Source of the DNA: Candidatus Sulfotelmatobacter sp. | GTDB lineage: Bacteria; Acidobacteriota; Terriglobia; Terriglobales; Acidobacteriaceae | NCBI GenBank assembly: GCA_030041215.1 | Contig: JASHOH010000058.1 | Coordinates: forward strand, 1-64,000 | Length of the DNA stretch: 64,000 bases | Direction: 5' to 3' | Shown: positions 1 to 64,000 of the stretch, piece by piece | Layout of the letters: each line of letters begins with the position of its first letter | Numbering within the stretch: the first letter of the stretch is position 1 | The notes under the pieces: model-generated | The model's input: the letters and a program-made list of their open reading frames with translations, nothing else | Told to the model about the DNA's origin: nothing | The model's database searches: none | Position numbers and translations under genes: made by a program

Positions 1-1004
1 TTGATGGTGCCGTTGTTGGTGATCGTGCCGGAAATTTCCGTTGTGGTGTTGTCCACAACGTTGTACGTCCCACTGTTGGTTAACGTGGTTAGATAGACCG
101 GGCCATCGCCATTGATCACTCCAGTCCCGGTAGTGGTCAGCGTGCCCCCCGTGATGCTCACACTACTGGTCAAATCGACCACCGAACCCGTTCCCGCGGA
201 AATCGTTCCCCCGGTGTTCGTCCAGGAGGCGCCGTAGAGCACCAGCGTGCCGCCATTGGTCGCTTCCATGGTTCCCGTGTTGGTGGACGCCGCACCCGGT
301 TGCACGTAAAGATTGGTGCCGCTTACATTAGCATTGATCGTGCCGCTATTGGTTAGCGCGATCTGTCCATTGCCGATGTTGTCATTGGCGCCCGCACCTC
401 CACCTTCGATGCTTGAGGCATTGGTGAGCGTGACACCGCTCGCTCCATTGATAATGTTAGGTCCGCCGCCCCCGAGCACCACGGTCCCGCTGCCCGTCAG
501 AGTGCTGTTAGCAGCCAGGGTGAGGTACGTGTTGTCACCGGTCGAGTTCAGATTGATCGTCCCGTTGTTACTAATGTTGCCGCCCACGGTCAGAGTGGTG
601 TTGTCTGAAATCGTTACCGAGTCGCCTGCGTTGCTTAGCGTGAGGGTGCCGATGCTCGCGTTATCGTCCTCGACGGTCGCGGCGGTGGTCAAATTGATCA
701 GAACATTTTGGCCGCTGGGTGCGCCATTGTTCCAGTTGGCGGTGTCGCTCCAGTCCGTGTTGGAGCCGCCGCCTCCAGTCCATGTATCCGTAGTCGTATC
801 TGGAGTCAGCGTAGGCTTCACTTTGGCCCGCGCCCCTCTTAGCGACAGACTGCCATCCAGCTGCTGTTGGTTCGAGACCAGCTGGAACGACTTGCGCTTT
901 GGCGCTACTCTCGATTGAGCCGCAGCGATGTTGAAAGCAAACAACATCAGGAGGATGGAAAACCACGAGATCCATTTGACCGCCATGCCGTACGTTGGAC
1001 GCAT
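1..1004 (-). CDS. Autotransporter-like secreted repeat protein, N-terminal part (runs off the left edge)
   Basis: The reading frame is open from an ATG at 1004 down to base 1, so only about 334 N-terminal residues are visible. A GGAGG ribosome site lies six bases upstream of the ATG. The first 30 residues look like a Sec signal peptide with cleavage near AAAQS. A WTGGGG / NW / PSG segment follows, typical of the start of beta-helix proteins, and then short repeats of the form GTITNNGTI and SGTINAN. Such Gly/Thr/Asn-rich repeats are known from autotransporter passenger domains and PEP-CTERM-type surface proteins, where they form a right-handed beta helix. Role is probably cell-surface adhesion or matrix (inference). 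The C-terminal anchor (autotransporter barrel or sorting motif) is outside the window, so the secretion route is unknown. It is divergent from the TPR lipoprotein gene. Confidence 0.75.
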   Translation of the reverse strand, partial: MRPTYGMAVKWISWFSILLMLFAFNIAAAQSRVAPKRKSFQLVSNQQQLDGSLSLRGARAKVKPTLTPDTTTDTWTGGGGSNTDWSDTANWNNGAPSGQNVLINLTTAATVEDDNASIGTLTLSNAGDSVTISDNTTLTVGGNISNNGTINLNSTGDNTYLTLAANSTLTGSGTVVLGGGGPNIINGASGVTLTNASSIEGGGAGANDNIGNGQIALTNSGTINANVSGTNLYVQPGAASTNTGTMEATNGGTLVLYGASWTNTGGTISAGTGSVVDLTSSVSITGGTLTTTGTGVINGDGPVYLTTLTNSGTYNVVDNTTTEISGTITNNGTI

Positions 1005-1350
1005 GAGAGGCCTCCGTCCTTCCTCAGCAGAAGCGTTAGTTTTCTCTTGCTTTGACCCGGGGTTTCGGCTGAATACAACAATGAATGGTGGCCCACTGCA
1101 GCCGAGCGACAGAATGATAATGCAAAAAGGGAACCTGTCAAGATGAAAGATTTTGCATATAAATCCCCGAATCTGACCGGGTTAGCATCTGAAAGCGTTT
1201 AATTCGAGTTTCGAGCCTTGTCATTAGCTGACGACCAGATGAGGAAAGGTGAAATGCAGGGAATACCAGATGGAGGTTCATGTCGCATAATATTGTGGCG
1301 CGACCGTTTGGTTTCCCCGAATAGCTGGAAAGAGGTAAGGATTGCAATCA
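1005..1350. other. Divergent intergenic region
   Basis: About 345 bases separate the leftward surface-protein gene from the rightward TPR gene, so promoters for both should lie here. I see no convincing ORF, RNA gene or riboswitch core. Short ORFs in this stretch lack ribosome sites. Confidence 0.5.
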
Positions 1351-3645
1351 ATGATTCGAGTTTTGCACAGATCCAATGAATTGGGTGGCGCCGTGGGTCG
1401 ACTAACTTTGCTGGTGACGGTCCTGCTGCTCACGTTCACGGGCTGCCGCGGTTCCTCTCGCGCAAAGGAACATGTGGAAAGGGGCGATCACTACGCGGAA
1501 CGGAAGCAGTTGGCCGAAGCCGAGACCGAGTATAAGAAGGCGATCGAAATCGATCCTGATCTCGCTGTCGCCCACTACCGCCTCGGTTTACTGGAGATAC
1601 AACAGGATCACCCAACCGCGGCCACTGCGTCGCTGTCCCGGGCAGTGGAACTCGATCCGAAAAATCTGGATGCCCGGTTGCGATTCGGGAGTCTGCTGCT
1701 GAAAGCAACACAGCAGTCGGAAGCTCGCCAGCAGGCCGAGGCCGTTATTGCCTTCGATCAGAGAAATGCCGGGGCACACCACCTACTCGGTCAGATCTTG
1801 CTGCAGCAACTGCAATACGCGACCGCGGAAAGCGAACTGAAAGAGGCGATTAGTCTTGCGCCTCGCGACCCTCACATGTATGAGGACCTCGGGCTGGCCC
1901 AGTTGCTGGATTCGGAATATGGCGCAGCAGAAAAGAGTTTTGAGAGTGCCGTTGATCTAAGATCAGACGATCCCGAGACGTATGTGAGTTTGGCGAACTT
2001 CTACAAAGCTGAGGATGCCGCTGATCGCGCCGAGCAGGTCTTGCGCAGCGGGATGGCGAAAAATCCCAAAGCGGTGGGGCTACTCATTGCTCTTGCCGGA
2101 CTGTATGTGGAACGGGGTAATTTGGCAGAGGCTAAACGCGTGCTGGAGGAAGCAGAGGCTGACGAGAATCATTTCGTCGGAGCCCGTCGTGCCGTAGCTG
2201 AGTTTTATTTGTCGAGGGGCGAGGCGAGCGTCGCCCTTCCACGGTTTCTGTCTCTCGCGGAAGAGAATGTGCATGACGAAGACTTGGGGAAGAAAGTTGC
2301 TGAGTGCTACTTACAGCTGGGTCACTGGCAGGAGGCAAATAACTGGATTGACCAGCATGACCACAACGACGTTGATTTCCGGCTTTTAAGAGCACGAAGT
2401 GATTTGGGCTCATTCCATTTACTCGATGCGGCGGGCAAGTTACAGAGTCTGCTACGGGATTCTCCCGACGTTCCGACAGTTTATTACTACCTTGGACAGC
2501 TCTACATGCGACAAGAGGAACCGGAAGCTGCGCGCAATGCGTTCAACAACGCTCTGCGGGTTCAGCCCGGCTACCTCCCAGCAATCTTAAGCTTGGGAGA
2601 GATCAGCATACAGCGGGGCGATGCGGAGGTGGCGCTGAACTACGCGGGCCAGGTGATTGCCACAAGCTTCTGGCTTGCAGATGGGCACCTTCTGGCAGGG
2701 AACGCTTACCTCCTGCGTGGAGATCAGAATCAAGCACAACGTGCCTTTGAGTTAGCGGTTGGGCTAAATCCACGCAGTCCAGCAGCGCAGGAGCGCTTGG
2801 CAAACGTGCTCGGTATGCAAGGCCATTATTCCGATTCGGAAAGAGCCTATGAGGCATCACTTGCACTCGCACCGGATTACGCTCCGGCTCTGCGAGGATT
2901 GGCGCAGATCCTCGGCAAAGAACGAAAGATCCGACAAGCCGCTGCACGCATCGATCGTCAAATTGCCGCTCAACCCAAAGCCTATCAATTGTTAGTGGCC
3001 AAGGCCGAATTCTGTATTACCCAGCAAGAATGGAGTTGTGCCGAGGACAATTATAAAAAGGTATTGACTCTGAATCCGTACTATGTGAACGGATACCTCG
3101 CGTTAGCCCATATTTATGCTGCCACCAATCATCCTGATAGCATGCTCCAGCAATACCAAGCAGCACTAAATAAATTTCCCGATTATCTGCCAACCTACAT
3201 TCTTCTAGCGCAGGTCTACACTTTTCTGGGCGACTTGAGCCGGGCTCAGCAAGTTTATCTGAATGCGTTGAAAATTGATGAGAATTGCTATCTTGCGCAA
3301 GTGAATCTAGCACGCCTGTATACCGATCACGGAGGATCGCTGGCTGAGGCACTCCAACTAGCGCAGAAGGCAAAAGCGTCAGAGCCCAATGATCCAAACG
3401 TGAATGACACACTGGGGTGGATTTTATATAAAGAAGGGTTGTATAGTTCCGCGGCCGCAGCGCTTCAAACGGCGGTTACTCAGAAACCCCAGGTTGCAGA
3501 ATTTCAGTTTCACCTTGGAATGGTTTATCTGGCGGCAGGCCAGCCCGCACAAGCACAGACTAGCCTGCAAGCTGCCCTCAAGCTCGGCCTGGGTTCCGAA
3601 GATGCTCATACAGCACGAGAAGCTCTACAAAAAATCGGACTTTAG
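1351..3645 (+). CDS. Tetratricopeptide-repeat (TPR) lipoprotein-like protein
   Basis: About 765 residues. A basic N-terminus and hydrophobic stretch (LTLLVTVLLLTF) end in TGC at about residue 32, a relaxed lipobox, so the protein is probably a lipoprotein or at least exported. Nearly all the rest is TPR repeats of about 34 residues (for example AHYRLGLLEIQQ, and NPYYVNGYLALAHIYAATN), giving a long superhelical scaffold for protein-protein contacts. The start is uncertain: TTG at 1342 is in frame, but ATG at 1351 has AAGG ten bases upstream and is preferred. Long TPR lipoproteins occur in exopolysaccharide/PEP-CTERM export loci; the divergent beta-helix surface protein makes a role in surface-protein export possible, but no exosortase is visible. 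No catalytic domain was recognised. Confidence 0.8.
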   Translation: MIRVLHRSNELGGAVGRLTLLVTVLLLTFTGCRGSSRAKEHVERGDHYAERKQLAEAETEYKKAIEIDPDLAVAHYRLGLLEIQQDHPTAATASLSRAVELDPKNLDARLRFGSLLLKATQQSEARQQAEAVIAFDQRNAGAHHLLGQILLQQLQYATAESELKEAISLAPRDPHMYEDLGLAQLLDSEYGAAEKSFESAVDLRSDDPETYVSLANFYKAEDAADRAEQVLRSGMAKNPKAVGLLIALAGLYVERGNLAEAKRVLEEAEADENHFVGARRAVAEFYLSRGEASVALPRFLSLAEENVHDEDLGKKVAECYLQLGHWQEANNWIDQHDHNDVDFRLLRARSDLGSFHLLDAAGKLQSLLRDSPDVPTVYYYLGQLYMRQEEPEAARNAFNNALRVQPGYLPAILSLGEISIQRGDAEVALNYAGQVIATSFWLADGHLLAGNAYLLRGDQNQAQRAFELAVGLNPRSPAAQERLANVLGMQGHYSDSERAYEASLALAPDYAPALRGLAQILGKERKIRQAAARIDRQIAAQPKAYQLLVAKAEFCITQQEWSCAEDNYKKVLTLNPYYVNGYLALAHIYAATNHPDSMLQQYQAALNKFPDYLPTYILLAQVYTFLGDLSRAQQVYLNALKIDENCYLAQVNLARLYTDHGGSLAEALQLAQKAKASEPNDPNVNDTLGWILYKEGLYSSAAAALQTAVTQKPQVAEFQFHLGMVYLAAGQPAQAQTSLQAALKLGLGSEDAHTAREALQKIGL

Positions 3646-3821
3646 GTCTTACTCGACCATCGTCAATCGTGCGGACTGACACCGACTGAACCGAAAATCC
3701 CCAAATGGCTCGACCGGGCCAGCTGGGGGTCACCTGAGTAACCTGCGCAGTGGCAAGCGCGTATGGTATAAAAGCCCCGAAGCCCCCAATAGGGAAATTT
3801 TTGCGTCGCCAGCGATAGTGC

Positions 3822-3843
3822 GCGCCGGCACTGGCGCATTTTT
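3822..3843 (+). terminator. Intrinsic terminator or attenuator directly before mglA
   Basis: GCGCC and GGCGC pair around a six-base loop and are followed at once by five T. The T run ends one base before the GAGGAAAG ribosome site of mglA. It may end TPR-gene transcripts, but any mglA transcript starting upstream must also read through it. Confidence 0.5.
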
Positions 3844-3854
3844 GAGGAAAGCCT

Positions 3855-4442
3855 TTGAGTTTCATCAACTTCGCAGCCCGCGAGATCAACTGCAAAATCG
3901 TGTATTACGGCGCCGGGTTGGGCGGCAAGACCACGAACCTGCAGATGATCTATCAGAAAACCGCGGATCAGCAGAAGGGCAAGATGATCTCGCTGGCCAC
4001 CGAAACCGAGCGTACGCTGTTTTTCGATTTTCTGCCGCTCGATCTCGGCTCGGTGCGCGGCTTCAAAACCCGCATTCACCTCTATACCGTTCCCGGCCAG
4101 GTCTTTTACGATGCCAGCCGCAAGCTGATTCTGCGCGGCGTCGATGGCATCGTTTTCGTCGCCGACTCGCAGCAGGAGCGCATGGACGCCAACATTGAAG
4201 CTCTCGACAACCTCATGTCGAACCTAAAAGAGCACGGCTACGACTTCAATAAGATTCCATACGTGCTTCAGCTCAACAAACGCGATCTGCCCAACATTCT
4301 TCCCGTGGAAGCGCTCAGCAAGGAGTTGAGAAAGAAGAACGAGCCGGTGGTCGAGGCTGTCGCGTTCCAGGGCGCTGGAGTTTTTGAAACGCTGAAGGAG
4401 ATTGCCAAGCAGGTACTGACGGAGCTGAAAGCCAGCGGCTAG
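3855..4442 (+). CDS. mglA: MglA-type small Ras-like GTPase (cell polarity / gliding switch)
   Basis: 195 residues, the usual MglA length. In Myxococcus, MglA is the GTP-bound polarity switch for gliding and type IV pilus motility, reset by the GAP MglB. Visible motifs: P-loop GAGLGGKTT at residues 19-27, the MglA-type switch segment TVPGQ at 78-82 (Thr where Ras has Asp), and the guanine-specificity motif NKRD at 141-144. The start must be TTG (3855), because no ATG or GTG precedes the conserved [14 protein letters not shown] block; GAGGAAAG four bases upstream supports it. No mglB (roadblock) gene is adjacent, unlike many mglBA operons, so the GAP would have to be elsewhere. Homologues also occur in non-gliding bacteria, so motility is not proved. 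Confidence 0.93.
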
Positions 4443-4731
4443 CCCTCTTTTTGGCGACACAAAAATCCATTTACCACAAAGACACAGAGGAGAGCACAAA
4501 AGGTTTTTTCTTGTTGACCCGCTGGGCCTCGATGTCGGAGGGCGAATCTCCCACCGAATGAGCTAATGGGCAAGGAGATCCTTCGCTCCGCCTGAGAAAC
4601 GGTTGCTCAGGACGACGCCAGGAAAAGGAAATCTGCGCTCGGGATTTTCAAACTGACCCAGTACTTAAGAGGGCGCTCTGTTTCCCTCCTCTGCACGGCG
4701 TGTTACCGTGCTTGGTTAAGAGGTCCTCGCC

Positions 4732-5712
4732 GTGAAAGCCGCCGTCCTCAGAACACCCAAACATCATCTTGAGATCGAAGACCTGCCCAAGCCGCAAGTC
4801 GCCGGCGGCGAAGTTCTGCTCCGCGTCCGCGCCTGCGGAGTCTGCCGCACCGATCTTCACATCGTCGATGGCGAACTGCCGCCGCGCAAGCAACCGCTCA
4901 TACCCGGCCATCAAATCGTCGGCACCATCGAAGACGGCGCCAGGCCAGAACTTCCGCTCGGCAGCCGCGTCGGCGTTTCCTGGATGGGCGGCATCGACGG
5001 CACTTGTCCCTATTGCCGCCGCGGCCTCGAGAACCTCTGCGACTCGCCCACCTTCACCGGATACACCGTCAACGGCGGCTACGCGCAGTATGCCGTCGCG
5101 CGCAGCGACTTCGTCTATCCGCTGCCGCCCGAGCTTGATGACCTTCACGCCGCGCCATTGTTGTGCGCGGGCATCATCGGCTTTCGCAGCCTGCGCGTCG
5201 CCGGAGTCGAGCGCGGCGAGCGCGTCGGCCTGTTCGGCTTCGGCGCGTCGGCGCATCTGGTGATTGCCGTTCTCCATGCCTGGAACTGCGACGTGTATGT
5301 TTCGACGCGCGGCGCTTCGCATCAGGCGCTCGCGCAATCGCTAGGCGCGAAGTGGGTCGGGACCGAAGCTGACAAGCCTCCGGTGGAACTCGATCGCGCG
5401 GTAACGTTCGCTCCCAGCGGAGACGTGGTCATCGCCGCGCTCTCCAGCTTGCGCAAAGGAGGAGTCGTTGCCATCAACGCCATTCATCTCGACCGCATGC
5501 CGCAATTCGATTACGACAAGCTTCTCTGGGGCGAGCGCCAGATTCGCAGCGTCGCCAACATGACGCGCGCCGACGCGCGCGACTTCCTGAAGCTTGCAGC
5601 CGAGATCAACCTGCAACCAAAGGTGACAGTCTTTCCTCTCGAACGCGCCAATGACGCGCTCGCGGCTGTTCGTCACGATGCAATCGACGGCGCAGCAGTC
5701 GTTGTGCCGTGA
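4732..5712 (+). CDS. Zinc-dependent alcohol dehydrogenase family protein (CAD2/AdhA-like MDR)
   Basis: 326 residues, medium-chain dehydrogenase/reductase. GTG start with AAGAGG eight bases upstream. Expected activity is NAD(P)-linked oxidation of an alcohol or reduction of an aldehyde. Catalytic zinc ligands are visible as Cys38 (ACGVCRTD), His60 (PGHQ) and Cys145 (LLCAG). The Rossmann segment is GLFGFGASAH. The WGERQIRSVANMTR and GGYAQY motifs match the cinnamyl-alcohol-dehydrogenase-like bacterial subgroup. In the structural-zinc loop only three of four cysteines remain (Cys92, Cys95, Cys103); the first is Asp89 here. The natural substrate cannot be told from sequence. The 3' side opens into the repeat-rich region. 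Confidence 0.88.
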   Translation: MKAAVLRTPKHHLEIEDLPKPQVAGGEVLLRVRACGVCRTDLHIVDGELPPRKQPLIPGHQIVGTIEDGARPELPLGSRVGVSWMGGIDGTCPYCRRGLENLCDSPTFTGYTVNGGYAQYAVARSDFVYPLPPELDDLHAAPLLCAGIIGFRSLRVAGVERGERVGLFGFGASAHLVIAVLHAWNCDVYVSTRGASHQALAQSLGAKWVGTEADKPPVELDRAVTFAPSGDVVIAALSSLRKGGVVAINAIHLDRMPQFDYDKLLWGERQIRSVANMTRADARDFLKLAAEINLQPKVTVFPLERANDALAAVRHDAIDGAAVVVP

Positions 5713-5752
5713 ACGAAACTCGCGCGGTCGATTCCTTAACGTGATGTCATTC

Positions 5753-5955
5753 CACTTCTCGCAAAGAAGGCGAGACGTGGGGCACCCCGCAAAGCCGCAT
5801 TTCACGCGGGTTTCAAGCGGGCACAAGGGATGAAGTCGGCGTCGTTGCCGATTGAAGAGAGCAGCAGGTTCCTCACAGACCCTTCGGACCTGTTCGGAAT
5901 GACATCAGGAGTGGAAGGACGCTGAACGCGGCGCTGAAGCGCCGCTCTTCCACGG
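5753..5955. repeat. Dispersed repeat, copy A (about 200 bp)
   Basis: This block recurs with high identity at 6189-6437, in the same orientation. It begins CACTTCTCGCA, contains the shared stretch GATGAAGTCGGCGTCGTTGC, and ends in a palindromic GGCGCTGAAGCGCC hairpin (5930-5943). The 30 bases at 5925-5954 occur again at 50448-50477 with one mismatch. No transposase is encoded inside, so it looks like a non-autonomous composite of smaller palindromes. Confidence 0.85.
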
Positions 5956-5958
5956 CAA

Positions 5959-6011
5959 TTCGCGGGCAGAGCCTGCCCTGAGCGAAGTCGAAGGGAGTGC
6001 CTGCGCCACAC
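5959..6011. repeat. REP palindrome interrupted by a 25-base insert
   Basis: The ends match the REP copy at 6483-6509 (CGCGGGCA ... GGAGTGCC). The palindrome is split by 25 bases (5969-5993) that contain CCTGAGCGAAGTCGAAG. The insert falls at the stem/loop boundary. Confidence 0.75.
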
Positions 6012-6029
6012 TTTCACTGTCCCCTGGCA

Positions 6030-6122
6030 GCGCCAGAAATGCATGGATTCTTGCTTCGCTCAGAATGACAACGTAAACCGCCGGCAGAAATGCATGGATT
6101 CTTCGTTCCGCTCAGAATGACA
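6030..6122. repeat. Two tandem copies of a GCTCAGAATGACA-type repeat
   Basis: AGAAATGCATGGATTCTT is followed by a CGCTCAGAATGACAA-like end twice in a row (near 6034-6071 and 6084-6122). The same family forms the inverted pair at 10691-10776. It appears non-coding. Confidence 0.7.
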
Positions 6123-6188
6123 AGGTAGACTTTGTATGAAAATCGCTCCCCACTAAATCGCGAAATTCAGCCAAAAACAGCCCAAGCC

Positions 6189-6437
6189 CACTTCTCGCAG
6201 AGAAGGCGAGAAGTGGGGCACCCGCGCAAAGCCGCATTTCACGCGGGCTCCAGGCGGCCACAAGGGATGAAGTCGGCGTCGTTGCCGATTGAAGAGAGCA
6301 GCAGGGGTTCCTCACAGGTCCTTCGGACCTGTTCGGAATGACATCAGGAGTGGAAGGACGCTCAACGCGGCGCTAAAAGCTTGCCCTGAGCGAAATGAGC
6401 GAAGCGAATGAGTCGAACGGGCGCCGCTCTTCCACGG
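6189..6437. repeat. Dispersed repeat, copy B, with a 46-base insert in its terminal palindrome
   Basis: Direct copy of 5753-5955. Where copy A has the three-base loop GAA, copy B carries 46 bases (6375-6420) beginning AAAAGCTTGCCCTGAGCGAA. That insert shares the TGCCCTGAGCGAA core with the insert in the REP at 5969-5993. Confidence 0.85.
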
Positions 6438-6482
6438 TGATTCCAGGCTGATCGGCACAATTGGAAGTCGTGCCCTTCCCAG

Positions 6483-6509
6483 TTCGCGGGCAGGAGTGCC
6501 CGCGCCACA
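6483..6509. repeat. REP palindrome (CGCGGGCA-GGAG-TGCCCGCG)
   Basis: An eight-base-pair perfect stem closes a GGAG loop and is followed by CCACA. This is the same element that bounds the RAYT gene at 11369-12042, so it is a likely target or product of that transposase. Confidence 0.85.
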
Positions 6510-6698
6510 TTAGTCCCCGCTGGCGTGGTTCTGGCTGGTCACCAGAATCAGCCGTGGGCGCGAAGTTGGGCGCGGACGCGATGAAGGCGCGAGGGCGAAC
6601 AGGATGGTAGAAATTGCGGCGTAGGCTGCGGCCACGCCGATTCCAACCGAAAGCACTACGGTGACGCAGAGTACCACAGGCATGAGAAGCGAAATCAC
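6510..6698 (-). CDS. Small membrane protein (hypothetical)
   Basis: 62 residues from a GTG at 6698, with AAAGGGTGG about seven bases upstream. Residues 1-36 are one long hydrophobic segment (LLMPVVLCVTVVLSVGIG) followed by a basic, Pro/Arg-rich tail ending NHASGD. The composition is unlike a chance shadow and there is no larger gene on either strand here. Its stop codon abuts the REP at 6483-6509. No function can be assigned; a single-pass inner-membrane peptide is the most that can be said. It could still be a chance ORF. Confidence 0.4.
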   Translation of the reverse strand: MISLLMPVVLCVTVVLSVGIGVAAAYAAISTILFALAPSSRPRPTSRPRLILVTSQNHASGD

Positions 6699-6929
6699 TG
6701 TCCGACCACCCTTTGAAATAAAACTGCCATTTAGATGCCGCCAATCAGGCTTGCTGATGCAGAAACTTCAATTTACCCGCGATCTGCTGCGCCGCTAGTG
6801 ACGACTCAGATGCTCCACAACTCGTAGTAAAATACGGAGTAGAGCTGTGCTCCTCTAATCTCGATGAATTCTGTAAACCTGTCGACATTACGGAAGGGCA
6901 ATCCAGCCTGTTTTTCGATCAATTCCTAA

Positions 6930-9734
6930 ATGGCTATTACCAGCATTACCGTCCGGGGGGCGCGGCAGCACAACCTCAAGAACATCGACGTCGAAATTCC
7001 GCGGAACACGTTTACGGTTGTGACCGGGCTGAGCGGCTCGGGCAAGTCGTCGCTTGCCTTCGACACGATTTATGCCGAAGGCCAGCGTCGCTATGTCGAG
7101 ACTTTATCGACCTATGCTCGCCAGTTTCTGGACCAGATGGAGCGTCCGGATGTCGATGCCATTGATGGACTTAGCCCGTCCATTTCGATCGAGCAGAAGA
7201 CCACCTCGCGCAGTCCGCGCTCGACCGTGGGAACGATCACCGAGATCTACGATTATCTTCGCCTGCTATTCGCTTCGATTGGGGTTCCGCACTGCCCCAA
7301 ATGCGGGCGGCCGATCAGCCGCCAGACAGCGGAGCAGATCGTACAGCGGGTCATGATGCTCACTCCTGAGGATCGTGTAATGGTTCTTGCGCCCATCGTC
7401 CGCGGGCGCAAAGGCGAGTTCAAAAAAGAAATGGAAACGCTGCTCAAGCATGGCTACGAGCGCGCGCGGGTGGATGGCGAGCTGGTGAACCTGGATGACG
7501 ATCTCAATTTGGACAAGCGCAAGAACCACACGATTGAGGTCGTGATCGATCGGCTATTGGTGAAGCCTGGAATTGAGCACCGGCTGGAAATGTCGGTGGG
7601 CTTGGCGATGAAGCTGGCCGGAGGGTTAGTTCAAATCGCCGTGGTGAACGGCGAAGAAACTTTATATTCGGAGAAGCTGGCTTGTCCGGATTGCGGCATC
7701 AACGTGCCGCAGCTCGAGCCGCGCTCGTTTTCGTTCAACAGCATGTACGGGGCGTGCCCTGAGTGCCACGGCCTCGGCAGTCGCTATGACTTCGATCCAG
7801 CAAAGGTAATCACCGACTGGTCAAAGCCGCTGCTCGATGGCGGACTGGGGCCGGGGTCGGGCTCGCAGAGTTTGATTCATGCCCTGCAGGTCACCGCGGC
7901 AGCACACGGGATTGACCTGAATACTCCATTTGAGAAATTTCCCGACAAGATTCAGGACCTGCTGCTAAATGGCGAATCGGGCCGGGGCCGAACAGGGTTT
8001 CGCGGAATATTCGGATTTTTGAAGCAGAACCTGGAGGAATCGACTTCCGAGGGTTATCGCGACTGGCTGATGGACCACATGTCGGCGACCGAGTGTCCGG
8101 CATGCCAGGGAAAAAGACTGCGGCCGGAAAGCCTGGCGGTGAAAGTGAACGGAATGTCGATCGCCGACTTCGCGGCGCTGCCAATTTCGCGGGCTTTGGA
8201 AGTGGCGCGTGGAATCAAGCTGACCGGTCGCGAAGAGCAGATCGCCGGGCGCGTGATGCACGAGATTATCGAGCGCCTGCAATTTCTGAATGCGGTGGGG
8301 CTGAACTACATTTCTTTGGATCGTTCCGCAGCGACGTTGTCCGGCGGTGAAGGACAGAGAATTCGGCTGGCCACGCAGATTGGCTCGAAGTTGCGCGGCG
8401 TGCTCTATGTGCTGGATGAGCCTTCCATTGGGCTGCATCATCGCGACAATGCTCGTTTATTAAATGCGCTCGAAAATCTTCGCGATCTCGGTAACACGGT
8501 GTTGGTAGTCGAACATGATGAAGAGACAATTCGCCGTGCTGACTACGTGATCGACTTAGGTCCGGGTGCAGGCCGCCATGGAGGAGCGCTAGTGGCGCAT
8601 GGAACTCCAGCCGAAATCATGCGCGAGCCGAATTCGCTCACGGGCGCATACATCTCCGGCCGTACGCAAATTCAAATGCGCGAAGCACGGCGGCAGCCAA
8701 ATGGCGCGGCACTCACGATTCTCGGAGCGAAGGAAAATAATCTCAAGAACCTCGATGTGACGATTCCTCTAGGCGTCATAACAGTCGTCACCGGTGTCTC
8801 GGGCTCCGGCAAGTCAACATTAGTTAACGATATCTTGTACCGTGCCTTGGCGCGTCAGCTTTACCGTTCGCGCGAAAAAGCGGGCGAGCACAAAGCGATC
8901 GTCGGCGCGGAGAACATTGATAAAGTCATCCGCATTGATCAATCGCCGATCGGCCGCACGCCACGCTCGAATCCCGCGACCTATACGGGCGTCTTCACCC
9001 CGATTCGCGACCTGTACGCCATGCTGCCCGAGTCGCGCGAGCGCGGCTACAAAGCCGGACGATTTTCATTCAATGTCGCTGGCGGACGCTGCGAAGCCTG
9101 CCAGGGCGAAGGGCAGCGCCGCATCGAAATGAATTTTCTGCCCGATGTCTACGTGCTCTGCGAAGTCTGCCGCGGCCGCCGCTACAACAGCGAGACTCTT
9201 GCCGTGAAATATAACGGATACTCCATCGCCGACCTGCTCGAGATGCCGGTTTCCGACGCGCTGCCGATTCTGGAAAACATTCCTCAGGTGAGGCAGAAGC
9301 TGCAAACGCTGGTCGATGTCGGACTGGGCTACATTCATTTAGGCCAGTCAGCAGTGACTTTGTCCGGCGGCGAGGCGCAACGCATCAAGCTGGCGCGCGA
9401 ACTGAGCAAGCGCCAGACGGGCAAAACTCTTTACTTGCTCGACGAGCCGACCACGGGGCTGCACTTCGACGACGTGAAAAAGCTGCTCGACGTGCTGCAC
9501 CGTTTGACCGACCTGGGCAATTCAATCATCATCATCGAACATAATATGGATGTGATTCGCAACGCCGACTGGATCATCGACCTCGGCCCCGAAGGCGGCG
9601 AAGAGGGCGGCCGCATCGTCGCCCATGGCGCGCCCGAGCAGGTGGCGAAGGTGAAGAAGTCGTATACGGGGCAGGCGCTGGCGGCGTATTTTGGAAAGTC
9701 AGTTGCCTGTTCTCAGTTGCCAGTTGTGAGTTAA
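6930..9734 (+). CDS. uvrA: Excinuclease ABC subunit A
   Basis: 934 residues, close to the usual 940. UvrA is the DNA-damage sensor ATPase of nucleotide excision repair; it forms a dimer, loads UvrB and leaves. Both ABC modules are complete: Walker A GLSGSGKS at residues 33-40 and GVSGSGKST in the second half, each with its own LSGGE signature and a DEP Walker B. The CPDCG/CPECHG and [15 protein letters not shown] zinc modules are intact, as is the early CPKCG pair. The ATG at 6930 fits the conserved N-terminus, although no strong ribosome site precedes it. The last 11 residues ([11 protein letters not shown]) are unlike UvrA and come from a CAGTTGCC-type repeat at 9700-9730. The gene stands alone; uvrB/uvrC are not in the window, but mfd is (37.3-40.9 kb). 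Confidence 0.97.
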
Positions 9735-9840
9735 TTGAAACATGCTGCATCGGACGAATCCACGCATTGTTTTCTGAAAGGACGTACTTCTGTCAGTCCC
9801 CGAAAATCCGCTGACCGATCCGGAAATTGATCCGCAGGCT

Positions 9841-10701
9841 GTGAGCGGCGAACCACAGGCTCCGCCTGCCCAGCCGTATGCGTTTCCGCCAACGGAGATC
9901 CAGCCACCTCCGCCTCCAGTAGAGTTCCGGCCCGCACCTCCTCCGCCCAAAGCCGACGAGAATCCCGTCTTCAATGGCTGGGACGTGCTCAAAGTCGCCG
10001 CGTTGACCGCAGCGCTGGCGCTGTTTGTCGTGCCAATGATTACCGTGACCTTCGCAAAGATATTCGTCTTCCCACGCCAGTCCTGGCTCGAGGTCGCGCA
10101 GAAACCTGCCTTGGCGCTGGTGTCACAGTTCATCGCCTATCTCATCGTGGCGCTGTTCATGGTCCTGCTTATTCGCGGAAGATACCGCATGCCCTTCGGG
10201 GAAGCGATTCGCTGGCGCTGGCCGGGTCGCGCCGGACTGAATTTCATCGGCATTGGCGTGCTCATGCTCAGCTTCGACTTTCTCGCGAAGTTTTTGCCGA
10301 TGCCCAAGAACACCCCATTCGATCAGTTTTTCGATAAGCCGCTGGATGCTTATCTCACCGCTGTTTTTGCCGTGACTCTCGGACCGCTGATGGAAGAGCT
10401 TTTTTTTCGCGGAATGCTCTATCCTGTGCTGGCGCGGCGGATCGGCGCACCCGGCGGAGTGCTGATTACAGCGTTCTTGTTTGCCCTGATGCACTTCGTG
10501 CAGTACGGGCGATCGTGGGGCGCGGTGCTGATTATTTTCCTGGTGGGAATTGTTCTCACTACGATTCGGGCCGTGACGAAGTCGGTAGCGTCAAGTTTTC
10601 TTGCCCATGTAGGCTACAACGCAACGTTGATGGTGCTCGCGGCCTCGGCTACAGATGGATTCAAGCACATGGAGAAAGCGGGAGTGTTTTTGTCATCCTG
10701 A
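9841..10701 (+). CDS. CPBP-family intramembrane metalloprotease (Abi/CAAX-type)
   Basis: 286 residues from GTG 9841. A Pro-rich cytoplasmic N-terminus (about 40 residues) precedes six or so hydrophobic segments. The family's three motifs are present: EELFFRG (Glu185, Glu186, Arg190), FALMH (His218) and HVGYN (His256, Asn260). Known relatives include eukaryotic Rce1 prenyl-protein proteases and bacterial bacteriocin-immunity proteins; the substrate here is unknown. The start is doubtful: the frame is open back to a stop at 9775, and a CTG at 9790 has GAAAGGA eight bases upstream, which would add 17 sensible residues (SVPENPLTDPEID). The final codons and the stop (TTGTCATCCTGA) lie inside the repeat at 10691-10776, so the native C-terminus may have been replaced. 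Confidence 0.88.
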   Translation: MSGEPQAPPAQPYAFPPTEIQPPPPPVEFRPAPPPPKADENPVFNGWDVLKVAALTAALALFVVPMITVTFAKIFVFPRQSWLEVAQKPALALVSQFIAYLIVALFMVLLIRGRYRMPFGEAIRWRWPGRAGLNFIGIGVLMLSFDFLAKFLPMPKNTPFDQFFDKPLDAYLTAVFAVTLGPLMEELFFRGMLYPVLARRIGAPGGVLITAFLFALMHFVQYGRSWGAVLIIFLVGIVLTTIRAVTKSVASSFLAHVGYNATLMVLAASATDGFKHMEKAGVFLSS

Positions 10702-10776
10702 GCAAAGCGAAGGATCCATGCAGTTCTGCTTGCACCGGAAAAACTGCATAGATGCTTCGCTTCGCTCAGCATGACA
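10691..10776. repeat. Long imperfect inverted repeat (35-base arms)
   Basis: Arms at 10691-10725 and 10742-10776 are reverse complements with four mismatches, separated by 16 bases. The arms carry the GCTCAGNATGACA end seen at 6030-6122. The element supplies the stop codon of the CPBP gene. It could act as a strong transcript-end hairpin but has no T run. Confidence 0.8.
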
Positions 10777-10783
10777 AAACTAC

Positions 10784-10809
10784 CGCGGACAGGAGTGCCC
10801 GCGCCACAC
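10784..10809. repeat. REP copy downstream of the DinB gene
   Basis: CGCGGACAGGAGTGCCCGCG plus CCACAC; one stem mismatch relative to the copy at 6483. It lies 15 bases beyond the DinB stop codon. Confidence 0.8.
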
Positions 10810-10823
10810 GACCAAATCTTACC

Positions 10824-11354
10824 TTACCAGGTATCGCCCCCACGCCGTGGCGGCCAGGCGCCGAGCGCGCGGCGGATGAGCGCAATCTGTCCGGAGTGGT
10901 AGCTGTTGTGCGCAACCATCTGCCAGAGTACTGATTCGAGCGTGCCAGCTACCTGCCGATCGCCTGCGTGGATGCTTTCGAGCTGGCGATCAAGTTCGTG
11001 ACGTGGAGATTGTCCTAGTTCTATCAACTCAGCGAGAAGAACCGCAAACTGCTGCTGCAGGTGTTTCCATTCCTTAGGATCGACCGCCTCGGCTGGGAAG
11101 CTCTCCGAATTGTGCTGGGGATGTTGCGGGCTTTGGCCGCGAATACGGCGCAATTCGTAGTCCATCCAGTAATTCATGTGAAAGACGAGTTGCGCTATGG
11201 AGTGGGGAAATCCCGCCACTCGGTAGTTCGCCAACTCTGGTGAAAGATCTTCGACGCAGGCCACTGGATCAGCGTGGGAGCCCTTACCGTGCAGCAGTTC
11301 GGTCAGTGCCCGCATGGACATGAGAGTTCCCAATCGACTGTGGCGCTTGCGCAT
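10824..11354 (-). CDS. DinB-family protein (four-helix bundle, putative metal-dependent enzyme)
   Basis: About 176 residues. DinB/YfiT proteins are four-helix bundles that commonly bind a metal through three histidines; some are thiol transferases using bacillithiol or mycothiol, many are uncharacterised. Here the His-bearing segments VFHMNYWMDYEL and WQMVAHNSYHSGQIALIRR are visible and fit the pattern. The start is ambiguous: ATG 11354 has GAGG four bases upstream, while ATG 11321 begins the MSMRALTELLHGKG segment that looks like the conserved N-terminus. The longer frame to 11441 runs into the REP at 11369-11402 and should not be used. The gene lies between a REP copy and the RAYT element. 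Confidence 0.82.
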   Translation of the reverse strand: MRKRHSRLGTLMSMRALTELLHGKGSHADPVACVEDLSPELANYRVAGFPHSIAQLVFHMNYWMDYELRRIRGQSPQHPQHNSESFPAEAVDPKEWKHLQQQFAVLLAELIELGQSPRHELDRQLESIHAGDRQVAGTLESVLWQMVAHNSYHSGQIALIRRALGAWPPRRGGDTW

Positions 11355-11368
11355 TGTACCTCGGGCAT

Positions 11369-11402
11369 GTGTGGCGCGGGCACTCCTGCCCGTGAAATGC
11401 CA
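11369..11402. repeat. Left inverted REP of the RAYT unit
   Basis: Begins GTGTGGCGCGGGCACTCCTG and ends AAATGCCA. It forms a hairpin with a CTCC loop and is the inverse of the right-hand copy. Confidence 0.88.
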
Positions 11403-11511
11403 ATGAATAGAATCACAGTTGCTGACACTAAGTATCCCCATTCCCGGGAAAAAGAAAAATCCTCTCCTTTTTGCCAGTTCGCCGATCCTCCGGCGTGCTT
11501 ACCATGTCTCT

Positions 11512-11993
11512 ATGCCCAGCACCCTCTTTCGTCGTTACGAATATCACCGCCGCCTGCCCCATTATCAAAAGACGACCGCCCTGTCTTTGTAACCTTCCGA
11601 AGAATACGTGGCTTTTATCTGAGCCCGGCAGCTCGGGGTTTGGTGCTTCAGCATTGTCTGTTCGAATCTGGGAGAAGAATCCAACTCCATGCAGCTGTCG
11701 CGATGCCCGACCACGTTCATCTACTCTTCACCGCTTTGCGTGATGGCGGTGGATGGACATTCGCTCTGCCTGAAATCATGAAGGCGATCAAAGGAACTTC
11801 TGCCCGCAGTATTAATAAGCTTATGGAACGGCATGGTCCGGTATGGCAGGATGAGTCATTTGATCATGTGATACGAGGGAATGAGAGTTTGAAAGAGACG
11901 GTGGAGTACATCCAACAGAACCCGGTGAGAAGGGGCCTGGTTGCAGCTCCGGAGGATTATGAGTGGCTGTGGATTGCGGATGATTTCAGATAG
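11512..11993 (+). pseudogene. REP-associated tyrosine transposase (RAYT, Y1/HUH family), apparently frameshifted
   Basis: RAYTs are HUH single-strand nucleases related to IS200/IS605 TnpA and process REP hairpins. The HUH motif is in AVAMPDHVHLLF, and the likely catalytic Tyr is in TVEYIQQNPVRRGL. Other family blocks are ALPEIMKAIKGTSARSINK and GPVWQDESFDHVIR. The typical N-terminus (MPSTLFRRYEYHRRLPHYQK) starts at ATG 11512, but in a different frame from the rest; the switch occurs at about 11566-11571 in CAAAAG, where one base seems missing. Read in the catalytic-domain frame alone, the ORF is open upstream to 11274, but that extension is spacer and REP sequence, not protein. The gene is either dead, translated by frameshifting, or affected by a base-call error. 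No good ribosome site was seen. Confidence 0.8.
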
Positions 11994-12008
11994 GGCTTGG
12001 TCCTGGGC

Positions 12009-12042
12009 TGGCATTTCGCGGGCAAGAGTGCCCGCGCCACAC
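12009..12042. repeat. Right inverted REP of the RAYT unit
   Basis: TGGCATTTCGCGGGCAAGAG followed by TGCCCGCGCCACAC. It is the inverse of 11369-11402 with two mismatches and ends 16 bases before the next gene's stop codon. Confidence 0.88.
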
Positions 12043-12058
12043 GGTCACTGCCAGTCGA

Positions 12059-13903
12059 TCACTTCACTGTCACAGTCAGCAACTGCGCCCCGCTGACCAC
12101 ATAATCCAGCGGCGGAGTCGATGTCTCATCCACATTTGATTCGCCACTGACCACCATCTCCTGATTCCCGCGCATAGGCTCCATGACATTCATGACGGAA
12201 ATGGGCAGTGTGGGCATGACCTTATCGCCGACGCGGGCTTCAGGATCAGCTTCGAGCAGCGAGACATAAACTCGATTGTTGGAGTGCTCTTTGTTCAAAA
12301 CGGCGATGGTGGACGCCAAATCCAGCTTGTGTCCAAACGCCGCATTCCCGCGGCTGACGCGGTCGAGCGTGTCGCCATCGCTGACCAGAATGCGCAAAGT
12401 TCCTTTGCTTGCAGAAGTCGGAATCTTCACGGGAATGTACTGCACGATGCGCTCGCCGCGATAAGGCGCCAGCGCAGTCTCGACTGTAATCTCATCCCCG
12501 GGACGAGCCTCGGTGACATCCGTGCGCGCGCTTTCCAGGCGTGCCCAGCGGCGCTCGCGCACCAAATCAAAATCGAGCTTCACGCCTTGAATCGCCGGCG
12601 CGTTATAGGGGTTGTCATAAATTCGTCCAAAGCGCTCGCCCAGCGACAACGCAGCCTGCATGGCTGCCGGCTGGCCGCCGTCGGCAGGAGCGAACATGTT
12701 CTTCATCAGTACATCGGGAAATCCCTTCACCCCGATGCTGCCAGCAACTCGATACGTGATCTCCTCGCCAAATTCATTCACGCCGTGCAGCGCGTTGAAG
12801 ACGGTCACCATCAACGCGATTGGCGTCAGCTTGGGATTGTTCAGCACTTCATAGTGGAACTGCTTCACTCCCGCGTCGCTGTGAAGGTTCAGTGTGACCG
12901 GAATCATTTCAGGCTGGCGGTCGAAAACGCCCATGATGCCGGTGTGCCGGTCCTGAACGAAAGCTCCCACCGGCTCGGTTGTGTTTACGATTTTGAAGGC
13001 ATTCAACGGCGAAGGCAGCGTCGCCAAGACTTCAGCCTTGCTCATGGGCAGATCTACCGAACCAAACTGAAGCAGAGGATGCCCACATGCGAGCAGGCGC
13101 TGCGGGTCGATATACGTCACTGTGCAAGTGGCTTCGATGTCCATGTCGCCGCGCACCAGAATCGCACTGATGGCGGAGCCAGGCTCAACCGGCTCGGGCT
13201 GCTTGTCGTTGCTGACGGACCCAGCGCCCATGACCGGCACAATTCCGGCAGAAGCAAATTCTTTGGAGAAAAGATTGATTGCCTGCTCAGAGAATCCATT
13301 GAAGACCAGCGGCGTCTCAATCGGCCGCAGATAGTTCGAATAGCTCTTTCCGTCGGAGTTCTCAAGCGAACCCGCTTCGCCAGGCGCCGCAGTTTTCCCC
13401 GCCACTTCTTTCACGGTCGGCTTGATTGCAGAAGTCTCTTCCGCCGGCGAGCGGTCCAGCGCATTAATTTCCAGCATGTCGGCAATCGGAGTAACACCGG
13501 CAATCGGCTCTTTTGAGAACTCACCGATTCGGAAAGCAATCGCGCCGGCCAGCTTGCCATCGAAATAAACCGGACTGCCGCTCATCCCCGCCACTACGCC
13601 CGTATACTCGACCCTCTGCCCGTGCAGCCGCACCAGAATCACGTCGCCCTTCGGTCCGTTCACATTGTGAAGAACACCCAGGACCTCAACTTCCATGCTC
13701 TCAGGCTTCACGCCCTGAAATACTGTGTAGGCCACACCACGCATGTCGGCGTGGATCTGGTTCACAGGGATTGTCTTCTGCTCCTGATCCGAAAGCGATT
13801 GAGTGGAAAGAGATTGTGCGGGATGCGCCACAGCTTCCTGCGTCAGACACGAAAAAGGTAAAGAAAGGCAGGCAACGAAGACGGCGAGAAGCTGCTTTGT
13901 CAT
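12059..13903 (-). CDS. SpoIVB peptidase S55 domain protein, exported
   Basis: 614 residues from ATG 13903 (TTG 13909 is also in frame). A signal peptide of about 25 residues ends near the SCLTQEAVA segment. The chymotrypsin-like S55 domain is marked by GMSGSPVYFDGKLAGAI, containing the predicted nucleophilic Ser, and by DMRGVAYTVFQG upstream. In Bacillus, SpoIVB (PDZ plus S55) cleaves SpoIVFA to activate sigma-K processing. This protein is longer, with about 450 residues after the domain that include VTYIDPQRLLACGHPLLQFG and a probable beta-rich C-terminal half. In a Gram-negative it would act in the periplasm; substrate unknown. No ribosome site is evident near either start. Neighbours give no functional link. 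Confidence 0.85.
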   Translation of the reverse strand: MTKQLLAVFVACLSLPFSCLTQEAVAHPAQSLSTQSLSDQEQKTIPVNQIHADMRGVAYTVFQGVKPESMEVEVLGVLHNVNGPKGDVILVRLHGQRVEYTGVVAGMSGSPVYFDGKLAGAIAFRIGEFSKEPIAGVTPIADMLEINALDRSPAEETSAIKPTVKEVAGKTAAPGEAGSLENSDGKSYSNYLRPIETPLVFNGFSEQAINLFSKEFASAGIVPVMGAGSVSNDKQPEPVEPGSAISAILVRGDMDIEATCTVTYIDPQRLLACGHPLLQFGSVDLPMSKAEVLATLPSPLNAFKIVNTTEPVGAFVQDRHTGIMGVFDRQPEMIPVTLNLHSDAGVKQFHYEVLNNPKLTPIALMVTVFNALHGVNEFGEEITYRVAGSIGVKGFPDVLMKNMFAPADGGQPAAMQAALSLGERFGRIYDNPYNAPAIQGVKLDFDLVRERRWARLESARTDVTEARPGDEITVETALAPYRGERIVQYIPVKIPTSASKGTLRILVSDGDTLDRVSRGNAAFGHKLDLASTIAVLNKEHSNNRVYVSLLEADPEARVGDKVMPTLPISVMNVMEPMRGNQEMVVSGESNVDETSTPPLDYVVSGAQLLTVTVK

Positions 13904-14094
13904 GTACAACGCCCGGAAGGACTCGACCGGCCCCTCCTTAGCTGGATTAGACTCCGCCAGGTGGAAATTGTTGCCAGGAGGGGGAAAAACTGGGAGCCGG
14001 GCAAAACATCCCCACTGCGAATCACTGCGTCTATACTAGCATAGAGGCATTTACAGCCATAGATTCTTTAGTCTCCGTATATTCAGAGGTTTGT

Positions 14095-15342
14095 ATGTTC
14101 CCGGAAGCATTATCCAATCTGAGCCTCACCGCTCGCCGCCTGCGTTCAAAAACCCGCCCCGGTCTGATTCTGGCCGTTGTGTCGATGCTATTCTGTGCGC
14201 TGCCAACGCTCTTTGCGCAAGATCAAACGCAAACGCCTCCGCAGGATAGCGGGAAGCCCAAGCAGGAAGTTCCCGCCGAAGCAGGGGGTCCCACTGACAA
14301 CCTCGGCCCCTATGCGATTCCCAAGAAAAATCCCGAAGAGGCCCCTCCGCCGGCGGCTCCCAAGCCTGAGACAGCGAAAAAAGTCGAGGGCATCCCCGAC
14401 TACTCGATCAAAGTGAACGTCCCTCTGGTGAATGTGGACGTGATGGTGACCGCCAAGAGCAACGGGCAATTCATTCCCGGCTTAAAGAAGGAAAACTTCC
14501 GGATTTTTGAAGACGGCTCGCCGCAGCAGGTTCAGGATTTCACCGTCACCAAAGCTCCCATCACCGCGGTATTGCTGGTGGAGTTCGCCAACACCAACTA
14601 CACTTTCATGGTGCAAGCGCTCCAAGCCTCCTACGCATTCGTCAATTCTTTGAAGAAAGACGACTGGGTGGCAGTCACCTACTTCGACATGAATCCCCAC
14701 ATTCTTACTGACTTTACTCAGGACAAAAAAGCCCTTTACGGCGCGCTCAACCAGTTGCGCATTCCCGCCTTCTCCGAAACCAATCTGTTCGACGCTCTCT
14801 ACGACACGCTGGATCGGCTCGATCGCATTGAAGGCCGAAAGTACGTGATTCTGGTCACCACCGGCGTGGACACCTTCAGCAAAATCACTTACGACCAGGC
14901 CCTGAAGAAAGTTAAAGCTACAAAGGATGTGACCATTTTTCCCATCAGCGTAGGTTTCATCGTGCGCGAGTATTGCGATTCGCATCCCGGCGGCTGCCGC
15001 TATTCGCACGGCTTCGGCATACCCGTAGGACACATGGATTATTTGCAGGGCGACAACGAGTTGCGCACATTTGCCTCCATGACCGGCGGCCGAGCCTACT
15101 TCCCGCGCTTTGAAGGCGAACTGCCGGAGATGTATGGCGACATTTCCACCGACATCCGCAATCAGTATTCATTGACCTACCATCCCACCAACTCGAAACT
15201 TGATGGCACGTACCGCAAACTGAAAGTCCAGGTCGTCGCGCCAGACGGCGGCCCGCTGAAAGTTAAGGATCAGAAAGGTAAGGACGTAAAGATCGAAGTA
15301 GTCTCCCGCGACGGCTACACAGCTAAGCACACGGTAGATTAA
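14095..15342 (+). CDS. VWA domain protein, VWFA-related acidobacterial type
   Basis: 415 residues. ATG 14095 has AGAGG five bases upstream. A positively charged start and hydrophobic segment with ALPTLFAQ form a signal peptide. A Pro/Lys-rich linker (about 50-110) follows, then SIKVNVPLVNVDVMVTAKSN and the von Willebrand factor A domain. The domain holds FRIFEDGSPQQVQDF, VLLVEFANTN (MIDAS region altered from the classical DxSxS) and VILVTTGVDTFSK. The combination of an N-terminal strand motif plus this VWA variant is the family known as the VWFA-related acidobacterial domain, present in many copies in Acidobacteria. Function is unknown; exported protein-protein contact is likely. Because the MIDAS is not canonical, metal-dependent binding is doubtful. 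Confidence 0.9.
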   Translation: MFPEALSNLSLTARRLRSKTRPGLILAVVSMLFCALPTLFAQDQTQTPPQDSGKPKQEVPAEAGGPTDNLGPYAIPKKNPEEAPPPAAPKPETAKKVEGIPDYSIKVNVPLVNVDVMVTAKSNGQFIPGLKKENFRIFEDGSPQQVQDFTVTKAPITAVLLVEFANTNYTFMVQALQASYAFVNSLKKDDWVAVTYFDMNPHILTDFTQDKKALYGALNQLRIPAFSETNLFDALYDTLDRLDRIEGRKYVILVTTGVDTFSKITYDQALKKVKATKDVTIFPISVGFIVREYCDSHPGGCRYSHGFGIPVGHMDYLQGDNELRTFASMTGGRAYFPRFEGELPEMYGDISTDIRNQYSLTYHPTNSKLDGTYRKLKVQVVAPDGGPLKVKDQKGKDVKIEVVSRDGYTAKHTVD

Positions 15343-15419
15343 GCTGGCGCGCTTCCATCGAACTCAGCGTTTCGAGTGAGGGCATTGATGACCGGCGTCA
15401 TCCCGCAGCCCCGTCTATC

Positions 15420-16823
15420 TCACGCCGCAACGCTGTCTTGAGCCTCAATCTGCCCGGCGCGAATTGCTTTCAAAAGTTGGTCGTAATCGCGTTCGGTTTG
15501 GTCGGCGTAAGCGGCGGCGAACTTCGCAAGCGCACAATCGAATACATCATTCTTGCCGAGATATCCCGCAATCAGGGCGGCGTCTCCAGTGCGGGCATGA
15601 GCTCGCGCCAGCGTCCATCCGCAAATCGCCACATATTCGAGCCAGTCGCCCTTCGGCATTTCGAGATCAATTTTCATTCTCATATCGCGAAGCTGGCGAA
15701 AATAATAGCTGTGGCCTTCGTCGTCTCGCGTCCATCCCAGAAATACGTCGCTGACCGATTGCAGCATACGTTGCCCGGTCACTACTCGCTCCCCGTGATT
15801 GGAGTAAAGGCTCTTGCCGGCATAGGGCTCGAGGACCGAGGGAAGGGCCTCTTTGCACTGGAGCAGCAAGGGATCATGTTTATCGGCCATCATTAAGACC
15901 ACGGTACAGCGGGTTCCTACGCTGCCTACTCCCACCACTTTACGAGCCACATCGAGCATGTGATAGCGGTCCAGAATCACTTGCCGCTCCGCCGGAAGCG
16001 ATTCGCGATAATGCTGGAAAATCTGGATCACGTGCTTTCGTACAAGGTCGCTGTCATGAGGGTGGTAGACCAGCGGCGGATGATCCACGATGCGTGTGCG
16101 CCCCTTCACAACTTTTGTGATTCGCGGAAACATGTGTTCCGCGGTCTGCTCTTGCGCTTTCGCCTCAGCCTGTTCCCATCGTTTTCTCGCTGCGGGGCTC
16201 TTCGCTTCCTTTATGAATACCTCGGCGCCGATGTGCGAGTACCAAACCTCCAGGGCGCGCATGTGAGCGTACCGGCGCATGTGCTCACGATAGGACTGGG
16301 CCATGGTCAGGACGGCGCCTCCGCACTGCCGCCCTCCCAGCCCGAGTTCACGCGATGCGAGGACAATGCTCGCCGCTAAACGCTTGATGTCCCATTCCCA
16401 GGGAGCCGGAAGCGTTTCATCGAAATCGGTGACGTCAAACACCAACCGGCGCTCGGGGCTGGCAAATCCCCCGAAATTCGCCGCGTGGCAATCGCCGCAC
16501 GCCTGTACCTCAATTCCCGTCACAGGAGTCTTCGACAAGTCCCACGCCATAGCCGCCGCCGAACCTCGGAAGAATGAGAAAGGAGATTGCCGCATGCGGC
16601 CATACCGGATGGGCAAAAGTTCGGGTAGCCGCCAGCGGTCTAACTCCCGCAGCGTGGCAATGGGGTCGGGGCGGTCGGCGGCGACGACCCACTCACAATG
16701 GGAACTCCGCGGAACTTTTTTTCGCAAAGCTTTCCCCGCGCTCATGCGCTCGGCAGGGCTCGGCCCGATAACAACGGCCTGCCGACCCAGCTTGCTGTCA
16801 GCCTTTTTTGTTTGCGCGCTCAT
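15420..16823 (-). CDS. DUF2252 domain-containing protein
   Basis: 467 residues, normal for DUF2252. The family is thought to have a kinase-like fold; matching segments here are the HAANFG motif in ACGDCHAANFGGFASPERR and the acidic VFDVTDFDETLPAPWEWD, reminiscent of the catalytic loop and DFD motif of aminoglycoside-type kinases. Also present are RYGRMRQSPFSFFRG near the N-terminus and GWTLARAHARTGD near the C-terminus, both typical of the family. There is no signal peptide, so it is cytoplasmic. Biochemical role is unknown. The gene is single and convergent with the VWA gene. No strong ribosome site is visible before the ATG. Confidence 0.9.
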   Translation of the reverse strand: MSAQTKKADSKLGRQAVVIGPSPAERMSAGKALRKKVPRSSHCEWVVAADRPDPIATLRELDRWRLPELLPIRYGRMRQSPFSFFRGSAAAMAWDLSKTPVTGIEVQACGDCHAANFGGFASPERRLVFDVTDFDETLPAPWEWDIKRLAASIVLASRELGLGGRQCGGAVLTMAQSYREHMRRYAHMRALEVWYSHIGAEVFIKEAKSPAARKRWEQAEAKAQEQTAEHMFPRITKVVKGRTRIVDHPPLVYHPHDSDLVRKHVIQIFQHYRESLPAERQVILDRYHMLDVARKVVGVGSVGTRCTVVLMMADKHDPLLLQCKEALPSVLEPYAGKSLYSNHGERVVTGQRMLQSVSDVFLGWTRDDEGHSYYFRQLRDMRMKIDLEMPKGDWLEYVAICGWTLARAHARTGDAALIAGYLGKNDVFDCALAKFAAAYADQTERDYDQLLKAIRAGQIEAQDSVAA

Positions 16824-16963
16824 GGCTTACACCCAAAGTGCTGTATCTTAGCACCGGAAGCATGTGCACGTGAGGAACGGTGTTGGTGAAGAGGATGGAA
16901 GCATGACTTTGCGGTAAGCTTTAGCCTAACGTATAGATCGAAGTAGTAAACGAAAGGAGAGCT

Positions 16964-17308
16964 ATGTCACGTTCTTTGGCGCGTTCGAGCGTTGTGGTCT
17001 TTGTGTTGGCGTTTGTGGCTCTTTTGAGCTGGCAGGTCGCGTCGGCGCAAGAGGATGTTGTGCACATTGTTTCAGGCATTGTGAAACACGTTGACAGAGA
17101 TGCGAAGACGATCGTCGTGAAGGCTGACGATGGTGCGGAACACACGGTGAAGTGGACGGACAAGACGACCTGGGAGGGTATAAAAGAGTCCGGCAAAGGT
17201 GTTAAGGAGGGTTCCAAGGTCTCCGTGAAATACACCGAGAAGGCCGGTGAGAAAACGGCTGTCGGCGTAAAAGACATTGGGAAGGACACTGCAAAAGCCG
17301 TTAAATAG
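16964..17308 (+). CDS. Small exported protein, DUF5666-like
   Basis: 114 residues with a perfect AAAGGAGAG ribosome site before ATG 16964. A Sec signal peptide (VVVFVLAFVALLSWQVASA) ends at AQE. The mature part of about 85 residues is Lys-rich and beta-strand-like: GIVKHVDRDAKTIVVKADDG, then HTVKWTDKTTW and GSKVSVKYTEK. This resembles periplasmic OB-fold-type proteins in which one strand describes a modification of the metal/ligand environment; the match is by pattern, not a firm family call. No function can be assigned. Confidence 0.7.
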   Translation: MSRSLARSSVVVFVLAFVALLSWQVASAQEDVVHIVSGIVKHVDRDAKTIVVKADDGAEHTVKWTDKTTWEGIKESGKGVKEGSKVSVKYTEKAGEKTAVGVKDIGKDTAKAVK

Positions 17309-17612
17309 GCAGGTTCAGGAAGGAAAGCTGTAAACACAGCTTGCTCATGAGTTCGCCGCGCGACGACGACGCTCCTTGGGGAAGCGTGGCTTATTGTGTC
17401 GTTTGATGCAGGGGGCTGACTAACATGATTTTTCCACCCGTGCCCTCGCCAGCCTGCTGAAAAAAGTGTTTTCTGGGCAGAAACGGGGGAGTTCTCGGCC
17501 AAATGCCTACAGGCGAATGTCCCCGTAAGTTGCTGATTCTGTTAGATCGGGCGAGAAGGGAGTAATTAGAAGGTTAACGCGCCGCTGAAGTTACAAAAGG
17601 CGAGAAACAGGC
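17309..17612. other. Intergenic region between convergent genes
   Basis: About 300 bases. One small hairpin (AGCTGT-AAAC-ACAGCT near 17326-17341) follows the DUF5666-like gene but lacks a T run. I see no gene, riboswitch core or tRNA. Confidence 0.5.
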
Positions 17613-19283
17613 TCAGTTTGCCTGTTCCAGAGAGGCGCGGACCGCAGACGCGGGCAGTTCATCCCCGCGGAAATATTTGGGATTGTCTTTCGCTCCCTTC
17701 GCAGCGGCTTCACGCATTTCGGGCATGGCGACGAAGGGCTTCGAGTAGTCGTTGGCGGCGTTCCAGAACAAGAATCCGATGCCGCCTTTTTCCCGGGCGG
17801 TTGCAACCTGAATCTTGATGTATTCGAGTGAATAAGTTTTTGTGCGCCAGTGGAAGGCTTGCAGCCAGGGGCGAATAACCACTCCGCTGCCTTTGGTGAT
17901 CAGCTCGAAGCGGTCCATCGATTCGGAAATAAAGTGCTCCGGGGCGTCGCCGGGGTGCGGGATGTTGTCCATGCCGAAGAAGTGCGAGGGATAGATCATG
18001 GGCGACAGCACATCGCAGTACTTCGCCATGTTCACAATGTCTTGGCCGGTGTGCGAGAGATCGACCGGGCGCTGCCAGGCCATTACCCCGAAAACGTCGA
18101 GCGAGAAGAGAACGCCGGTGGGGTGGAGTTCGGCGTAAGCTTTCTTCAAGAACGCGGTGATGACATCGGAGCGCTGCATTGCCGGGGTTTGTGACGGGCC
18201 TTTTGCGGGCAATGGTTGCGCCGAGTGACGTACGGTCCTTCTCGCGGCTGTCGCCGCGTTCGGGATGACATCGCTGTGTGGGGCTGTCGCCGCGTTCGGG
18301 ATGACATTTGTTTTAGAGACGGCCGGATCCGAATTCGTCGCCGCGTCGGCCGACGGGGCGGATGCCGCTCCATGATCTTTTTGAAATGCGAATGTGGCGT
18401 CTTTCTGGTCGCCTTCGGCCGGGAAGCGGACGTAGTCGACCTGGATTTCATCGGCGCCGGACTGGGCTACGAACTTGGCCAAAGCGATGTTGTAGTCCTG
18501 TACTTTGGGGTTGGAAGGATCGGTCCAGACGAGCTTGCCATTTTCGCGCCACGCCTGGCCGGTGCGGCGAGATTGCACGGCGAGTTCGGGATGCTCGGTA
18601 ACCAGGCGCTGGTCGCGAAAGATGGCGAGGCGTGCGATGGCGTGCATGTTCTCGGAATGCAGGAAGTGCACGAACTTGGGCAGGTCGTGAATGTAGACCG
18701 GATGCTTGCCCAGCAGGGGGTGCTCGAAGGGAATAGCGACGGTACCGTCGGAATCCTTAATGTCGAAGACGATGGCGTTGCCTCCGACTTCGCGCCAGTG
18801 GCGGATGATGCGCAGGCCGTGGTCGCTGCCGGCCATCATGCCGGTGAGATAAACGGCCCGGACTTCGAAGTCCTTTGCAACTGGTATGGTGTGCTCGACA
18901 ATGGGCGCAGGCAGAATGCCGGGGATGGTGATTTGCTCTCCGGCTTTGAGGATGTTGCCGCTCTTATTGTTGGTGGAGCGGATGGCATCGGCCAGTTCGG
19001 ATCTGGTGAGGTAGATGGTTTTGCTCAGGTATTGCCGGGCGATCGCGGGGATCGATTCACCGCGATGCGCGGTGTAGAGTTCGGTGGGCAAGGTTGCCGG
19101 TTTCGTCGTTGTTGTACTTACGGGCGTTACTTTGGCGGCCGGCGGCGCGGATGTAGACGCGGCCTGCGCGGTTTGCGCCTGGGCGGCTTCGGCGGAAGAG
19201 AAACGCGGGCTAAGCCTGATTGCGGCGGCGGCGAACAGAATGCACGAAACGGCCGCGATGATTAAGACAGACGAACGGCGCAA
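17613..19283 (-). CDS. LysM plus putative glycoside hydrolase (DUF4015-type) exported protein
   Basis: 556 residues. The start is TTG 19283, supported by GGAGG five bases upstream and no better ATG. Signal anchor in residues 5-21, then an Ala/Thr-rich linker, a LysM-like module (about 68-122: HRGESIPAIARQYL, LKAGEQITIPG) that would bind peptidoglycan glycans, and a TIM-barrel putative glycosidase domain. That domain shows VRAVYLTGMMAGSD, AIVFDIKDSDG, DEIQVDYVRFP and FSLDVFGVMAW, with DVLSPMIYPSHF. These match the DUF4015 family; acidic residues in DYVRFP and SLDVFG are plausible catalytic groups. Residues about 320-360 are odd: a 12-residue duplicated unit (NVIPNAATAPHS / DVIPNAATAARR) derived from a DNA repeat interrupts the domain. 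Expected location is the periplasm. Confidence 0.85.
   Translation of the reverse strand: MRRSSVLIIAAVSCILFAAAAIRLSPRFSSAEAAQAQTAQAASTSAPPAAKVTPVSTTTTKPATLPTELYTAHRGESIPAIARQYLSKTIYLTRSELADAIRSTNNKSGNILKAGEQITIPGILPAPIVEHTIPVAKDFEVRAVYLTGMMAGSDHGLRIIRHWREVGGNAIVFDIKDSDGTVAIPFEHPLLGKHPVYIHDLPKFVHFLHSENMHAIARLAIFRDQRLVTEHPELAVQSRRTGQAWRENGKLVWTDPSNPKVQDYNIALAKFVAQSGADEIQVDYVRFPAEGDQKDATFAFQKDHGAASAPSADAATNSDPAVSKTNVIPNAATAPHSDVIPNAATAARRTVRHSAQPLPAKGPSQTPAMQRSDVITAFLKKAYAELHPTGVLFSLDVFGVMAWQRPVDLSHTGQDIVNMAKYCDVLSPMIYPSHFFGMDNIPHPGDAPEHFISESMDRFELITKGSGVVIRPWLQAFHWRTKTYSLEYIKIQVATAREKGGIGFLFWNAANDYSKPFVAMPEMREAAAKGAKDNPKYFRGDELPASAVRASLEQAN
18246..18307. repeat. 36-bp tandem repeat inside the glycosidase-like gene
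   Basis: The 26 bases at 18246-18271 recur exactly at 18282-18307, an offset of 36 bases (12 codons), so the frame is kept. The core TTCGGGATGACAT resembles the TTCGGAATGACAT end in the intergenic repeats at 5894 and 6331. Confidence 0.85.
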
Positions 19284-19858
19284 GAGTGCCTCCGGATGAA
19301 GCTGAACCGGATGCTAACCTGTGATTATATGGGACGCTAGTTACCAGCGGTCACCTCCCCGTGTGAGTCCCGAGCTAGCTTCCTGTCTCGAGTCCGGAGT
19401 GCCGAGTTGCGAGTATCAGCAGCCATCTAGGGAACAGCCGCCCTCGGCTGTCCGATCGGAGCCAGGCTCGACTGCCGTTGGCAAGTTGTTTCCTCGGGAC
19501 TCGGTACTCGAGACTCGCTGCCACTGGGTACTGGCTCAAGGCCGTTCCTCCCCGTGCGCAAAGTATTTCCGTTCCTTTCTCTTAACTTTCCACTCCAAAT
19601 GGGCTTAATATTGCCGACGCGCATCTAACTTGCGCCATAGACAGGGCTTTTGGTAAAGGATAGCCCGCGCTATGCGTGGCCAACGGCTTGCTTATTCCAG
19701 GGGCAGCCGGGACGAAGTGGGTCAGGCCAGCGGCCGTTCCGATTGACAAAAACTGTCACTCTGGAATTAGGGGGAAAAGCGAGAAGAGGGCCTGAACCAT
19801 CCCGTCAAGAATAAAAGCCGAAGATACGGCTGGGGACAGGGCAAAAGAAGCCAAACCT
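19284..19858. other. Long intergenic region with short degenerate repeats
   Basis: About 575 bases between divergent genes. It holds GACTCGGNACTCG-like direct repeats (near 19389-19420 and 19496-19520; also 52073-52100) and a GGACAGCC/GGCTGTCC-like hairpin near 19430-19455. No ORF here has both a ribosome site and a plausible protein. Promoters for the flanking genes must lie here but are not clear. Confidence 0.5.
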
Positions 19859-21028
19859 ATGAGAACGAATCTCGCTACCGTGCTCGATCCGAACCGCCGC
19901 AGCAACGATGCTGGCGAATTTGAAGCTGCATTGCGCCGCCGCATCGTGGGGCAGGAACAGGCAATCGAAAAAGTCACGGAAATCTACCAGATGTTTCTCG
20001 CCGGTCTGAACCCGCCGGGACGTCCTGTGGGGAATCTGCTGTTCCTGGGCCCGACTGGATCGGGTAAGACGCGCGTGGTCGAAGCCATGGCTGAGGCCCT
20101 GTTTGGTGATGCGCGGGCTTGCATCAAGATTGACTGTGCCGAGTTCCAGCATTCGCACGAGATTGCGAAGCTGATCGGATCACCTCCGGGATATTTGGGA
20201 CACCGGGAGACCCATCCGCTGCTGACGCAGGAAGCGTTGAACCAATGGTTCACCGAAAAGCTGAAGCTGTCGATTCTGCTGTTTGACGAGATCGAGAAGG
20301 CCAGTGACTCGCTGTGGCAGTTGCTGCTGGGCATTCTTGACAAGGCCACACTTACCCTGGGTGACAACCGCCGCGTGGATCTTTCCCAGTGCATCATCAT
20401 TATGACTTCGAACCTAGGCGCCGGCGAGATGACGAATCTGGTGGATGGCGGGTTCGGTTTTGCGCCAAAGGCAGTCGAGGTCGACAACAATTTCGATGAA
20501 AAGATCCAGCGCACGGCGGTTGAGGCGGCAAGACGCAAGTTTACGCCAGAGTTCATGAACCGCATCGACAAGACCGTGGTGTTCAAGACGCTGCGCGATG
20601 AGCATCTGGCGCAGATTCTAGAAATCGAGCTGGGTATGGTGCAGCAGCGCGTGCTGATGTCGGCGGGAACGAACCAATTCGTGTTCAGTTGCACGGCGGG
20701 AGCGAAACAGTTTTTGCTGAAGGAAGGAACCGATCCTCGCTACGGGGCGCGGCATCTGAAGCGGGCGATCGAACGGCACCTTGTGTTCCCGATGGCGAAC
20801 CTCGTCGCGACAGGGCAGGTGAAGCTGGGTGACTTCGTCCGCGTGGATATGGTTTCGGAGAATCAGATTATTTTCGTGAAAGAGGCCGAGAATACGATGG
20901 CTCCGGTGCTGCTTGAGCGATATGGAGCAGCGGCGGCGAACATGCCGGCGGCGCGTGCGGCACGCGCGGCGGCGAATAACCGGCGGGATGTCGGGGCCAG
21001 CCCGACGCCGATCGCGGAAAGCAAGTAG
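19859..21028 (+). CDS. ClpA/B-type single-AAA+ ATPase
   Basis: 389 residues. One AAA+ module of the Clp/Hsp100 C-terminal kind: Walker A GPTGSGKT at 64-71, a pore-loop-like GSPPGYLGH, Walker B ILLFDEIEKA, sensor-1 IIMTSN, arginine finger PEFMNRID, and the Clp small domain with GARHLKRAIE (sensor 2). The N-terminal repeat domain, the first AAA module and the ClpB middle coiled coil are all absent, and there is no ClpX zinc finger. It could be a stand-alone unfoldase or remodelling factor; a ClpP-docking loop (IGF/L) was not seen. The C-terminal 40 residues are Ala/Arg-rich and disordered. The ATG at 19859 fits; the ribosome site is weak. It is monocistronic, ended by a clear terminator. Confidence 0.87.
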   Translation: MRTNLATVLDPNRRSNDAGEFEAALRRRIVGQEQAIEKVTEIYQMFLAGLNPPGRPVGNLLFLGPTGSGKTRVVEAMAEALFGDARACIKIDCAEFQHSHEIAKLIGSPPGYLGHRETHPLLTQEALNQWFTEKLKLSILLFDEIEKASDSLWQLLLGILDKATLTLGDNRRVDLSQCIIIMTSNLGAGEMTNLVDGGFGFAPKAVEVDNNFDEKIQRTAVEAARRKFTPEFMNRIDKTVVFKTLRDEHLAQILEIELGMVQQRVLMSAGTNQFVFSCTAGAKQFLLKEGTDPRYGARHLKRAIERHLVFPMANLVATGQVKLGDFVRVDMVSENQIIFVKEAENTMAPVLLERYGAAAANMPAARAARAAANNRRDVGASPTPIAESK

Positions 21029-21157
21029 CTTCTAGCTTTTAGCTGGTCGCTAGCCCGGCATGCTGGAATTGGAAAAACATAGGATTGTTTTAGCTGGAAG
21101 CTAGCAGCTTCGTTGGTAGGTAGCAGACTCGCTTGACTCCGCATCTCGCGAGCGTTC

Positions 21158-21187
21158 GGCGCCGGACTAAAGTCCGGCGCCTTTTTC
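21158..21187 (+). terminator. Strong intrinsic terminator after the AAA+ gene
   Basis: GGCGCCGGACT pairs perfectly with AGTCCGGCGCC over 11 base pairs, with a two-base nominal loop, and is followed by TTTTTC. It lies about 130 bases after the AAA+ stop codon. Confidence 0.9.
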
Positions 21188-21401
21188 TTGGTCTGAAAAT
21201 TCGCACGGCCGAGCCGACTAACGTGACTGAGTTCCCACACGAAGGCGTGATAAGGGTCCTAGGGGTTGGACTAACCGACAGGCGGTGTCACAGAAGATAC
21301 AAAGAATCTCGCGTGCAGTTGAATTGTCCTATGTGCAAACTGCACCACTACCTTCAAAAAAGCAGGAATGAGCAATCCCAGGTTATGTTAGCCTCCCCAG
21401 C

Positions 21402-22517
21402 GTGAGAAATCTGCGAACACAAGAAGTCTCGAGTTTCCGGCTGCGGCGCCATCATCTTCTTGATGAAGCGCCCGCCGACCCCGTCACCATTTGCCGCGAT
21501 GTTTGTGGAGTTCAAGCGCAGGTGATGTCGGCGGCATATTTGCAACTTTGGGCACGCAATCATGCGCTCAGGCGCGGCCAGATCGAAGACGCGCTTTGGA
21601 AAAAGCGCACTCTCGTTAAGACCTCGCTGATGCGGCAAACGCTGCATTTTATCCCTACGGACGAATTTCCCCTGTACATTTCTGCACTACGAGCCTCCCG
21701 CAGGGCTGGCGTGCTGCGCGTCATGGCGCGATGCGGTATCAGCGAAGAAGAGGCCGATGCCATGACGCCGGTGATTTTGCGGACGCTGGCGGACGGGCCT
21801 TGCGGCCGGGCGGAGATTGTTGCGGCGCTTCGTCCCAAGGCGAACAAGGCGGTTCGCTTCTGGATTGAGAACTCCTGGGGACTGGTGCGCTTGCCCGTGG
21901 CGGACGGGCTGATCTGCTATGGCAACGGCGAGAACAATGAGGCGAATTTCATCCGCGTGGACCACTGGCTGCCGAAACTGAAGATGAAATTAATGCCGGC
22001 GTACGAGGCGCAGAGCACCTTGCTGCGAAAATATCTGCGGGCCTATGGCCCGGCGACGCTGGCTGATTTTTCCCACTGGGCGGGGATTCCGATTGCTGAG
22101 GTGAAAGCGCTCGGGCCGCATGCGGATTCTGAGATCGTAGAAATCTCCAGCGGCAAGCAGCCATTGCTGATGGCGCGGGAAGATGTTGGCGAGTTAGGAA
22201 AAGCTGCCACGCAATCGAGTTCGATCCGCCTGCTGCCGAATTTTGATGTTTACCTGCTCGCGCATCGAGAGAAAGATCATCTGCTCAGCGATCAGCATTA
22301 CAAGCGCGTGTATCGGAATCAGGGATGGATTTCTCCGGTGGTGCTGATTGATGGCGCGATCGCCGGAGTGTGGGGATATGAATCGCGAGGCAAGAAGTTC
22401 GAGGTAAAGATTGAGCCCTTCGCAAAGTTGTCGAAGGCCGAGCGCAGTGGGATTGAGCATGAGGCGGAGGAGTTAGGCAGGTTTTATGGGAGCGAGGTTC
22501 AGGTCAGGTTCGAGTAA
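21402..22517 (+). CDS. Winged-helix DNA-binding domain protein (HTH_42 / YcaQ-AlkX-like)
   Basis: 371 residues from a GTG at 21402; no strong ribosome site is visible, so the start is provisional. The pattern (QEVSSFRLRRHHLLDEAPADP at the N-terminus, CGVQAQVMSAAYLQLWAR, KTSLMRQTLHFIPTDEF, LLPNFDVYLLAHREKDHL, and WGYESRGKKFEVKIEPF) matches the winged-helix family that includes E. coli YcaQ and Streptomyces AlkX-type glycosylases. The YcaQ relatives unhook interstrand DNA crosslinks using a QxQ motif; here the corresponding place reads VQAQ, which agrees. A role in DNA repair is therefore plausible but not proved; many members are uncharacterised. Confidence 0.8.
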   Translation: MRNLRTQEVSSFRLRRHHLLDEAPADPVTICRDVCGVQAQVMSAAYLQLWARNHALRRGQIEDALWKKRTLVKTSLMRQTLHFIPTDEFPLYISALRASRRAGVLRVMARCGISEEEADAMTPVILRTLADGPCGRAEIVAALRPKANKAVRFWIENSWGLVRLPVADGLICYGNGENNEANFIRVDHWLPKLKMKLMPAYEAQSTLLRKYLRAYGPATLADFSHWAGIPIAEVKALGPHADSEIVEISSGKQPLLMAREDVGELGKAATQSSSIRLLPNFDVYLLAHREKDHLLSDQHYKRVYRNQGWISPVVLIDGAIAGVWGYESRGKKFEVKIEPFAKLSKAERSGIEHEAEELGRFYGSEVQVRFE

Positions 22518-22655
22518 ATTCTTCTTGTTGCCCGTCGCCAAAACTGCTCATTCCCGTATAAAAGAGGTGCCTGTATGCGCAAGTGCGCAAGGCTCTCCTT
22601 CGCGCATTTTGCGGCGTTTCTTTGCGAACTTCGCGGTTTAAGATTTTGACCTGCC

Positions 22656-24014
22656 TCACACCGCGATTCCTGCCACTGCTTGATGAACAACTTCAGGCTG
22701 CGCGGGCCTGTTTCCGGCCTCAATCTCATCGAGATATTTTTCAAACTCAACCAGCTTGGGCGCGATCGGCCGCTCGCCCTCGTAAACTCCGGCCAGCACG
22801 TCGGTCGTCTTCAGCCCGTTTCCAGTGATGCAGAGGACGGTCGTCTCCCCAGGCAGAATGCGGTCCTGGCGATACAGTTTGCCCGCGCAGCCGACGGTCA
22901 CACCTCCGGCCGTTTCGGTGAAAATGCCTTCGGTTTCGGCGAGCAGGCGAATCGAGTCGATTACCTCTGGATCGCTCACGTCTTCGCTCCATCCGCCTGT
23001 ATTCTTGATGGCCTTGATCGCATAGTGTCCGTCGGCGGGATTGCCAATGGCCAGCGAGCGCGCAATGGTCGATGGCTTCTGAGGTTCGATCTCGCTGCTG
23101 CCAGTTTTTACGGCAGTTGAAATCGGAGAACATCCCGTAGCCTGCGCTCCGAAAAATTTCACCGGTTTTTCTTCAACCAGCCCCAGCTTCACCAGCTCGT
23201 CGAATGCCTTCTTGATCTTGATAATCAGCGACCCACCTGCCATGGGGACGACCACGTTATCCGGCAGCCGCCATCCCAGTTGCTCGGCTATCTCGAAACC
23301 GACGGTTTTGGACCCCTCGGAGTAATAAGGACGCAAGTTCACGTTGACGAATCCCCAGTTGCGCTCCTCGGCAATCTGCGAGCACAACCGGTTCACCTGA
23401 TCGTAGCTGCCCGATATGCGCACAACATTCGCCCCGAAAACTTGCGTGCCGAGAATCTTCGCCGGTTCCAGGTCCGCCGGGATGAAAATCCACGCCTTCA
23501 ATCCCAGCCGCGCCGCGTGGGCAGCCACGGCATTCGCGAGATTTCCCGTGGAAGAGCAGGCCACCGTGTCGAACCCGAAAGCGCGCGCCTGCGCCAAGGC
23601 AACGGCGACCACGCGATCTTTGAAACTCAAAGTCGGCAGGCAGACGGAATCATTCTTAATGTAAAGATTCTCCGCCGCAGTTTTCCCATCACCGTTCCCG
23701 CCGGCCAATTTCTCCGCGAGCTGCGGCGCGCGAAACAGCGGAGTGAACCCCACGGGCAGCCGCGGCTCAAATCCCGCGGGCAGCGGCAGCAAATCAGAAT
23801 ATCGCCACATGTTCGGGGCGCGCTGCGTAATGTGCTCGCGGATCGTCCTTACGGGATCAGTCGTCCCCTCACCCAGCAGATAGCGGATCCAATCGTAGTC
23901 GTAGGCGATTTCGAGAGGAGAGAAACACTCTTCGCAGATGGAGCGGGGTTGGTTGCCAAATCTGTGTCCGCATTCGCGGCAGCGGAGTTCGTAGTGAGTT
24001 TGGTCGGTCGACAT
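22656..24014 (-). CDS. thrC: Threonine synthase
   Basis: 452 residues. Converts O-phosphohomoserine to threonine with PLP. An N-terminal rubredoxin-like zinc knuckle (Cys12, Cys15, Cys27, Cys30: CREC, CEEC) precedes the fold-type II PLP domain. The PLP lysine is Lys132 in LPTLSFKDR; the phosphate loop and substrate segments include SSTGNLANAVAAHAARLG and PMAGGSLI. ATETGG-type segments (TEGIFTETAGGVT) and CITGNGLKTTD complete the enzyme. The gene is preceded on its own strand by a promoter, a SAM-I riboswitch and a terminator hairpin, so it should be switched off when S-adenosylmethionine is high. No other thr or met genes are adjacent. Confidence 0.95.
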   Translation of the reverse strand: MSTDQTHYELRCRECGHRFGNQPRSICEECFSPLEIAYDYDWIRYLLGEGTTDPVRTIREHITQRAPNMWRYSDLLPLPAGFEPRLPVGFTPLFRAPQLAEKLAGGNGDGKTAAENLYIKNDSVCLPTLSFKDRVVAVALAQARAFGFDTVACSSTGNLANAVAAHAARLGLKAWIFIPADLEPAKILGTQVFGANVVRISGSYDQVNRLCSQIAEERNWGFVNVNLRPYYSEGSKTVGFEIAEQLGWRLPDNVVVPMAGGSLIIKIKKAFDELVKLGLVEEKPVKFFGAQATGCSPISTAVKTGSSEIEPQKPSTIARSLAIGNPADGHYAIKAIKNTGGWSEDVSDPEVIDSIRLLAETEGIFTETAGGVTVGCAGKLYRQDRILPGETTVLCITGNGLKTTDVLAGVYEGERPIAPKLVEFEKYLDEIEAGNRPAQPEVVHQAVAGIAV

Positions 24015-24065
24015 GGGCTAGTCGCTTTCGCGAATAGCTGAGGACGAGCCGGAAAAAGCGGCCTT

Positions 24066-24105
24066 AAAAGCAAAGGCCTCTTTTTCCAGGAAAAGGAAAA
24101 GAGGC
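24066..24105 (-). terminator. Riboswitch-linked terminator upstream of thrC
   Basis: On the minus strand, GCCTCTTTTCC pairs with GGAAAAAGAGGC around a short loop and is followed by CTTTGCTTTT. It lies between the SAM aptamer and thrC, where an expression-platform terminator is expected. Confidence 0.8.
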
Positions 24106-24132
24106 TATCGGATGCAGCTACAGCTCGCAGCC

Positions 24133-24250
24133 GAATCTCATGTTCCCTGTTTCCAGGAGAGAGTTGGCACCAGCCAGCCGCGATATATGATCGCGGTGCG
24201 GTTGCCGTGGCGTCCTAGGGCTCGTCCCTCAGCCACTCTGCATGAAATTC
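24133..24250 (-). promoter_or_regulatory. SAM-I (S-box) riboswitch aptamer
   Basis: Read on the minus strand, the conserved S-box blocks occur in order: AGAGTGGCTGAGGGAC, GCCC, GCCACGGCAACC, a variable P3 (GCGAT/ATCGC), GGTGCCAA, a P4 hairpin (CCTG-GAAA-CAGG), and CATGAGA. P1 is a ten-base-pair helix between GAATTTCATG (24241-24250) and CATGAGATTC (24133-24142), with one G-U pair. P2 forms from GTGGC and GCCAC. Known S-boxes bind S-adenosylmethionine and usually stop transcription of methionine-related genes. Confidence 0.93.
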
Positions 24251-24283
24251 AGGTCCACCCTCGCGGTTGGACTTGTAGCGCTT

Positions 24284-24311
24284 ATTCTACAAAAACTGCC
24301 ATGGGAGTCAA
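24284..24311 (-). promoter_or_regulatory. Sigma-70-type promoter of the thrC leader
   Basis: On the minus strand, TTGACT (24306-24311) and TAGAAT (24284-24289) are 16 bases apart. Transcription should start around 24276, some 25 bases before the aptamer's P1. Confidence 0.7.
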
Positions 24312-24445
24312 GGGGCTAGATCACAGCACTTTGGGTCATGGCCAAACCCAGCTGCCCGCCTGTAACGCTGTTCAAGAAGCAGCCGAGTCGAGGTGTACAA
24401 TCTGTTGCGCTTCCTCAGAATTTTAAAGCTCTTGGGAAAGGAACT

Positions 24446-26090
24446 ATGCAGACTACGTTTCCGATGTTGGCTGTTATTTTATTAGTGTTTGTTCCGTTTT
24501 TCAATCCGCTCTTCTGCCCAACAATCTGACGCCCCAAAACCGGCAGCCTCGAAGAAGCAGCCACCCGCACAACTGTCCGAGAAGACGTCAGAAACCGCCT
24601 CCAAGCCAAAGACCACCGAGCCGGCCCCGCAGGAAAGCTCCTCCGATAAGGATAAAGACAAAGAAGAACACTACGACATGACCGAGCAGCCGCCGGTCGA
24701 AACGCACCATCAGATCACGGTCGACGGCAAGCTCCTGAAATACACCGCAACCGCCGGCCGACTGCCCATTAAGCGGGGCGACGGCAAAATCGAAGCCGAG
24801 ATGTTCTACGTCGGCTACACGCTCGATGGTCAGGACGCAGCCAAGCGTCCGCTGACATTCGCTTTTAATGGCGGCCCGGGATCATCCTCAATCTGGCTGC
24901 ACATGGGCGCGCTCGGCCCGAAGCGAGTCGTGCTTAACCCTGACGGCTTCATGCCGCCCGCGCCTTATCACATGGAGGACAATCCCTACACGCTGCTCGA
25001 CAAAAGCGATCTGGTGCTGATCGACGCTATCGGCACCGGTTTCAGCCGCGCCGCCGATTCCGAGCTGAACAAGAAATTCTGGGGCGTCAAGGGGGACATC
25101 GAAGCCTTCGGCGAATTCATCCGGCTCTACATCACGCGCAACGAGCGCTGGTCTTCGCCGTTGTTCATTCTGGGTGAGAGCTACGGCACGACGCGCGCGG
25201 CAGGCATTGCCGGCTATCTTGCCGATCGCGGCGTTTCGTTCAACGGCATCACGCTGCTTTCCATGGTGTTGAACTTTGAAACTCTCGAGGACACGAAGAC
25301 AAACGACGAACCCTACATTTTTCTCGTGCCGTCTTTCACCATGATTGCCGGCTACCACCACAAGCTCGCGCCCGATCTTGCGCAGGATATGAAGCGCGCC
25401 CGCGAGCAATCCGAGAAGTGGGCAAGCACTGATTACGCGCAGGCCCTGGCCAGAGGCGACGCGCTGACAGCGCAGGAGCGGCAAAACGTGATCGATCAGC
25501 TCTCGAGCTTTACAGGCCTCACCAAAGAAGTGGTTGATGAAGCCAATCTGCGCATCGATGTCCGCAAGTTCACGCATTACCTGCTGATCGATCAGAAAGT
25601 GCGCGTAGGCCGCCTCGACGGACGCTACACCGGCCCCGATCCCAATGGTTTGATGGACACTCCTTTTTACGATCCCACTGGCTCAGCCACCATGCCGCCA
25701 TTTACGTCGGTGTTCAACAACTACCTGCGCACCGAACTCGGCTATAAGGTCGATATGCCCTATTACGTGATGGCGCGCGAAGCTGGCTTCGGCAAATGGG
25801 ATTGGGGCCCGGCCATCGAAGGATTTCCCGATACAGCCACAGCGATGCGGCAGGCGATTGTGAAGAATCCCTATCTGAAGATTTTGGTTATGGAGGGATA
25901 CTACGATCTAGCTACACCCTACTTCGCCGCCAACTACACAATCGACCATCTGAATCTGCCGCCAAAATATCGCGATAACATCTCATACGCCACTTTTGAT
26001 GCGGGCCATATGGTGTATTTGCCGATGGATGGGCTAAAGAAAATGAAAGCCGACCAGGCGGCGTTCATGGAGAAAGCGACTGCGCAGTGA
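24446..26090 (+). CDS. S10 serine carboxypeptidase-like protein; signal peptide frameshifted
   Basis: The mature protein is read from the frame containing TTG 24489 (533 residues). S10 features: oxyanion FNGGPGSSS, nucleophile Ser231 in GESYG, Asp473 in YYDLATP and His507 in DAGHMVY (numbered from 24489). This family removes C-terminal residues; bacterial members are usually exported. The real start is most likely ATG 24446, which has AAAGGA just upstream and opens a signal peptide ([18 protein letters not shown]), but that frame stops at 24527. Removing one T from the five-T run at 24497-24501 joins it to [14 protein letters not shown], a normal signal-peptide end. The gene is thus either disrupted or carries a base-call error. 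A Lys/Asp/Pro-rich linker follows the signal peptide. Confidence 0.88.
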
Positions 26091-26222
26091 ACGATCGTGC
26101 GGCCTGGAGGACGCCATTTTAGCCGGCAGAAACCGGCAATTACTCTGGTGACTTGCGCAAGCGCCCTGCCCATGTAGTCTCAGTAGCAAATCGGCTTACT
26201 GCCGCTGACGTGGAGCATGGGA

Positions 26223-26717
26223 ATGTTTTCAGGCTGGGATGAGCAACTGCTCGGCAATTTCTTTAAGAAAGACCCCGCCACAAGACTGATTTTTCTGCCT
26301 TTTGGCGGGAAAAAGCCGGGCTACCACATCGACTCTCCTGCCGATGAGGAGAAAACCAAACCCTTCGCCAAAATGTATTTCCTGGCTCGAGCCATGTTTC
26401 AGGCCCTCGGCAGCACCAGCGCCATTTTGATCGCCTGGCCGCGGAAGTCCGCAGGTCCTTGTATATCCATCGCGCATTTTATCGTCGCCTACCTCATTGC
26501 TGCCTCGCTCTTCGAGTTCTTGCCCTTGTGGCTGCTTTGGCGGCTCTATCGAAAATCCATTCCGGAAGTTTGCTCCACCATGCGCGTGGCAGCACCAGAA
26601 GAGATCAGGCAATTGGATTGGAGCATGAGTCCGTTCCGGCGCCGCGTTTTGATGATAGCCATCGGCTCGATGGTTCTGCTCACTGGAATTGTGCTGGTTC
26701 TGATTGCGCGGCGGTGA
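26223..26717 (+). CDS. Membrane protein of unknown function
   Basis: 164 residues from ATG 26223, which has GGAG seven bases upstream; ATG 26217 is in frame but too close to that site. A soluble N-terminal third (GWDEQLLGNFFKKDPATRL, with FLPFGGKKPGYHIDS) is followed by two hydrophobic regions, about residues 78-110 and 146-162. The arrangement suggests a small inner-membrane protein with a cytoplasmic N-terminus. I do not recognise the family. The downstream ddl cluster is convergent, so context gives no hint. Confidence 0.65.
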   Translation: MFSGWDEQLLGNFFKKDPATRLIFLPFGGKKPGYHIDSPADEEKTKPFAKMYFLARAMFQALGSTSAILIAWPRKSAGPCISIAHFIVAYLIAASLFEFLPLWLLWRLYRKSIPEVCSTMRVAAPEEIRQLDWSMSPFRRRVLMIAIGSMVLLTGIVLVLIARR

Positions 26718-26769
26718 CCCTCCACATTTGCGGCTTACGAATCATCGTGCGCGCGCTGAGATTCAGACC

Positions 26770-27960
26770 TTATCTGCTGTACTGATTCTTCTTTTTGTCT
26801 TCGTGGCGCTCGATGCCAAGTTGAATCAGCCGGTCGATCAACTCTGAATACTTCAGTCCCGATGCCGCCCACAGCTTGGGATACATGCTGATCGAAGTGA
26901 ATCCCGGCATGGTGTTGATCTCGTTCAGATAGATCTTTTGCGTCTCCGGTTCCATCAGAAAATCGACGCGCGCCAGCCCCGAGCAATCGACCGCTTTGAA
27001 CGCTCGAATTGCCAACTCCTGAACTTTCTTGGTTTCGGCTTTGGTGATTTTTGCGGGAATGATCAGCTCCGAACCTTCATCGAGATATTTCGCGTCGTAG
27101 TCGTAGAACTCTTTGATGGGAACGATCTCTCCCGGGACGGAAGCGACCGGCTCGTCGTTTCCCAGCACCGAGCATTCAATCTCGCGCGCTTTATTTTTCT
27201 TGCCGCCCACGCCCTGCTCGATCACAATCTTGCGATCGAATCTCGCCGCTTCTTCAATCGCAGGGCCAAGTTCCTTGTGATGATGCGCCTTAGTGATACC
27301 GACTGATGAGCCCAGATTAGCGGGCTTCACGAACACGGGATATTTCAGCTTGCTCTCGACCAGCTTTTCGGTCTTCTTCGCATCTTGTTCCCACGCGCTG
27401 CGCAGAATCGTCACGTGCTTCACAATGGGCAATCCAACGGCAATGAAAAGAGACTTCATGATGTCTTTGTCCATGCCGGCGGCCGAGCCGAGCACGCCTG
27501 CGCCAACGTAGGGAATGTCGGCGAGTTCGAGCAAGCCTTGGATAGTTCCGTCTTCCCCGAACGTGCCGTGAAGCACGGGAAAAATCACATCGACGTTGAT
27601 GGCGCGATCGCTGGCACGGCGCAAATGCGAAGAGTCAGTCTGGAATGGAACAAGGCCATCCTGCCGATGAACCGGCTCGGGCGGCACAACGACTGCTTCT
27701 CCGCGAGCCAGCACCGCGGCAGGCTCGGTGATCTCCGGATCGCCCGCCCGCAAATGCCTCGGCTCAATCACCAGCTTGCCCTCAAGCAGACTTTGTGCAT
27801 CATCCGCAGTCAGCCAGCGGCCTTCTTTGGTGATGCCGATGGGCACGACATCGTACTTTTCTTTGTCGATGGCGTTTAGAACCGATGCAGCTGAGAGCAG
27901 CGAGACTTCATGCTCGCCGCTGCGTCCGCCAAAAAGAATGCCAACTCGAAGCTTCTTCAT
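26770..27960 (-). CDS. ddl: D-alanine--D-alanine ligase
   Basis: 396 residues from ATG 27960; the frame is open further upstream but the conserved start is [20 protein letters not shown]. The enzyme makes the D-Ala-D-Ala dipeptide for peptidoglycan. Visible features: [15 protein letters not shown] (substrate loop), [17 protein letters not shown] (ATP-grasp lysine), [12 protein letters not shown] (omega loop with the Tyr typical of true Ddl), and the metal-binding [11 protein letters not shown]. The insert [22 protein letters not shown] lengthens it slightly over the 310-370 average. It is the last gene of a probable leftward unit arginase - hydrolase - ddl, with a 37-base gap to the hydrolase. 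Confidence 0.95.
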
Positions 27961-27997
27961 AGTGTTCAAAGCGCATTTACGCCGCCATGTTTCCGCT

Positions 27998-28873
27998 CTA
28001 TTTTCCGAGGAATTCGAGCAACGCCTTGTTGAACTCGGCGGGTTTTTCAATCTCCGGTATGTGGCCGCATTGTTCGATGACAACCATTGTGGCTCCATGA
28101 ATTCCATCGCGCAATTTCTCGGCGCTCGTTAGAGGAATCAATTCGTCATTGCTTCCCCACAGAACCAGCGTGGGGGCATGTATCGAAGAAAGCTTTTTGT
28201 CTTCGAACTGGTTCTCGGCTGTGATACCCGCCAATATCCGTTGAATCGTATAACCGTCGTTGTTGCGGATGCGGTTGAGAAACACCCGCTCAACAAACGC
28301 ATCTGTCACTAATTTCTTGTCGTAGAAAAGGGATTCGAGCATCATTCGTGTGGCCCCCAGCGAAGCCGGATTCAAGTTGACAACTGCGCTTCCCGGTTGC
28401 CAGGGAATGCCGCCGGAGTCCACGAGAACTAATTTGTCAACCATCTCGGGATGGGCTGCGGCGAACTCAATCGCGATCCAACCGCCCAGCGAGTTGCCGA
28501 TCAGAGTCGCCCTGCTTATATGCTGGCCCTGCATGAATGCATAGAGAAAATCCGAGAACGTAGCGATCCGGTAATCGAGCAAGGGCTTGTCCGATTGACC
28601 AAAGCCGATCTGATCGATGGTGTAGACGTGATACTTGGGGGCGAGTGCGGCGAACGTCGGCATCCAGATTTCTTTTGCCGCGCCTAGTCCGTGCAGGAGT
28701 ATAACTTCCGATCCGTGCCCGCCCTCGAAATAATGCATGTTCTCGCCGAAAACGGAGGCAACTTTCTGCGGCGGCAATTCTGCCTGATTTTGTGACAATG
28801 CGATGGTAGTGCACGCCAGGCACGTAGTTAAGAGAACGGCGCAACGGAGAGGAGTGTTCATTCTCAATCTCAT
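27998..28873 (-). CDS. Alpha/beta hydrolase, exported
   Basis: About 291 residues. A signal peptide ([12 protein letters not shown], cleavage near SQNQ) is followed by a classic alpha/beta-hydrolase: oxyanion [12 protein letters not shown], nucleophile elbow GNSLGG, acidic residue in WGSNDELIP, and catalytic His in [12 protein letters not shown]. Close pattern relatives are meta-cleavage-type C-C hydrolases and esterases; the periplasmic location makes an esterase or lactonase role as likely as any. Substrate unknown. Starts at 28873 and 28861 (both ATG) are possible. It lies 14 bases after the arginase stop codon and is probably co-transcribed with it and ddl. Confidence 0.87.
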
Positions 28874-28887
28874 TCAATTCGCAACGT

Positions 28888-29820
28888 TTATAAAATTTTC
28901 TTTCCAAACGCCGATAGAGCCAGCTCCACCGCCAAATCCGCCGTGCGATTGTGCTCATCGATCACCGGATTAACCTCAACGATCTCGAAGCTCACCATGC
29001 GTCCATGGTCGGCGATGATTTCCATAGCGAGGTGTGCTTCGCGGTAAGTTGCGCCGCCGCGCACAGGAGTTCCCACGCCGGGCGCGTCTTCGGGGTCGAT
29101 CCAGTCCATATCCAGCGAGATGTGATAGCCTGCGGTGCCGCGTCCGGCAATGCGCAGGGCCTCTTCCATAACAGTTCTCATGCCGCGCTCGTCGATGTCG
29201 CGCATGGTGAAGACCCCGATGCCTGCGCGGCGCACGTTTTCTTTTTCAATCGCGTCGATGTCGCGCACGCCAACCAGCACACAATTTTCCGGTCTAACCT
29301 TAGGAGAGAAATCATAGATATTGCCTAATTCTGCTGGCCCGAGGCCCATGAGCGCGGCGAGTGGCATGCCGTGGACGTTGCCGCTGGGAGAACTTTCGGG
29401 CGTGTTGATGTCAGTGTGGGCGTCGATCCAGATGAGGCCAATGTGCTGGTTCTGCCGGCGATAAAATTCCGCCACTCCAGAAACCGTGCCGGCCGCCATC
29501 GAGTGATCGCCGCCGAGCGCCAGAGGAATTTTCCCAACCTCGAGTGTCTTGAGCACCAGCTCGGCTTCCTTGGTGCAGGTGGCCGTGATCTCCTTTAAAT
29601 ACTTTGCGTGCGTGTCGCCTTCTTTTTTCTGTTCGGGAATGGCAACGGGCACGTTGCCGCCGTCTTCGACTTGATGTCCAATCGCTTCGAGCCGTGCTTC
29701 GAGTCCCGCGACGCGAACGGCCGAAGGCCCCATGTCAACGCCGCGCCGCGACTGGCCAAGATCAAGAGGAACGCCGATCACGCGAATCTTCTTTGGGATA
29801 ATGGCTGTTGCAGTGGTCAT
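28888..29820 (-). CDS. rocF: Arginase
   Basis: 310 residues from ATG 29820; an upstream in-frame extension runs into an inverted repeat and is not coding. Arginase splits L-arginine into ornithine and urea using two Mn ions. Metal ligands are in GGDHSMAAG, WIDAHTDINTP and SLDMDWIDP, and the full-length arginase signature elements are present. The C-terminal EVNPVIDEHNRTADLAVELA is typical of true arginases rather than agmatinases. A DDAH-like enzyme, which yields citrulline, lies 11 kb away, so arginine-derived compounds are handled by at least two routes. The gene is the first of a possible arginase - hydrolase - ddl unit. Confidence 0.93.
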   Translation of the reverse strand: MTTATAIIPKKIRVIGVPLDLGQSRRGVDMGPSAVRVAGLEARLEAIGHQVEDGGNVPVAIPEQKKEGDTHAKYLKEITATCTKEAELVLKTLEVGKIPLALGGDHSMAAGTVSGVAEFYRRQNQHIGLIWIDAHTDINTPESSPSGNVHGMPLAALMGLGPAELGNIYDFSPKVRPENCVLVGVRDIDAIEKENVRRAGIGVFTMRDIDERGMRTVMEEALRIAGRGTAGYHISLDMDWIDPEDAPGVGTPVRGGATYREAHLAMEIIADHGRMVSFEIVEVNPVIDEHNRTADLAVELALSAFGKKIL

Positions 29821-29829
29821 ATTATTTTG

Positions 29830-29911
29830 CGATTGGGCGATCGGGCGAATGAGTGATTGAAAACCGAAAACCGCCCCTAATCGCTCAATTGCAAATCGCC
29901 CAATCACTCAA
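29830..29911. repeat. Inverted-repeat region between asnS and arginase
   Basis: ATTGGGCGAT (29832-29841) and ATCGCCCAAT (29895-29904) are inverted, and GAGTGATTG (29851-29859) pairs alternatively with CAATCACTC (29901-29909). It may fold into a hairpin at the asnS transcript end, but no T run follows. Confidence 0.6.
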
Positions 29912-31237
29912 TTACGGATAAAGTCTGTAGAGCATTCTCGGGAACGGAATCGTTTCCCGCACGTGCTCCAGGCCACAGATCCACGCGACAGCGCGCTCGA
30001 TGCCCATGCCGAATCCGCTGTGGGGCACGCTGCCGTACTTCCGCAGATCGAGATACCACTTGAACGCCGACTCTGGCAAGCCATGCTCGTGAATGCGCTG
30101 CATAAGCAATTCGTACGACGCCGTACGCTGCGATCCGCCAATGATTTCCCCGTAACCCTCGGGTGCGAGCACATCCACACACAACGCCAACTCAGGCCGC
30201 TGCGGATCAGGCTCCATATAGAACGCCTTCACCTTCGCCGGATAGCGGTGCACCATCACCGGCTTGTCGAATTGCGAAGAAAGATAAGTCTCATCGGGAG
30301 AGCCAAGATCGCCGCCCCACTCAAACTTCGTTTCCAGCGCGCCTTTCGCATGTCCCTCCTGAAGCATCTTGACCGCATCGTCATAGCTGAGTCGCGGAAA
30401 CGGCGGCTCGATTTTTTCCAGCTTCGAGATGTCGCGGCCGATCATCTGAAGATCGGCGCGGCGGCGTTCGAGGCAGCGCTTCACCATGAAGCTGATGAAC
30501 TCTTCGGCGAGAATCATCAGGTCATCGAGCCCGGCGTATGCGATTTCCGGCTCGACCATCCAGAACTCAGTGAGATGACGACGCGTCTTTGACTTCTCTG
30601 CACGAAACGTCGGGCCAAACGAATAAACCTTGCCCAGAGCCACCGCCGTCGCTTCGATGTAGAGCTGGCCGGACTGCGTCAGGTACGCTTGCTGCTCGAA
30701 GTAATCCACGGGAAAAAGCGTTGTTGTACCCTCGCAAGCCGCCGGGGTGATAATCGGCGGATCGGTCAGAACAAATCCGCGATCATCCAGAAAATCACGC
30801 ACAGCTTTGATAATCTCGGCGCGCACTCGCAAAATCGCAGCCTGCCGCTGCGAGCGCACCCATAGATGCCGGTGCTCCATCAAAAATTCGGTGCCGTGCT
30901 CCTTGGGCGTGATCGGATAGGGATCGGACTCGGGCACGCGCTGCACGACCTGCACGTTCGAAACGTCAAGCTCATATCCGCCGGGCGCGCGCTTGTCGGC
31001 GCGGACTTTACCTTCGACAATGACGCTCGACTCCTGCGTCAGCGTCTTCACCGCCTCGAACACCTCTGGCGTGACGGCGTTCTTGGGAACCACTCCCTGA
31101 ATTACACCCGAGCCATCGCGAAACTGCGGGAACAGCAGCTTCCCGCTCTCGCGCAGGTTGTAAAGCCAGCCGCGAATGGTGACGGACTGGCCTTCGTGCT
31201 TGCCGACTTCAGCGATGGTAGTTACAGGTGCTGACAT
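29912..31237 (-). CDS. asnS: Asparagine--tRNA ligase
   Basis: 441 residues, a class IIb synthetase. It charges tRNA-Asn with asparagine. The N-terminal OB-fold anticodon domain ([25 protein letters not shown]) leads into the class II core. Motif 2 region: [21 protein letters not shown]; motif 3: [35 protein letters not shown] and [11 protein letters not shown] are typical AsnRS blocks, separating it from AspRS. The start fits [17 protein letters not shown]. Presence of AsnRS means at least direct Asn charging is available. A 91-base spacer with an inverted repeat separates it from arginase. Confidence 0.96.
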
Positions 31238-31366
31238 AGAAAATCGTCGAACCGCCGAGCGCGCGAAGATGGCCGAGAAAGATTCATGTCTGTTGTAACT
31301 GTGACCGCGCGCCGTTATCGAAATCTACGATCCTCGGCGTTCTCTGCGGTCCCGGCGATGAGAGCC

Positions 31367-32188
31367 TTACGCCGTTTCAAGTTTCTCAAATGCCTCTGGC
31401 AGCTTCTCCAGCGGATTCACTTTTTCGTCGCCTTCCAGTTCCAGCAGCAGCGCCGGTTTCTGCGGCGCCGAGCGCAACAGTTCCATGGCTTCTTTCCAGT
31501 CGATCGTTCCTTCGCCCGGCCACAAGTGCGAATCCTGAACCTTCTTATTATCGTGGATATGCGTCGAGCAAACCTGTTTGCGCAGAATCTCGAAAGCCTC
31601 GCTGACTGAGCTCATGATGTGCGCGTGGCCGAAATCGAAGCAGATGCCGACGTCATCGAAATGCCCGGTATGGATGATTTCCAGCAATTTTTCCGGCGTC
31701 GAAAGCTCGTTGGGAATATTTTCCAGCAGCAGGCGCACGCCCAGCGGTTTGGCGAACGCACGCAGGTGTTCGATCGAGGTCATCGCCGACTCGAATTTCT
31801 TCTCGCTGAAAGTTTCGTTCGGCAGCCCAAGATGCTGGATCAGAAATCGAAACGGAATTTGCTCGGCTATTTCGAGAGCGCGCTTGACTTCGTCCATGGC
31901 ATCGACCAGGCCGGCGCGATCGGTCGAAACAAGGTTGATCGGAGGCGAGCCCGTGCGTCCCCATTCGTAATCGGAATAAAGTGGTGAGTGCACTGAGTTC
32001 AACGGAATGCCGCTGCCGCGAAACCAGTCGGCAATCTCGCGCAGATGCGCCTTGCGATTCGCGTAGTCGAGATGCTGTCGCGCCGCAAAAATTTCGATCG
32101 CCTGCACCCCGCTGCGCGCCAAGCCGTCAAGAATGCCCGGGTGCAGCCGCTCTTTCACATATAAATAGGTTGAGACTGCTCTTACCAT
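31367..32188 (-). CDS. Sugar phosphate isomerase/epimerase-like TIM-barrel protein
   Basis: 273 residues, xylose-isomerase-like TIM barrel (AP endonuclease 2 superfamily). ATG 32188 has AAGGAAA a few bases upstream. The metal ligands expected for the fold are seen in IQHLGLP (His), LLLENIPNE (Glu), ICFDFGHAHI (Asp, His) and STHIHDNKK plus LELEGDEK (His, Glu). Known relatives isomerise or epimerise sugars or act on inositol derivatives; the closest function cannot be told. It is cytoplasmic (no signal peptide). It is downstream of ggt on the same strand, separated by a hairpin repeat, so linkage is uncertain. Confidence 0.85.
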   Translation of the reverse strand: MVRAVSTYLYVKERLHPGILDGLARSGVQAIEIFAARQHLDYANRKAHLREIADWFRGSGIPLNSVHSPLYSDYEWGRTGSPPINLVSTDRAGLVDAMDEVKRALEIAEQIPFRFLIQHLGLPNETFSEKKFESAMTSIEHLRAFAKPLGVRLLLENIPNELSTPEKLLEIIHTGHFDDVGICFDFGHAHIMSSVSEAFEILRKQVCSTHIHDNKKVQDSHLWPGEGTIDWKEAMELLRSAPQKPALLLELEGDEKVNPLEKLPEAFEKLETA

Positions 32189-32214
32189 GATTTTCCTTGC
32201 GGAAATTGTTGACT

Positions 32215-32288
32215 GTTGATTTTTGATTGCTGGTTTGAAAACCTGCTTTGCGCCTCAAGGTATTTCAATCAGCAATCAGGAAATCAAC
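32215..32288. repeat. Inverted repeat between ggt and the isomerase-like gene
   Basis: GTTGATTTTTGATTGCTG (32215-32232) and CAGCAATCAGGAAATCAAC (32270-32288) are near-perfect inverses around a 37-base spacer. It resembles the other non-coding hairpin repeats and has no T run. Confidence 0.65.
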
Positions 32289-32301
32289 AATCAGCCAATT
32301 C

Positions 32302-34050
32302 TCAATATCCCACTGCCTTTCCTGAGTTCCGTCCATCGCTGGCGCCCAGCCGCTCGCCGGTTTTTTCGTCAATGGCAATGCACTCGGCGTCGCTCCAGTA
32401 GCCTTCGCTGCCATCCGCCTTCAAGCCGTACTGCACGTGATATCCCATGTTTTGCAGCGCGAGCACCGTATCCGGAGAGAACCACTTTTCAACATTCAGC
32501 ACATCAGGCACCCACTGATTATGAAAGCGCGGAGCGTTCACCGCTTCCTGAATGTTCATTCCATAATCGACTACACCCATCAAAACGTTCGCGACAGTTG
32601 TAATGATTTTCGAGCTGCCGGGCGATCCCAGCACCATCACAGTCTTGCCATCATGAACAACGATGGTCGGGGTCATCGACGAAAGCGGACGCTTGCCCGG
32701 GCCGATGGCATTCGCCTCGCTTTGGATGAGCCCGTCAGCATTGGGAACGCCGGGCTTGGCAGTGAAGTCGTCCATTTCGTCGTTTAGCAGGAACCCTAAT
32801 CCATCCGCAGTCACGCGCGACCCGAACCAGTCGTTGATCGTGGTCGTGACCGCCACTGCATTGCCGTCCGGATCCACAACAGAATAATGCGTTGTATGCT
32901 GCGATTCGTGAACTGGGCTCGGCTGTGGATGTGTAGCAGCGTACTGCTCGAGCTCGCTGAAAATCGCAGGCCGCGTCAGTTCTTTGCTCTGACTGGCATG
33001 GTCAGGGGCAATCGACTCACGCCAGGCAGCCGCATATCTCTTGTCGATGAGCTGGGAGACGGGGATTTTCGAAAAATCAGGATCGCCGAGGAACTCAGCC
33101 CGGTCAAAGAACGCTCGCCGGAAGGCTTCCGTCGTGAAGTGAATCGACTGCGCCGAGCGGTCTTTCATCGCGGCCAGATCGTATCCTTCCAGAATGTTGA
33201 GCGATTCGATGAGCACCGTTCCGCCAGAGGAGGGCGGCGGGGCGCCGATGATTTCATACCCGCGATACGTGCCACGTACCGGCTCCCGTTCTTTGACTCC
33301 ATAATGCGCAAGATCATCAATGGTGATCAGGCCACCGCTTCTTTGCATGGACTGGGCCAGCTCCCGTGCAAGCGCCCCATGATAAAAATCGTCGGGCTTG
33401 GCAGCAATGCGCTCCAGAGTACGCGCCAGGTCGGGCTGGCGAAAAATTTCCCCGGATTGGTAGTAATTCCCGTCACGCTGAAACACTCGCCGGGATTCAG
33501 GAAATTCGGCCAGATGTTTGTCGTGCAAATCCTTCGCTTCTCCCCAACTCAACGAATATCCCTCGCGTGCCAGTCGAATTGCCGGCGCCATCACTTGCTT
33601 CAGCGTCAGCTTGCCGTATTTCTGCTCGGCGTAAACCATGCCCGCGACCGATCCCGGCACGCCGATGGATTTGTATCCGATTTCACTGGCACCGGGAATC
33701 ACATTGCCCTGCGCGTCGAGATACATATTGGCGCTCGCCGCCGCGGGAGCCTTCTCGCGATAGTCGATGAAGTGCGTTGTACCGTCAGCCATGCGGATGA
33801 GCATGAATCCGCCGCCGCCGATATTCCCCGCTGGCGGATGAACGACCGCAAGGGCGAAGCCGGTTGCAACCGCGGCATCGATCGCATTTCCGCCACCCTG
33901 CATGATTTCGATTCCAGCGCGCGAGGCGAGTGCGTGAATGCTGACCACCATGCCATGCTGTGCGTGCACAGGCTGGACAGCGCCCGCGGCCACTCGCATG
34001 GCCAAGGCGGCAATCAGCAGCCAAATCAATGGTTTGTGCCGGAATCGCAT
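32302..34050 (-). CDS. ggt: Gamma-glutamyltransferase
   Basis: 582 residues, an N-terminal-nucleophile hydrolase made as one chain and autocleaved. It transfers or hydrolyses the gamma-glutamyl group of glutathione and similar compounds in the periplasm. Signal peptide in residues 8-30 (WLLIAALAMRVAAGAV). The cleavage site and nucleophile Thr are in ESQHTTHYSVVD; substrate-binding motifs include NIGGGGFMLIR, LNDEMDDFTAKPG and RPLSSMTPTIVV. The oxyanion motif GSPGSSKII differs slightly from the common GSPGG form. ATG 34050 is used (TTG 34053 is also in frame). The large antisense ORF here is a shadow. Confidence 0.93.
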   Translation of the reverse strand: MRFRHKPLIWLLIAALAMRVAAGAVQPVHAQHGMVVSIHALASRAGIEIMQGGGNAIDAAVATGFALAVVHPPAGNIGGGGFMLIRMADGTTHFIDYREKAPAAASANMYLDAQGNVIPGASEIGYKSIGVPGSVAGMVYAEQKYGKLTLKQVMAPAIRLAREGYSLSWGEAKDLHDKHLAEFPESRRVFQRDGNYYQSGEIFRQPDLARTLERIAAKPDDFYHGALARELAQSMQRSGGLITIDDLAHYGVKEREPVRGTYRGYEIIGAPPPSSGGTVLIESLNILEGYDLAAMKDRSAQSIHFTTEAFRRAFFDRAEFLGDPDFSKIPVSQLIDKRYAAAWRESIAPDHASQSKELTRPAIFSELEQYAATHPQPSPVHESQHTTHYSVVDPDGNAVAVTTTINDWFGSRVTADGLGFLLNDEMDDFTAKPGVPNADGLIQSEANAIGPGKRPLSSMTPTIVVHDGKTVMVLGSPGSSKIITTVANVLMGVVDYGMNIQEAVNAPRFHNQWVPDVLNVEKWFSPDTVLALQNMGYHVQYGLKADGSEGYWSDAECIAIDEKTGERLGASDGRNSGKAVGY

Positions 34051-34335
34051 CAAAGGATCGAAAGTGTTTGAAAGGCGAACCCTTGAGGCTAGCCGAGGGT
34101 AGCAAGGGGAGTCAAATCGGCTGCGGCCAAAACTTTCTGCGGCACAAGGCCAAGGGACAGCGTAGCGAAAATCTTGCCGCCAATCTTGAAGCAGAGGCCT
34201 TCACCTCACTGCTGATTTTCCGTGGCCTGCGGAAGAGCCATGCAAAGTGCGCGAATTCTGTCCACATCCATAGCGTTCAATTCTGAATCGCAAGTATCCG
34301 GCTGCAAATCAAAATCTGCATAAAGGAGCTTTCAT

Positions 34336-35304
34336 ATGCAGACCCGCACTCTCGGCAATTCCGATCTTCAAATCACTCGCGTAGGTTTCGGCGCCTGGGC
34401 AACTGGCGGTTCGGGCTGGCAGTTTGCCTGGGGATCTCAGAACGACAACGACTCCATCGCCGCCATTCACCGCGCCCTCGAACTTGGCGTCAACTGGATC
34501 GACACCGCCGCTGTCTACGGCCTCGGTCACTCGGAAGAAGTAGTCGCACGCGCGCTGAAAAATTGGTCTGGGCTTCGGCCTTACGTGTTCACGAAATGCG
34601 GCCTGCGCTGGGACGCTCAGGGCAACATACAGAAAGTTCTCAGCCGCGACTCAATCCGCCAGGAAGTTCAAGACAGTCTGCGCCGCCTCGCCGTTGATGT
34701 GATCGATCTCTATCAAATTCACTGGCCGCCTGATCCTGACTCTCCGGCGCTCGAAGAAGGATGGTCGACCCTAGCCGATCTGAAGCGCGAAGGCAAGGTG
34801 CGCTGGATCGGAGTTTCCAATTTCAACGCGCAGCAGCTAAAGCGCGCCCAGAAGATCGCTCCGGTTACATCGTTGCAGCCTCCGTATTCGCTGATTCACC
34901 GTGAGGTTGAGAATGAAATCCTGCCCTATTGCTTACGCGAAAACATCGGCGTGATTGTCTATTCGCCGATGGCCTCGGGGCTGCTCACCGGCGCCATGAC
35001 CCGCGACCGTATCGCGCGCCTGCCAAAAGACGATTGGCGCAAGGCTCATCCCGATTTTACCGAGCCGAATCTCTCCCGCAACCTGGCGCTGGTCGAACAA
35101 CTGCGCGAGATTGCCCGCCGCCATAATCGGACTGTCGGCGAAGTCGCGATCGCCTGGACGCTGCACAATCCCGCAGTTACCGGCGCGATCGTTGGCGCGC
35201 GCAATGCGAAACAGGCAGAAGAAGTGATGCGCGCTGGCGATTTCCGGCTGAGCGATGCCGAGTTCAACCAGATCGAAGAATTCCTGACTGAAGCCGCCGC
35301 ATGA
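34336..35304 (+). CDS. Aldo/keto reductase
   Basis: 322 residues. Strong AAGGAG ribosome site eight bases before ATG 34336. TIM-barrel NADPH-dependent reductase; the catalytic tetrad is visible as Asp and Tyr in WIDTAAVYGLGHSE, Lys in FTKCGLR and His in YQIHWP. RWIGVSNFNAQQLKRA and VGEVAIAWTLHNPAVTGAIVG are typical cofactor-binding parts. It resembles the YghZ/YdhF-like and AKR11-type groups. The physiological carbonyl substrate is unknown. It is divergent from ggt, 285 bases apart. Confidence 0.92.
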   Translation: MQTRTLGNSDLQITRVGFGAWATGGSGWQFAWGSQNDNDSIAAIHRALELGVNWIDTAAVYGLGHSEEVVARALKNWSGLRPYVFTKCGLRWDAQGNIQKVLSRDSIRQEVQDSLRRLAVDVIDLYQIHWPPDPDSPALEEGWSTLADLKREGKVRWIGVSNFNAQQLKRAQKIAPVTSLQPPYSLIHREVENEILPYCLRENIGVIVYSPMASGLLTGAMTRDRIARLPKDDWRKAHPDFTEPNLSRNLALVEQLREIARRHNRTVGEVAIAWTLHNPAVTGAIVGARNAKQAEEVMRAGDFRLSDAEFNQIEEFLTEAAA

Positions 35305-35340
35305 AACACTATTGGTGGCGCCATTCTCTAGCCGACTGTT

Positions 35341-35361
35341 GCGCGGGCATCTCACCCGCGC
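35341..35361. repeat. REP-like palindrome variant
   Basis: GCGCGGG-CATCTCA-CCCGCGC, a seven-base-pair stem. It is related in shape to the RAYT REP and to GCGTGGGCATCCCGCCCACG at 56568-56588. Confidence 0.6.
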
Positions 35362-35381
35362 ATCTGGCTTCCGAATGCGAC

Positions 35382-36539
35382 TTACACTTGTTCTCTCGCC
35401 TCGGCCAGCAACACCTTGACATCCAATTTTTTCTTGTTTCGATAGACGGTCACCTTCACCGTGTCGCCGGCGCGGTGGTTGTTCATGATCTGCGAGAGAT
35501 CGTTTTCATCTTCCACTTTCTGATCGTCGATCGCGATAATCAAATCTCCTCCAAGCATGATCGGAGTGTTGCCCAGGTACGCGCGCTCGTGGCCGCCGCG
35601 CAGTCCGGCCTGATCAGCCGCACCCCCTGGTACGACCTGGATGATCAGCAATCCGTAGTCAGCGGGCAGGCCCATTTCGTCGGCCAACTCAGGGCTGATC
35701 GGGATGGTTCTAACCCCCAGCGCCGGGCGCCGCACGCGGCCTAGCGTCACTAAATCATTGAGCACTGCCTTTGCGGTATTGATTGGAATAGCAAAACCGA
35801 TACCCGCGTTCTGGTTCACGCTGGAGAGAATCATCGTGTTGATTCCGATGACTTCGCCGTGATAGTTCATCAGCGGACCGCCAGAATTCCCCGGATTAAT
35901 CGCAGCATCGGTCTGAATGGCCTCGTCAATGGTCGCGCCATTCGGCTCACGCACGGGACGGATCGAGCTCACTATGCCGTTCGTCATGGTCCCCGCCAAG
36001 CCAAACGGATTGCCGATGGCATACACCTTCTGTCCTACTTGCAAACGCGATGAATCGCCGAGCACGGCAGGAACCAGATCGGGCGCCTTGATCTGAATTA
36101 CAGCCAGGTCGTGGGCCTGGTCCGTGCCTACGATGGTGGCCTTGTATTTCTTGCGATTGTGCAGTGTCACCTCGACCTGCCGCGCGTCGGCGATGACGTG
36201 GTAGTTGGTGAGAATGTGACCTTCTTTATCGATAATGAATCCGGAGCCTTGGCCTTCCTGCGGCACAAGGCCATAGAAAAAATCGAAGGTCATAGCGCGC
36301 GACGTGACGTTCACCACCGACGGAATATTTTTGCGGTAGACAACAATGTTGTTCTGCTCTTCGCTGTCGAGCGGCTGGTTGCCCGCGGCTTCGGTGATCT
36401 CCACTTCCGCCGGACGAGAGATCCAGTTCACCGGATTCGCGCCGGCAAGCTTGCCATTTGAACGCCAAGTGGTGAAGTAGAAGAACGCCCCGGCCAATAC
36501 CAACGCCAATAGAACAGGTCTTAGGACTTTCACTTTCAT
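35382..36539 (-). CDS. HtrA/DegP-like S1C trypsin-like protease with PDZ domain
   Basis: 385 residues from ATG 36539, which has GAGG nine bases upstream. An N-terminal membrane anchor (LRPVLLALVLAGAFFYF) places it in the periplasm facing side. Catalytic triad: His114 (TNYHV), Asp144 (AHDLAV), Ser219 (GNSGGP). One C-terminal PDZ domain follows (YGLLIIQVVPGGAADQAGL, GGDLIIAIDDQKV). The layout (anchor, protease, single PDZ) resembles DegS or the HhoA/HtrA proteins that degrade misfolded envelope proteins or cut anti-sigma factors. No nearby anti-sigma target gives a hint. Confidence 0.92.
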   Translation of the reverse strand: MKVKVLRPVLLALVLAGAFFYFTTWRSNGKLAGANPVNWISRPAEVEITEAAGNQPLDSEEQNNIVVYRKNIPSVVNVTSRAMTFDFFYGLVPQEGQGSGFIIDKEGHILTNYHVIADARQVEVTLHNRKKYKATIVGTDQAHDLAVIQIKAPDLVPAVLGDSSRLQVGQKVYAIGNPFGLAGTMTNGIVSSIRPVREPNGATIDEAIQTDAAINPGNSGGPLMNYHGEVIGINTMILSSVNQNAGIGFAIPINTAKAVLNDLVTLGRVRRPALGVRTIPISPELADEMGLPADYGLLIIQVVPGGAADQAGLRGGHERAYLGNTPIMLGGDLIIAIDDQKVEDENDLSQIMNNHRAGDTVKVTVYRNKKKLDVKVLLAEAREQV

Positions 36540-36695
36540 AAGAGCACACCTCAAGGCCGCTTTCGCCCCCAAAGCAATATGGAAACTGGCCTATTAAGTT
36601 CTACGTCTGATTCTAAACAATCCGAAAGATTTTTATGGGACAGACCGGGCCCGCGTTGTGCAACTGTCAGGCGCACGGTGCAATGCGGCAAGCCT

Positions 36696-37165
36696 CTATT
36701 CGATCTGCCCTGTTCGCGTGGCGTGAATGAAATCGGTATAGGCGGGTGTTTGGCCGCCAGCCCGCACCTGGCTGGCGATCTGCCCGCGATGATACGCGGA
36801 ATGCATTACGACGTGGGTCAAAATGTCCTGCACGTTGCTGATCAAGGACTCGCCTCTGCTGTTTTTGTAGTTGATTTTCTCCGCCAGCCGCGCAGCAGTG
36901 AGCTGTTCGAAAAATTTCCGCCATTCTTGTTTCAAGTCTGCGATTTGCATTTCGCACTGTTCGAAACTGGAATCCGGCCATACGGCCACGCTTTGCGGCT
37001 GGCTGAGAATTCGTTCAAGCCAGAGCCTCTCTGCCGAGAGAATGTGCGCCAGTAGTTGCCGAGAACGCAATGTGTCGCCATCGCTTTTTTCAGCGCAGTG
37101 AGCACTTCGCGATTGGCCCATTCATCGTAGGCAAATTGCCGTCGTAAATGTTCGAGCAGTTCCAT
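36696..37165 (-). pseudogene. DinB-family gene with a frameshift
   Basis: The N-terminal 27 or so codons (MELLEHLRRQFAYDEWANRE) start at ATG 37165 in one frame; the remainder (LLAHILSAERLWLERILSQP, then VVMHSAYHRGQIASQVRAGG) is read in another. The switch falls in a six-T run (37085-37090; six A on the coding strand). Restoring one A joins the two as ALKK-SDGDTLRSRQLL. The second part keeps the family's His-bearing SAYHRGQ motif. It is paralogous to the DinB gene at 10824. The protein may be lost, or the base call may be wrong. Confidence 0.78.
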
Positions 37166-37319
37166 AGCAGGATTAAACCCAACAATTATCTCCAAGCTGG
37201 ACTTTATTTTCACTCGGCGACGATTTGCAAAATTCCCGGCTACCCTCGTGGGAATCAGGAACGAAATACTCTCTATAGATTCACCAGCATTTCATATCGC
37301 TTCCGGGAAAATTAGCGGA

Positions 37320-40300
37320 TTAATTTCTAACTGCGGAGTTCGACGATACCGTTTCTCCGGCCGTTAATTGTTCAAGGATGCCGCGAAGCGCGCGCAGCAC
37401 CTCCTCGGCAGAGGTCGCCTTCAATACAAACCTCAGCATCCCATCCGGCGTGAACTGCGCCCCGCGTTGAGAAGACACGAAACGAGCCAACTGCTCGGGA
37501 TCGACAGCGGCGTTCTGCGCAAACTTCAATGTCACGTTCTCGCGCTTGCGCTCAATTGCGTTCACCCTAACTTTAATGGACAACAACTTGAGCGAGGCGT
37601 AGTCGAACAGATTGCGAACCGCAGGAGGCGGCGGGCCGTAGCGGTCCTGCATTTCGGCGGCAACATCGGCAAGTTGTGACTCTGTTTCGACGCGCGCGAC
37701 GCGCTTGTACATTTGCAGCCGCTGATTTTCCTCGGGGACATAATCGGCCGGAATCCGGATGTTGAGGCCCAGATTGAGCTGTGTTTCGGCTTCTTCCGGA
37801 GCGGCTTCGCCTTTCATCTCGCGGACGGCGCGTTCGAGCATTTGCGTGTAAAGCTCGAAACCGACGGCTTCGATGTGTCCGCTTTGTTCTCCGCCGAGCA
37901 TGTTGCCTGCTCCGCGAAGTTCGAGATCGAGAGCGGCGATCTTGAATCCGGCACCGAGATCGGAAAATTCCTTCAGCGCAGCGAGTCGGCGGCGGGCGAC
38001 CGGTGTGAGTTCAACTTCGGCGGGAAGCATCAGATAAGCGTACGCGCGGCGATTGGACCGGCCTACGCGCCCGCGAAGCTGATAAAGCTCTGACAATCCT
38101 AACCGATCGGCACGGTTGATCAGAATCGTGTTGCACAAAGGAATATCGAGCCCATTTTCGATGATGGTCGTCGAGACCAGAATGTCCGCTTCGTGATGCA
38201 TGAACTTCAGCATCACTTTTTCCAGTTCTCCTTCCGACATTTGTCCGTGGCCAACGATGATGTGCGCTTTCGGTACCAGCGCCTGAATCTTTGCCGCGAT
38301 TTCCCAGATCGTATCGACGCGGTTGTGCACGAAATAAACCTGGCCGCCGCGTTCGAGTTCCTGCTCAATGGCCGACTGAATCAGTTTTTCATCCCAACTG
38401 GCGACCACGGTTTGAATGGCCATGCGGTCTTTGGGCGGAGTCTCGATCACGCTCATGTCGCGCAGGCCGACGAGCGACATGTGCAGCGTGCGCGGAATCG
38501 GCGTGGCCGACATCGTAAGCACGTCGACCTGTTTGCGCATCTGCTTGATCCGCTCTTTATGGCGCACGCCGAAACGCTGCTCTTCATCGACGATGAGCAG
38601 GCCGAGGTCTGAGAACTTGATGTCCTTTGAGAGGATGCGGTGCGTGCCAATGAGTACGTCGATCTTGCCAGCTTCGGTTTTTTGCAGAATCTCTTTTTGC
38701 TGCTTCGGATTCCGAAAGCGGCTGATCATTTCAATGGAGACCGGAAAGGGCGCGAAGCGCTGCTTGAAAGTCTCGTAGTGCTGGAAGGCAAGCACTGTTG
38801 TAGGCGCGAGGACCGCAACCTGCTTGTTGTCGCTGACAGCCTTGAACGCCGCCCGCATGGCGACTTCGGTTTTGCCGTAGCCGACATCCCCGCAGAGCAG
38901 GCGATCCATCGGCTGGGGGGTCTCCATGTCGCGCAAGACGTCTTTGATGGCCTGTGCCTGATCTTCCGTCTCAGTGAATTCGAACGCATCCTCAAACTCT
39001 CGGAACCATTCGTTGCCCGGCGGGAATGCGTGTCCGGCGGCCATTTTGCGCGCGGCATAGAGCTTGAGCAGCTCGTCGGCCATATCTTTCATGGCCTTAC
39101 GCACGCGCGCCTTCGTCTTTGACCAGGCCTGCGTGCCCAGATGACTCAGCGCGGGCTTAACGCCTTCGGAAGAGCGGTACTTCTGAACAAGATCAAGCCG
39201 AGTCAGTGGGACATACAAACGCGCTGCTTCGGCAAACTCGAGCAGCATGAACTCGGCGGGACCGTCGCCGTGATTGATTTCCTTCAATCCTTCATACTGG
39301 CCGATGCCGTGCTCGACGTGAACGACATAGTCGCCGACCTGAAGATCGCGGAAATCAGAGAGAAACGCGGATACCTTCGATTTCAATCGTTGCGGACGGG
39401 AGCCGACTGCTTCCGATTCATCGAAAAGATCGCGGGAACCAAAAATTGCCAGATTCGCTTCAGGCAACAAAACACCATCTGGGACGTATGCGATTGCCAG
39501 CGTGGTGGCATGAACTTCGCCGGCAAAGTAGCTGGTTTCATCGGCGTAGCTTTCTCCGCTGCGCGTGCGACTGCCCAGCCTGAATGAAACGTTGTACTCG
39601 GTGAAGATGTCGGCGAGGCGCTCGACTTCACCAACATTGGGGACGACAAATAGCACGCGCTTGCCCTCGCCGGTGAGCTTCTGTACTTCATCGAGCATTA
39701 CGGGAACCGCGCCGTGAAAACGAGGCGACGGTTGGGTGAGGAACGAAATCGCGTCTTGATCTTGTTCGATACCGCGCGTGATGTCGAGATGTTCGACATT
39801 AGCGCCCGGCAGCGCGGCGGTCTTTTGCCACCACGCATCTGGCACGAGGTAAAGATCTTCAGGACGCACAAGATTTCCTACTCCACTCCGCTCATGCGCT
39901 TCGCCGACGCGAGTCCAGAATCGGTCGAACTCCTGGTGAAGTTGATCCGGTTCGTCGAGCAGGACCGCGGCACGCGGAAGAAAATCGAAAATTGTGCTAT
40001 TGGCGCCGGCGACTGGCGAATAGAACTCCCAGCCGGGAAAAACGTTCACACCGCCAGCGCGTACGGCGGCTTCGACGATCTCCTCATTGCCCGTAACACG
40101 CTTGCCGCTCAAACGCGTGTGAATGGCGCCAAGCAGATCCTCTCTGACTGGAGTTTCGGTGAGCGGAAGCAGCAGCGCCTCATCCACGGGATTCGAAGAC
40201 CGCTGCGAACCCGGATCAAATTTGCGAATTGATTCCGCTTCGTCCCCGAAGAACTCGATGCGCAACGGCCGATCAGCTTCGGGCGAATAAACATCGAGAA

Positions 40301-40871
40301 TGCCTCCGCGAACCGCGTACTGGCCGGGCATTTCGACCACGTCGGCCGAGGTATAACCAACCGTATTCAAGTGCGCGAGCAGGGCCTCAAGATCGAAAGA
40401 TTCGCCGCGGCGAATCGTTCGCGCCAGATCAGTGTAGTAATCGGCCGAACGAAGGCGGATTGCCGTTGCTGCAAGCGGCGAAACCACAATCGAGGCCGCG
40501 CCGGTCGCGATCTTCCACAGAGCGGTAGCCCGCTCTTCCTGAAGCTCGGGATGAGGAGAAAGATTCTGGAATGGCAGTACATCACGCGCAGGCAACGAGA
40601 TGATCGAGTCAGAATCGCAGGCGGCGGTGAGTTCACAGAAGCCGCGCAGGACGGGAACAATGTCGTCCACCGTGCGGTTGTCATTGACTACGAAAATGAT
40701 CGGCCGCCCAGCGGCGCGTTGCAAAAGCACAAGCAACAAGGCTTTCGCAGTGGAGGCGAGGCCAGAGACACGAATACGCCCCGTGCCCTCCTTCAGACGG
40801 GAGGCTGCACGCGTAAAGGCGGGAAGAGTTTCCACGTCCGCGAAGAGTTCACGGACGAAGGGAAGAAGCAT
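37320..40871 (-). CDS. mfd: Transcription-repair coupling factor
   Basis: 1183 residues, normal for Mfd. It removes stalled RNA polymerase at lesions and recruits UvrA. In order: UvrB-like N-terminal domains with [19 protein letters not shown], the RNAP-interaction domain ([17 protein letters not shown]), the helicase with Walker [25 protein letters not shown] Walker B, TATPIPRT-like [13 protein letters not shown], and motifs V/VI ([33 protein letters not shown]), then the C-terminal TRCF domain ([16 protein letters not shown]). The start ATG 40871 fits the family, though no good ribosome site was seen. The partner uvrA is at 6.9 kb. Confidence 0.97.
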
Positions 40872-40985
40872 GCAAGAACAATTTTATCAGGTGATCTGGG
40901 AACTGGATGCTAATGTCCCACGTCACCCAAAAGAGGCGGCACGTCGGCACCCAAAGGGAACGGCTGGCATGGGAATGCGCAAAGA

Positions 40986-41897
40986 CTAGTCTCGCAACAG
41001 CGGCCGTGTTAGGCAAGTTGGCCCACCGCTGCCGTTGATGCAAAGTTCACTTCCGGGGAAAGTCAGCACTTCGAATCCCGCACCGTGCAGGCGGGCGTTC
41101 GTTTTGGCATTCTCTTCCAACGCAAGCAGGCGATTGTTGCCAAGCCCCAGAACATTGCAGGCGAGCGTATCGCGCTCGGCATAATCGATTTCGATAAACC
41201 GGAACCCGCGAGACTTGAGCAGTTCGACAGTTTCAACCGCAAGCCACGGTAAGTCTACGAGCGCAGTTTTCTCATCGAGAAGGCTTATCAACGACATCAA
41301 ATGCAGACACTGAGAAGGGCCCGCGCCATAGGGCAGCGGGGCGATGAGAACCTTGATCTGGTTGCGAGCAAGAATCTCGCGCATTTGCTGAATGCCTGCG
41401 GCATTGGTGCGGTAGCCATGACCGATTAGCAGAGTCTTCGAATCGAGCCAGAGGATGTCTCCCGCTTCGGCTGTGCCGGGCGCGACAATTTTGGCCAGCG
41501 TGAGGATTCCGAAGCGCAGGCAAAACGAAGCCTGATGCCGGGCTTCAAAAACGCGATTCGCTTTGCCTGGGCGAAGAGCAATCAGTCCGAAGTCGGTCGG
41601 CAGCGATGCATCGTGAGCATATACGGCGTCGAGCGACAGTTCGTGCGACGGAGCAAGCTCGATGACTTTGGCACCAGCGTCCGCGAGTCGATGGCAGAGC
41701 GCATCGTGCTGGGCCTGCGCAGTCTCGAAAACGGGGGCATGGGAAAATCCAAGATCGCGCCAGCGCGCAGCATATTCGGGACGGTTCCAGCCAGCGGCTC
41801 GCGGAGAGCAGACCAGAACCCGCCGCAGGGGGTCGACCATGGAGTGACCATTGCTCGGTCTTACGAACTCGGAAACCCTTTCGATGGTCTCTGGCAT
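40986..41897 (-). CDS. DDAH-like amidinohydrolase (arginine deiminase superfamily)
   Basis: 303 residues. The guanidino-group-modifying superfamily; DDAH members hydrolyse dimethylarginine to citrulline. Predicted catalytic Cys is in GGPTCLTRPL near the C-terminus, His in CLHLMSLISLLDE, and acidic substrate-binding residues in DAVYAHDASLPTDFG. GTAEAGDILWLDSKTLLIGH is also typical. The short form agrees with DDAH/COG1834 rather than with arginine deiminase, which is about 400 residues. Exact substrate (dimethylarginine, arginine or other) is not fixed by these motifs. It lies 115 bases from the mfd start and is independently oriented leftward. Confidence 0.82.
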   Translation of the reverse strand: MPETIERVSEFVRPSNGHSMVDPLRRVLVCSPRAAGWNRPEYAARWRDLGFSHAPVFETAQAQHDALCHRLADAGAKVIELAPSHELSLDAVYAHDASLPTDFGLIALRPGKANRVFEARHQASFCLRFGILTLAKIVAPGTAEAGDILWLDSKTLLIGHGYRTNAAGIQQMREILARNQIKVLIAPLPYGAGPSQCLHLMSLISLLDEKTALVDLPWLAVETVELLKSRGFRFIEIDYAERDTLACNVLGLGNNRLLALEENAKTNARLHGAGFEVLTFPGSELCINGSGGPTCLTRPLLRD

Positions 41898-41980
41898 TGA
41901 CGCTCCCCGGACTCTTGCAACTGGACTTCTGGGCGCCGGGAACTAAGGATCCATTATCGCAAAGGAAGCTAAGAGTCGCG

Positions 41981-43543
41981 CTAGAACTCGACGTGCGCGC
42001 GAAGTGAACCGACGAAAACCGGGCCGCGGTCGCGATTGTAACCGGGATTATTGACGTGCTGCAGGTCAGGGGCGATATAGATGCCGCGCCAGATGTGGAG
42101 AGTGTAATAGCCCTCGACTATATTTTCGCGGCCGTAGTTGAGCCTGCCATCGCCCAGAAGGAATCCATAGCCCCCATCGGCAAGGTAGGTTTGATGGTCC
42201 TTTGAGATGGCATTGCTTACGGCGGCAAAGCCGGCGCGGTCCTGCTTGCGATGCCACCAAGACCCATTCGCCCCTATACCTCCAGAGACGGTCTGCCCGA
42301 CCTCTGTGAATTCGAATGATTCAGTTTTGTCATTATTCCACCCAAAGCGGGCGTAGGCCGTCAGATGGCGCGTGAGCGCCTGCTCTGTGTTGAAGCCAAA
42401 ACCATACTTGCGCGTGATGTGCCAGGGATGGGCGGTGATTTCTGGAATGGGTGTGAGTCCGGCTTCGTAATTGGCAATCGCGTCGCGGTAGATTCCCATA
42501 TTTGCGTAATTGGTGTACGCCAGTATGCGGATCGCTCCCGGCTTGTGCGGAAGAAAACCCCGGCGCAGTTCGTACTGCCAGTTCTCCGAATGCGCTTCCC
42601 AGGGCTTCCACACCAGATCAATTCCATTGGCGATCTTGGACATAAGCGCCTCAACGAAACGAAATCCCCAGTTGCGGTCTTCATAATCGGCGACGAATCC
42701 AACCGTGTAACCACGAGTGTCGGCAGCGTAGTCCCAGCCGCCATTGGCATCGACGGTCCAGTTCATGAATTGAAAGTGGGTGTCAGAACCAACGGAGTTC
42801 TGATCGAGAAAATCCGGCAGGGTGAATTTTCCGAAGCGGAGCTCCAATCGGCGCCGAGGCAATTCTGGAAACAGCGAAAAAGCGTTGCGGTCGTTCTCGA
42901 TCCTGTCTTTGCTCAGCGCAAATACTTTGTGGATCATTCCCCGCGCCAGGTAGGGAGCAGTGCTCAAGGGTGTACCTTCGCCGGGAATGCGAACAACATC
43001 CAGATTGGTAATTCCGGCCAGACCAACGGAGTTGCTGATTCCCGCTCCGGCAGCATCCTCGACGTCTGCTAAAAACTCGAGCGAACTGTTCACGCGCACG
43101 CCGGTATACAGCGTCATGACCCGTGAGGTCGCCTTTTCATAGATGGGCCTGAGACTGTTTTTTCCACTGTAGGGTGCGTGAAAGGGCGGATGCACCTGAA
43201 AGATAAAATTCGCTTGCCCTGACACCCAGAAGCGCGTGTCCTTGAGTTGAGGCAACATCGTCTCGGGACCTTCGTCGTCGGCCTGGCCCACCGGATCCTC
43301 TGGCGATTGTTCTGCCGAAGCTTGCGGGTTGGACTGCGCCTCCAGCTGCGACATGCCTGATTTGGACGAAGCAGCAGCGTCGGCCTGCTGCGCACGCGCA
43401 GGCAAGGAGCAACCTAGACCGGTCATAGACAAAAAAAACAACCATATTGCGGCCTTCTGGCCAATTCTGCGATCAGAGGATTCGATCACGGAGTGGGGTC
43501 TGTATAAGGACGTGCCACGCATGCTTTTGAAAATGTATTTCAT
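41981..43543 (-). CDS. Carbohydrate-selective porin-like outer-membrane protein (OprB-like)
   Basis: About 520 residues from ATG 43543; GTG 43558 is in frame. A signal peptide lies unusually far in (WLFFLSMTGLGCSLPARAQ), so ATG further in (MRGTSLYRP) may be the true start. A Ser/Gln-rich linker follows, then a long beta-rich region with amphipathic strands (RRRLELRFGKFTLPDFLDQN, YGFGFNTEQALTRHLTAYAR). The end is VFVGSLRAHVEF, with the C-terminal Phe typical of outer-membrane barrels. RFGWNNDKTESFEFTEVG and GRENIVEGYYTLHI match OprB-type carbohydrate porins. Solute specificity is not predictable. Confidence 0.8.
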   Translation of the reverse strand: MKYIFKSMRGTSLYRPHSVIESSDRRIGQKAAIWLFFLSMTGLGCSLPARAQQADAAASSKSGMSQLEAQSNPQASAEQSPEDPVGQADDEGPETMLPQLKDTRFWVSGQANFIFQVHPPFHAPYSGKNSLRPIYEKATSRVMTLYTGVRVNSSLEFLADVEDAAGAGISNSVGLAGITNLDVVRIPGEGTPLSTAPYLARGMIHKVFALSKDRIENDRNAFSLFPELPRRRLELRFGKFTLPDFLDQNSVGSDTHFQFMNWTVDANGGWDYAADTRGYTVGFVADYEDRNWGFRFVEALMSKIANGIDLVWKPWEAHSENWQYELRRGFLPHKPGAIRILAYTNYANMGIYRDAIANYEAGLTPIPEITAHPWHITRKYGFGFNTEQALTRHLTAYARFGWNNDKTESFEFTEVGQTVSGGIGANGSWWHRKQDRAGFAAVSNAISKDHQTYLADGGYGFLLGDGRLNYGRENIVEGYYTLHIWRGIYIAPDLQHVNNPGYNRDRGPVFVGSLRAHVEF

Positions 43544-43849
43544 TTTCACAGTCCCCACTCTAAGTCGATTTCGTGCTCAAGGTTTGCAGTTACCATCCAT
43601 TGTGACATCGGTCGCGCAGGAGGAGTTCAGGCTTTGTGGTCATGCCGCAGGTGGGTTGTTTTCCGCGCGGTTCTATCCCATCAGGGCTGCTTTGCCTCTA
43701 TTGTTAACGCTAATATACCATTATCAGTTAACTATAATTAAGTATATCTGCGCCTCGAATTGAGGATGCCCGCAAAATTGCGTCCCGGGCAATCCTCAAT
43801 ACAAGCCTGAGCAGCATCGGTTAAGAGGAGATTACTAGCCGATCCCGCT
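43544..43849. other. AT-rich intergenic region upstream of the porin
   Basis: About 300 bases, with a notably AT-rich stretch at 43702-43755. This is a likely control region for the leftward porin. No RNA or gene is recognised. Confidence 0.45.
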
Positions 43850-44053
43850 CTAGCTGCCGTCGGCTCGAAGCCACTCGGCACGAAGCCGGCGGCTGCCATC
43901 TTTGTCGGTGACCACGACCCAGTTCATGCGCAGCGGGTGCCGTGGCATCGTTTTTTTCGAAATCCACGGCTCCGCCGACACATAATGAACTACGCGCGCG
44001 ACCTGGGTCGTCGCCATCGCCATTGGTTGTGCAAATACTGCGATGCAAGCCAT
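43850..44053 (-). CDS. Small hypothetical protein with strong ribosome site
   Basis: 67 residues. AAAGGAGGG lies eight bases before ATG 44053, a near-perfect ribosome site. The first 20 residues are mildly hydrophobic (MACIAVFAQPMAMATT), too short to call a signal peptide. The rest, VARVVHYVSAEPWISKKTMP and MNWVVVTDKDGSRRLRAEWL, has alternating hydrophobic/charged residues that suggest a small beta-rich domain. I do not recognise a family. It is real on the strength of the ribosome site and the lack of a competing gene. Confidence 0.6.
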   Translation of the reverse strand: MACIAVFAQPMAMATTQVARVVHYVSAEPWISKKTMPRHPLRMNWVVVTDKDGSRRLRAEWLRADGS

Positions 44054-44826
44054 TGTCGTGCCCTCCTTTCTCTAAATTCGAACCATTCGTTGGATGTTGG
44101 GCCGGCCGAAATTGCTGTAAAGAGTTCATAAAAGTTTCATGTTTGTAGCGAGTCTCCGAGTGCGCACAGCAGCAGCGAAAGCAACCTAATGTACTGCCCC
44201 CGGCGTGAACATAAGCGAAATACCGCCGGAGAGAAATGAAATTTACCTACATGATTTTCAGCAACTGCAGGGACAAAAGAGACAGGGGTGAGGCGAGAGG
44301 GCTGACGCCTATCGACTCACATCCGCCACTTCCATCGCCCAACAGACCCTCATTCTCCTGCAACCTTCTGCGCGCTGCTAGTATTCGTACATGTAGTGCG
44401 GCGGGCTTTTCTTCCGCCTTCAATACGTTTCTTATATGATACCCCCCTAGGGTACATGTCAAGCAAAAAATCGACGAAACGCAAAAATCAAATGCCTCGA
44501 GTTTCTTCGCGATCTCCGCGGATGTTCTTCCGCGCTCTGCGATTTAAGATTCTGAACACCGCTCGAGTCAACCGGTGGGAGTGGCAACGACTAAGACAAA
44601 AAGGACAGCTCGGAGCCCCCGAAGCTGTCCTGGAACCCTCCCGGTTAGAAGGGCAACTTTGATGACTCTAAGCTAGCTGTGCCATGTTGCAGAATGATGG
44701 CGAAATCGTAAATATCTGATGAATTTCCAGCCGCTGCTATAGTATTCGGTTGCTCAGAATACGTGGTCCGAGAGGAGAGACTCACGAGCGATCTGCATCA
44801 TGAGTTCGCAGCAAGTGAGAGCATTC
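44054..44826. other. Long intergenic region before hemL
   Basis: About 770 bases. It contains the CsoR-like operator at 44438-44455 and a TTTAAGATTCTGAAC-type repeat at about 44545 similar to one near 22638. ORFs here lack ribosome sites or convincing composition. No tRNA was found. It may be the remains of a lost gene. Confidence 0.45.
44438..44455. promoter_or_regulatory. CsoR/CstR-like palindromic operator (orphan)
   Basis: GATACCCCCCTAGGGTAC has the form of operators for copper- or persulfide-sensing CsoR-family repressors (known sites look like ATACCCTACGGGGGTAT). No CsoR-family gene or copper-export gene lies on either side, so the target is unclear. Confidence 0.35.
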
Positions 44827-46140
44827 ATGCCTTCCATGACCAGTCGAAAACTTGAGCAGTCGCGCCGTTTGCAGCAACGCGCCGAAAACCTGATTCCCGG
44901 CGGAGTCAACTCGCCGGTGCGCGCATTTAAATCGGTCGGCGGCGATCCGCCGTTCATTGTGCGCGGCAAAGGATCGCACGTCTGGGACGCCGACGAGAAC
45001 GAATACATCGACTATGTTGGCTCCTGGGGTCCGCTGATTCTCGGCCACGCCGCGCCCGATGTGCTCGATGCAATCGTCAGCGCCGCCTGCAATGGTACGA
45101 GTTTTGGCGCCTCCACTCCTTCCGAGGCCGATCTGGCAGAGTTGGTGCTCGCTGCTTATCCTTCGATGCAAAAAGTTCGCTTCGTGAGCTCCGGCACCGA
45201 AGCGACTATGTCGGCGATCCGTTTGGCCCGGGCTTATACGAAGCGAAAGTACATTGTGAAGTTCGAAGGCTGTTATCACGGACACTCCGATGCGCTTCTG
45301 GTAAAAGCCGGCTCAGGCATTGCGACCCTCGGCATTCCCGGTTCGGCCGGAGTCCCCGAAGAATTTACCCAGTTCACACTGGCGCTGCCGTTCAACAACA
45401 CCCATGCGGTCGAATACGCCTTCCAGAAATTCAAGCACCAGATCGCCTGCGTGATCGTGGAGCCGGTAGTGGGAAACATGGGATGCGTTCCCGCCGCCGA
45501 CGATTATCTCGTCGCGCTGCGCCTCATCACGGAACGCGAAAAAGCGGTCCTGATTTTCGATGAAGTAATGACCGGGTTTCGCGTGGCCTATGGGGGAGCG
45601 CAGGAACTCTACAACATCCGGCCCGATCTCACGACCCTCGGCAAGATTATCGGCGGAGGCCTGCCCGTCGGCGCCTATGGCGGGTCGAATGAAATCATGA
45701 ACCTGGTGGCGCCGCTGGGCCCGATGTATCAGGCGGGAACCCTTTCAGGCAATCCCCTGGCCATGGCCGCTGGGTGCGCCATGCTGAAGCGGTTGCGCGA
45801 TCATAAAAGCGAAATCTATCCGCAGATCGACAAGCTCAGCCGCGAACTTGTAGAGGGCGTTGCAGCGGCGGCAAAAGACGCTGGCGTGCCGCTCTGTTAC
45901 AACCGCGTTGGATCAATGTTTACCTGGTTCTTCACTGCCGGACCGGTGATCGACTGGGACTCAGCATCAAAATCAAACACCACCGCATTCGGAAATTTCT
46001 TTCGCGCCATGCTCGATCAAGGCATTTATCTGCCGCCATCACAGTTTGAAGCCGCATTCCTCGGCACCGCACACACGCAAGAAGATGTTCAACAGACAAT
46101 TGCCGCTGCCAGGCTGTCGTTTGCGGCGGTGAAAGCTTAA
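44827..46140 (+). CDS. hemL: Glutamate-1-semialdehyde 2,1-aminomutase
   Basis: About 437 residues. Class III PLP aminotransferase fold; makes 5-aminolevulinate, the first committed tetrapyrrole compound of the C5 pathway. The start block is [36 protein letters not shown] and [19 protein letters not shown] bind PLP phosphate; the Schiff-base Lys is Lys273 in [18 protein letters not shown], and [13 protein letters not shown] carries the acidic pair. ATG 44827 has GAGAG five bases upstream; ATG 44800 and ATG 44836 are alternatives. No other hem genes are adjacent, so it is probably expressed alone. Confidence 0.95.
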
Positions 46141-46238
46141 GCAAGAGTCTGACACATTTAATCTGGACGCATTAGTCCCGCAGTAGCATCGATCAAAACA
46201 ACAATCTGAGGCTGCGCCATGCTTGAACACCAGAAATG

Positions 46239-48962
46239 CTACTTCTGCGCATCCTGAATCAGCACTAGATCCGAAGGTGAGTCGCCGCGCACAAAAGCGA
46301 GGCTTTTGCCATCTTGCGACCACTGATAAGAATAAATCTTCAGCGCAGCAAAGTTCGTAATCTGACGGCCGGGTCCGCCGTCCAGCGGTTGCAGCCACAG
46401 ATTGTCCACGCCTTTTTCGCGGATGGGATATACGATCCCTTTGCCGTCCGGGCTGAAGCGCAGCAGCCCCACATGCCGCGGGTCGAACTCAAAGGTGCGC
46501 AACACCGCACCCGATTCAAGAGAAACCAGCGAGATATTCGGCCTCTGCGCTTTGAAATCGTAGGTGCCGAGGACTGCGGTCTTCCCATCGCGAGCAATGT
46601 CGTAAGCGCTGTTCACTTCTGCAAAACCAGGGGCAAGTCGTTTCGGCTCGCCTCCGTCGATAGGCACTCTCATATAGGCATCGGCCGTCGCATCCACGAA
46701 GAAAACAGTCTTGCCGTCGGGCGAACACATAGGAAGTTGATCGCTCTTGCCGTTAGTGACCGGGCGCACTCCGGCTCCATCGGCTTCGCTGCGCCAGACG
46801 CTTAGCGACATGGTTTTCAACGTTCCCCGAGTAAAGATGACATGACCGTCGCTGCAACCCTGGGGACTGAAAGCCGCCGAGTCCTTTTCCGGGGTGATCA
46901 CGCCTTTCACCGCGCCATCCGGACTTATGAAGCGAATGACGGGCAGCTGGTCGATGAGGAGCTTCCCGTCGCTGGTCCAGGAAACGCCCTGCGCTGGCTC
47001 TCCCGAAGTTATTTGTTTGACGTCAGAATAATCAGGCTTCTGGCCGGAACTCACATATACGTCCCGCACTGACTGGTGCATGACGGTGGCGATGGTTTTT
47101 CCGTCAGACGAAATGCTGGGGTTGGTATAGTCGTTCGTGTCGGCCGTAATGACACGAAATTTGCCATCCGGATAACTGATCAGGCCAAGTTGTTGGCGGG
47201 TGAAGTTCGTTTCCTGGTTGGAGTAAGTCACAGCCACGGCTTTTCCGCTGGGCAGCCACGCAAGGCTGAAGAATCCAGTATAGGGCGGACCCGGCGTGAC
47301 CTTGCTATTCCCCGTGTTTGGGTCGATGGAAAGTACCGAAAACAAATTGTCTTTCGCGTGCTGGAAGTTAAGTCCGGCAATCGTCTTTCCATCCGGGGAC
47401 CAGGCCACATCCACCAGGGGTTCGGCCATGGACCCAGTGAGAACGGCTTTTTCCTCCGTACCGTCCGCGTTGGCAATCACCACATAGTACTTGCCCGGTT
47501 GGGGGTCATTGGCCCGGCAAAAAACCAGGCGCTTTCCATCGGGAGAGAAACTGGGGGTGGTGTCGATATCCTTGATCAGAAGTTGGGGTGTTCCACCCAG
47601 CACGGGAATTCGATAGAGGTCGTACTCTCGCGATGCCGGCCCGCTGACCGGCTGCGTGTGCGAGTAATAGATATGACTCCCATCGGGAGAGAAGCGTAAT
47701 GCCTGAAACTGCACGCGCTGCGGTTGAACGATCTGCACATTGCTTTCGCTGGAGAGATGCCGCAGCCACAAAGATTCATTGCCTTCGTTGTTCAGAACAT
47801 ACGCGAGATAATTCCCATCCGGAGACATGGCGCCAAGGCGGGCATTGTGAGTGCCGCTAATGCGGGTCATCTTCACATTCTGAAAAGGTAGGGCGCGGGC
47901 GGCAAAAAATAGGTTGTAAAACCCGAATCCGGCAGCCGCGACCAGCAGCAATACCATTACAGCCGATATCACCCCCAAGCTGGCTTTATGACGGCGCGCT
48001 GCCTCGGCCAGAGCTGCACTGCCGGATCCATGCTCGGCTCCTGACCTTACGGCTGATGCACCAACGGGCGCAGAATCCTGGGTCTGCACCCTGCCTGATT
48101 CTGAGTCCCGCTTCAGCCGCTTGAGATCGCTCCTGAGTTCAGCCGCCGATTGATAACGCAGCTCACGATCTTTCTCCAGCAGTTTGCTGATGATGTCCTC
48201 GAGCTTCGGCGGAACTGCCGGATTCAACCGCATAGGCGGCACAGGAGTGCGATTGAGTAGGCCGTCGAAGATCGTGGCCGAAGTTTCTCCCGGAAACGGC
48301 AAGGCTCCTGTCGCCATTTCATACAGCACGGTCCCGAAGGAAAACAGATCAGTGCGCGCATCGAGTTCCTTGCCGCGGGCCTGCTCCGGCGACATATAAG
48401 CGACCGTGCCCACCGCCGAGCCGGGGCTGGTGAGATACTCCTGGCTGTCGATAGTAGCGGCAGTGGGCGCAAGTGACACCGGCTTGGGTCCGAGCGCAAC
48501 TTTGGCCAACCCGAAATCCAGGATCTTTGCGTTGCCGCGCTTGGTCACAAAAATATTCGCAGGCTTGATGTCCCGATGAACGATGCCTCCGGTGTGCGCG
48601 GCGTCAAGCGCATCGGCGACCTCGATCGCCAGCGACAGCAACGTTTCCATCTCCAACGGGCGCCCAGCAATGAGATGTTTCAACGTGACGCCTTCCAGAT
48701 ACTCCATCACGATGAAGGTCTGGCCATCCTGTTCGTCGATTTCGTGAATGGTGCAAATGTTGGGATGGTTGAGCGCGGAAGCCGCCTTGGCCTCGCGGCG
48801 GAAGCGGATGAGAGCTTGCGGATCCTTGGCCACTTCGTCAGGGAGGAATTTCAGGGCAACGAAGCGGTCCAGTTTCGTGTCCTGGGCCTTGTAGACGACG
48901 CCCATCCCGCCGCCGCCGATCTTGTCGAGGATGCGGTAATGCGAGATGATTCGGCCGATCAT
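46239..48962 (-). CDS. Ser/Thr protein kinase with TolB-like (PD40) beta-propeller
   Basis: 907 residues from ATG 48962. N-terminal Hanks-type kinase: Gly loop [11 protein letters not shown], Lys38 in VALKFLP, catalytic Asp131 in [10 protein letters not shown] and DFG at 149-151, with [17 protein letters not shown] at the activation end. A single membrane helix follows at about 350-375 ([20 protein letters not shown]), then a long extracytoplasmic region of PD40/TolB repeats ([33 protein letters not shown]). This pknB-like architecture, with a propeller as presumed sensor, is abundant in Acidobacteria. The substrate and signal are unknown. The preceding bases up to 49052 are an upstream extension without homology. 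Confidence 0.92.
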
Positions 48963-49080
48963 GGGCAGGACCTGGGAGGCACTCCTAATCTTATGGACGC
49001 CACAGAGGGGAGTCAACGCGCCATCGCGCCGGGTGGGCAACGCTTGCCGCAATATCTCTAAGGCGAATATGATCGGACTC

Positions 49081-49233
49081 TCAACTTTTCCCTTGACTCT
49101 GGGTCGCCGACAGATGGGTACTTGTCGGCGTCAGCCCCTGGTCCGAACCGGTGTTGACCACATAAAGGAAGCGGTTTTCTTCGTCGATGGCAAGTCCATT
49201 GCGATCGTTCACGACAGCTTCGCCGAACGTCAT
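49081..49233 (-). pseudogene. Small ORF or gene remnant, beta-propeller-like
   Basis: 50 codons from ATG 49233, with GGAGG five bases upstream. The peptide includes NGLAIDEENRFLYVVNTGSD, which resembles one blade of a YVTN/lactonase-type propeller and no more. Its ribosome site is good, but the product is too short to fold alone, so it may be the tail of a decayed gene. A chance ORF cannot be excluded. Confidence 0.35.
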
Positions 49234-49430
49234 CACGTCCTCCGTGTGACACGGCTACTTTTCAGTTGAGCGGCAATCACCGGACTCCGGCAACCGCTTC
49301 TTTTCGATGAACTGATCCTCTGCAATTCGCCCGCCTGGATATTCACAAGTCGTTCGACCCTATCGCGATGATACTATCCCTTAACTTCCCAGCCCGTAGC
49401 TAGCTTGCTTTCTTTGTCCGGAGAACAGCC

Positions 49431-50270
49431 ATGAGAAATTCTTTCTTGCGATCGTGCTGGGGAGCCACTCTCTTCTTTTTCATTCTCCTTGCCCGTTCGA
49501 AGGCGGATGACCGCAACCCCTTTGCCAACGATCCCAAGGCCGCCAAAGCCGGCGAATACGAATTCCGCATCAACTGCGCGCTCTGCCATGGACTCGGCGC
49601 CCGCGGCGGAGGCCGCGGCCCCGACCTGACTCGCGCCCAGAAAAAGCACACGCACTCCGACGCCGAAATGTTCCAGGTCATCAGTAATGGCCTCCCCGGC
49701 ACGGCCATGCCCGCCAACGGCACAAATGGCCAGGGCGTCGGCATGACCGACGAAGAGATCTGGCAGATCATCACCTACATTCGAAGCGTGGAAGTAAAGG
49801 CCCCGGCCAAGCCCATCGGCAACGTGGCCCACGGAAAAGAGCTGTTTTATGGCGACGCCAATTGCTCGCTCTGCCACATGATCGACGGCAAAGGTGGACG
49901 CCTCGGCCCCGACCTCACTGGCGTAGGCGGCTCGCGAACCGGAGAATCAATTATCGATTCCGTGCGTAATCCCAGCCGCCGCCTGGCTTGGGGATTGACC
50001 GAAGCCACAAAAGAATTTCCCCAGGAATATGAAACCGTCACGGTCGTGACCGCCGACGGAAAAGAAATCAAAGGCGTCGCCCTCAACGAAGACAACTTCA
50101 GCGTGCAGATGATGGATTCCAACGAACAGATTTATCTGCTCGAAAAAGATAAGCTGCGGTCGTTCAAGAAAAGCCGCGAGTCGATGATGCCGGTTTTCAG
50201 TGCAGATGTTCTGAGCGACAAAGATCTCGACGATATCGTCGCGTATCTCGTCGGCTTGGGGGTGAAATGA
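49431..50270 (+). CDS. Di-heme cytochrome c, electron acceptor for the PQQ dehydrogenase
   Basis: 279 residues. ATG 49431 follows CGGAGAAC. Signal peptide in residues 1-25 (ATLFFFILLARSKA). Two c-type heme sites: CALCH (Cys49, Cys52, His53) and CSLCH (Cys145, Cys148, His149). Predicted Met ligand in GTAMPANG for the first heme. The second half, with IDSVRNPSRRLAWG, TVVTADGKEIKGV and LLEKDKLRSFKKS, matches the Pirellula/Verrucomicrobium-type heme-binding domain. The gene overlaps the PQQ dehydrogenase start by four bases (ATGA), so the two are translationally coupled and the cytochrome probably takes electrons from it in the periplasm. Confidence 0.92.
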   Translation: MRNSFLRSCWGATLFFFILLARSKADDRNPFANDPKAAKAGEYEFRINCALCHGLGARGGGRGPDLTRAQKKHTHSDAEMFQVISNGLPGTAMPANGTNGQGVGMTDEEIWQIITYIRSVEVKAPAKPIGNVAHGKELFYGDANCSLCHMIDGKGGRLGPDLTGVGGSRTGESIIDSVRNPSRRLAWGLTEATKEFPQEYETVTVVTADGKEIKGVALNEDNFSVQMMDSNEQIYLLEKDKLRSFKKSRESMMPVFSADVLSDKDLDDIVAYLVGLGVK

Positions 50271-52072
50271 ATAGCCACGAATTGGGCCCTGGTCGACACG
50301 AGTTAGAGATCTTTGGGAGAAGAATGAAGTGTGATCAACCCTGGAAGAGCGGCCCTTTCAGCGCCGAGTCCGGCGCAAGAAAGAAGAGTCGGGGCTTTAG
50401 CCCCGGTGTTGCTGCTCAAGGGCTGAAGCCCAAAATAAAATCAACGCAACGCGGCGCTGAAGCGTCGCTCTTCCACGCAGCCCTCAAGCTCACGTTCGCC
50501 GTTTCACTGGCCGCCCTGTTCGGCCTTCTTTTTTCAGCTTATGCCGCTGCGCAGGTCACTCCCGACCGCCTCATCGACGCTTCGAAAGAGCCCCAAAACT
50601 GGCTTACCTACTCCGGGGACTACTCCGGACGCCGCTTCTCCTCACTCGATCAAATCAACACCACCAACGCCCGCTCCCTCACCGCCAAATGGGTCTACCA
50701 AACCGCCGCTACAGGCAAGCTCGAAACCACGCCATTGGTCGTCGACGGTGTCCTCTACGCCACCGCTCAGGACGACCGTGCCTTTGCCCTCGACGCCCGC
50801 ACCGGACGCCCCGTCTGGATGTATCAGCGTCAACTCCCGCAAGACATCCGCCCCTGCTGCGGCCACGTGAATCGTGGGCTCGCCATCCTGGACGACAAAG
50901 TTTTTCTTGGCACGCTCGACGCCCACGTGATTGCGCTCGATTCAAAGACCGGCAATGTCATCTGGGACGTCACCGCTGCCGAATATCAGAAAGGTTACAG
51001 CTTCACCGTTGCGCCGCTGGCGGTGAAGAATCTGATCATCATCGGCGTCTCCGGAGGCGAATATGGCGTTCGCGGCTTCATCGACGCTTACGACGCCTTG
51101 ACCGGTGCGCGCAGATGGCGCTTCTACACCGTGCCCGGTCCCGGCGAAGCCGGACACGAAACCTGGGAAGGCGATTCCTGGAAAGTCGGCGGCGCGCCTG
51201 CGTGGAATACAGGAACCTACGATCCCGTCACTAATCAGATTTTCTGGCCCACGGGAAATCCCGCACCCTCAAACCGCGGCGCAGGCCGTGCCGGAGACAA
51301 TCTCTACAGTAACTCTCTGCTTGCCCTCGACGCCGACACTGGCAAGCTGAACTGGTACTTTCAATTCACCAAGCACGACGAGCACGACTGGGACGCCACG
51401 CAAGTTCCCATCATCATCGATTCCGCTGGCAAGCACCTGATCGCGCAAGCCAACCGCAACGGATTCTTCTACTTGCTCGACCGCTCAAGCGGCAAGCTGA
51501 TCTCCGCGACCGCATACGGCAAACAGACCTGGAGCGACAGCAAAGATTCCGAAGGCCGCCCTGTCGCTAAAAAAGAGGCCTCGCCTACTCTCGAAGGCCA
51601 CACTGTCTGCCCCGGAGCGCTGGGAACGACGAATTTCATGGCGCCCACGTTCGATCCGCAGACGAATTTGTTTTATGTCACCTCGCGCGACCAGTGCGAC
51701 ATCTTCTCAACCGCGCCACAGCCCTACGAAGCCGGGCATGCCTATTACGGCAGCGCCTATTTCCCTTCTGATGAAGCCGAACCGTATCGTGGATTTCTCA
51801 AGGCAATCGATCCCTTGACAGGACACATTAAATGGCAGTTCGAGCACACTTCTCCGACATGGTCAGGCGCGCTCTCAACCGCGGGTGGTCTGGTTTTCAC
51901 CGGAGATGCGGAAGGAAACTTCATTGCGCTCGACACAACTACTGGTAAGCCGCTGTGGCATTTCCAGATGGGAGGCGCAGTCTACGCCGCGCCCATGGCC
52001 TTCGCAGTCGATGGCAAAGAATACGTCGCGATCGCCGCCGGCAGCGCCGTGTATGCGTTTGGATTGCCGTAG
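50267..52072 (+). CDS. PQQ-dependent alcohol dehydrogenase (quinoprotein)
   Basis: 601 residues. Eight-bladed propeller with PQQ and Ca. The PQQ-stacking vicinal disulfide is Cys197-Cys198 (IRPCCGHVNRG); the Asp base and substrate region include PTGNPAPSNRG and GDNLYSNSLLALD. Tryptophan-docking blades (GKLNWYFQFTKHDEHDWDA) are complete. It would oxidise periplasmic alcohols and hand electrons to the overlapping cytochrome. The start is ATG 50267 (ATGA overlap); an ATG at 50324 with GGGAG upstream is an alternative. The first ~90 residues are odd: the real signal peptide (LKLTFAVSLAALFGLLFSAY) begins only near residue 73, and the preceding segment comes from a repeat at 50343-50477. Whether export still works is unclear. 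Confidence 0.92.
   Translation: MNSHELGPGRHELEIFGRRMKCDQPWKSGPFSAESGARKKSRGFSPGVAAQGLKPKIKSTQRGAEASLFHAALKLTFAVSLAALFGLLFSAYAAAQVTPDRLIDASKEPQNWLTYSGDYSGRRFSSLDQINTTNARSLTAKWVYQTAATGKLETTPLVVDGVLYATAQDDRAFALDARTGRPVWMYQRQLPQDIRPCCGHVNRGLAILDDKVFLGTLDAHVIALDSKTGNVIWDVTAAEYQKGYSFTVAPLAVKNLIIIGVSGGEYGVRGFIDAYDALTGARRWRFYTVPGPGEAGHETWEGDSWKVGGAPAWNTGTYDPVTNQIFWPTGNPAPSNRGAGRAGDNLYSNSLLALDADTGKLNWYFQFTKHDEHDWDATQVPIIIDSAGKHLIAQANRNGFFYLLDRSSGKLISATAYGKQTWSDSKDSEGRPVAKKEASPTLEGHTVCPGALGTTNFMAPTFDPQTNLFYVTSRDQCDIFSTAPQPYEAGHAYYGSAYFPSDEAEPYRGFLKAIDPLTGHIKWQFEHTSPTWSGALSTAGGLVFTGDAEGNFIALDTTTGKPLWHFQMGGAVYAAPMAFAVDGKEYVAIAAGSAVYAFGLP
50343..50477. repeat. Composite palindromic repeat inside the PQQ dehydrogenase gene
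   Basis: 135 bases (45 codons). The right end (50448-50477) equals 5925-5954 with one mismatch. The left end (50343-50366) resembles its inverse. In between are GGGGCTTTAGCCCC and GGGCTGAAGCCC hairpins. It is in frame, between the start codon and the signal-peptide core. Confidence 0.85.
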
Positions 52073-52100
52073 GACTCGGGACTCGCGACTCAGGACTAGA

Positions 52101-52802
52101 CTAAAACTTCACCACAATCCCGCTCGCGAACCGATAGTTCTGCTCTTTCGTGCCGACGTTCAAATACTGCGTTAGCCCGAACGCCTGCATATAAAAACTG
52201 TTCTGATTTAAGGTGCTGCGATACCAATCCAACTGCGCCGGCCGGATTGAGATCCTGCGCGAGACCCGAACATCCACTCCGCCGCCCAGCGCCACGACAA
52301 AGTCGTAATAAGTAGTCGCTTTTGAGGTGACCGGAAATCTCGGCGTCTCAATCGTGCTTCCTTCCAGAGTAGTGCGATCCCACCCAAACAGCGTATGCAC
52401 AAACGGAGTAAAAATAGATTTCGTGCGGTACGAAATCACCGGACCAGCCAAAAAAGAATAAGTATTGCCATCCGGCAAACCTTTGATTCCATCGATCACG
52501 GTGAACGGCGAGCCATAACGGCCTGCGCCGTCGACTGCAAAGCCAATCCAGCGCGACACGTTGTACTGCGCCTGCGCGTCCCATCCCTGGAAGAAAGTTC
52601 GGATGCCGAACGTATTCGGGGGCTGGTCAAGCGCATAGCTGATCAGCGGCCCCCGCATCCCGGGTGTGTCGGCATGAAAGAAAACAAAGCCGCCAAACGC
52701 CTGCACCTTGGGCGTCTCGGGCTGAGGCTCCGCCTGCTGCGCGAGCGCCGCTGCGCAGATAAAGACCGCCACTACCACTGTAGCCAGCGAAAAACGAACC
52801 AT
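52101..52802 (-). CDS. Outer-membrane beta-barrel protein
   Basis: 233 residues from ATG 52802; GGAG lies ten bases upstream, and the ATG at 52835 adds a poor N-terminus. Signal peptide of about 21 residues ends at AALAQQ. The mature protein is a chain of amphipathic strands (VQAFGGFVFFHADTPGMRG, WDAQAQYNVSRWIGFAVDG, YYDFVVALGGGVDVRV) with aromatic girdles, ending in IVVKF with a C-terminal Phe. OmpA/OmpW-like small barrel; function unknown. Confidence 0.8.
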   Translation of the reverse strand: MVRFSLATVVVAVFICAAALAQQAEPQPETPKVQAFGGFVFFHADTPGMRGPLISYALDQPPNTFGIRTFFQGWDAQAQYNVSRWIGFAVDGAGRYGSPFTVIDGIKGLPDGNTYSFLAGPVISYRTKSIFTPFVHTLFGWDRTTLEGSTIETPRFPVTSKATTYYDFVVALGGGVDVRVSRRISIRPAQLDWYRSTLNQNSFYMQAFGLTQYLNVGTKEQNYRFASGIVVKF

Positions 52803-53128
52803 CTTGCGTGTTTCTCCATTCTGGAAATTGCACAAACTATCGCATCACGCCTCGACCGAAAGCGGAACGCGCACGAACGACATTCCACTGTTATATATGA
52901 ATCAAATAGGAACGTGAGAAACGCCGCCCGGGTTGTAAGCCGCGCCTTGATAATCTGCAAAAAAAGCCGTGATTACCAGACTGCAACCAATCCAGTTCCC
53001 ATGAATCTGTGCCGCCAGTGAGCGGCGCTATTTTCCCCCGAACCGTTGTGTAGTATCGTTTGAAGCGCGGTGCGTTTCCCATCGACATCGTCTCTTCCAC
53101 AATTCATTGCACGAAGGGAATACTTCCT
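52803..53128. other. Divergent intergenic region
   Basis: About 325 bases between the barrel gene and the S9 peptidase gene. Promoters for both must lie here. I see no RNA gene or clear regulatory element. Confidence 0.45.
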
Positions 53129-55813
53129 ATGAAAAACTTCTTGCGTTGCGTATTGTGCCTGCTTCTGTTGGCCCCTGTCATCGCAGGCCAGAATAAGACC
53201 AGCGCCGGCCTGCCCCCACTGATCGACCGTGAGTTGATCTTCGGCAACCCTGAAATTGCAGCAGCACAGATTTCGCCAAACGGTCAATACATCGCCTTTC
53301 TCAAGCCCTGGAAAGACACGCGCAATATCTACGTAAAAAGCGTGGGCGAGCCGTTCAGTGCGGCGCGATTGCTCACGACCGAAACCAAGCGGCCTGTCCC
53401 CGCATTTTTCTGGACTCGGGACAGCAAGTACATTCTGTATGTGAAAGACAAGGACGGCGACGAGAACTATAACGTCTTCGCCGTCGACCCGGCTGCCAAG
53501 CCGGCGGCTGGCGCGGATGCTCCGCCTTCGCGCGATCTGACCGGGCTGAAAGGAGTTCGCGTCATCATTTATGAAGTTCCGAAGAGCGATCCCGACATCG
53601 TCTACATCGGATTGAATGACCGAGACAAGGCCTGGCACGACCTCTATAAGCTAAAGCTCTCAACCGGCGAAAAAACGCTGATGCGCACGAACACAGATAG
53701 GGTTACAGGTTGGATTTTCGATCTTAAAGGCCAGTTGCGCATGGCAACCCGCAGCGCCGAAAACGGCGACACTGAATTGCTCCGCGTCGACACCGACAAG
53801 TTCACCAAAGTTTACTCCTGCAACGTGTTTGAAACGTGCGATCCGCACCGCTTTCACCGCGATGGCACGCGGATCTATCTGGAAACCAATAAAGGCGACG
53901 GTGTGGACCTGACTGCGCTGGTTCTTTTCGATCCCGAAAGCGGCAGGATTGAGCCAGTGGAATCGGACCCTCTGAAGAAAGTGGATTTACACGGCGTGAT
54001 GTTTTCGGAGGCGACGGACGAACTGGTCGAAACCTCCTATTATGACGAATACGAAAGGCACTACTTCAAAGACAAAGATTTTGAAGCTGACTACAAGTGG
54101 CTTGAGCAAAAGGAACCCGGCAAGCAGATCAACATTGTCTCGCACACGAAAGACGAACAGGTCTGGCTGGTGTCGGCTACGAGCGATACCGAGCCGGGCG
54201 AGACTTTGCTGTTCGAGCGAAAGACGCACACGCTGACGCCCCAGTACAAAATGCGGGAAAAGCTACCGCGCGAAGACCTCGCGGCAATGAAAGCAGTTCA
54301 CTATAAGTCTTCCGATGGCCTGGAAATTCCGGCCTATCTGACGTTGCCGAAGGGAGTTCCTGCCGAGAACTTGCCCACTTTGATCATCCCCCACGGCGGG
54401 CCGTGGGGACGCGACTATTGGGGTTACAACTCGCTGGCGCAGTTCTTTGCCAATCGAGGCTATGCCGTCTTGCAGCCGAATTTTCGCGCCTCAGCTGGGT
54501 ACGGAAAGAAATTTCTAGATGCCGGCAATTTGCAGTGGGGCCGCAAAATGCAGGATGACGTCACCTGGGGCGTGAAGTACCTGGTGGCCGAGGGAGTTGC
54601 CGATCCCAAGCGAGTAGGAATTCTCGGCGGTTCCTATGGCGGATACGCCACGCTGGCGGGCGTTGCCTTTACGCCCGATGTTTACGCAGCAGCTGTTGAC
54701 ATTGTTGGCCCTTCCAATCTGATTACGTTACTCGATTCCATCCCGCCCTACTGGGAAGCTGTGCGGATCCTGTTTTACAAGCGCATGGGCGATCCCAGTA
54801 CGCCAGAAGGAAAAAAGTTGCTGATGGAAGAGTCGCCACTGTTCTCTGCTGACAAGATCAAGACGGCTTTGCTCGTGGCGCAGGGTGCAAACGATCCTCG
54901 GGTGAACCGCCGCGAAGCTGAGCAGATTGTGATCGCCCTGCGCGATCGAGGTTTTCCTGTCGACTACATTCTTGCGCCCGATGAGGGCCACGGCTTCGCC
55001 CGCCCCGTAAACAATATGGCATTGTTCATGGAGTCGGAGAAATTTCTGGCGCAGCATCTGAGCGGACGGTATCAGGAAGGCGGAACGCCCGAAGTGGTGG
55101 CTCGCCTGAAAGAAATCGAAGTCGATCCGAAAACCGTGGTACTTGCCAAGAAAGTCGATCCCAACGCGGTAGGCGCGCCCAAGCCGGCGATGGACTTGCA
55201 ACCCGGAGAAGATAAATATCAGGTCACACTCGAAGCCGGCGGCCAGAAGATATCGATGAAAATTGACTCCACGATTAAAGATGATGGCAACGCGTGGACG
55301 GCAACCGAAGTGATGGACACGCCTCAGGGTTCAGCCACCGATACGGCCACCTTAGAGAAAACCACCTTAATTTCAAAGACGCGAAACGTGAAGCAGGGAC
55401 CGGTCACGATCGACTTGGACTTCGCAGGCAATACTGCAAGGGGCAAGATGAATACGAACGGGCAGGAGAAGCCGATCTCGGTGGAGCTCGGTGGGCCCCT
55501 TTTTGCCGATGCGGCGGGGTCGAATCAATCGATCGCCTGCTTACCTCTCGCCGAGGGATACACCACCTCGTTCCGAAACTTTGATGTGCAGGCGCAAAAA
55601 GTAAAGCTCATGCAGCTTAACGTTGCCGGCACGGAGAAAGTAACTGTGCCTGCGGGAACGTTCGACGCCTACAAGGTCGAAATTTCTTCGGCCGATGGTG
55701 GCGCAGACAAGCAAACCTTGTGGGTGGCGAAAGATTCGCACAAGGTAGTCAAATCCTCGGCCGTGCTGGCCTCCATGGGCGGAGCTGTGATGACTGAGGA
55801 GTTGATGCCGTAA
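53129..55813 (+). CDS. S9 prolyl-oligopeptidase-family peptidase with C-terminal extension
   Basis: 894 residues from ATG 53129, with AAGGGAA upstream; the frame extends further, but the signal peptide ([17 protein letters not shown]) begins here. N-terminal propeller with [17 protein letters not shown], then the alpha/beta hydrolase: GGSYGGYA with nucleophile Ser502, GANDPRVN (Asp) and EGHGF (His621), all typical of S9C acylaminoacyl/dipeptidyl peptidases. The S9 domain ends near residue 660. About 230 extra residues follow, ending with a region containing [20 protein letters not shown] and [20 protein letters not shown], which resembles DUF3108-type periplasmic beta domains. The fusion is unusual. 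Its likely job is periplasmic peptide degradation. Confidence 0.9.
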
Positions 55814-55861
55814 ACGCGACAACGATGTTACGGTCTGAGGGCAGACAGCTGACCGCTGCTC

Positions 55862-56476
55862 TTAAGGCGCTTCGATCAGCTCCATCTTGCCATCACGCGT
55901 GCGGTGCAGGATCATCAGTTTGCCTTTGGGATCGCGGAAGACGAAGACATCGCGGTCGCGGAAGTGGGCTTCCTTGATGGCTTCTTCGAGCGTCATGGGA
56001 CGCAGGGCGACGGCGTCGCTGGTGCGCACGAGGTGCACCTCGGTGGTCCTGGCAACTGCCGGATAGCGATGCACCGCGACAGGAACGGCCGTTTTCTCAG
56101 TGAATCCCACGGCGGCTTGCGGTGCAGTTTCTGATTCGGCAGCGTGGCCATTCCACTTTTTTACTTCTTCACTTTTGCGTGCCAGGCGTTTCTTGGCTTC
56201 CCACTTTGTTTTGTATTTCAGTGCCTGCTTTTCGAGATGTTCGAGAGCTTCGTTGACTGCGACGGTCATGTCTTTCGCCTGTGCGAGTCCGACGAGCGGG
56301 CCGTTGCGCGGGCTGATCGTGATTTCGGCTTTGTGGCGGTGTTTCTCGACGGCGAGGATAACCTTGGTTTCAAATTTATCGCCGAGGATTTTGCGGATTT
56401 TCGTAAGCCTGGTTTCAACTTCTTTGCGGATCGCTGGAGTGATTTCGTAGTGACGTCCTGTGTATTCCACATTCAT
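55862..56476 (-). CDS. hpf: Ribosome hibernation-promoting factor, long form
   Basis: 204 residues. The N-terminal HPF/YfiA domain (VEYTGRHYEITPAIRKEVE, LALVEKHRHKAEITISPR-like segment) binds the 30S decoding centre. The C-terminal domain (RTSDAVALRPMTLEEAIKEA, HFRDRDVFVFRDPKGKLMI) dimerises ribosomes to 100S. A variable linker (about 115-150) joins them. Long HPF is the form found in most bacteria outside the gamma-proteobacteria. Position directly downstream of rpoN is conserved in many phyla. Confidence 0.95.
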   Translation of the reverse strand: MNVEYTGRHYEITPAIRKEVETRLTKIRKILGDKFETKVILAVEKHRHKAEITISPRNGPLVGLAQAKDMTVAVNEALEHLEKQALKYKTKWEAKKRLARKSEEVKKWNGHAAESETAPQAAVGFTEKTAVPVAVHRYPAVARTTEVHLVRTSDAVALRPMTLEEAIKEAHFRDRDVFVFRDPKGKLMILHRTRDGKMELIEAP

Positions 56477-56567
56477 GCAGCGGCGCCCTCCTTGCGTCTT
56501 TTCGAAACCGTCTTTTGGAAACCAAGACCGCCAAATACTTGTTGCGCCGCCGTCCCCGGCGGCTGTC

Positions 56568-56588
56568 GCGTGGGCATCCCGCCCACGC
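56568..56588. repeat. REP-like palindrome between hpf and rpoN
   Basis: GCGTGGG-CATCCCG-CCCACGC, in the 135-base spacer. It is similar in shape to the copy at 35341-35361. Confidence 0.55.
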
Positions 56589-56611
56589 CCTGGGTCGGCA
56601 AGATGCCGGCG

Positions 56612-58468
56612 CTACTCCTTTACCCTCCGCTGATGCGTGCTGGGAATGCGCATATCTTCGCGATACTTCGCTACAGTACGGCGTGTGACTTGAATGCCTT
56701 GGGATTGCAAAATCCGGGTGAGCTGCTCGTCAGTAAGCGGGCGCGTGGGATCTTCTTCCTCAATCAGTTTTTTTACCCGGCGTTTCAGGATCAGCAGGGA
56801 AGTGTTGCTGCCTTCCGGCCCCTGCACACTCTCGCTGAAGAAATATCGCAGCTCGAATACTCCCTGCGGCGTGTGCACGTATTTGTTGGCCACGGCGCGG
56901 CTCACAGTGGAGGGATGCACACCGATTTCTTCGGCGACCTCTTTGATCATCATGGGCTTGAGATAGTCGATGCCCTTTTCCAGAAATTCATATTGCCGCG
57001 CGACGATCGAGTAGCAGACTTTGGTGATGGTCTGCTTGCGCTGCTCAATGTTCTTGATGAGCTGGATTGCGCTTTTGTAGCGCTCTTTGACGTAATCTCG
57101 TGTGTTTTTGTCGTTGCTGTCGCGGGCGAGCAGTCGCTTGTAGGCCGGGTTGAGACGAAGCTGCGGCAGATCATCGTCGTTCATGAGAACGAGCCATTCG
57201 TCTCCCTGCTTGACGAAGGCAACATCAGGTTCGATCAATCGCGGCTGAACTTTGTTGTATTGCAACCCCGGCCGTGGATCGAGCGTGTGGATATAGTCGA
57301 TGGCGTGCTGTACGGCGTCGACCGGGCGTCCGATGGCCTTGGCGATTTCCTTCAGTTGCTTGCCTTGCAGGGCTTTAAGATGCTGATCGACGATGGCGAC
57401 GGCATCGCTCAAGACCTGGGCGGTGCCGTTGCCGTTTGCGTGACCGTTCTTGTCGCCATGTTTGTGATGCGCGAGCTGCTGCTGGTGATAGCGCAACTGA
57501 CGCAATAGGCACTCCCGCAGGTCGCGGCAAGCGACGCCGGGGGGATCAAGCTGCCGAACCACTTCGAGAGCTTCTGCAAGATCGGCGGCGGTGAAGCTGG
57601 GTTTGTACGCGGCGTGTTGCGCGGGCGCAGTAGCAACGGCTACGGCCGCCGAGTTTCCGTTACGGGAAAAAGATGAGCTGAGGGTGGGTGGCGGAGTGCT
57701 GGCGGGTGATACGCCGCTGACCGAGTTCCCGGATTCCCCGACTGCAACAGTGCTTTCCATTCGTGAAGCGTCGTCTTTGCTCGGGACGACATTGTTTTGC
57801 GGCGACAGGCTGGCGGCGGCTTCCGCTGAAAGCGTTTCGGTCGCGGAAGCCTGATCTTTTCCCAGCCCCAACGCGGCCGCTTCGCTCACAATATTCTTCG
57901 CGGTGACCGCATCCGCTTCGGGCGCGGACGGCGGCGCGATGCCGAGAATCTCTTCGTCGCTCGCGATCAGGTACCCGTCTTCATTGAGATTTCCAATAAT
58001 CTCTTCGGCGGCCTCGCGCACCTCGCGGTGTAGGCTAAGGGAACCGAGTTGCCACAGCAAATGATCAGTAAGAGTGCTGGGCTTGGAAAGAAAATTCTCA
58101 AACGACGGCCGCTCGATTTCCTCCATCTCGCCGCGGGTGCGAAAGCCGGGGTCGAGATAGTCCTGAAAGAACGACCCGAAGTCGATCTCTTCAAAGGGGT
58201 CTTTTTTTTCGACGGCAGTGATGGGATTCTCTTCGGGCGTAGCCTGGGCGGCGCGCTCCCGGTCTTCTTCTTTCTTTCCAATTTCGTCGAGCAGCGGCAC
58301 GGAGTCGTCGAGCTCTTCGAGAACCGGGTTCTCGACCATCTCGGCATTGATCATGTCCTTGAGCTCAAGTTTGTTGAGCGCGAGGACCGACACCATCTGC
58401 ACGAGGCCCGGCGTCAGGATCTGCCGCTGGGATAGTTTGACGCTCAGTTTGTGCTGTAAGAGAACCAT
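56612..58468 (-). CDS. rpoN: RNA polymerase sigma-54 factor
   Basis: 618 residues, longer than the usual 430-500. Region I: LSVKLSQRQILTPGLVQM (Gln/Leu-rich). Region II is expanded by a Ser/Ala/Val-rich low-complexity stretch at about 195-285, absent from most sigma-54 proteins, followed by a second small insert with HHKHGD-like residues (QQLAHHKHGDKNGHANGNG). Region III: core-binding, HTH (VHPSTVSRAVANKY) and the RpoN box RRTVAKYRE near residue 600. It recognises -24/-12 promoters and needs AAA+ activators, none of which is in this window. The insertions are probably flexible linkers. Confidence 0.95.
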   Translation of the reverse strand: MVLLQHKLSVKLSQRQILTPGLVQMVSVLALNKLELKDMINAEMVENPVLEELDDSVPLLDEIGKKEEDRERAAQATPEENPITAVEKKDPFEEIDFGSFFQDYLDPGFRTRGEMEEIERPSFENFLSKPSTLTDHLLWQLGSLSLHREVREAAEEIIGNLNEDGYLIASDEEILGIAPPSAPEADAVTAKNIVSEAAALGLGKDQASATETLSAEAAASLSPQNNVVPSKDDASRMESTVAVGESGNSVSGVSPASTPPPTLSSSFSRNGNSAAVAVATAPAQHAAYKPSFTAADLAEALEVVRQLDPPGVACRDLRECLLRQLRYHQQQLAHHKHGDKNGHANGNGTAQVLSDAVAIVDQHLKALQGKQLKEIAKAIGRPVDAVQHAIDYIHTLDPRPGLQYNKVQPRLIEPDVAFVKQGDEWLVLMNDDDLPQLRLNPAYKRLLARDSNDKNTRDYVKERYKSAIQLIKNIEQRKQTITKVCYSIVARQYEFLEKGIDYLKPMMIKEVAEEIGVHPSTVSRAVANKYVHTPQGVFELRYFFSESVQGPEGSNTSLLILKRRVKKLIEEEDPTRPLTDEQLTRILQSQGIQVTRRTVAKYREDMRIPSTHQRRVKE

Positions 58469-58516
58469 GTTTTCGGAATCAAGATTTCTTTTCTCTATTC
58501 CAACTGGCCCGGTCGA

Positions 58517-58699
58517 TCATCGTGGTCGCTCGAGCCGATGTTCGTGCACCTCCACAACCCGCAACAGTCTCGCTGTGCCTTCGGCGACTTCAGTCACCAG
58601 TGTGCTTAGCTGGGCAATCTGTTTGTCATGCTTTTTTGTCCCGAGGGACAACAACTCCAGATTGTGAGGCAAAGCCTCAAGCCTTTTGTCAATCGTCAT
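58517..58699 (-). CDS. Small coiled-coil hypothetical protein
   Basis: 60 residues, between lptB and rpoN on the same strand. AAGGG lies about nine bases before ATG 58699. The peptide (MTIDKRLEALPHNLELLSLG, then STLVTEVAEGTARLLRVVEV) is helical with heptad-like spacing. Such short MTID-starting peptides are seen repeatedly near other genes of this phylum in my recollection, but I cannot confirm a family here. Role unknown. Confidence 0.55.
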   Translation of the reverse strand: MTIDKRLEALPHNLELLSLGTKKHDKQIAQLSTLVTEVAEGTARLLRVVEVHEHRLERPR

Positions 58700-58728
58700 T
58701 GCTGCTTACCCTTGTGGTCCCGCTTTTT

Positions 58729-59457
58729 TCACACTAGCGAAAAACTCTCTCCCAAATACACTCGCCTTACTTCCGGATCGGCCGCCAAAGCATTCGGCTG
58801 ACCGTGGCGGAAGATTCTGCCGTCATCGATGATGTAAGCGCGATCGGTCACTGATAACGTCTCGCGTACGTTGTGATCCGTGATCAACACTCCAATGCCG
58901 CTCGCCCGCAGACCACTGATGATCTTCTGCAAATCGAGAACGGCGATTGGGTCGATCCCGGAAAAAGGCTCGTCCAGCAAAATAAATGTCGGATTGATGC
59001 ACAGGCAGCGGGCAATCTCCACGCGCCGACGCTCTCCCCCAGACAACGCATAGCCACGGTTGTGGCGGATATGTTCGAGTCCCAGTTCGTCGATAAACCT
59101 TTCCATCTTCTCGCGGCGCTCGTGCCACGACATCTGCTGCACTTCAAGCACGGCGAGAATGTTCTCTTCCACCGTTAGCTTGCGAAACACCGAAGCTTCT
59201 TGCGGGAGATAGCTGATGCCATACTGCCGCGCCCGCAGGTACATGGGAACGTCAGTAATTTCCTGGTCGTCGTACAAAATGCGGCCAGTATCAGGGGGGA
59301 TCAGGCCAACAATCGTGTAAAAGGTGGTCGTCTTGCCGGCGCCGTTAGGGCCTAATAAACCAACAACTTCGCCCTGCTCCACGCGCAGGCTGACACCGTT
59401 TACAACCCGGCGGCCACGATAAGTCTTGCCAACTTCGTCGGTGGCCAAGGTACGCAT
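58729..59457 (-). CDS. lptB: LPS export ABC transporter ATP-binding protein
   Basis: 242 residues. Walker A GPNGAGKT at 36-43, signature [13 protein letters not shown], Walker [13 protein letters not shown]. LptB powers extraction of LPS from the inner membrane with LptF/G. Its ATG directly follows the stop codon of lptC/A (TAAATG), indicating translational coupling. rpoN follows after a small ORF; the same order occurs in proteobacteria. The presence of the gene supports a diderm envelope. Confidence 0.96.
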
Positions 59458-61875
59458 TTATCGTGCCATTCGCGTTTGAGTTACCACAGGAGTACTTGCT
59501 TTGCCCTCTACCAGCACCCTATCATCGGCCCTAAAGAAAGTCAACGAAACGCCCGTAATCTTGCCATGTTCGGCATCAAAAATGCTAGGCGGACCTCCCG
59601 TCAGGACGAATTTGTCGTCTGAGGCGGTGTAAACGAGCTGTTGACCCTGCGCCCGCCGATCAGGCTGTACGATCTGCACATTCCCCTGCGCGACCATATG
59701 ATCGATGCGGCCTGAACCAGCAACTTGTTGACCAGCGGAGGTTTGACTACGGGGCAAAAAGTAGACATCCATCGAATTAGCTGAAGCCGTAAAGTTGGAG
59801 CCCTTAGCGGTCACGCCTCCTTCATACTGAGCCTTGCGCTCGGCATCGGCGTAAGTGAGCCGAGCGGAAGTGATTGTAATTGGGCTGTCGCCCGCATTTT
59901 CCTCAGATTTTGCACTCGCTTTTCCTTCTTTTCTGGATGAAGTCTTGCTTGGGAGCATCTGCGCAGAAGATGTGTTTTGGTGATCCGGTTTTCCCTGTAC
60001 TACAACCGTGGAAACCGGTTTCGCAGCCGTGCCTTGCGCCACCAGCAAGCGATGGTCGCGGTCGAACTGAATCGAGGGCGCCTCGATGATGTTCGCGTCC
60101 TGCCACAAGCGAGCATTGCCCGTATAAGTCGCAATTGCCGGTGAATTGCGCGCGACCATGCTCGTCGCAGTGACGTGAATCGGCGAAGAGGAAGCAAGCA
60201 GCGCTCCGTTCGGCTGCTCCTTCACGTCGTTGTAAGTGCTCTTGACGTTGCCGTCAGCAAATGCGTCATCCGTGTTCCGATTGATTCGGATGATCGTCGC
60301 AGTGGTCACCATGCTGCCCTCAGAAACTCGCGGATTTCCGGTCAGCACCAGAACACGATCAGCAGGAGTGTACGTTGCTTTTTCGGCCCAGCCCTGCGTG
60401 CGTTTTTCGGCAGGCTGATTGTCCGTGTACGCAACATTGCCCTGCTGCACGATAGAAGAAATTCCGCCTTGCGGCAGGAAGCTGGCGTCGAGCATGTGGC
60501 TGGTACTGACACGGTCGGGAACGCCGGGCATTGTGTTCACGATCTTGGCGTCGGGTGCTCCGTGGACCGACGTGAGCCGGCTGGAACCGTCGGTGTTCTT
60601 CGCAAATTTGGCTTCGAAGCTGCCAGCAGTAATAACAGTGCGCTGCTCAGGCGTCCCCGATTTCGCATTTTCAGTTTGTGCCGGGGAGATCATAATCTGC
60701 GCCGCGCCCGACGTAATGGCGTGATCGAGATGGCGGCCCTCCGCCACGAAAAAGTCAATGACCGGCGCAGTAATGTCGAAATCCTGTGGAGCTGGCGCCG
60801 TAGCTGCGTTGCCGACATTCTCAAATGTTGTTTGGGCAGCGTGTTGCGCCAATCGAACCCCATCCATAGCGTGAATTTTCTCGAGCAGATTCTCGCCCAC
60901 GAAATCGAGAACGGCACGGCCTGCCTCCGCCTGCATTGGCTGTAATCCGCGCCGTTCCACGTGGATATTCCCCGTAAGAGTGGCCGTACGCAGCAAATTT
61001 CGGCTGCCGGTAAGCAGCATCTCGCCTTCATCGGCGCGTGCGCGAAGCTGCTCTGGATTCTGTTCTGCGGTTTCGGCGGTCACGTCTCCCTTTGCCAATA
61101 CGCGCTGCACATTGTTATCGGGTCCAAGGAAAAACGTCGCTTCTTCGGCCTGCACCGTTCCCGCCGCGCGTTCCAGCCGAGGATAATCGAGAACGATTAC
61201 TCGCGGTTCCCGGGTGACCACGCCGTGCGTAGCGTAAATGGCGGATTGATCCCGTCCGCTAATGATTATGTGCAGGTCTGAAATGAGCGTGAGCGTATTG
61301 CTCTTGGCCGCGTATCGCACGCCCACGGCCCATCCGCTGGCCTGCGGCATGCGGAAATCTACCCGCGATTTAGTGAAAGCATCGCCGCTGTTCTGATTGA
61401 AGACCAGGTCGCGCGTTTTGAGGTGAATCGGGTTCTTCAGTTCTTTCGGCGTGCCCTGGTCCGGCCCGGTGAGACCTGCGGGATTCGCTTCGAGATCAAT
61501 CTGCACTTCCCCTTCGCCGGTAACATTGCCCGACTTCTTGTCGTAGGAAAAGTCTTCACCGTAAACCTGGTCGAAGCGGGTGGAGTCCCGGCCGTAGAGA
61601 ATAATGTTGACATTGTGCAGCTCGGCGCTGCCATCGAGTTCGAATTGTTTGACGCTGCCCGCTTGCACTCTGAATAAGGTGCGCTTGCCGTCAGACTTGG
61701 AGAACTCGAATCCGGAGGCGGTTTGCTTGATGTTGACGCCCAGCTTGTTGGGCACTTCTTTAAACACATTGCGCTCGCGCTGCCGGGCGTAGAAGTACAT
61801 TCCGGCGATGGTCGCTATAAAGAGCAGGGCGATCGCGGCCAGCCAGCGACGAAGGTGGTAGACGGGCAGGGGCAT
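59458..61875 (-). CDS. LptC-plus-OstA (LptA-like) fusion protein for LPS transport
   Basis: 805 residues, far larger than either LptC (about 190) or LptA (about 185). The N-terminal membrane anchor (RRWLAAIALLFIATIAGMYF) and the next ~180 residues look like LptC (ELDGSAELHNVNIILYGRDS, YDKKSGNVTGEGEVQIDL). Several OstA-type repeats follow: RAAGTVQAEEATFFLGPDNN, KATYTPADRVLVLTGNPRV, EAPSIQFDRDHRLLVAQGTA and SGRIDHMVAQGNVQIV. Each OstA/LptA unit forms beta-jellyroll slabs, so several in one chain could itself form the bridge to the outer membrane. The chain is encoded just upstream of lptB. It is inferred that it replaces separate LptC and LptA. Confidence 0.87.
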   Translation of the reverse strand: MPLPVYHLRRWLAAIALLFIATIAGMYFYARQRERNVFKEVPNKLGVNIKQTASGFEFSKSDGKRTLFRVQAGSVKQFELDGSAELHNVNIILYGRDSTRFDQVYGEDFSYDKKSGNVTGEGEVQIDLEANPAGLTGPDQGTPKELKNPIHLKTRDLVFNQNSGDAFTKSRVDFRMPQASGWAVGVRYAAKSNTLTLISDLHIIISGRDQSAIYATHGVVTREPRVIVLDYPRLERAAGTVQAEEATFFLGPDNNVQRVLAKGDVTAETAEQNPEQLRARADEGEMLLTGSRNLLRTATLTGNIHVERRGLQPMQAEAGRAVLDFVGENLLEKIHAMDGVRLAQHAAQTTFENVGNAATAPAPQDFDITAPVIDFFVAEGRHLDHAITSGAAQIMISPAQTENAKSGTPEQRTVITAGSFEAKFAKNTDGSSRLTSVHGAPDAKIVNTMPGVPDRVSTSHMLDASFLPQGGISSIVQQGNVAYTDNQPAEKRTQGWAEKATYTPADRVLVLTGNPRVSEGSMVTTATIIRINRNTDDAFADGNVKSTYNDVKEQPNGALLASSSPIHVTATSMVARNSPAIATYTGNARLWQDANIIEAPSIQFDRDHRLLVAQGTAAKPVSTVVVQGKPDHQNTSSAQMLPSKTSSRKEGKASAKSEENAGDSPITITSARLTYADAERKAQYEGGVTAKGSNFTASANSMDVYFLPRSQTSAGQQVAGSGRIDHMVAQGNVQIVQPDRRAQGQQLVYTASDDKFVLTGGPPSIFDAEHGKITGVSLTFFRADDRVLVEGKASTPVVTQTRMAR

Positions 61876-61921
61876 TACAAATCGAGTCTAATGCAAAACA
61901 GAAGCTACGCGACAATCTGCT

Positions 61922-62569
61922 CTAGGCTTGCATCTTCAGCTGTTCCCAGACCCGCGCAACCTGCTCTCGCGTCTGGCCCATGGTGCCTGAATTGTCGATC
62001 ACATAATCAGCAGCTTCGATCTTTTCTGCGTCAGGCAGTTGCGCGGCCATGCGGCGGGAAACTTCGTTTCTGGCCGTCTCAAGATCGATTTTTTGGCGGG
62101 CAGCGAAGCGGGCCACGCGCTGCTCGTTGGTGCAGGTGACGACGATCAGGCGGTCGAAGCGTTTGGCTGCGCCTGCCTCAACAATGAGCGCTGCCTCGAC
62201 GATCGCTATTGCGTGCGGATCCTGGCGGCCGGTTTCCTCCATCCACTCTTCCTGTGCGCGGATGACGGCAGGATGGACAATGCGATTTAGTTCCTGCACG
62301 CGCTTTACGGCATCGGTGCCGGAGGATCCGGCAGATTGTGGAGCGCCAAATGCCAGTTCGGCGAGCTTGGCGCGGTTGATACTAAGGTCGCGATTGAGAA
62401 TGTCGCGGCCGAAGTGTCGCACGACTTCGTTGTAAACCGGTCGGCCGGGCAGCATGAGATCGTGAGCGATCCGGTCGGCTTGCACCAGGTGGGCGCCGAG
62501 TGAGACGAACATCTCTCCGACTACGGTCTTTCCACAGGCGATGCCTCCGGTCAGGCCGACCTTCAGCAT
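61922..62569 (-). CDS. coaE: Dephospho-CoA kinase
   Basis: 215 residues. Last step of CoA synthesis: phosphorylation of the 3'-OH of dephospho-CoA. Walker A GGIACGKT at 8-15 (usually GGIGSGKS), DADxIAH-type segment QADRIAHDLMLPG, and the lid/CoA segment EAALIVEAGAAKRFDRLIVV with CTNEQRVARFAAR. All family landmarks are present. The gene is in the leftward folD - coaE - lptC/A order, 46 bases from lptC/A. Confidence 0.95.
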   Translation of the reverse strand: MLKVGLTGGIACGKTVVGEMFVSLGAHLVQADRIAHDLMLPGRPVYNEVVRHFGRDILNRDLSINRAKLAELAFGAPQSAGSSGTDAVKRVQELNRIVHPAVIRAQEEWMEETGRQDPHAIAIVEAALIVEAGAAKRFDRLIVVTCTNEQRVARFAARQKIDLETARNEVSRRMAAQLPDAEKIEAADYVIDNSGTMGQTREQVARVWEQLKMQA

Positions 62570-62597
62570 GCCACCTCCTCCGGCGAAAGGTCTTTTA

Positions 62598-62671
62598 CCA
62601 CGGAGTCACAGAGACACAGAGAAGACCATTTTCTTCGGTTTTTGTTTCTCTGTGACTCTGTGCCTCTGTGG
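62598..62671. repeat. Inverted repeat between coaE and folD (25-base arms)
   Basis: Arms 62598-62622 and 62647-62671 are inverses at 22 of 25 positions around a 24-base loop, with GTCACAGAGACACAGAGA and TCTCTGTGACTCTGTG. A fragment of the same family (ACCACAAAGACACAGAGG) is at about 4472. No T run follows on either side. Confidence 0.8.
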
Positions 62672-62681
62672 TGGGCCGGTT

Positions 62682-63623
62682 TCATCGATTGCTAAGTTCC
62701 GGTGTTAGCATGCCCCGTCGCATCTTCGCCGCTTTCACAGTGTTGTACATCAGCATCGCGATTGTCAGCGGGCCTACGCCGCCGGGAACGGGCGTGATTG
62801 CTCCTGCTACTTCGCTGACCTCGGGATGCACATCGCCGACAAGTACGGATCCCTTGGCGCGAAACGTTTCTTCGCGTTTTGCGTTTCCTGCGAACAGGCG
62901 TTGAAATTCAGCAGGATCGGAAACTCGATTGATTCCTACATCGATGACCGTAGCCCCGGGCTTGACGAAGTCGCGCGTGATCATACCCGCGCGCCCAATA
63001 GCGGCCACCAGGATGTCAGCCCGCTGACACACCGCAGGCAAATCGCGCGTTTTCGAGTGACAAACTGTTACGGTTGCATTCGCGTTCAACAGCAGCATGG
63101 CGACAGGCTTGCCTACGATGTCGCTGCGGCCAACAACCACAGCTTCCTGGCCGGCGATTGGAATATGGCTGCGCCTGAGGATTTCCATTACTCCTTCGGG
63201 AGTGCAGGGCACGAGGCCGGGCCGCTGCGTCGACAGCAACCCGACGTTGATGGGATGAAAGCCGTCCACGTCTTTCGCAGGGTCGACGGCCATAAGTACC
63301 CTCTTTGAGTCAACCTGGGTCGGCAGCGGCAACTGCACCAGAATTCCGTCGATGTCATCGCGCCGGTTTAAGTCTTCAATCAGAGCGAGCAGTTCGGCGG
63401 TGGTGGCTGATTCTGCCGGTGTCCGTTGCTCGCTGTAGATGCCAACTTCCTCGCTAGCTTTGACTTTGCCGCGTACGTAAACTTCGGAGGCGGGTTTGTG
63501 CCCGACGAGAACAACAGCAAGGCCGGGACGCCTGCCGGCTGATGTCATCGCCTTCACTTCGGCGGCGACCTCCTTGCGAACGTCAGCGGCGATTTTGTTT
63601 CCGTCGAGGAGTCGGGCGGGCAT
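62682..63623 (-). CDS. folD: Methylenetetrahydrofolate dehydrogenase / cyclohydrolase
   Basis: 313 residues from ATG 63623 (ATG 63638 also in frame). Bifunctional C1-folate enzyme. Catalytic YVRGKVKASEEVGI (Tyr, Lys), VQLPLP, the NADP segment VVVGRSDIVGKPVAMLLL, and the C-terminal PVPGGVGPLTIAMLMYNT are intact. The length is slightly above the 285-300 norm because of an extra segment SDPAEFQRLFAGNAKREETF. It is the first gene of the leftward cluster and divergent from the Trm112-like gene. Confidence 0.96.
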   Translation of the reverse strand: MPARLLDGNKIAADVRKEVAAEVKAMTSAGRRPGLAVVLVGHKPASEVYVRGKVKASEEVGIYSEQRTPAESATTAELLALIEDLNRRDDIDGILVQLPLPTQVDSKRVLMAVDPAKDVDGFHPINVGLLSTQRPGLVPCTPEGVMEILRRSHIPIAGQEAVVVGRSDIVGKPVAMLLLNANATVTVCHSKTRDLPAVCQRADILVAAIGRAGMITRDFVKPGATVIDVGINRVSDPAEFQRLFAGNAKREETFRAKGSVLVGDVHPEVSEVAGAITPVPGGVGPLTIAMLMYNTVKAAKMRRGMLTPELSNR

Positions 63624-63826
63624 TATGGCTTCGAACATCAAATATTACACCGCCGGCAAATGCCTGTGAGAGGCGGCCACGAATTCGACCCATTTTTCCA
63701 TTGCCGGCTTCCAATCGCTTATTGAATCTACGTTCGTGCCAATTCGGGCACTTGGCAATTGGAAATCGGCATTTTTTCCTGCATCCGTATTCTTTGTTGA
63801 GGGCCACGCTGGCGTACAATGCTGGC

Positions 63827-63994
63827 ATGATCGCCAAAGACTTACTGGACATCCTGGTCTGCCCGGCCTGCAAGCAGACGCTGGAATACCGGCAGAATCC
63901 TGAGAGCCTGAAGTGCACGCAGTGCCACCGCGTATATGCCGTGAAAGACGACATTCCTATCATGCTGGTAGACGAGGCAAAGATCGAGCCGTAA
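63827..63994 (+). CDS. Trm112/UPF0434-family small zinc protein
   Basis: 55 residues. MIAKDLLDILVCPACKQTLE, with CxxC pairs CPAC and CTQC, then DDIPIMLVDEA, the classic YcaR/Trm112 pattern. Eukaryotic and archaeal Trm112 activate methyltransferases; bacterial roles are less clear. ATG 63827 is chosen by homology; no strong ribosome site was seen. It ends six bases before the window edge. Confidence 0.92.
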   Translation: MIAKDLLDILVCPACKQTLEYRQNPESLKCTQCHRVYAVKDDIPIMLVDEAKIEP

Positions 63995-64000
63995 TCCGGT

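Follow-up and report, generated by a model that had tools for sequence, protein, structure and literature searches.

The window, a stretch of 64,000 nucleotides from Candidatus Sulfotelmatobacter sp., contains a number of palindromic repeats and a predicted REP-associated tyrosine transposase (RAYT/TnpAREP) gene at 11397-11993 (plus strand). The listed open reading frame opens at 11274, with a likely start at 11397, and its product contains the HVH motif and matches the profiles NF047646 (86.8 bits, cut-off 80) and PF01797 (34.7 bits, cut-off 23). One REP lies directly upstream of the gene (11371-11394, minus strand) and another, inverted relative to it, directly downstream (12017-12040, plus strand). 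Both are of the same type as an uninterrupted repeat at 6485-6508 (minus strand; 0 mismatches, fold z -4.5), which counts strictly as a REP, since its type flanks the window RAYT gene in inverted orientation, and which has 38 matches in the genome as against 0 for the control. A further repeat of this GTGG-tagged type occupies 5961-6009 on the minus strand, the tag being read on that strand from the CCAC at 6006-6009, with arms formed by CGCGGGCA at 5961-5968 and TGCCTGCG at 5998-6005 (one mismatch). Its GGAG loop, intact at 6485-6508, is split by a 25-nt module, AGCCTGCCCTGAGCGAAGTCGAAGG (plus strand), which lies at 5970-5994 or, with a one-base slide of a G, at 5969-5993, the ends being those given by an excision scan of 94 copies. 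The module is flanked by CGCGGGCAG on the left and GAGTGCC on the right. A search of positions 5400-7000 against Rfam returned no relevant match, the best being mir-3618 with 20.5 bits (gathering threshold 99).

A second occurrence of the module is found in a duplicated segment. Copy A (5752-5961, plus strand) has an empty hairpin at 5928-5947, a sequence with 54 genome matches and 0 in the control, and in copy B (6188-6443, plus strand) the hairpin arms, 6367-6373 and 6421-6427, are parted by a longer variant of the module. The alignment of A and B, over some 200 bp, contains a single long clean gap of 43 nt extra in B (6378-6420, plus strand), between TGAA/TAAA and GCGCC, which places the insert in the hairpin loop, adjoining the 3' arm. 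The insert begins and ends like the 25-mer (AGCYTGCCCTGAGCGAA ... GTCGAANGG) but has a longer middle with a second GAGCGAAGCGAA motif, and TGCCCTGAGCGAA...GTCGAA is common to both window inserts. The original prediction, that a module with a common motif and GTCGAA lies within two different palindromes of the window, is borne out by these comparisons, with copy A as the empty form; the 46 bases which it described as replacing a three-base loop are the 43-nt gap plus a G-to-A change. Locus L131 has a near-identical 43-nt variant in a hairpin of this kind, and because flanking bases common to copy B and L131 are absent from copy A, the copy B insert may have been gained by a short conversion from another filled hairpin. 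The filled copy B site folds no better than shuffled sequences (z -0.18), and a three-level nested hairpin considered for it was not supported by folding.

Across a bacterial family the module occurs as a short interspersed element, either as a 25-nt unit or in longer forms that keep the ends and vary in the middle. In the window taken by itself the 10-mer is not enriched when one mismatch is allowed (10 found, 6.4 expected). Genome-wide there are 55 occurrences of CCTGAGCGAA as against 8 of its reversed control, and AGCCTGCCCTGAGCGAA with up to three mismatches gives 139 matches in the 5.03-Mb draft genome, Acidobacteriales-like by its uvrA relatives, as against 5 for the reversed control. 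A 23-nt version is present in 30 of the 31 genomes of the genus, with 0 control matches, and the exact 25-mer, with up to one mismatch, in 7 of 149 genomes of the phylum, a count that takes in the own genome; 6 of the 7 belong to the same family. Lengths range from 25 to 46 nt, and among the genome copies the middle varies between the two fixed ends, with 10 variants in the 11 copies of one REP type; some middles also hold another hairpin motif similar to GAGCGAAGCGAA. The variants of the middle go in part with particular hosts, and both the insert of copy B and its surroundings are like those of L131, so that filled composites clearly multiply as well. Modules also occur head-to-tail inside one hairpin, joined at the same ends, at L346 (units exactly 25 nt apart), L337 (units of two different subtypes) and L151, and one REP type holds the module in both orientations (L317 and L375). 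A single module folds weakly (26-mer minimum free energy -1.6 kcal/mol, z +0.54, DNA parameters). Tandem G.A pairs and GAA loops have special stability.

A set of 94 near-exact copies, to which four sister genomes contributed 79 and the own genome 15, was used to assess the relationship of the module to hairpins. The module was removed in silico from each and the best hairpin sought, with both cut points moved independently from -4 to +4. The sister copies were those among the matches listed with up to one mismatch in genomes G001, G002, G042 and G045, copies with two or three mismatches being left out, and the own-genome copies were drawn from among the matches listed of the 139. Hairpin restoration peaked at a cut of 25 nt (44/94, or 46/94 in the register slid by one base), with 41/94 for the neighbouring 0/-1 cut and 6-38 for all other cuts, and because the peak lies at exactly 25 nt the ends of the module derive from the data and go beyond mere definition. 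In the 94 reconstructed empty sites the junction fell inside a hairpin 43 times (17 in the loop, 17 in the 3' arm and 9 in the 5' arm). A central hairpin was found in only 13 of 187 stretches of nearby DNA (p 9e-14) and in 77 of 470 mismatched pairs of left and right flanks (p 3e-9), and with the module left in place only 5 of the 94 sites had it inside a hairpin. A closing stem of at least 6 bp across the module was present in 21/94 as against 4.7 expected, and the joined flanks folded with a mean z of -1.48, compared with -0.28 for nearby DNA.

No hairpin reached threshold in 43 of the 94 reconstructed sites. Among the 51 hosts with a hairpin, the 43 junctions inside compare with 23.6 expected if placement were uniform and the 17 in loops with 7.1 expected. 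Since one REP type supplies many of the loop cases a non-redundant set was needed; this comprised 45 hosts, 20 of them with a hairpin, and the junction lay inside in 15 of the 20 as against 9.3 expected (p = 0.009), whereas the loop excess was not significant (5 of the 20, 3.0 expected, p = 0.17). A loop-only model was rejected as a general rule, the mountain-height rank of the junction in own-genome copies having a mean of 0.56 and exceeding 0.9 in only 10 of 70. A looser local-alignment stem score, in which the module end was set one G too far, reached at least 6 in 20 of 72 copies as against 14% of mismatched flanks, a modest excess; 6 of the 78 candidates, with three mismatches, had been removed before this test, and 2 more without 40-nt flanks before the height-rank test. 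One row dropped from the counts, L003:1318, is apparently a divergent real module in a reversed hairpin of the copy A type. The preference of the module is for hairpins and not specifically for loops. The claim that it inserts at hairpin loops therefore holds for hairpins as a whole, but loops account for only 17 of the 94 sites and arms for 26, and with regard to the suggestion that the placement would be due to chance if most copies lay outside palindromes, the copies divide about equally into those with a recognisable hairpin and those with no clear one.

The hosts are mainly REPs, and the expectation that they would be different palindromes is confirmed genome-wide by several that are unrelated. 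In addition to the strict REP of the window, the copy A hairpin and an uninterrupted host GGGACAGCCGCC(N3)GGCTGTCC, with 63 genome matches and 0 in the control, are REP-like as read from their sequences, by copy number, hairpin and an adjoining GTGG or GTAG/GTGG. Further host junctions include GGCACGCC-TTTCAG|GCGTGCC at L012, GACGGACAG|GAGTGTCCGTC at L262, CCCAG|GACGTAAGTCCTGGG at L343 and CCCCAC|GTCTCGC...GCGAGACGTGG at L312. In a set of 41 non-redundant hosts, which excludes the 10 of the 94 copies that lack a GG after the module, the module is followed by G in 40; it is preceded by a purine in 36/41, with an A at -2 in 22/41, and on the complementary strand the junction reads C|Y, often C|T. 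For TnpAREP, cleavage of REP DNA in single-stranded form is reported at C|T, and at CC for a substrate with a GTGG tag (PMC8266576). The junction rule resembles these cutting sites, a likeness that is suggestive only. Apart from a single ambiguous G, neither the copy A/B comparison nor that of the REPs showed a target-site duplication, the best excision length being 25 nt with no duplicated flank.

An orthologous empty site was sought for the window region, with no syntenic match apart from the uvrA side in G008. At L149 (1464-1629) a comparison was possible with the corresponding slot in orthologues L455-L472, although 15 of the 24 sister loci were left unscored as both flanks were not separately recovered. 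In 8 sister genomes the slot measures 16-82 bp and has neither REP nor module, in one genome it extends to 342 bp and has a different REP, and in the own genome it contains a filled REP. Because of this the whole composite at L149 is lineage-specific, the comparison not isolating the module step alone. The gene-to-gene slot at this locus has been colonised differently from lineage to lineage.

An important consideration in accounting for the module is to ask what kind of enzyme might place it. Precise ends in hosts that are unrelated, insertion in either orientation and units joined head-to-tail point to one that recognises the ends, and the exact ends, the several unrelated palindromes and a hairpin excess far above chance make an element that attacks cruciform or single-stranded hairpin DNA a reasonable reading. 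The RAYT/Y1 class is the obvious candidate since there are 6 Y1_Tnp matches in the own genome, one of them the window gene between the host REPs, and some in 29 of 31 genomes of the genus, with counts correlated with module number (rho 0.58 over 31 genomes, 0.43 partial for completeness, and weaker among the 18 genomes with a completeness of 90% or more, p = 0.055). This role is weakened by the module being untagged and a poor folder alone, by the finding that it forms an inverted flanking pair at 0 of the 6 Y1_Tnp loci of the own genome, and by two genomes with modules and no Y1_Tnp match (G008 with 4 and G022 with 3). Genome G021 has 1 Y1_Tnp match and no module, and at the Y1_Tnp locus L188 there are two module-like matches in the same orientation.

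The explanation that is tentatively preferred, with a probability a little below even, is that the module would go in as one exact unit immediately 5' to a G, its targets being mostly REP-type hairpins already present, whether at the loop or in a stem arm. The enzyme would be a RAYT-like (TnpAREP, HUH-Y1) single-strand nuclease/ligase acting in trans while the REP DNA was extruded or single-stranded, cutting the hairpin after a C on the complementary strand and joining the module in, and the filled REPs would then spread as composites. We infer this action of a RAYT from sequences. A somewhat unlikely variant is that the module is a distinct untagged micro-element of about 25 nt which parasitises REP hairpins, in which case a RAYT-type or unknown HUH enzyme would insert it next to a G in any extruded hairpin and its own middle would take up hairpin motifs, giving rise to Russian-doll palindromes across one bacterial family.

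Other processes might produce filled palindromes. A replication fork stalled at a hairpin might, with no dedicated enzyme, allow the growing strand to copy the module from another palindrome and then return; that the hosts are palindromes agrees with such template switching, as does the GG/G common to the 3' junction, which permits one- to two-base microhomology, but copying of this kind should yield variable end points, and the same ends recur in many unrelated hosts and at the joints of head-to-tail units, so that we consider it unlikely. Equally improbable is that filled REPs arose only rarely and that short gene conversion between REP copies carried the filled form around. The nearly identical 43-nt variants of copy B and L131, with their common flanking bases absent from copy A, are what conversion would leave, and the partly host-specific middles indicate that composites multiply, but the 25-nt form is also found in hosts without common arm sequence and in both orientations in one REP type (L317 versus L375), and neither is readily made by conversion. 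It may also be asked whether insertion is random and copies persist only in expendable intergenic palindromes. The host REPs are indeed high-copy repeats and the REP slot examined is lineage-specific; nevertheless a central hairpin is far rarer in nearby controls (13/187) than at module junctions (43/94), and the G rule (40/41) would not be expected from survival alone, which makes this the least probable of the explanations and a very unlikely one.

The published systems most like the module are the GTAG/CGTC REPs with their RAYT/TnpAREP, in which a unit of 20-45 nt likewise reaches tens of copies in genomes with RAYT genes (PMC3733652, PMC8266576, PMC2817692). REPs are also known inside palindromes and C|T cutting is known for TnpAREP (PMC3733652, PMC8266576); REP units inside other palindromes are described from A. 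variabilis, T. roseum and H. neapolitanus (PMC3733652). The module differs in having no strong hairpin and in entering both the loops and the arms of many host palindromes that are unrelated to one another. No terminal GTAG/GTGG or CGTC tag is present on either strand of the 25-mer, and none of the features of the REP superfamily sought in the module (terminal tag, stable stem-loop, inverted RAYT flanking) was found, whereas the host REP (5961-6009/6485-6508 type) is a tagged hairpin that flanks a RAYT in inverted orientation through its copies at 11371-11394 (minus) and 12017-12040 (plus). The insertion sequences ISPsy8, ISPpu9, ISPpu10 and ISRm22 target REPs and insert precisely inside REP hairpins, ISRm22 at the axis of the palindrome, and as with the module the joined flanks restore the REP; these elements have their own transposase and 2-6 bp direct repeats, whereas the module is 25 nt, non-coding and without clear duplication (PMC1525189). 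At 25-46 nt it is too short to encode a transposase, and its identification as an insertion sequence or IS200-IS605 element was rejected. A classical DD(E/D) MITE was also rejected, as terminal inverted repeats with a target-site duplication were not found, there being no duplication beyond the ambiguous G. Mitochondria too have very short mobile palindromic units that resemble the module, namely the mobile GC clusters of yeast and the repetitive hairpin elements of sponges, but these belong to other genomes and apparently have no RAYT or REP link (PMC4478555, PMC2800124). A literature search found no description of the module, nor of any 25-nt unit that lacks a tag and enters REP hairpins of many kinds, and the 11-mer CCTGAGCGAAG gave text matches only in papers that, judged by title, are not on bacterial repeats. 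REPs and ISs inside palindromes are thus already published, and the module acts like a REP yet lacks the REP features tested.

In this group of soil bacteria the module is probably placed in palindromic repeats by the enzymes that spread such repeats. The dissemination of REPs is described as poorly understood in the abstract of PMC8266576. With dozens of exactly defined sites in each genome, some filled and some empty, the family provides a target rule at the level of the base, the G after the junction, and these sites could be used against purified RAYTs, the insertion of REPs at new places being still unsettled. It would also show REP hairpins to be landing sites for units far smaller than an IS. 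Two other types of repeat were observed in the window. An adjacent pair at 6031-6078 and 6082-6130, about 90% alike and reading GTCATTCTGAGCG...AAGAATCCATGCATTTCTG on the minus strand, may be a relative of the module, a CTGAGCG...GAAG-like core being common to both. Palindromes of the CCCACTTCTCGC type lie at 5752-5787 and 6187-6217, and inverted copies flank two other RAYT-like genes, at L184 (approximately 1268-1305 and 1929-1966) and L185 (near 1289 and 1932), so that this palindrome is probably the REP of those genes.

Follow-up and report, generated by a model that had tools for sequence, protein, structure and literature searches.

The closest described systems to the element considered here are REPtrons, in which a RAYT (TnpA-REP) gene is accompanied by the REP hairpins cognate to it. 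The biochemistry of TnpA-REP has been described for the E. coli and Marinomonas proteins (PMC6006769; PMC8266576). In E. coli, residues W94, Q95, H101 and R104 read the GTAG foot of the hairpin, and Asp at the position of E100 has been published for subclasses 2.5 and 2.7 (PMC6006769). RAYT subclasses outside the γ-Proteobacteria have already been published, and members of subclass 2.7 have long canonical REPs, with GT[AG]G feet, on their flanks (Quentin et al., 2018; PMC6006769). REP singlets have been read as defunct remnants of REPINs, which are inverted pairs of REPs (Bertels and Rainey; PMC3116915). In Acidobacteria, Di Nocera et al. (2013; PMC3733652) reported Y1 genes of another kind, the TIRYTs; the GTAG-type REPs of that survey came from Proteobacteria, Cyanobacteria, Chloroflexi and the PVC group, with Acidobacteriota not among them.

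We analysed a 64,000-nucleotide stretch of DNA (the window) from a soil bacterium of the acidobacterial genus Candidatus Sulfotelmatobacter. An earlier, sequence-only reading had placed a RAYT-like gene between 34-base inverse REPs, and both an inverted-repeat search and folding agreed with it. The best inverted repeat in the 64-kb window pairs positions 11369–11402 with 12009–12042 over 34 nt, with 94% complementarity (32 of 34 positions). Only about 4e-7 such pairs are expected per 64 kb under a simple composition model, and chance is no serious explanation for the inverted ends. As single strands the two arms fold with −9.9 and −11.6 kcal/mol (z = −3.3 and −3.7). Each arm consists of GTGTGG, a hairpin and a short tail, and the canonical layout comprises a GTGG foot, an 8-bp stem CGCGGGCA/TGCCCGCG and a CTCY loop. 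The left end (11369–11402, forward strand) reads CGCGGGCA-CTCC-TGCCCG after its GTGTGG foot and ends in the tail TGAAATGCCA, and the right end (12009–12042, reverse strand) has the same foot, the stem CGCGGGCA/TGCCCGCG, a CTCT loop and the tail AAATGCCA. The hairpin predicted in each end is present in both, but the full, perfect 8-bp stem belongs to the right end; one altered stem base on the left (TGCCCGTG) leaves 6 bp of perfect pairing. A GT[AG]G foot set directly at the hairpin, in REPs that flank the gene, is the arrangement expected of a REPtron and is found here.

The gene between these ends is a RAYT/TnpA-REP pseudogene on the forward strand (11512–11993). Its N-terminal part, MPSTLFRRYEYHRRLPHYQK, begins at 11512 and lies in another frame than the remainder (11580–11993), from which it is separated by a −1 frameshift near 11575; the break was implied earlier by talk of a ‘frame-restored’ protein. 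Alignment with relatives places a single-base gap at that point, within an A-rich run. The longest open frame (11274–11993) scores 86.8 bits against the NCBIfam model REP_Tyr_transpos (NF047646; cut-off 80), and the gene scores 34.7 bits against Pfam Y1_Tnp (PF01797). The closest structure in the PDB is 4er8, the E. coli TnpA-REP protein (E = 4e-6), relative to which W94, Q95, H101, R104 and the catalytic tyrosine are conserved and E100 is replaced by Asp. The HUH motif (DHVH), WQDESFDHVIR (of the form WQ...DH..R) and YIQQNP are all intact. A RAYT-type Y1 HUH transposase gene is thus identified by NF047646, PF01797 and 4er8, and the genome holds one copy of it, at a site that is constant in the genus, so that there is one gene per REP family without multiplication of the gene, as in a REPtron.

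Inverted ends around a Y1 transposase gene, together with dispersed, gene-less copies of those ends that resemble MITEs, would also be expected of an IS200/IS605-like insertion sequence of the usual kind, or of a MITE derived from one, mobile as a whole with its terminal inverted repeats. We consider this highly improbable. Such an element should occur as multiple near-identical full copies with an IS200 transposase, yet the gene is single, occupies one orthologous site in seven genus genomes and scores 22.8 bits against the IS200 transposase equivalog, far under the cut-off of 55. Its tyrosine motif has the form Y...NP rather than Y...Q, and no tnpB was recognized among the neighbouring ORFs, without a profile search. 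The best explanation of the locus, to which we assign a probability of about 90%, is a REPtron consisting of a domesticated Y1 (HUH) RAYT/TnpA-REP gene between inverted REPs of its own cognate family, with the REPs of this genome likely to be a fossil population. The features on which this explanation draws are observed ones: the RAYT family and its motifs, GTRG-footed hairpins, stem covariation, co-diversification, dispersed copies, the states of the chromosomal site and decay of the gene.

A cognate REP family should be present in many copies. By pattern search, the 24-base core GTGTGGCGCGGGCACTCCTGCCCG was found at 37 places with at most three mismatches in the 5.03-Mb genome (a 251-contig draft), where the reversed pattern gave 0 and composition predicts about 0.08. 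The ends are therefore members of a spread family, as had been proposed, and not a local duplication. The three copies noted near the gene are all real. Those at 10786–10809, between a CAAX-protease-like gene and a DinB-like gene, and at 6487–6510, which is intergenic, each differ from the core by one mismatch, and the third (5959–6011) is interrupted, as read from the sequence, by a 26-base repeat, AGCCTGCCCTGAGCGAAGTCGAAGG, inside its loop; all three are on the reverse strand. The dispersed copies share just the 24–26-base core and lack both conserved tails, so that we can only infer their origin from this particular RAYT. In the REPs at RAYT loci, the L tail contains a CCA that lies at a constant offset and is complementary to the foot; since the dispersed copies do not conserve it, it is no more than a guess at the cleavage site.

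Several other repeats were noted. The core of AGCCTGCCCTGAGCGAAGTCGAAGG has 43 copies in the genome at up to three mismatches (control 0); the repeat interrupts the loops of two distinct REP hairpins in the window (5959–6011 and 6375–6436) and in an inverted end of a Y1 gene relic (L006), and it may target hairpin loops preferentially. A second REP-like family is represented at 5925–5954 and 50448–50477 by CGTGGAAGA followed by the hairpin GCGGCGC-TTCA-GCGCCGC, the two being 97% identical. Two intergenic blocks (5752–5938 and 6188–6377), duplicated about 437 bp apart and 94% alike, contain several small repeats, among them a CCACTTCTCGC...GGGGCACCC stretch similar to the inverted ends of two other RAYT genes (L002 and L003). 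Positions 10692–10780 carry an inverted pair, GTCATCCTGAGC..AGCGAAGGATC / GATGCTTCGCTTCGCTCAGCATGAC, that recalls the superfamily of CGTC/TGTC-tagged REPs.

The REP family is specific to the genus. Of 37 genus genomes 33 contained it, and of 24 from the order or class outside the genus none did; the relatives that bear names are Candidatus Sulfotelmatobacter and ‘Acidobacteriaceae bacterium SbA1’. Among 396 genomes spread evenly over the phylum, REPs with at most one mismatch were found in two, both members of the genus and one of them the genome studied here; same-family genomes of other genera in that sample had none at this threshold. Some genus genomes retain the REP and have no related RAYT match (for example G006, G007, G030 and G033). 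The description of the locus as a clean, lineage-specific candidate thus stands as regards lineage; as an active system it is not clean, the gene being frameshifted and the REPs unpaired. Nor is such a system unusual outside the γ-Proteobacteria, where it is best known, as GT[AG]G-flanked relatives of this RAYT are common in Acidobacteriota, Planctomycetota and candidate phyla.

To relate REPs to their genes, we labelled a tree of 41 RAYTs from the genus and order by the stem type of the surrounding GT[AG]G-footed hairpins. The 10 labels required 10 changes on the tree, where the minimum is 9 and shuffled labels averaged 28.4. The clade of the window RAYT (G000, which is this genome, with G010, G034, G015, G001 and G002) has support of 98/98, and all of its members carry the stem CGCGGGCA; GACCGGGTC and GGACAGCCG are non-cognate types relative to it. 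Judged from these sequences, hairpin type tracks RAYT phylogeny almost perfectly. Because the hairpin detector itself demands pairing, stem covariation was measured on REPs collected purely by similarity: 88.9% of stem cells were paired, against 76.0% (maximum 77.9%) when the 3′ arms were dealt anew, and double stem changes numbered 166, against a mean of 45.5 and a maximum of 61 for the re-dealt arms. With any base allowed at the third position of the foot, G was found 157 times, A 91, C 3 and T 1, a purine in 248 of 252 hairpins. No protein column clearly predicted a GTGG or a GTAG foot, despite 16 switches on the tree. Across 75 relatives from named genomes of several phyla, 57 had GT[AG]G hairpins on both sides, compared with 0 of 750 shuffled flanks. 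Eight RAYTs that are 47–60% identical to that of the window (L092, L100, L123, L129, L131, L132, L138 and L146) come from MAGs of Planctomycetota, candidate division WOR-3 and Syntrophales, and their GT[AG]G hairpins belong to the ..CAGCCG / ACAGCCT type. This scattered distribution suggests either horizontal transfer or contaminated bins. One acidobacterial genus contains about eight REP types, each with its own RAYT clade, and these form a natural series for asking which protein residues read which hairpin.

These data also bear on the idea that the 24-base hairpins act in transcription termination or RNA stability, and that the RAYT merely happens to lie between two of them. The hairpins are GC-rich, the copies in the window lie between genes and, by a crude ORF test, 15 of 33 copies fall inside ORFs of at least 200 aa compared with 69% of random positions. 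A terminator, however, would have no need of a conserved, unpaired GTRG foot, nor would its type be expected to follow the RAYT clade or its hairpins to flank the gene on either side in the majority of relatives, across several phyla; moreover, no T tract follows the hairpins, and an Rfam search of positions 5700–12200 returned no match. We regard this explanation as very unlikely, even if the hairpins may have a secondary role in RNA, and retain the REPtron.

If the window RAYT were intact, it would, by analogy with the E. coli and Marinomonas proteins, bind the REP hairpin as single-stranded DNA and use the GTGG foot to guide cutting and rejoining of the strand next to it. For a GTGG foot, the published guide rule (PMC8266576) would place the cuts at CC or CA. 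The REPs would then spread as inverted pairs (REPINs) and the gene would stay put. Cleavage and mobilization are inferred from these characterized homologues. Among intact relatives, the gene pair of G001 and G002 has dN 0.10 and dS 1.15, which indicates purifying selection (dS is saturated in most other pairs).

The REPs of this genome do not have the pairing expected of a REPIN population. None of the 37 is matched by a convincing inverted copy within 300 bp, so that of the two properties proposed for a whole-genome check, many copies and clustering in pairs, the first was found and the second was not. A small number of copies stand instead in direct tandem, and one forms a ‘double foot’ palindrome. 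The latter (L016, G000:C107:6383; GTGTGGCGCGGGCACTCCTGCCCCCGCCACAC) has the form expected from a deletion within an inverted REP pair. In G001, which has an intact RAYT, 14 of 58 copies form seven inverted pairs 50–140 bp apart, and the difference from 0 of 37 is significant by Fisher's test (p = 0.0007; with the RAYT locus left out, 0.003); pairs are scarce in the other unit-bearing genomes G015, G034 and G002 too, in a comparison that spans few genomes. This is suggestive of a link between pair loss and a broken RAYT, although it is not proof. Since the sole copy of the gene is frameshifted and the REPs are solitary, the family in this genome is most likely a fossil population.

An alternative accepts the REPtron but takes the gene to be intact in the living organism, the frameshift to be an assembly or sequencing error and the system to be active. 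The break is a single-base gap in an A-rich run of a draft assembly, the adjoining frames are open and the HUH and tyrosine motifs are preserved. Damage affects three of the six orthologues placed in the RAYT tree, however: besides the frameshift in this genome, the first His of HUH is missing from the closest orthologue (G010), and that of G015 has both a frameshift and a TAG codon, so that decay is common in this RAYT. An active system also fits poorly with the loss of all inverted pairs from this genome. We consider an error unlikely, and favour a decayed REPtron.

The chromosomal site gives a further view of this decay. The unit lies downstream of a peptidase-like gene (12059–13909, reverse strand) that is present in 42 of 45 genus genomes, between this gene and a CAAX-protease-like gene (9841–10701, forward strand). 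At this one orthologous site, five genomes (G001, G002, G015, G034 and G456) have a forward REP, a forward RAYT and a second forward REP, mostly followed by a reverse REP, reading away from the peptidase gene; in G000 and G010 the RAYT is reversed. The site is occupied in G018 by just a REP pair, whose inner tails are those of the 3′ pair of the full unit, in G027 by a solo REP, and in G003, G454 and G026 by 19–37 bases with no REP. The DinB-like gene of the window (10824–11354), which lies between the REPs at 10786–10809 and 11369, was not found at the site in the sister loci examined.

These states are likely to have arisen by recombination between the REPs of the unit itself. Recombination between direct REPs would remove the gene, with a REP pair remaining in its place, and recombination between inverted REPs would flip the gene. 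The flipped units of G000 and G010 appear to be products of the second process, and the REP pair and solo REP are probably products of deletion. A single, simple inversion was rejected as the origin of the window arrangement: both ends in the window carry the R tail and G010 carries the L tail on the peptidase side, which implies more than one event. The fuller proposal, that repeated recombination at the REPs of REPtron ends inverts or deletes the RAYT and so generates the full and flipped units, the REP pair, the solo REP and perhaps the empty site, we advance tentatively, at slightly less than even odds. Phylogeny of the peptidase gene did not separate ancestral empty sites from secondary losses. 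If the proposal is true, the recombining ends offer a direct view of how a REPtron dies and leaves REPINs and REPs behind. A single site in several states, with REPs that outlive the gene, makes the persistence and decay of REPs testable by comparison.

Set beside the E. coli REPtron (RayT, 4ER8), the unit has a nuclease of the same HUH/Y1 single-strand family, with aligned W94, Q95, H101, R104 and catalytic Tyr, a single gene with cognate REPs on its flanks, and REPs built of a foot plus a hairpin. It differs in a GTGG rather than GTAG foot, a perfect 8-bp stem with a 4-nt loop and no bulge, the Asp for E100, and the broken gene. The REPINs of Pseudomonas fluorescens (PMC3116915) are matched at the RAYT loci of sister genomes by inverted REP pairs of about 150 bp, unlike the REPs of this genome, all 37 of which are unpaired. 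The window RAYT shares key motifs of TnpAY1 subclass 2.7 (PMC6006769), in a placement made by motifs only: [ND]HVH, WQ, Asp for E100 and long REPs with GT[AG]G feet agree, and the YIRQNP of relatives fits YI[LR][NQ]NP, whereas YIQQNP in the window is one position off and the published table for this subclass has few phyla besides Cyanobacteria. With the TIRYT/TIRtrons of Acidobacteria (PMC3733652) the unit has in common a Y1 gene between inverted ends in an acidobacterium, and ends that may be repeated in the genome. Its ends are nevertheless GTGG-tagged REP hairpins rather than TIRs with GGGGWSAS, and a TIRYT identity was rejected on these grounds. Five other Y1 genes in this genome have ends unlike those of the window unit; L002 and L003 share a long inverted end, GGGTGCCCCATTTCTCGCGC, L004 is accompanied by GGGTGGCGCAGCGC hairpins, and L001–L003, with long non-REP inverted ends, look more TIRYT-like. 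Compared with these systems, the window contains a new, decaying REP/RAYT unit in a phylum where GTAG-type REPs are little described.
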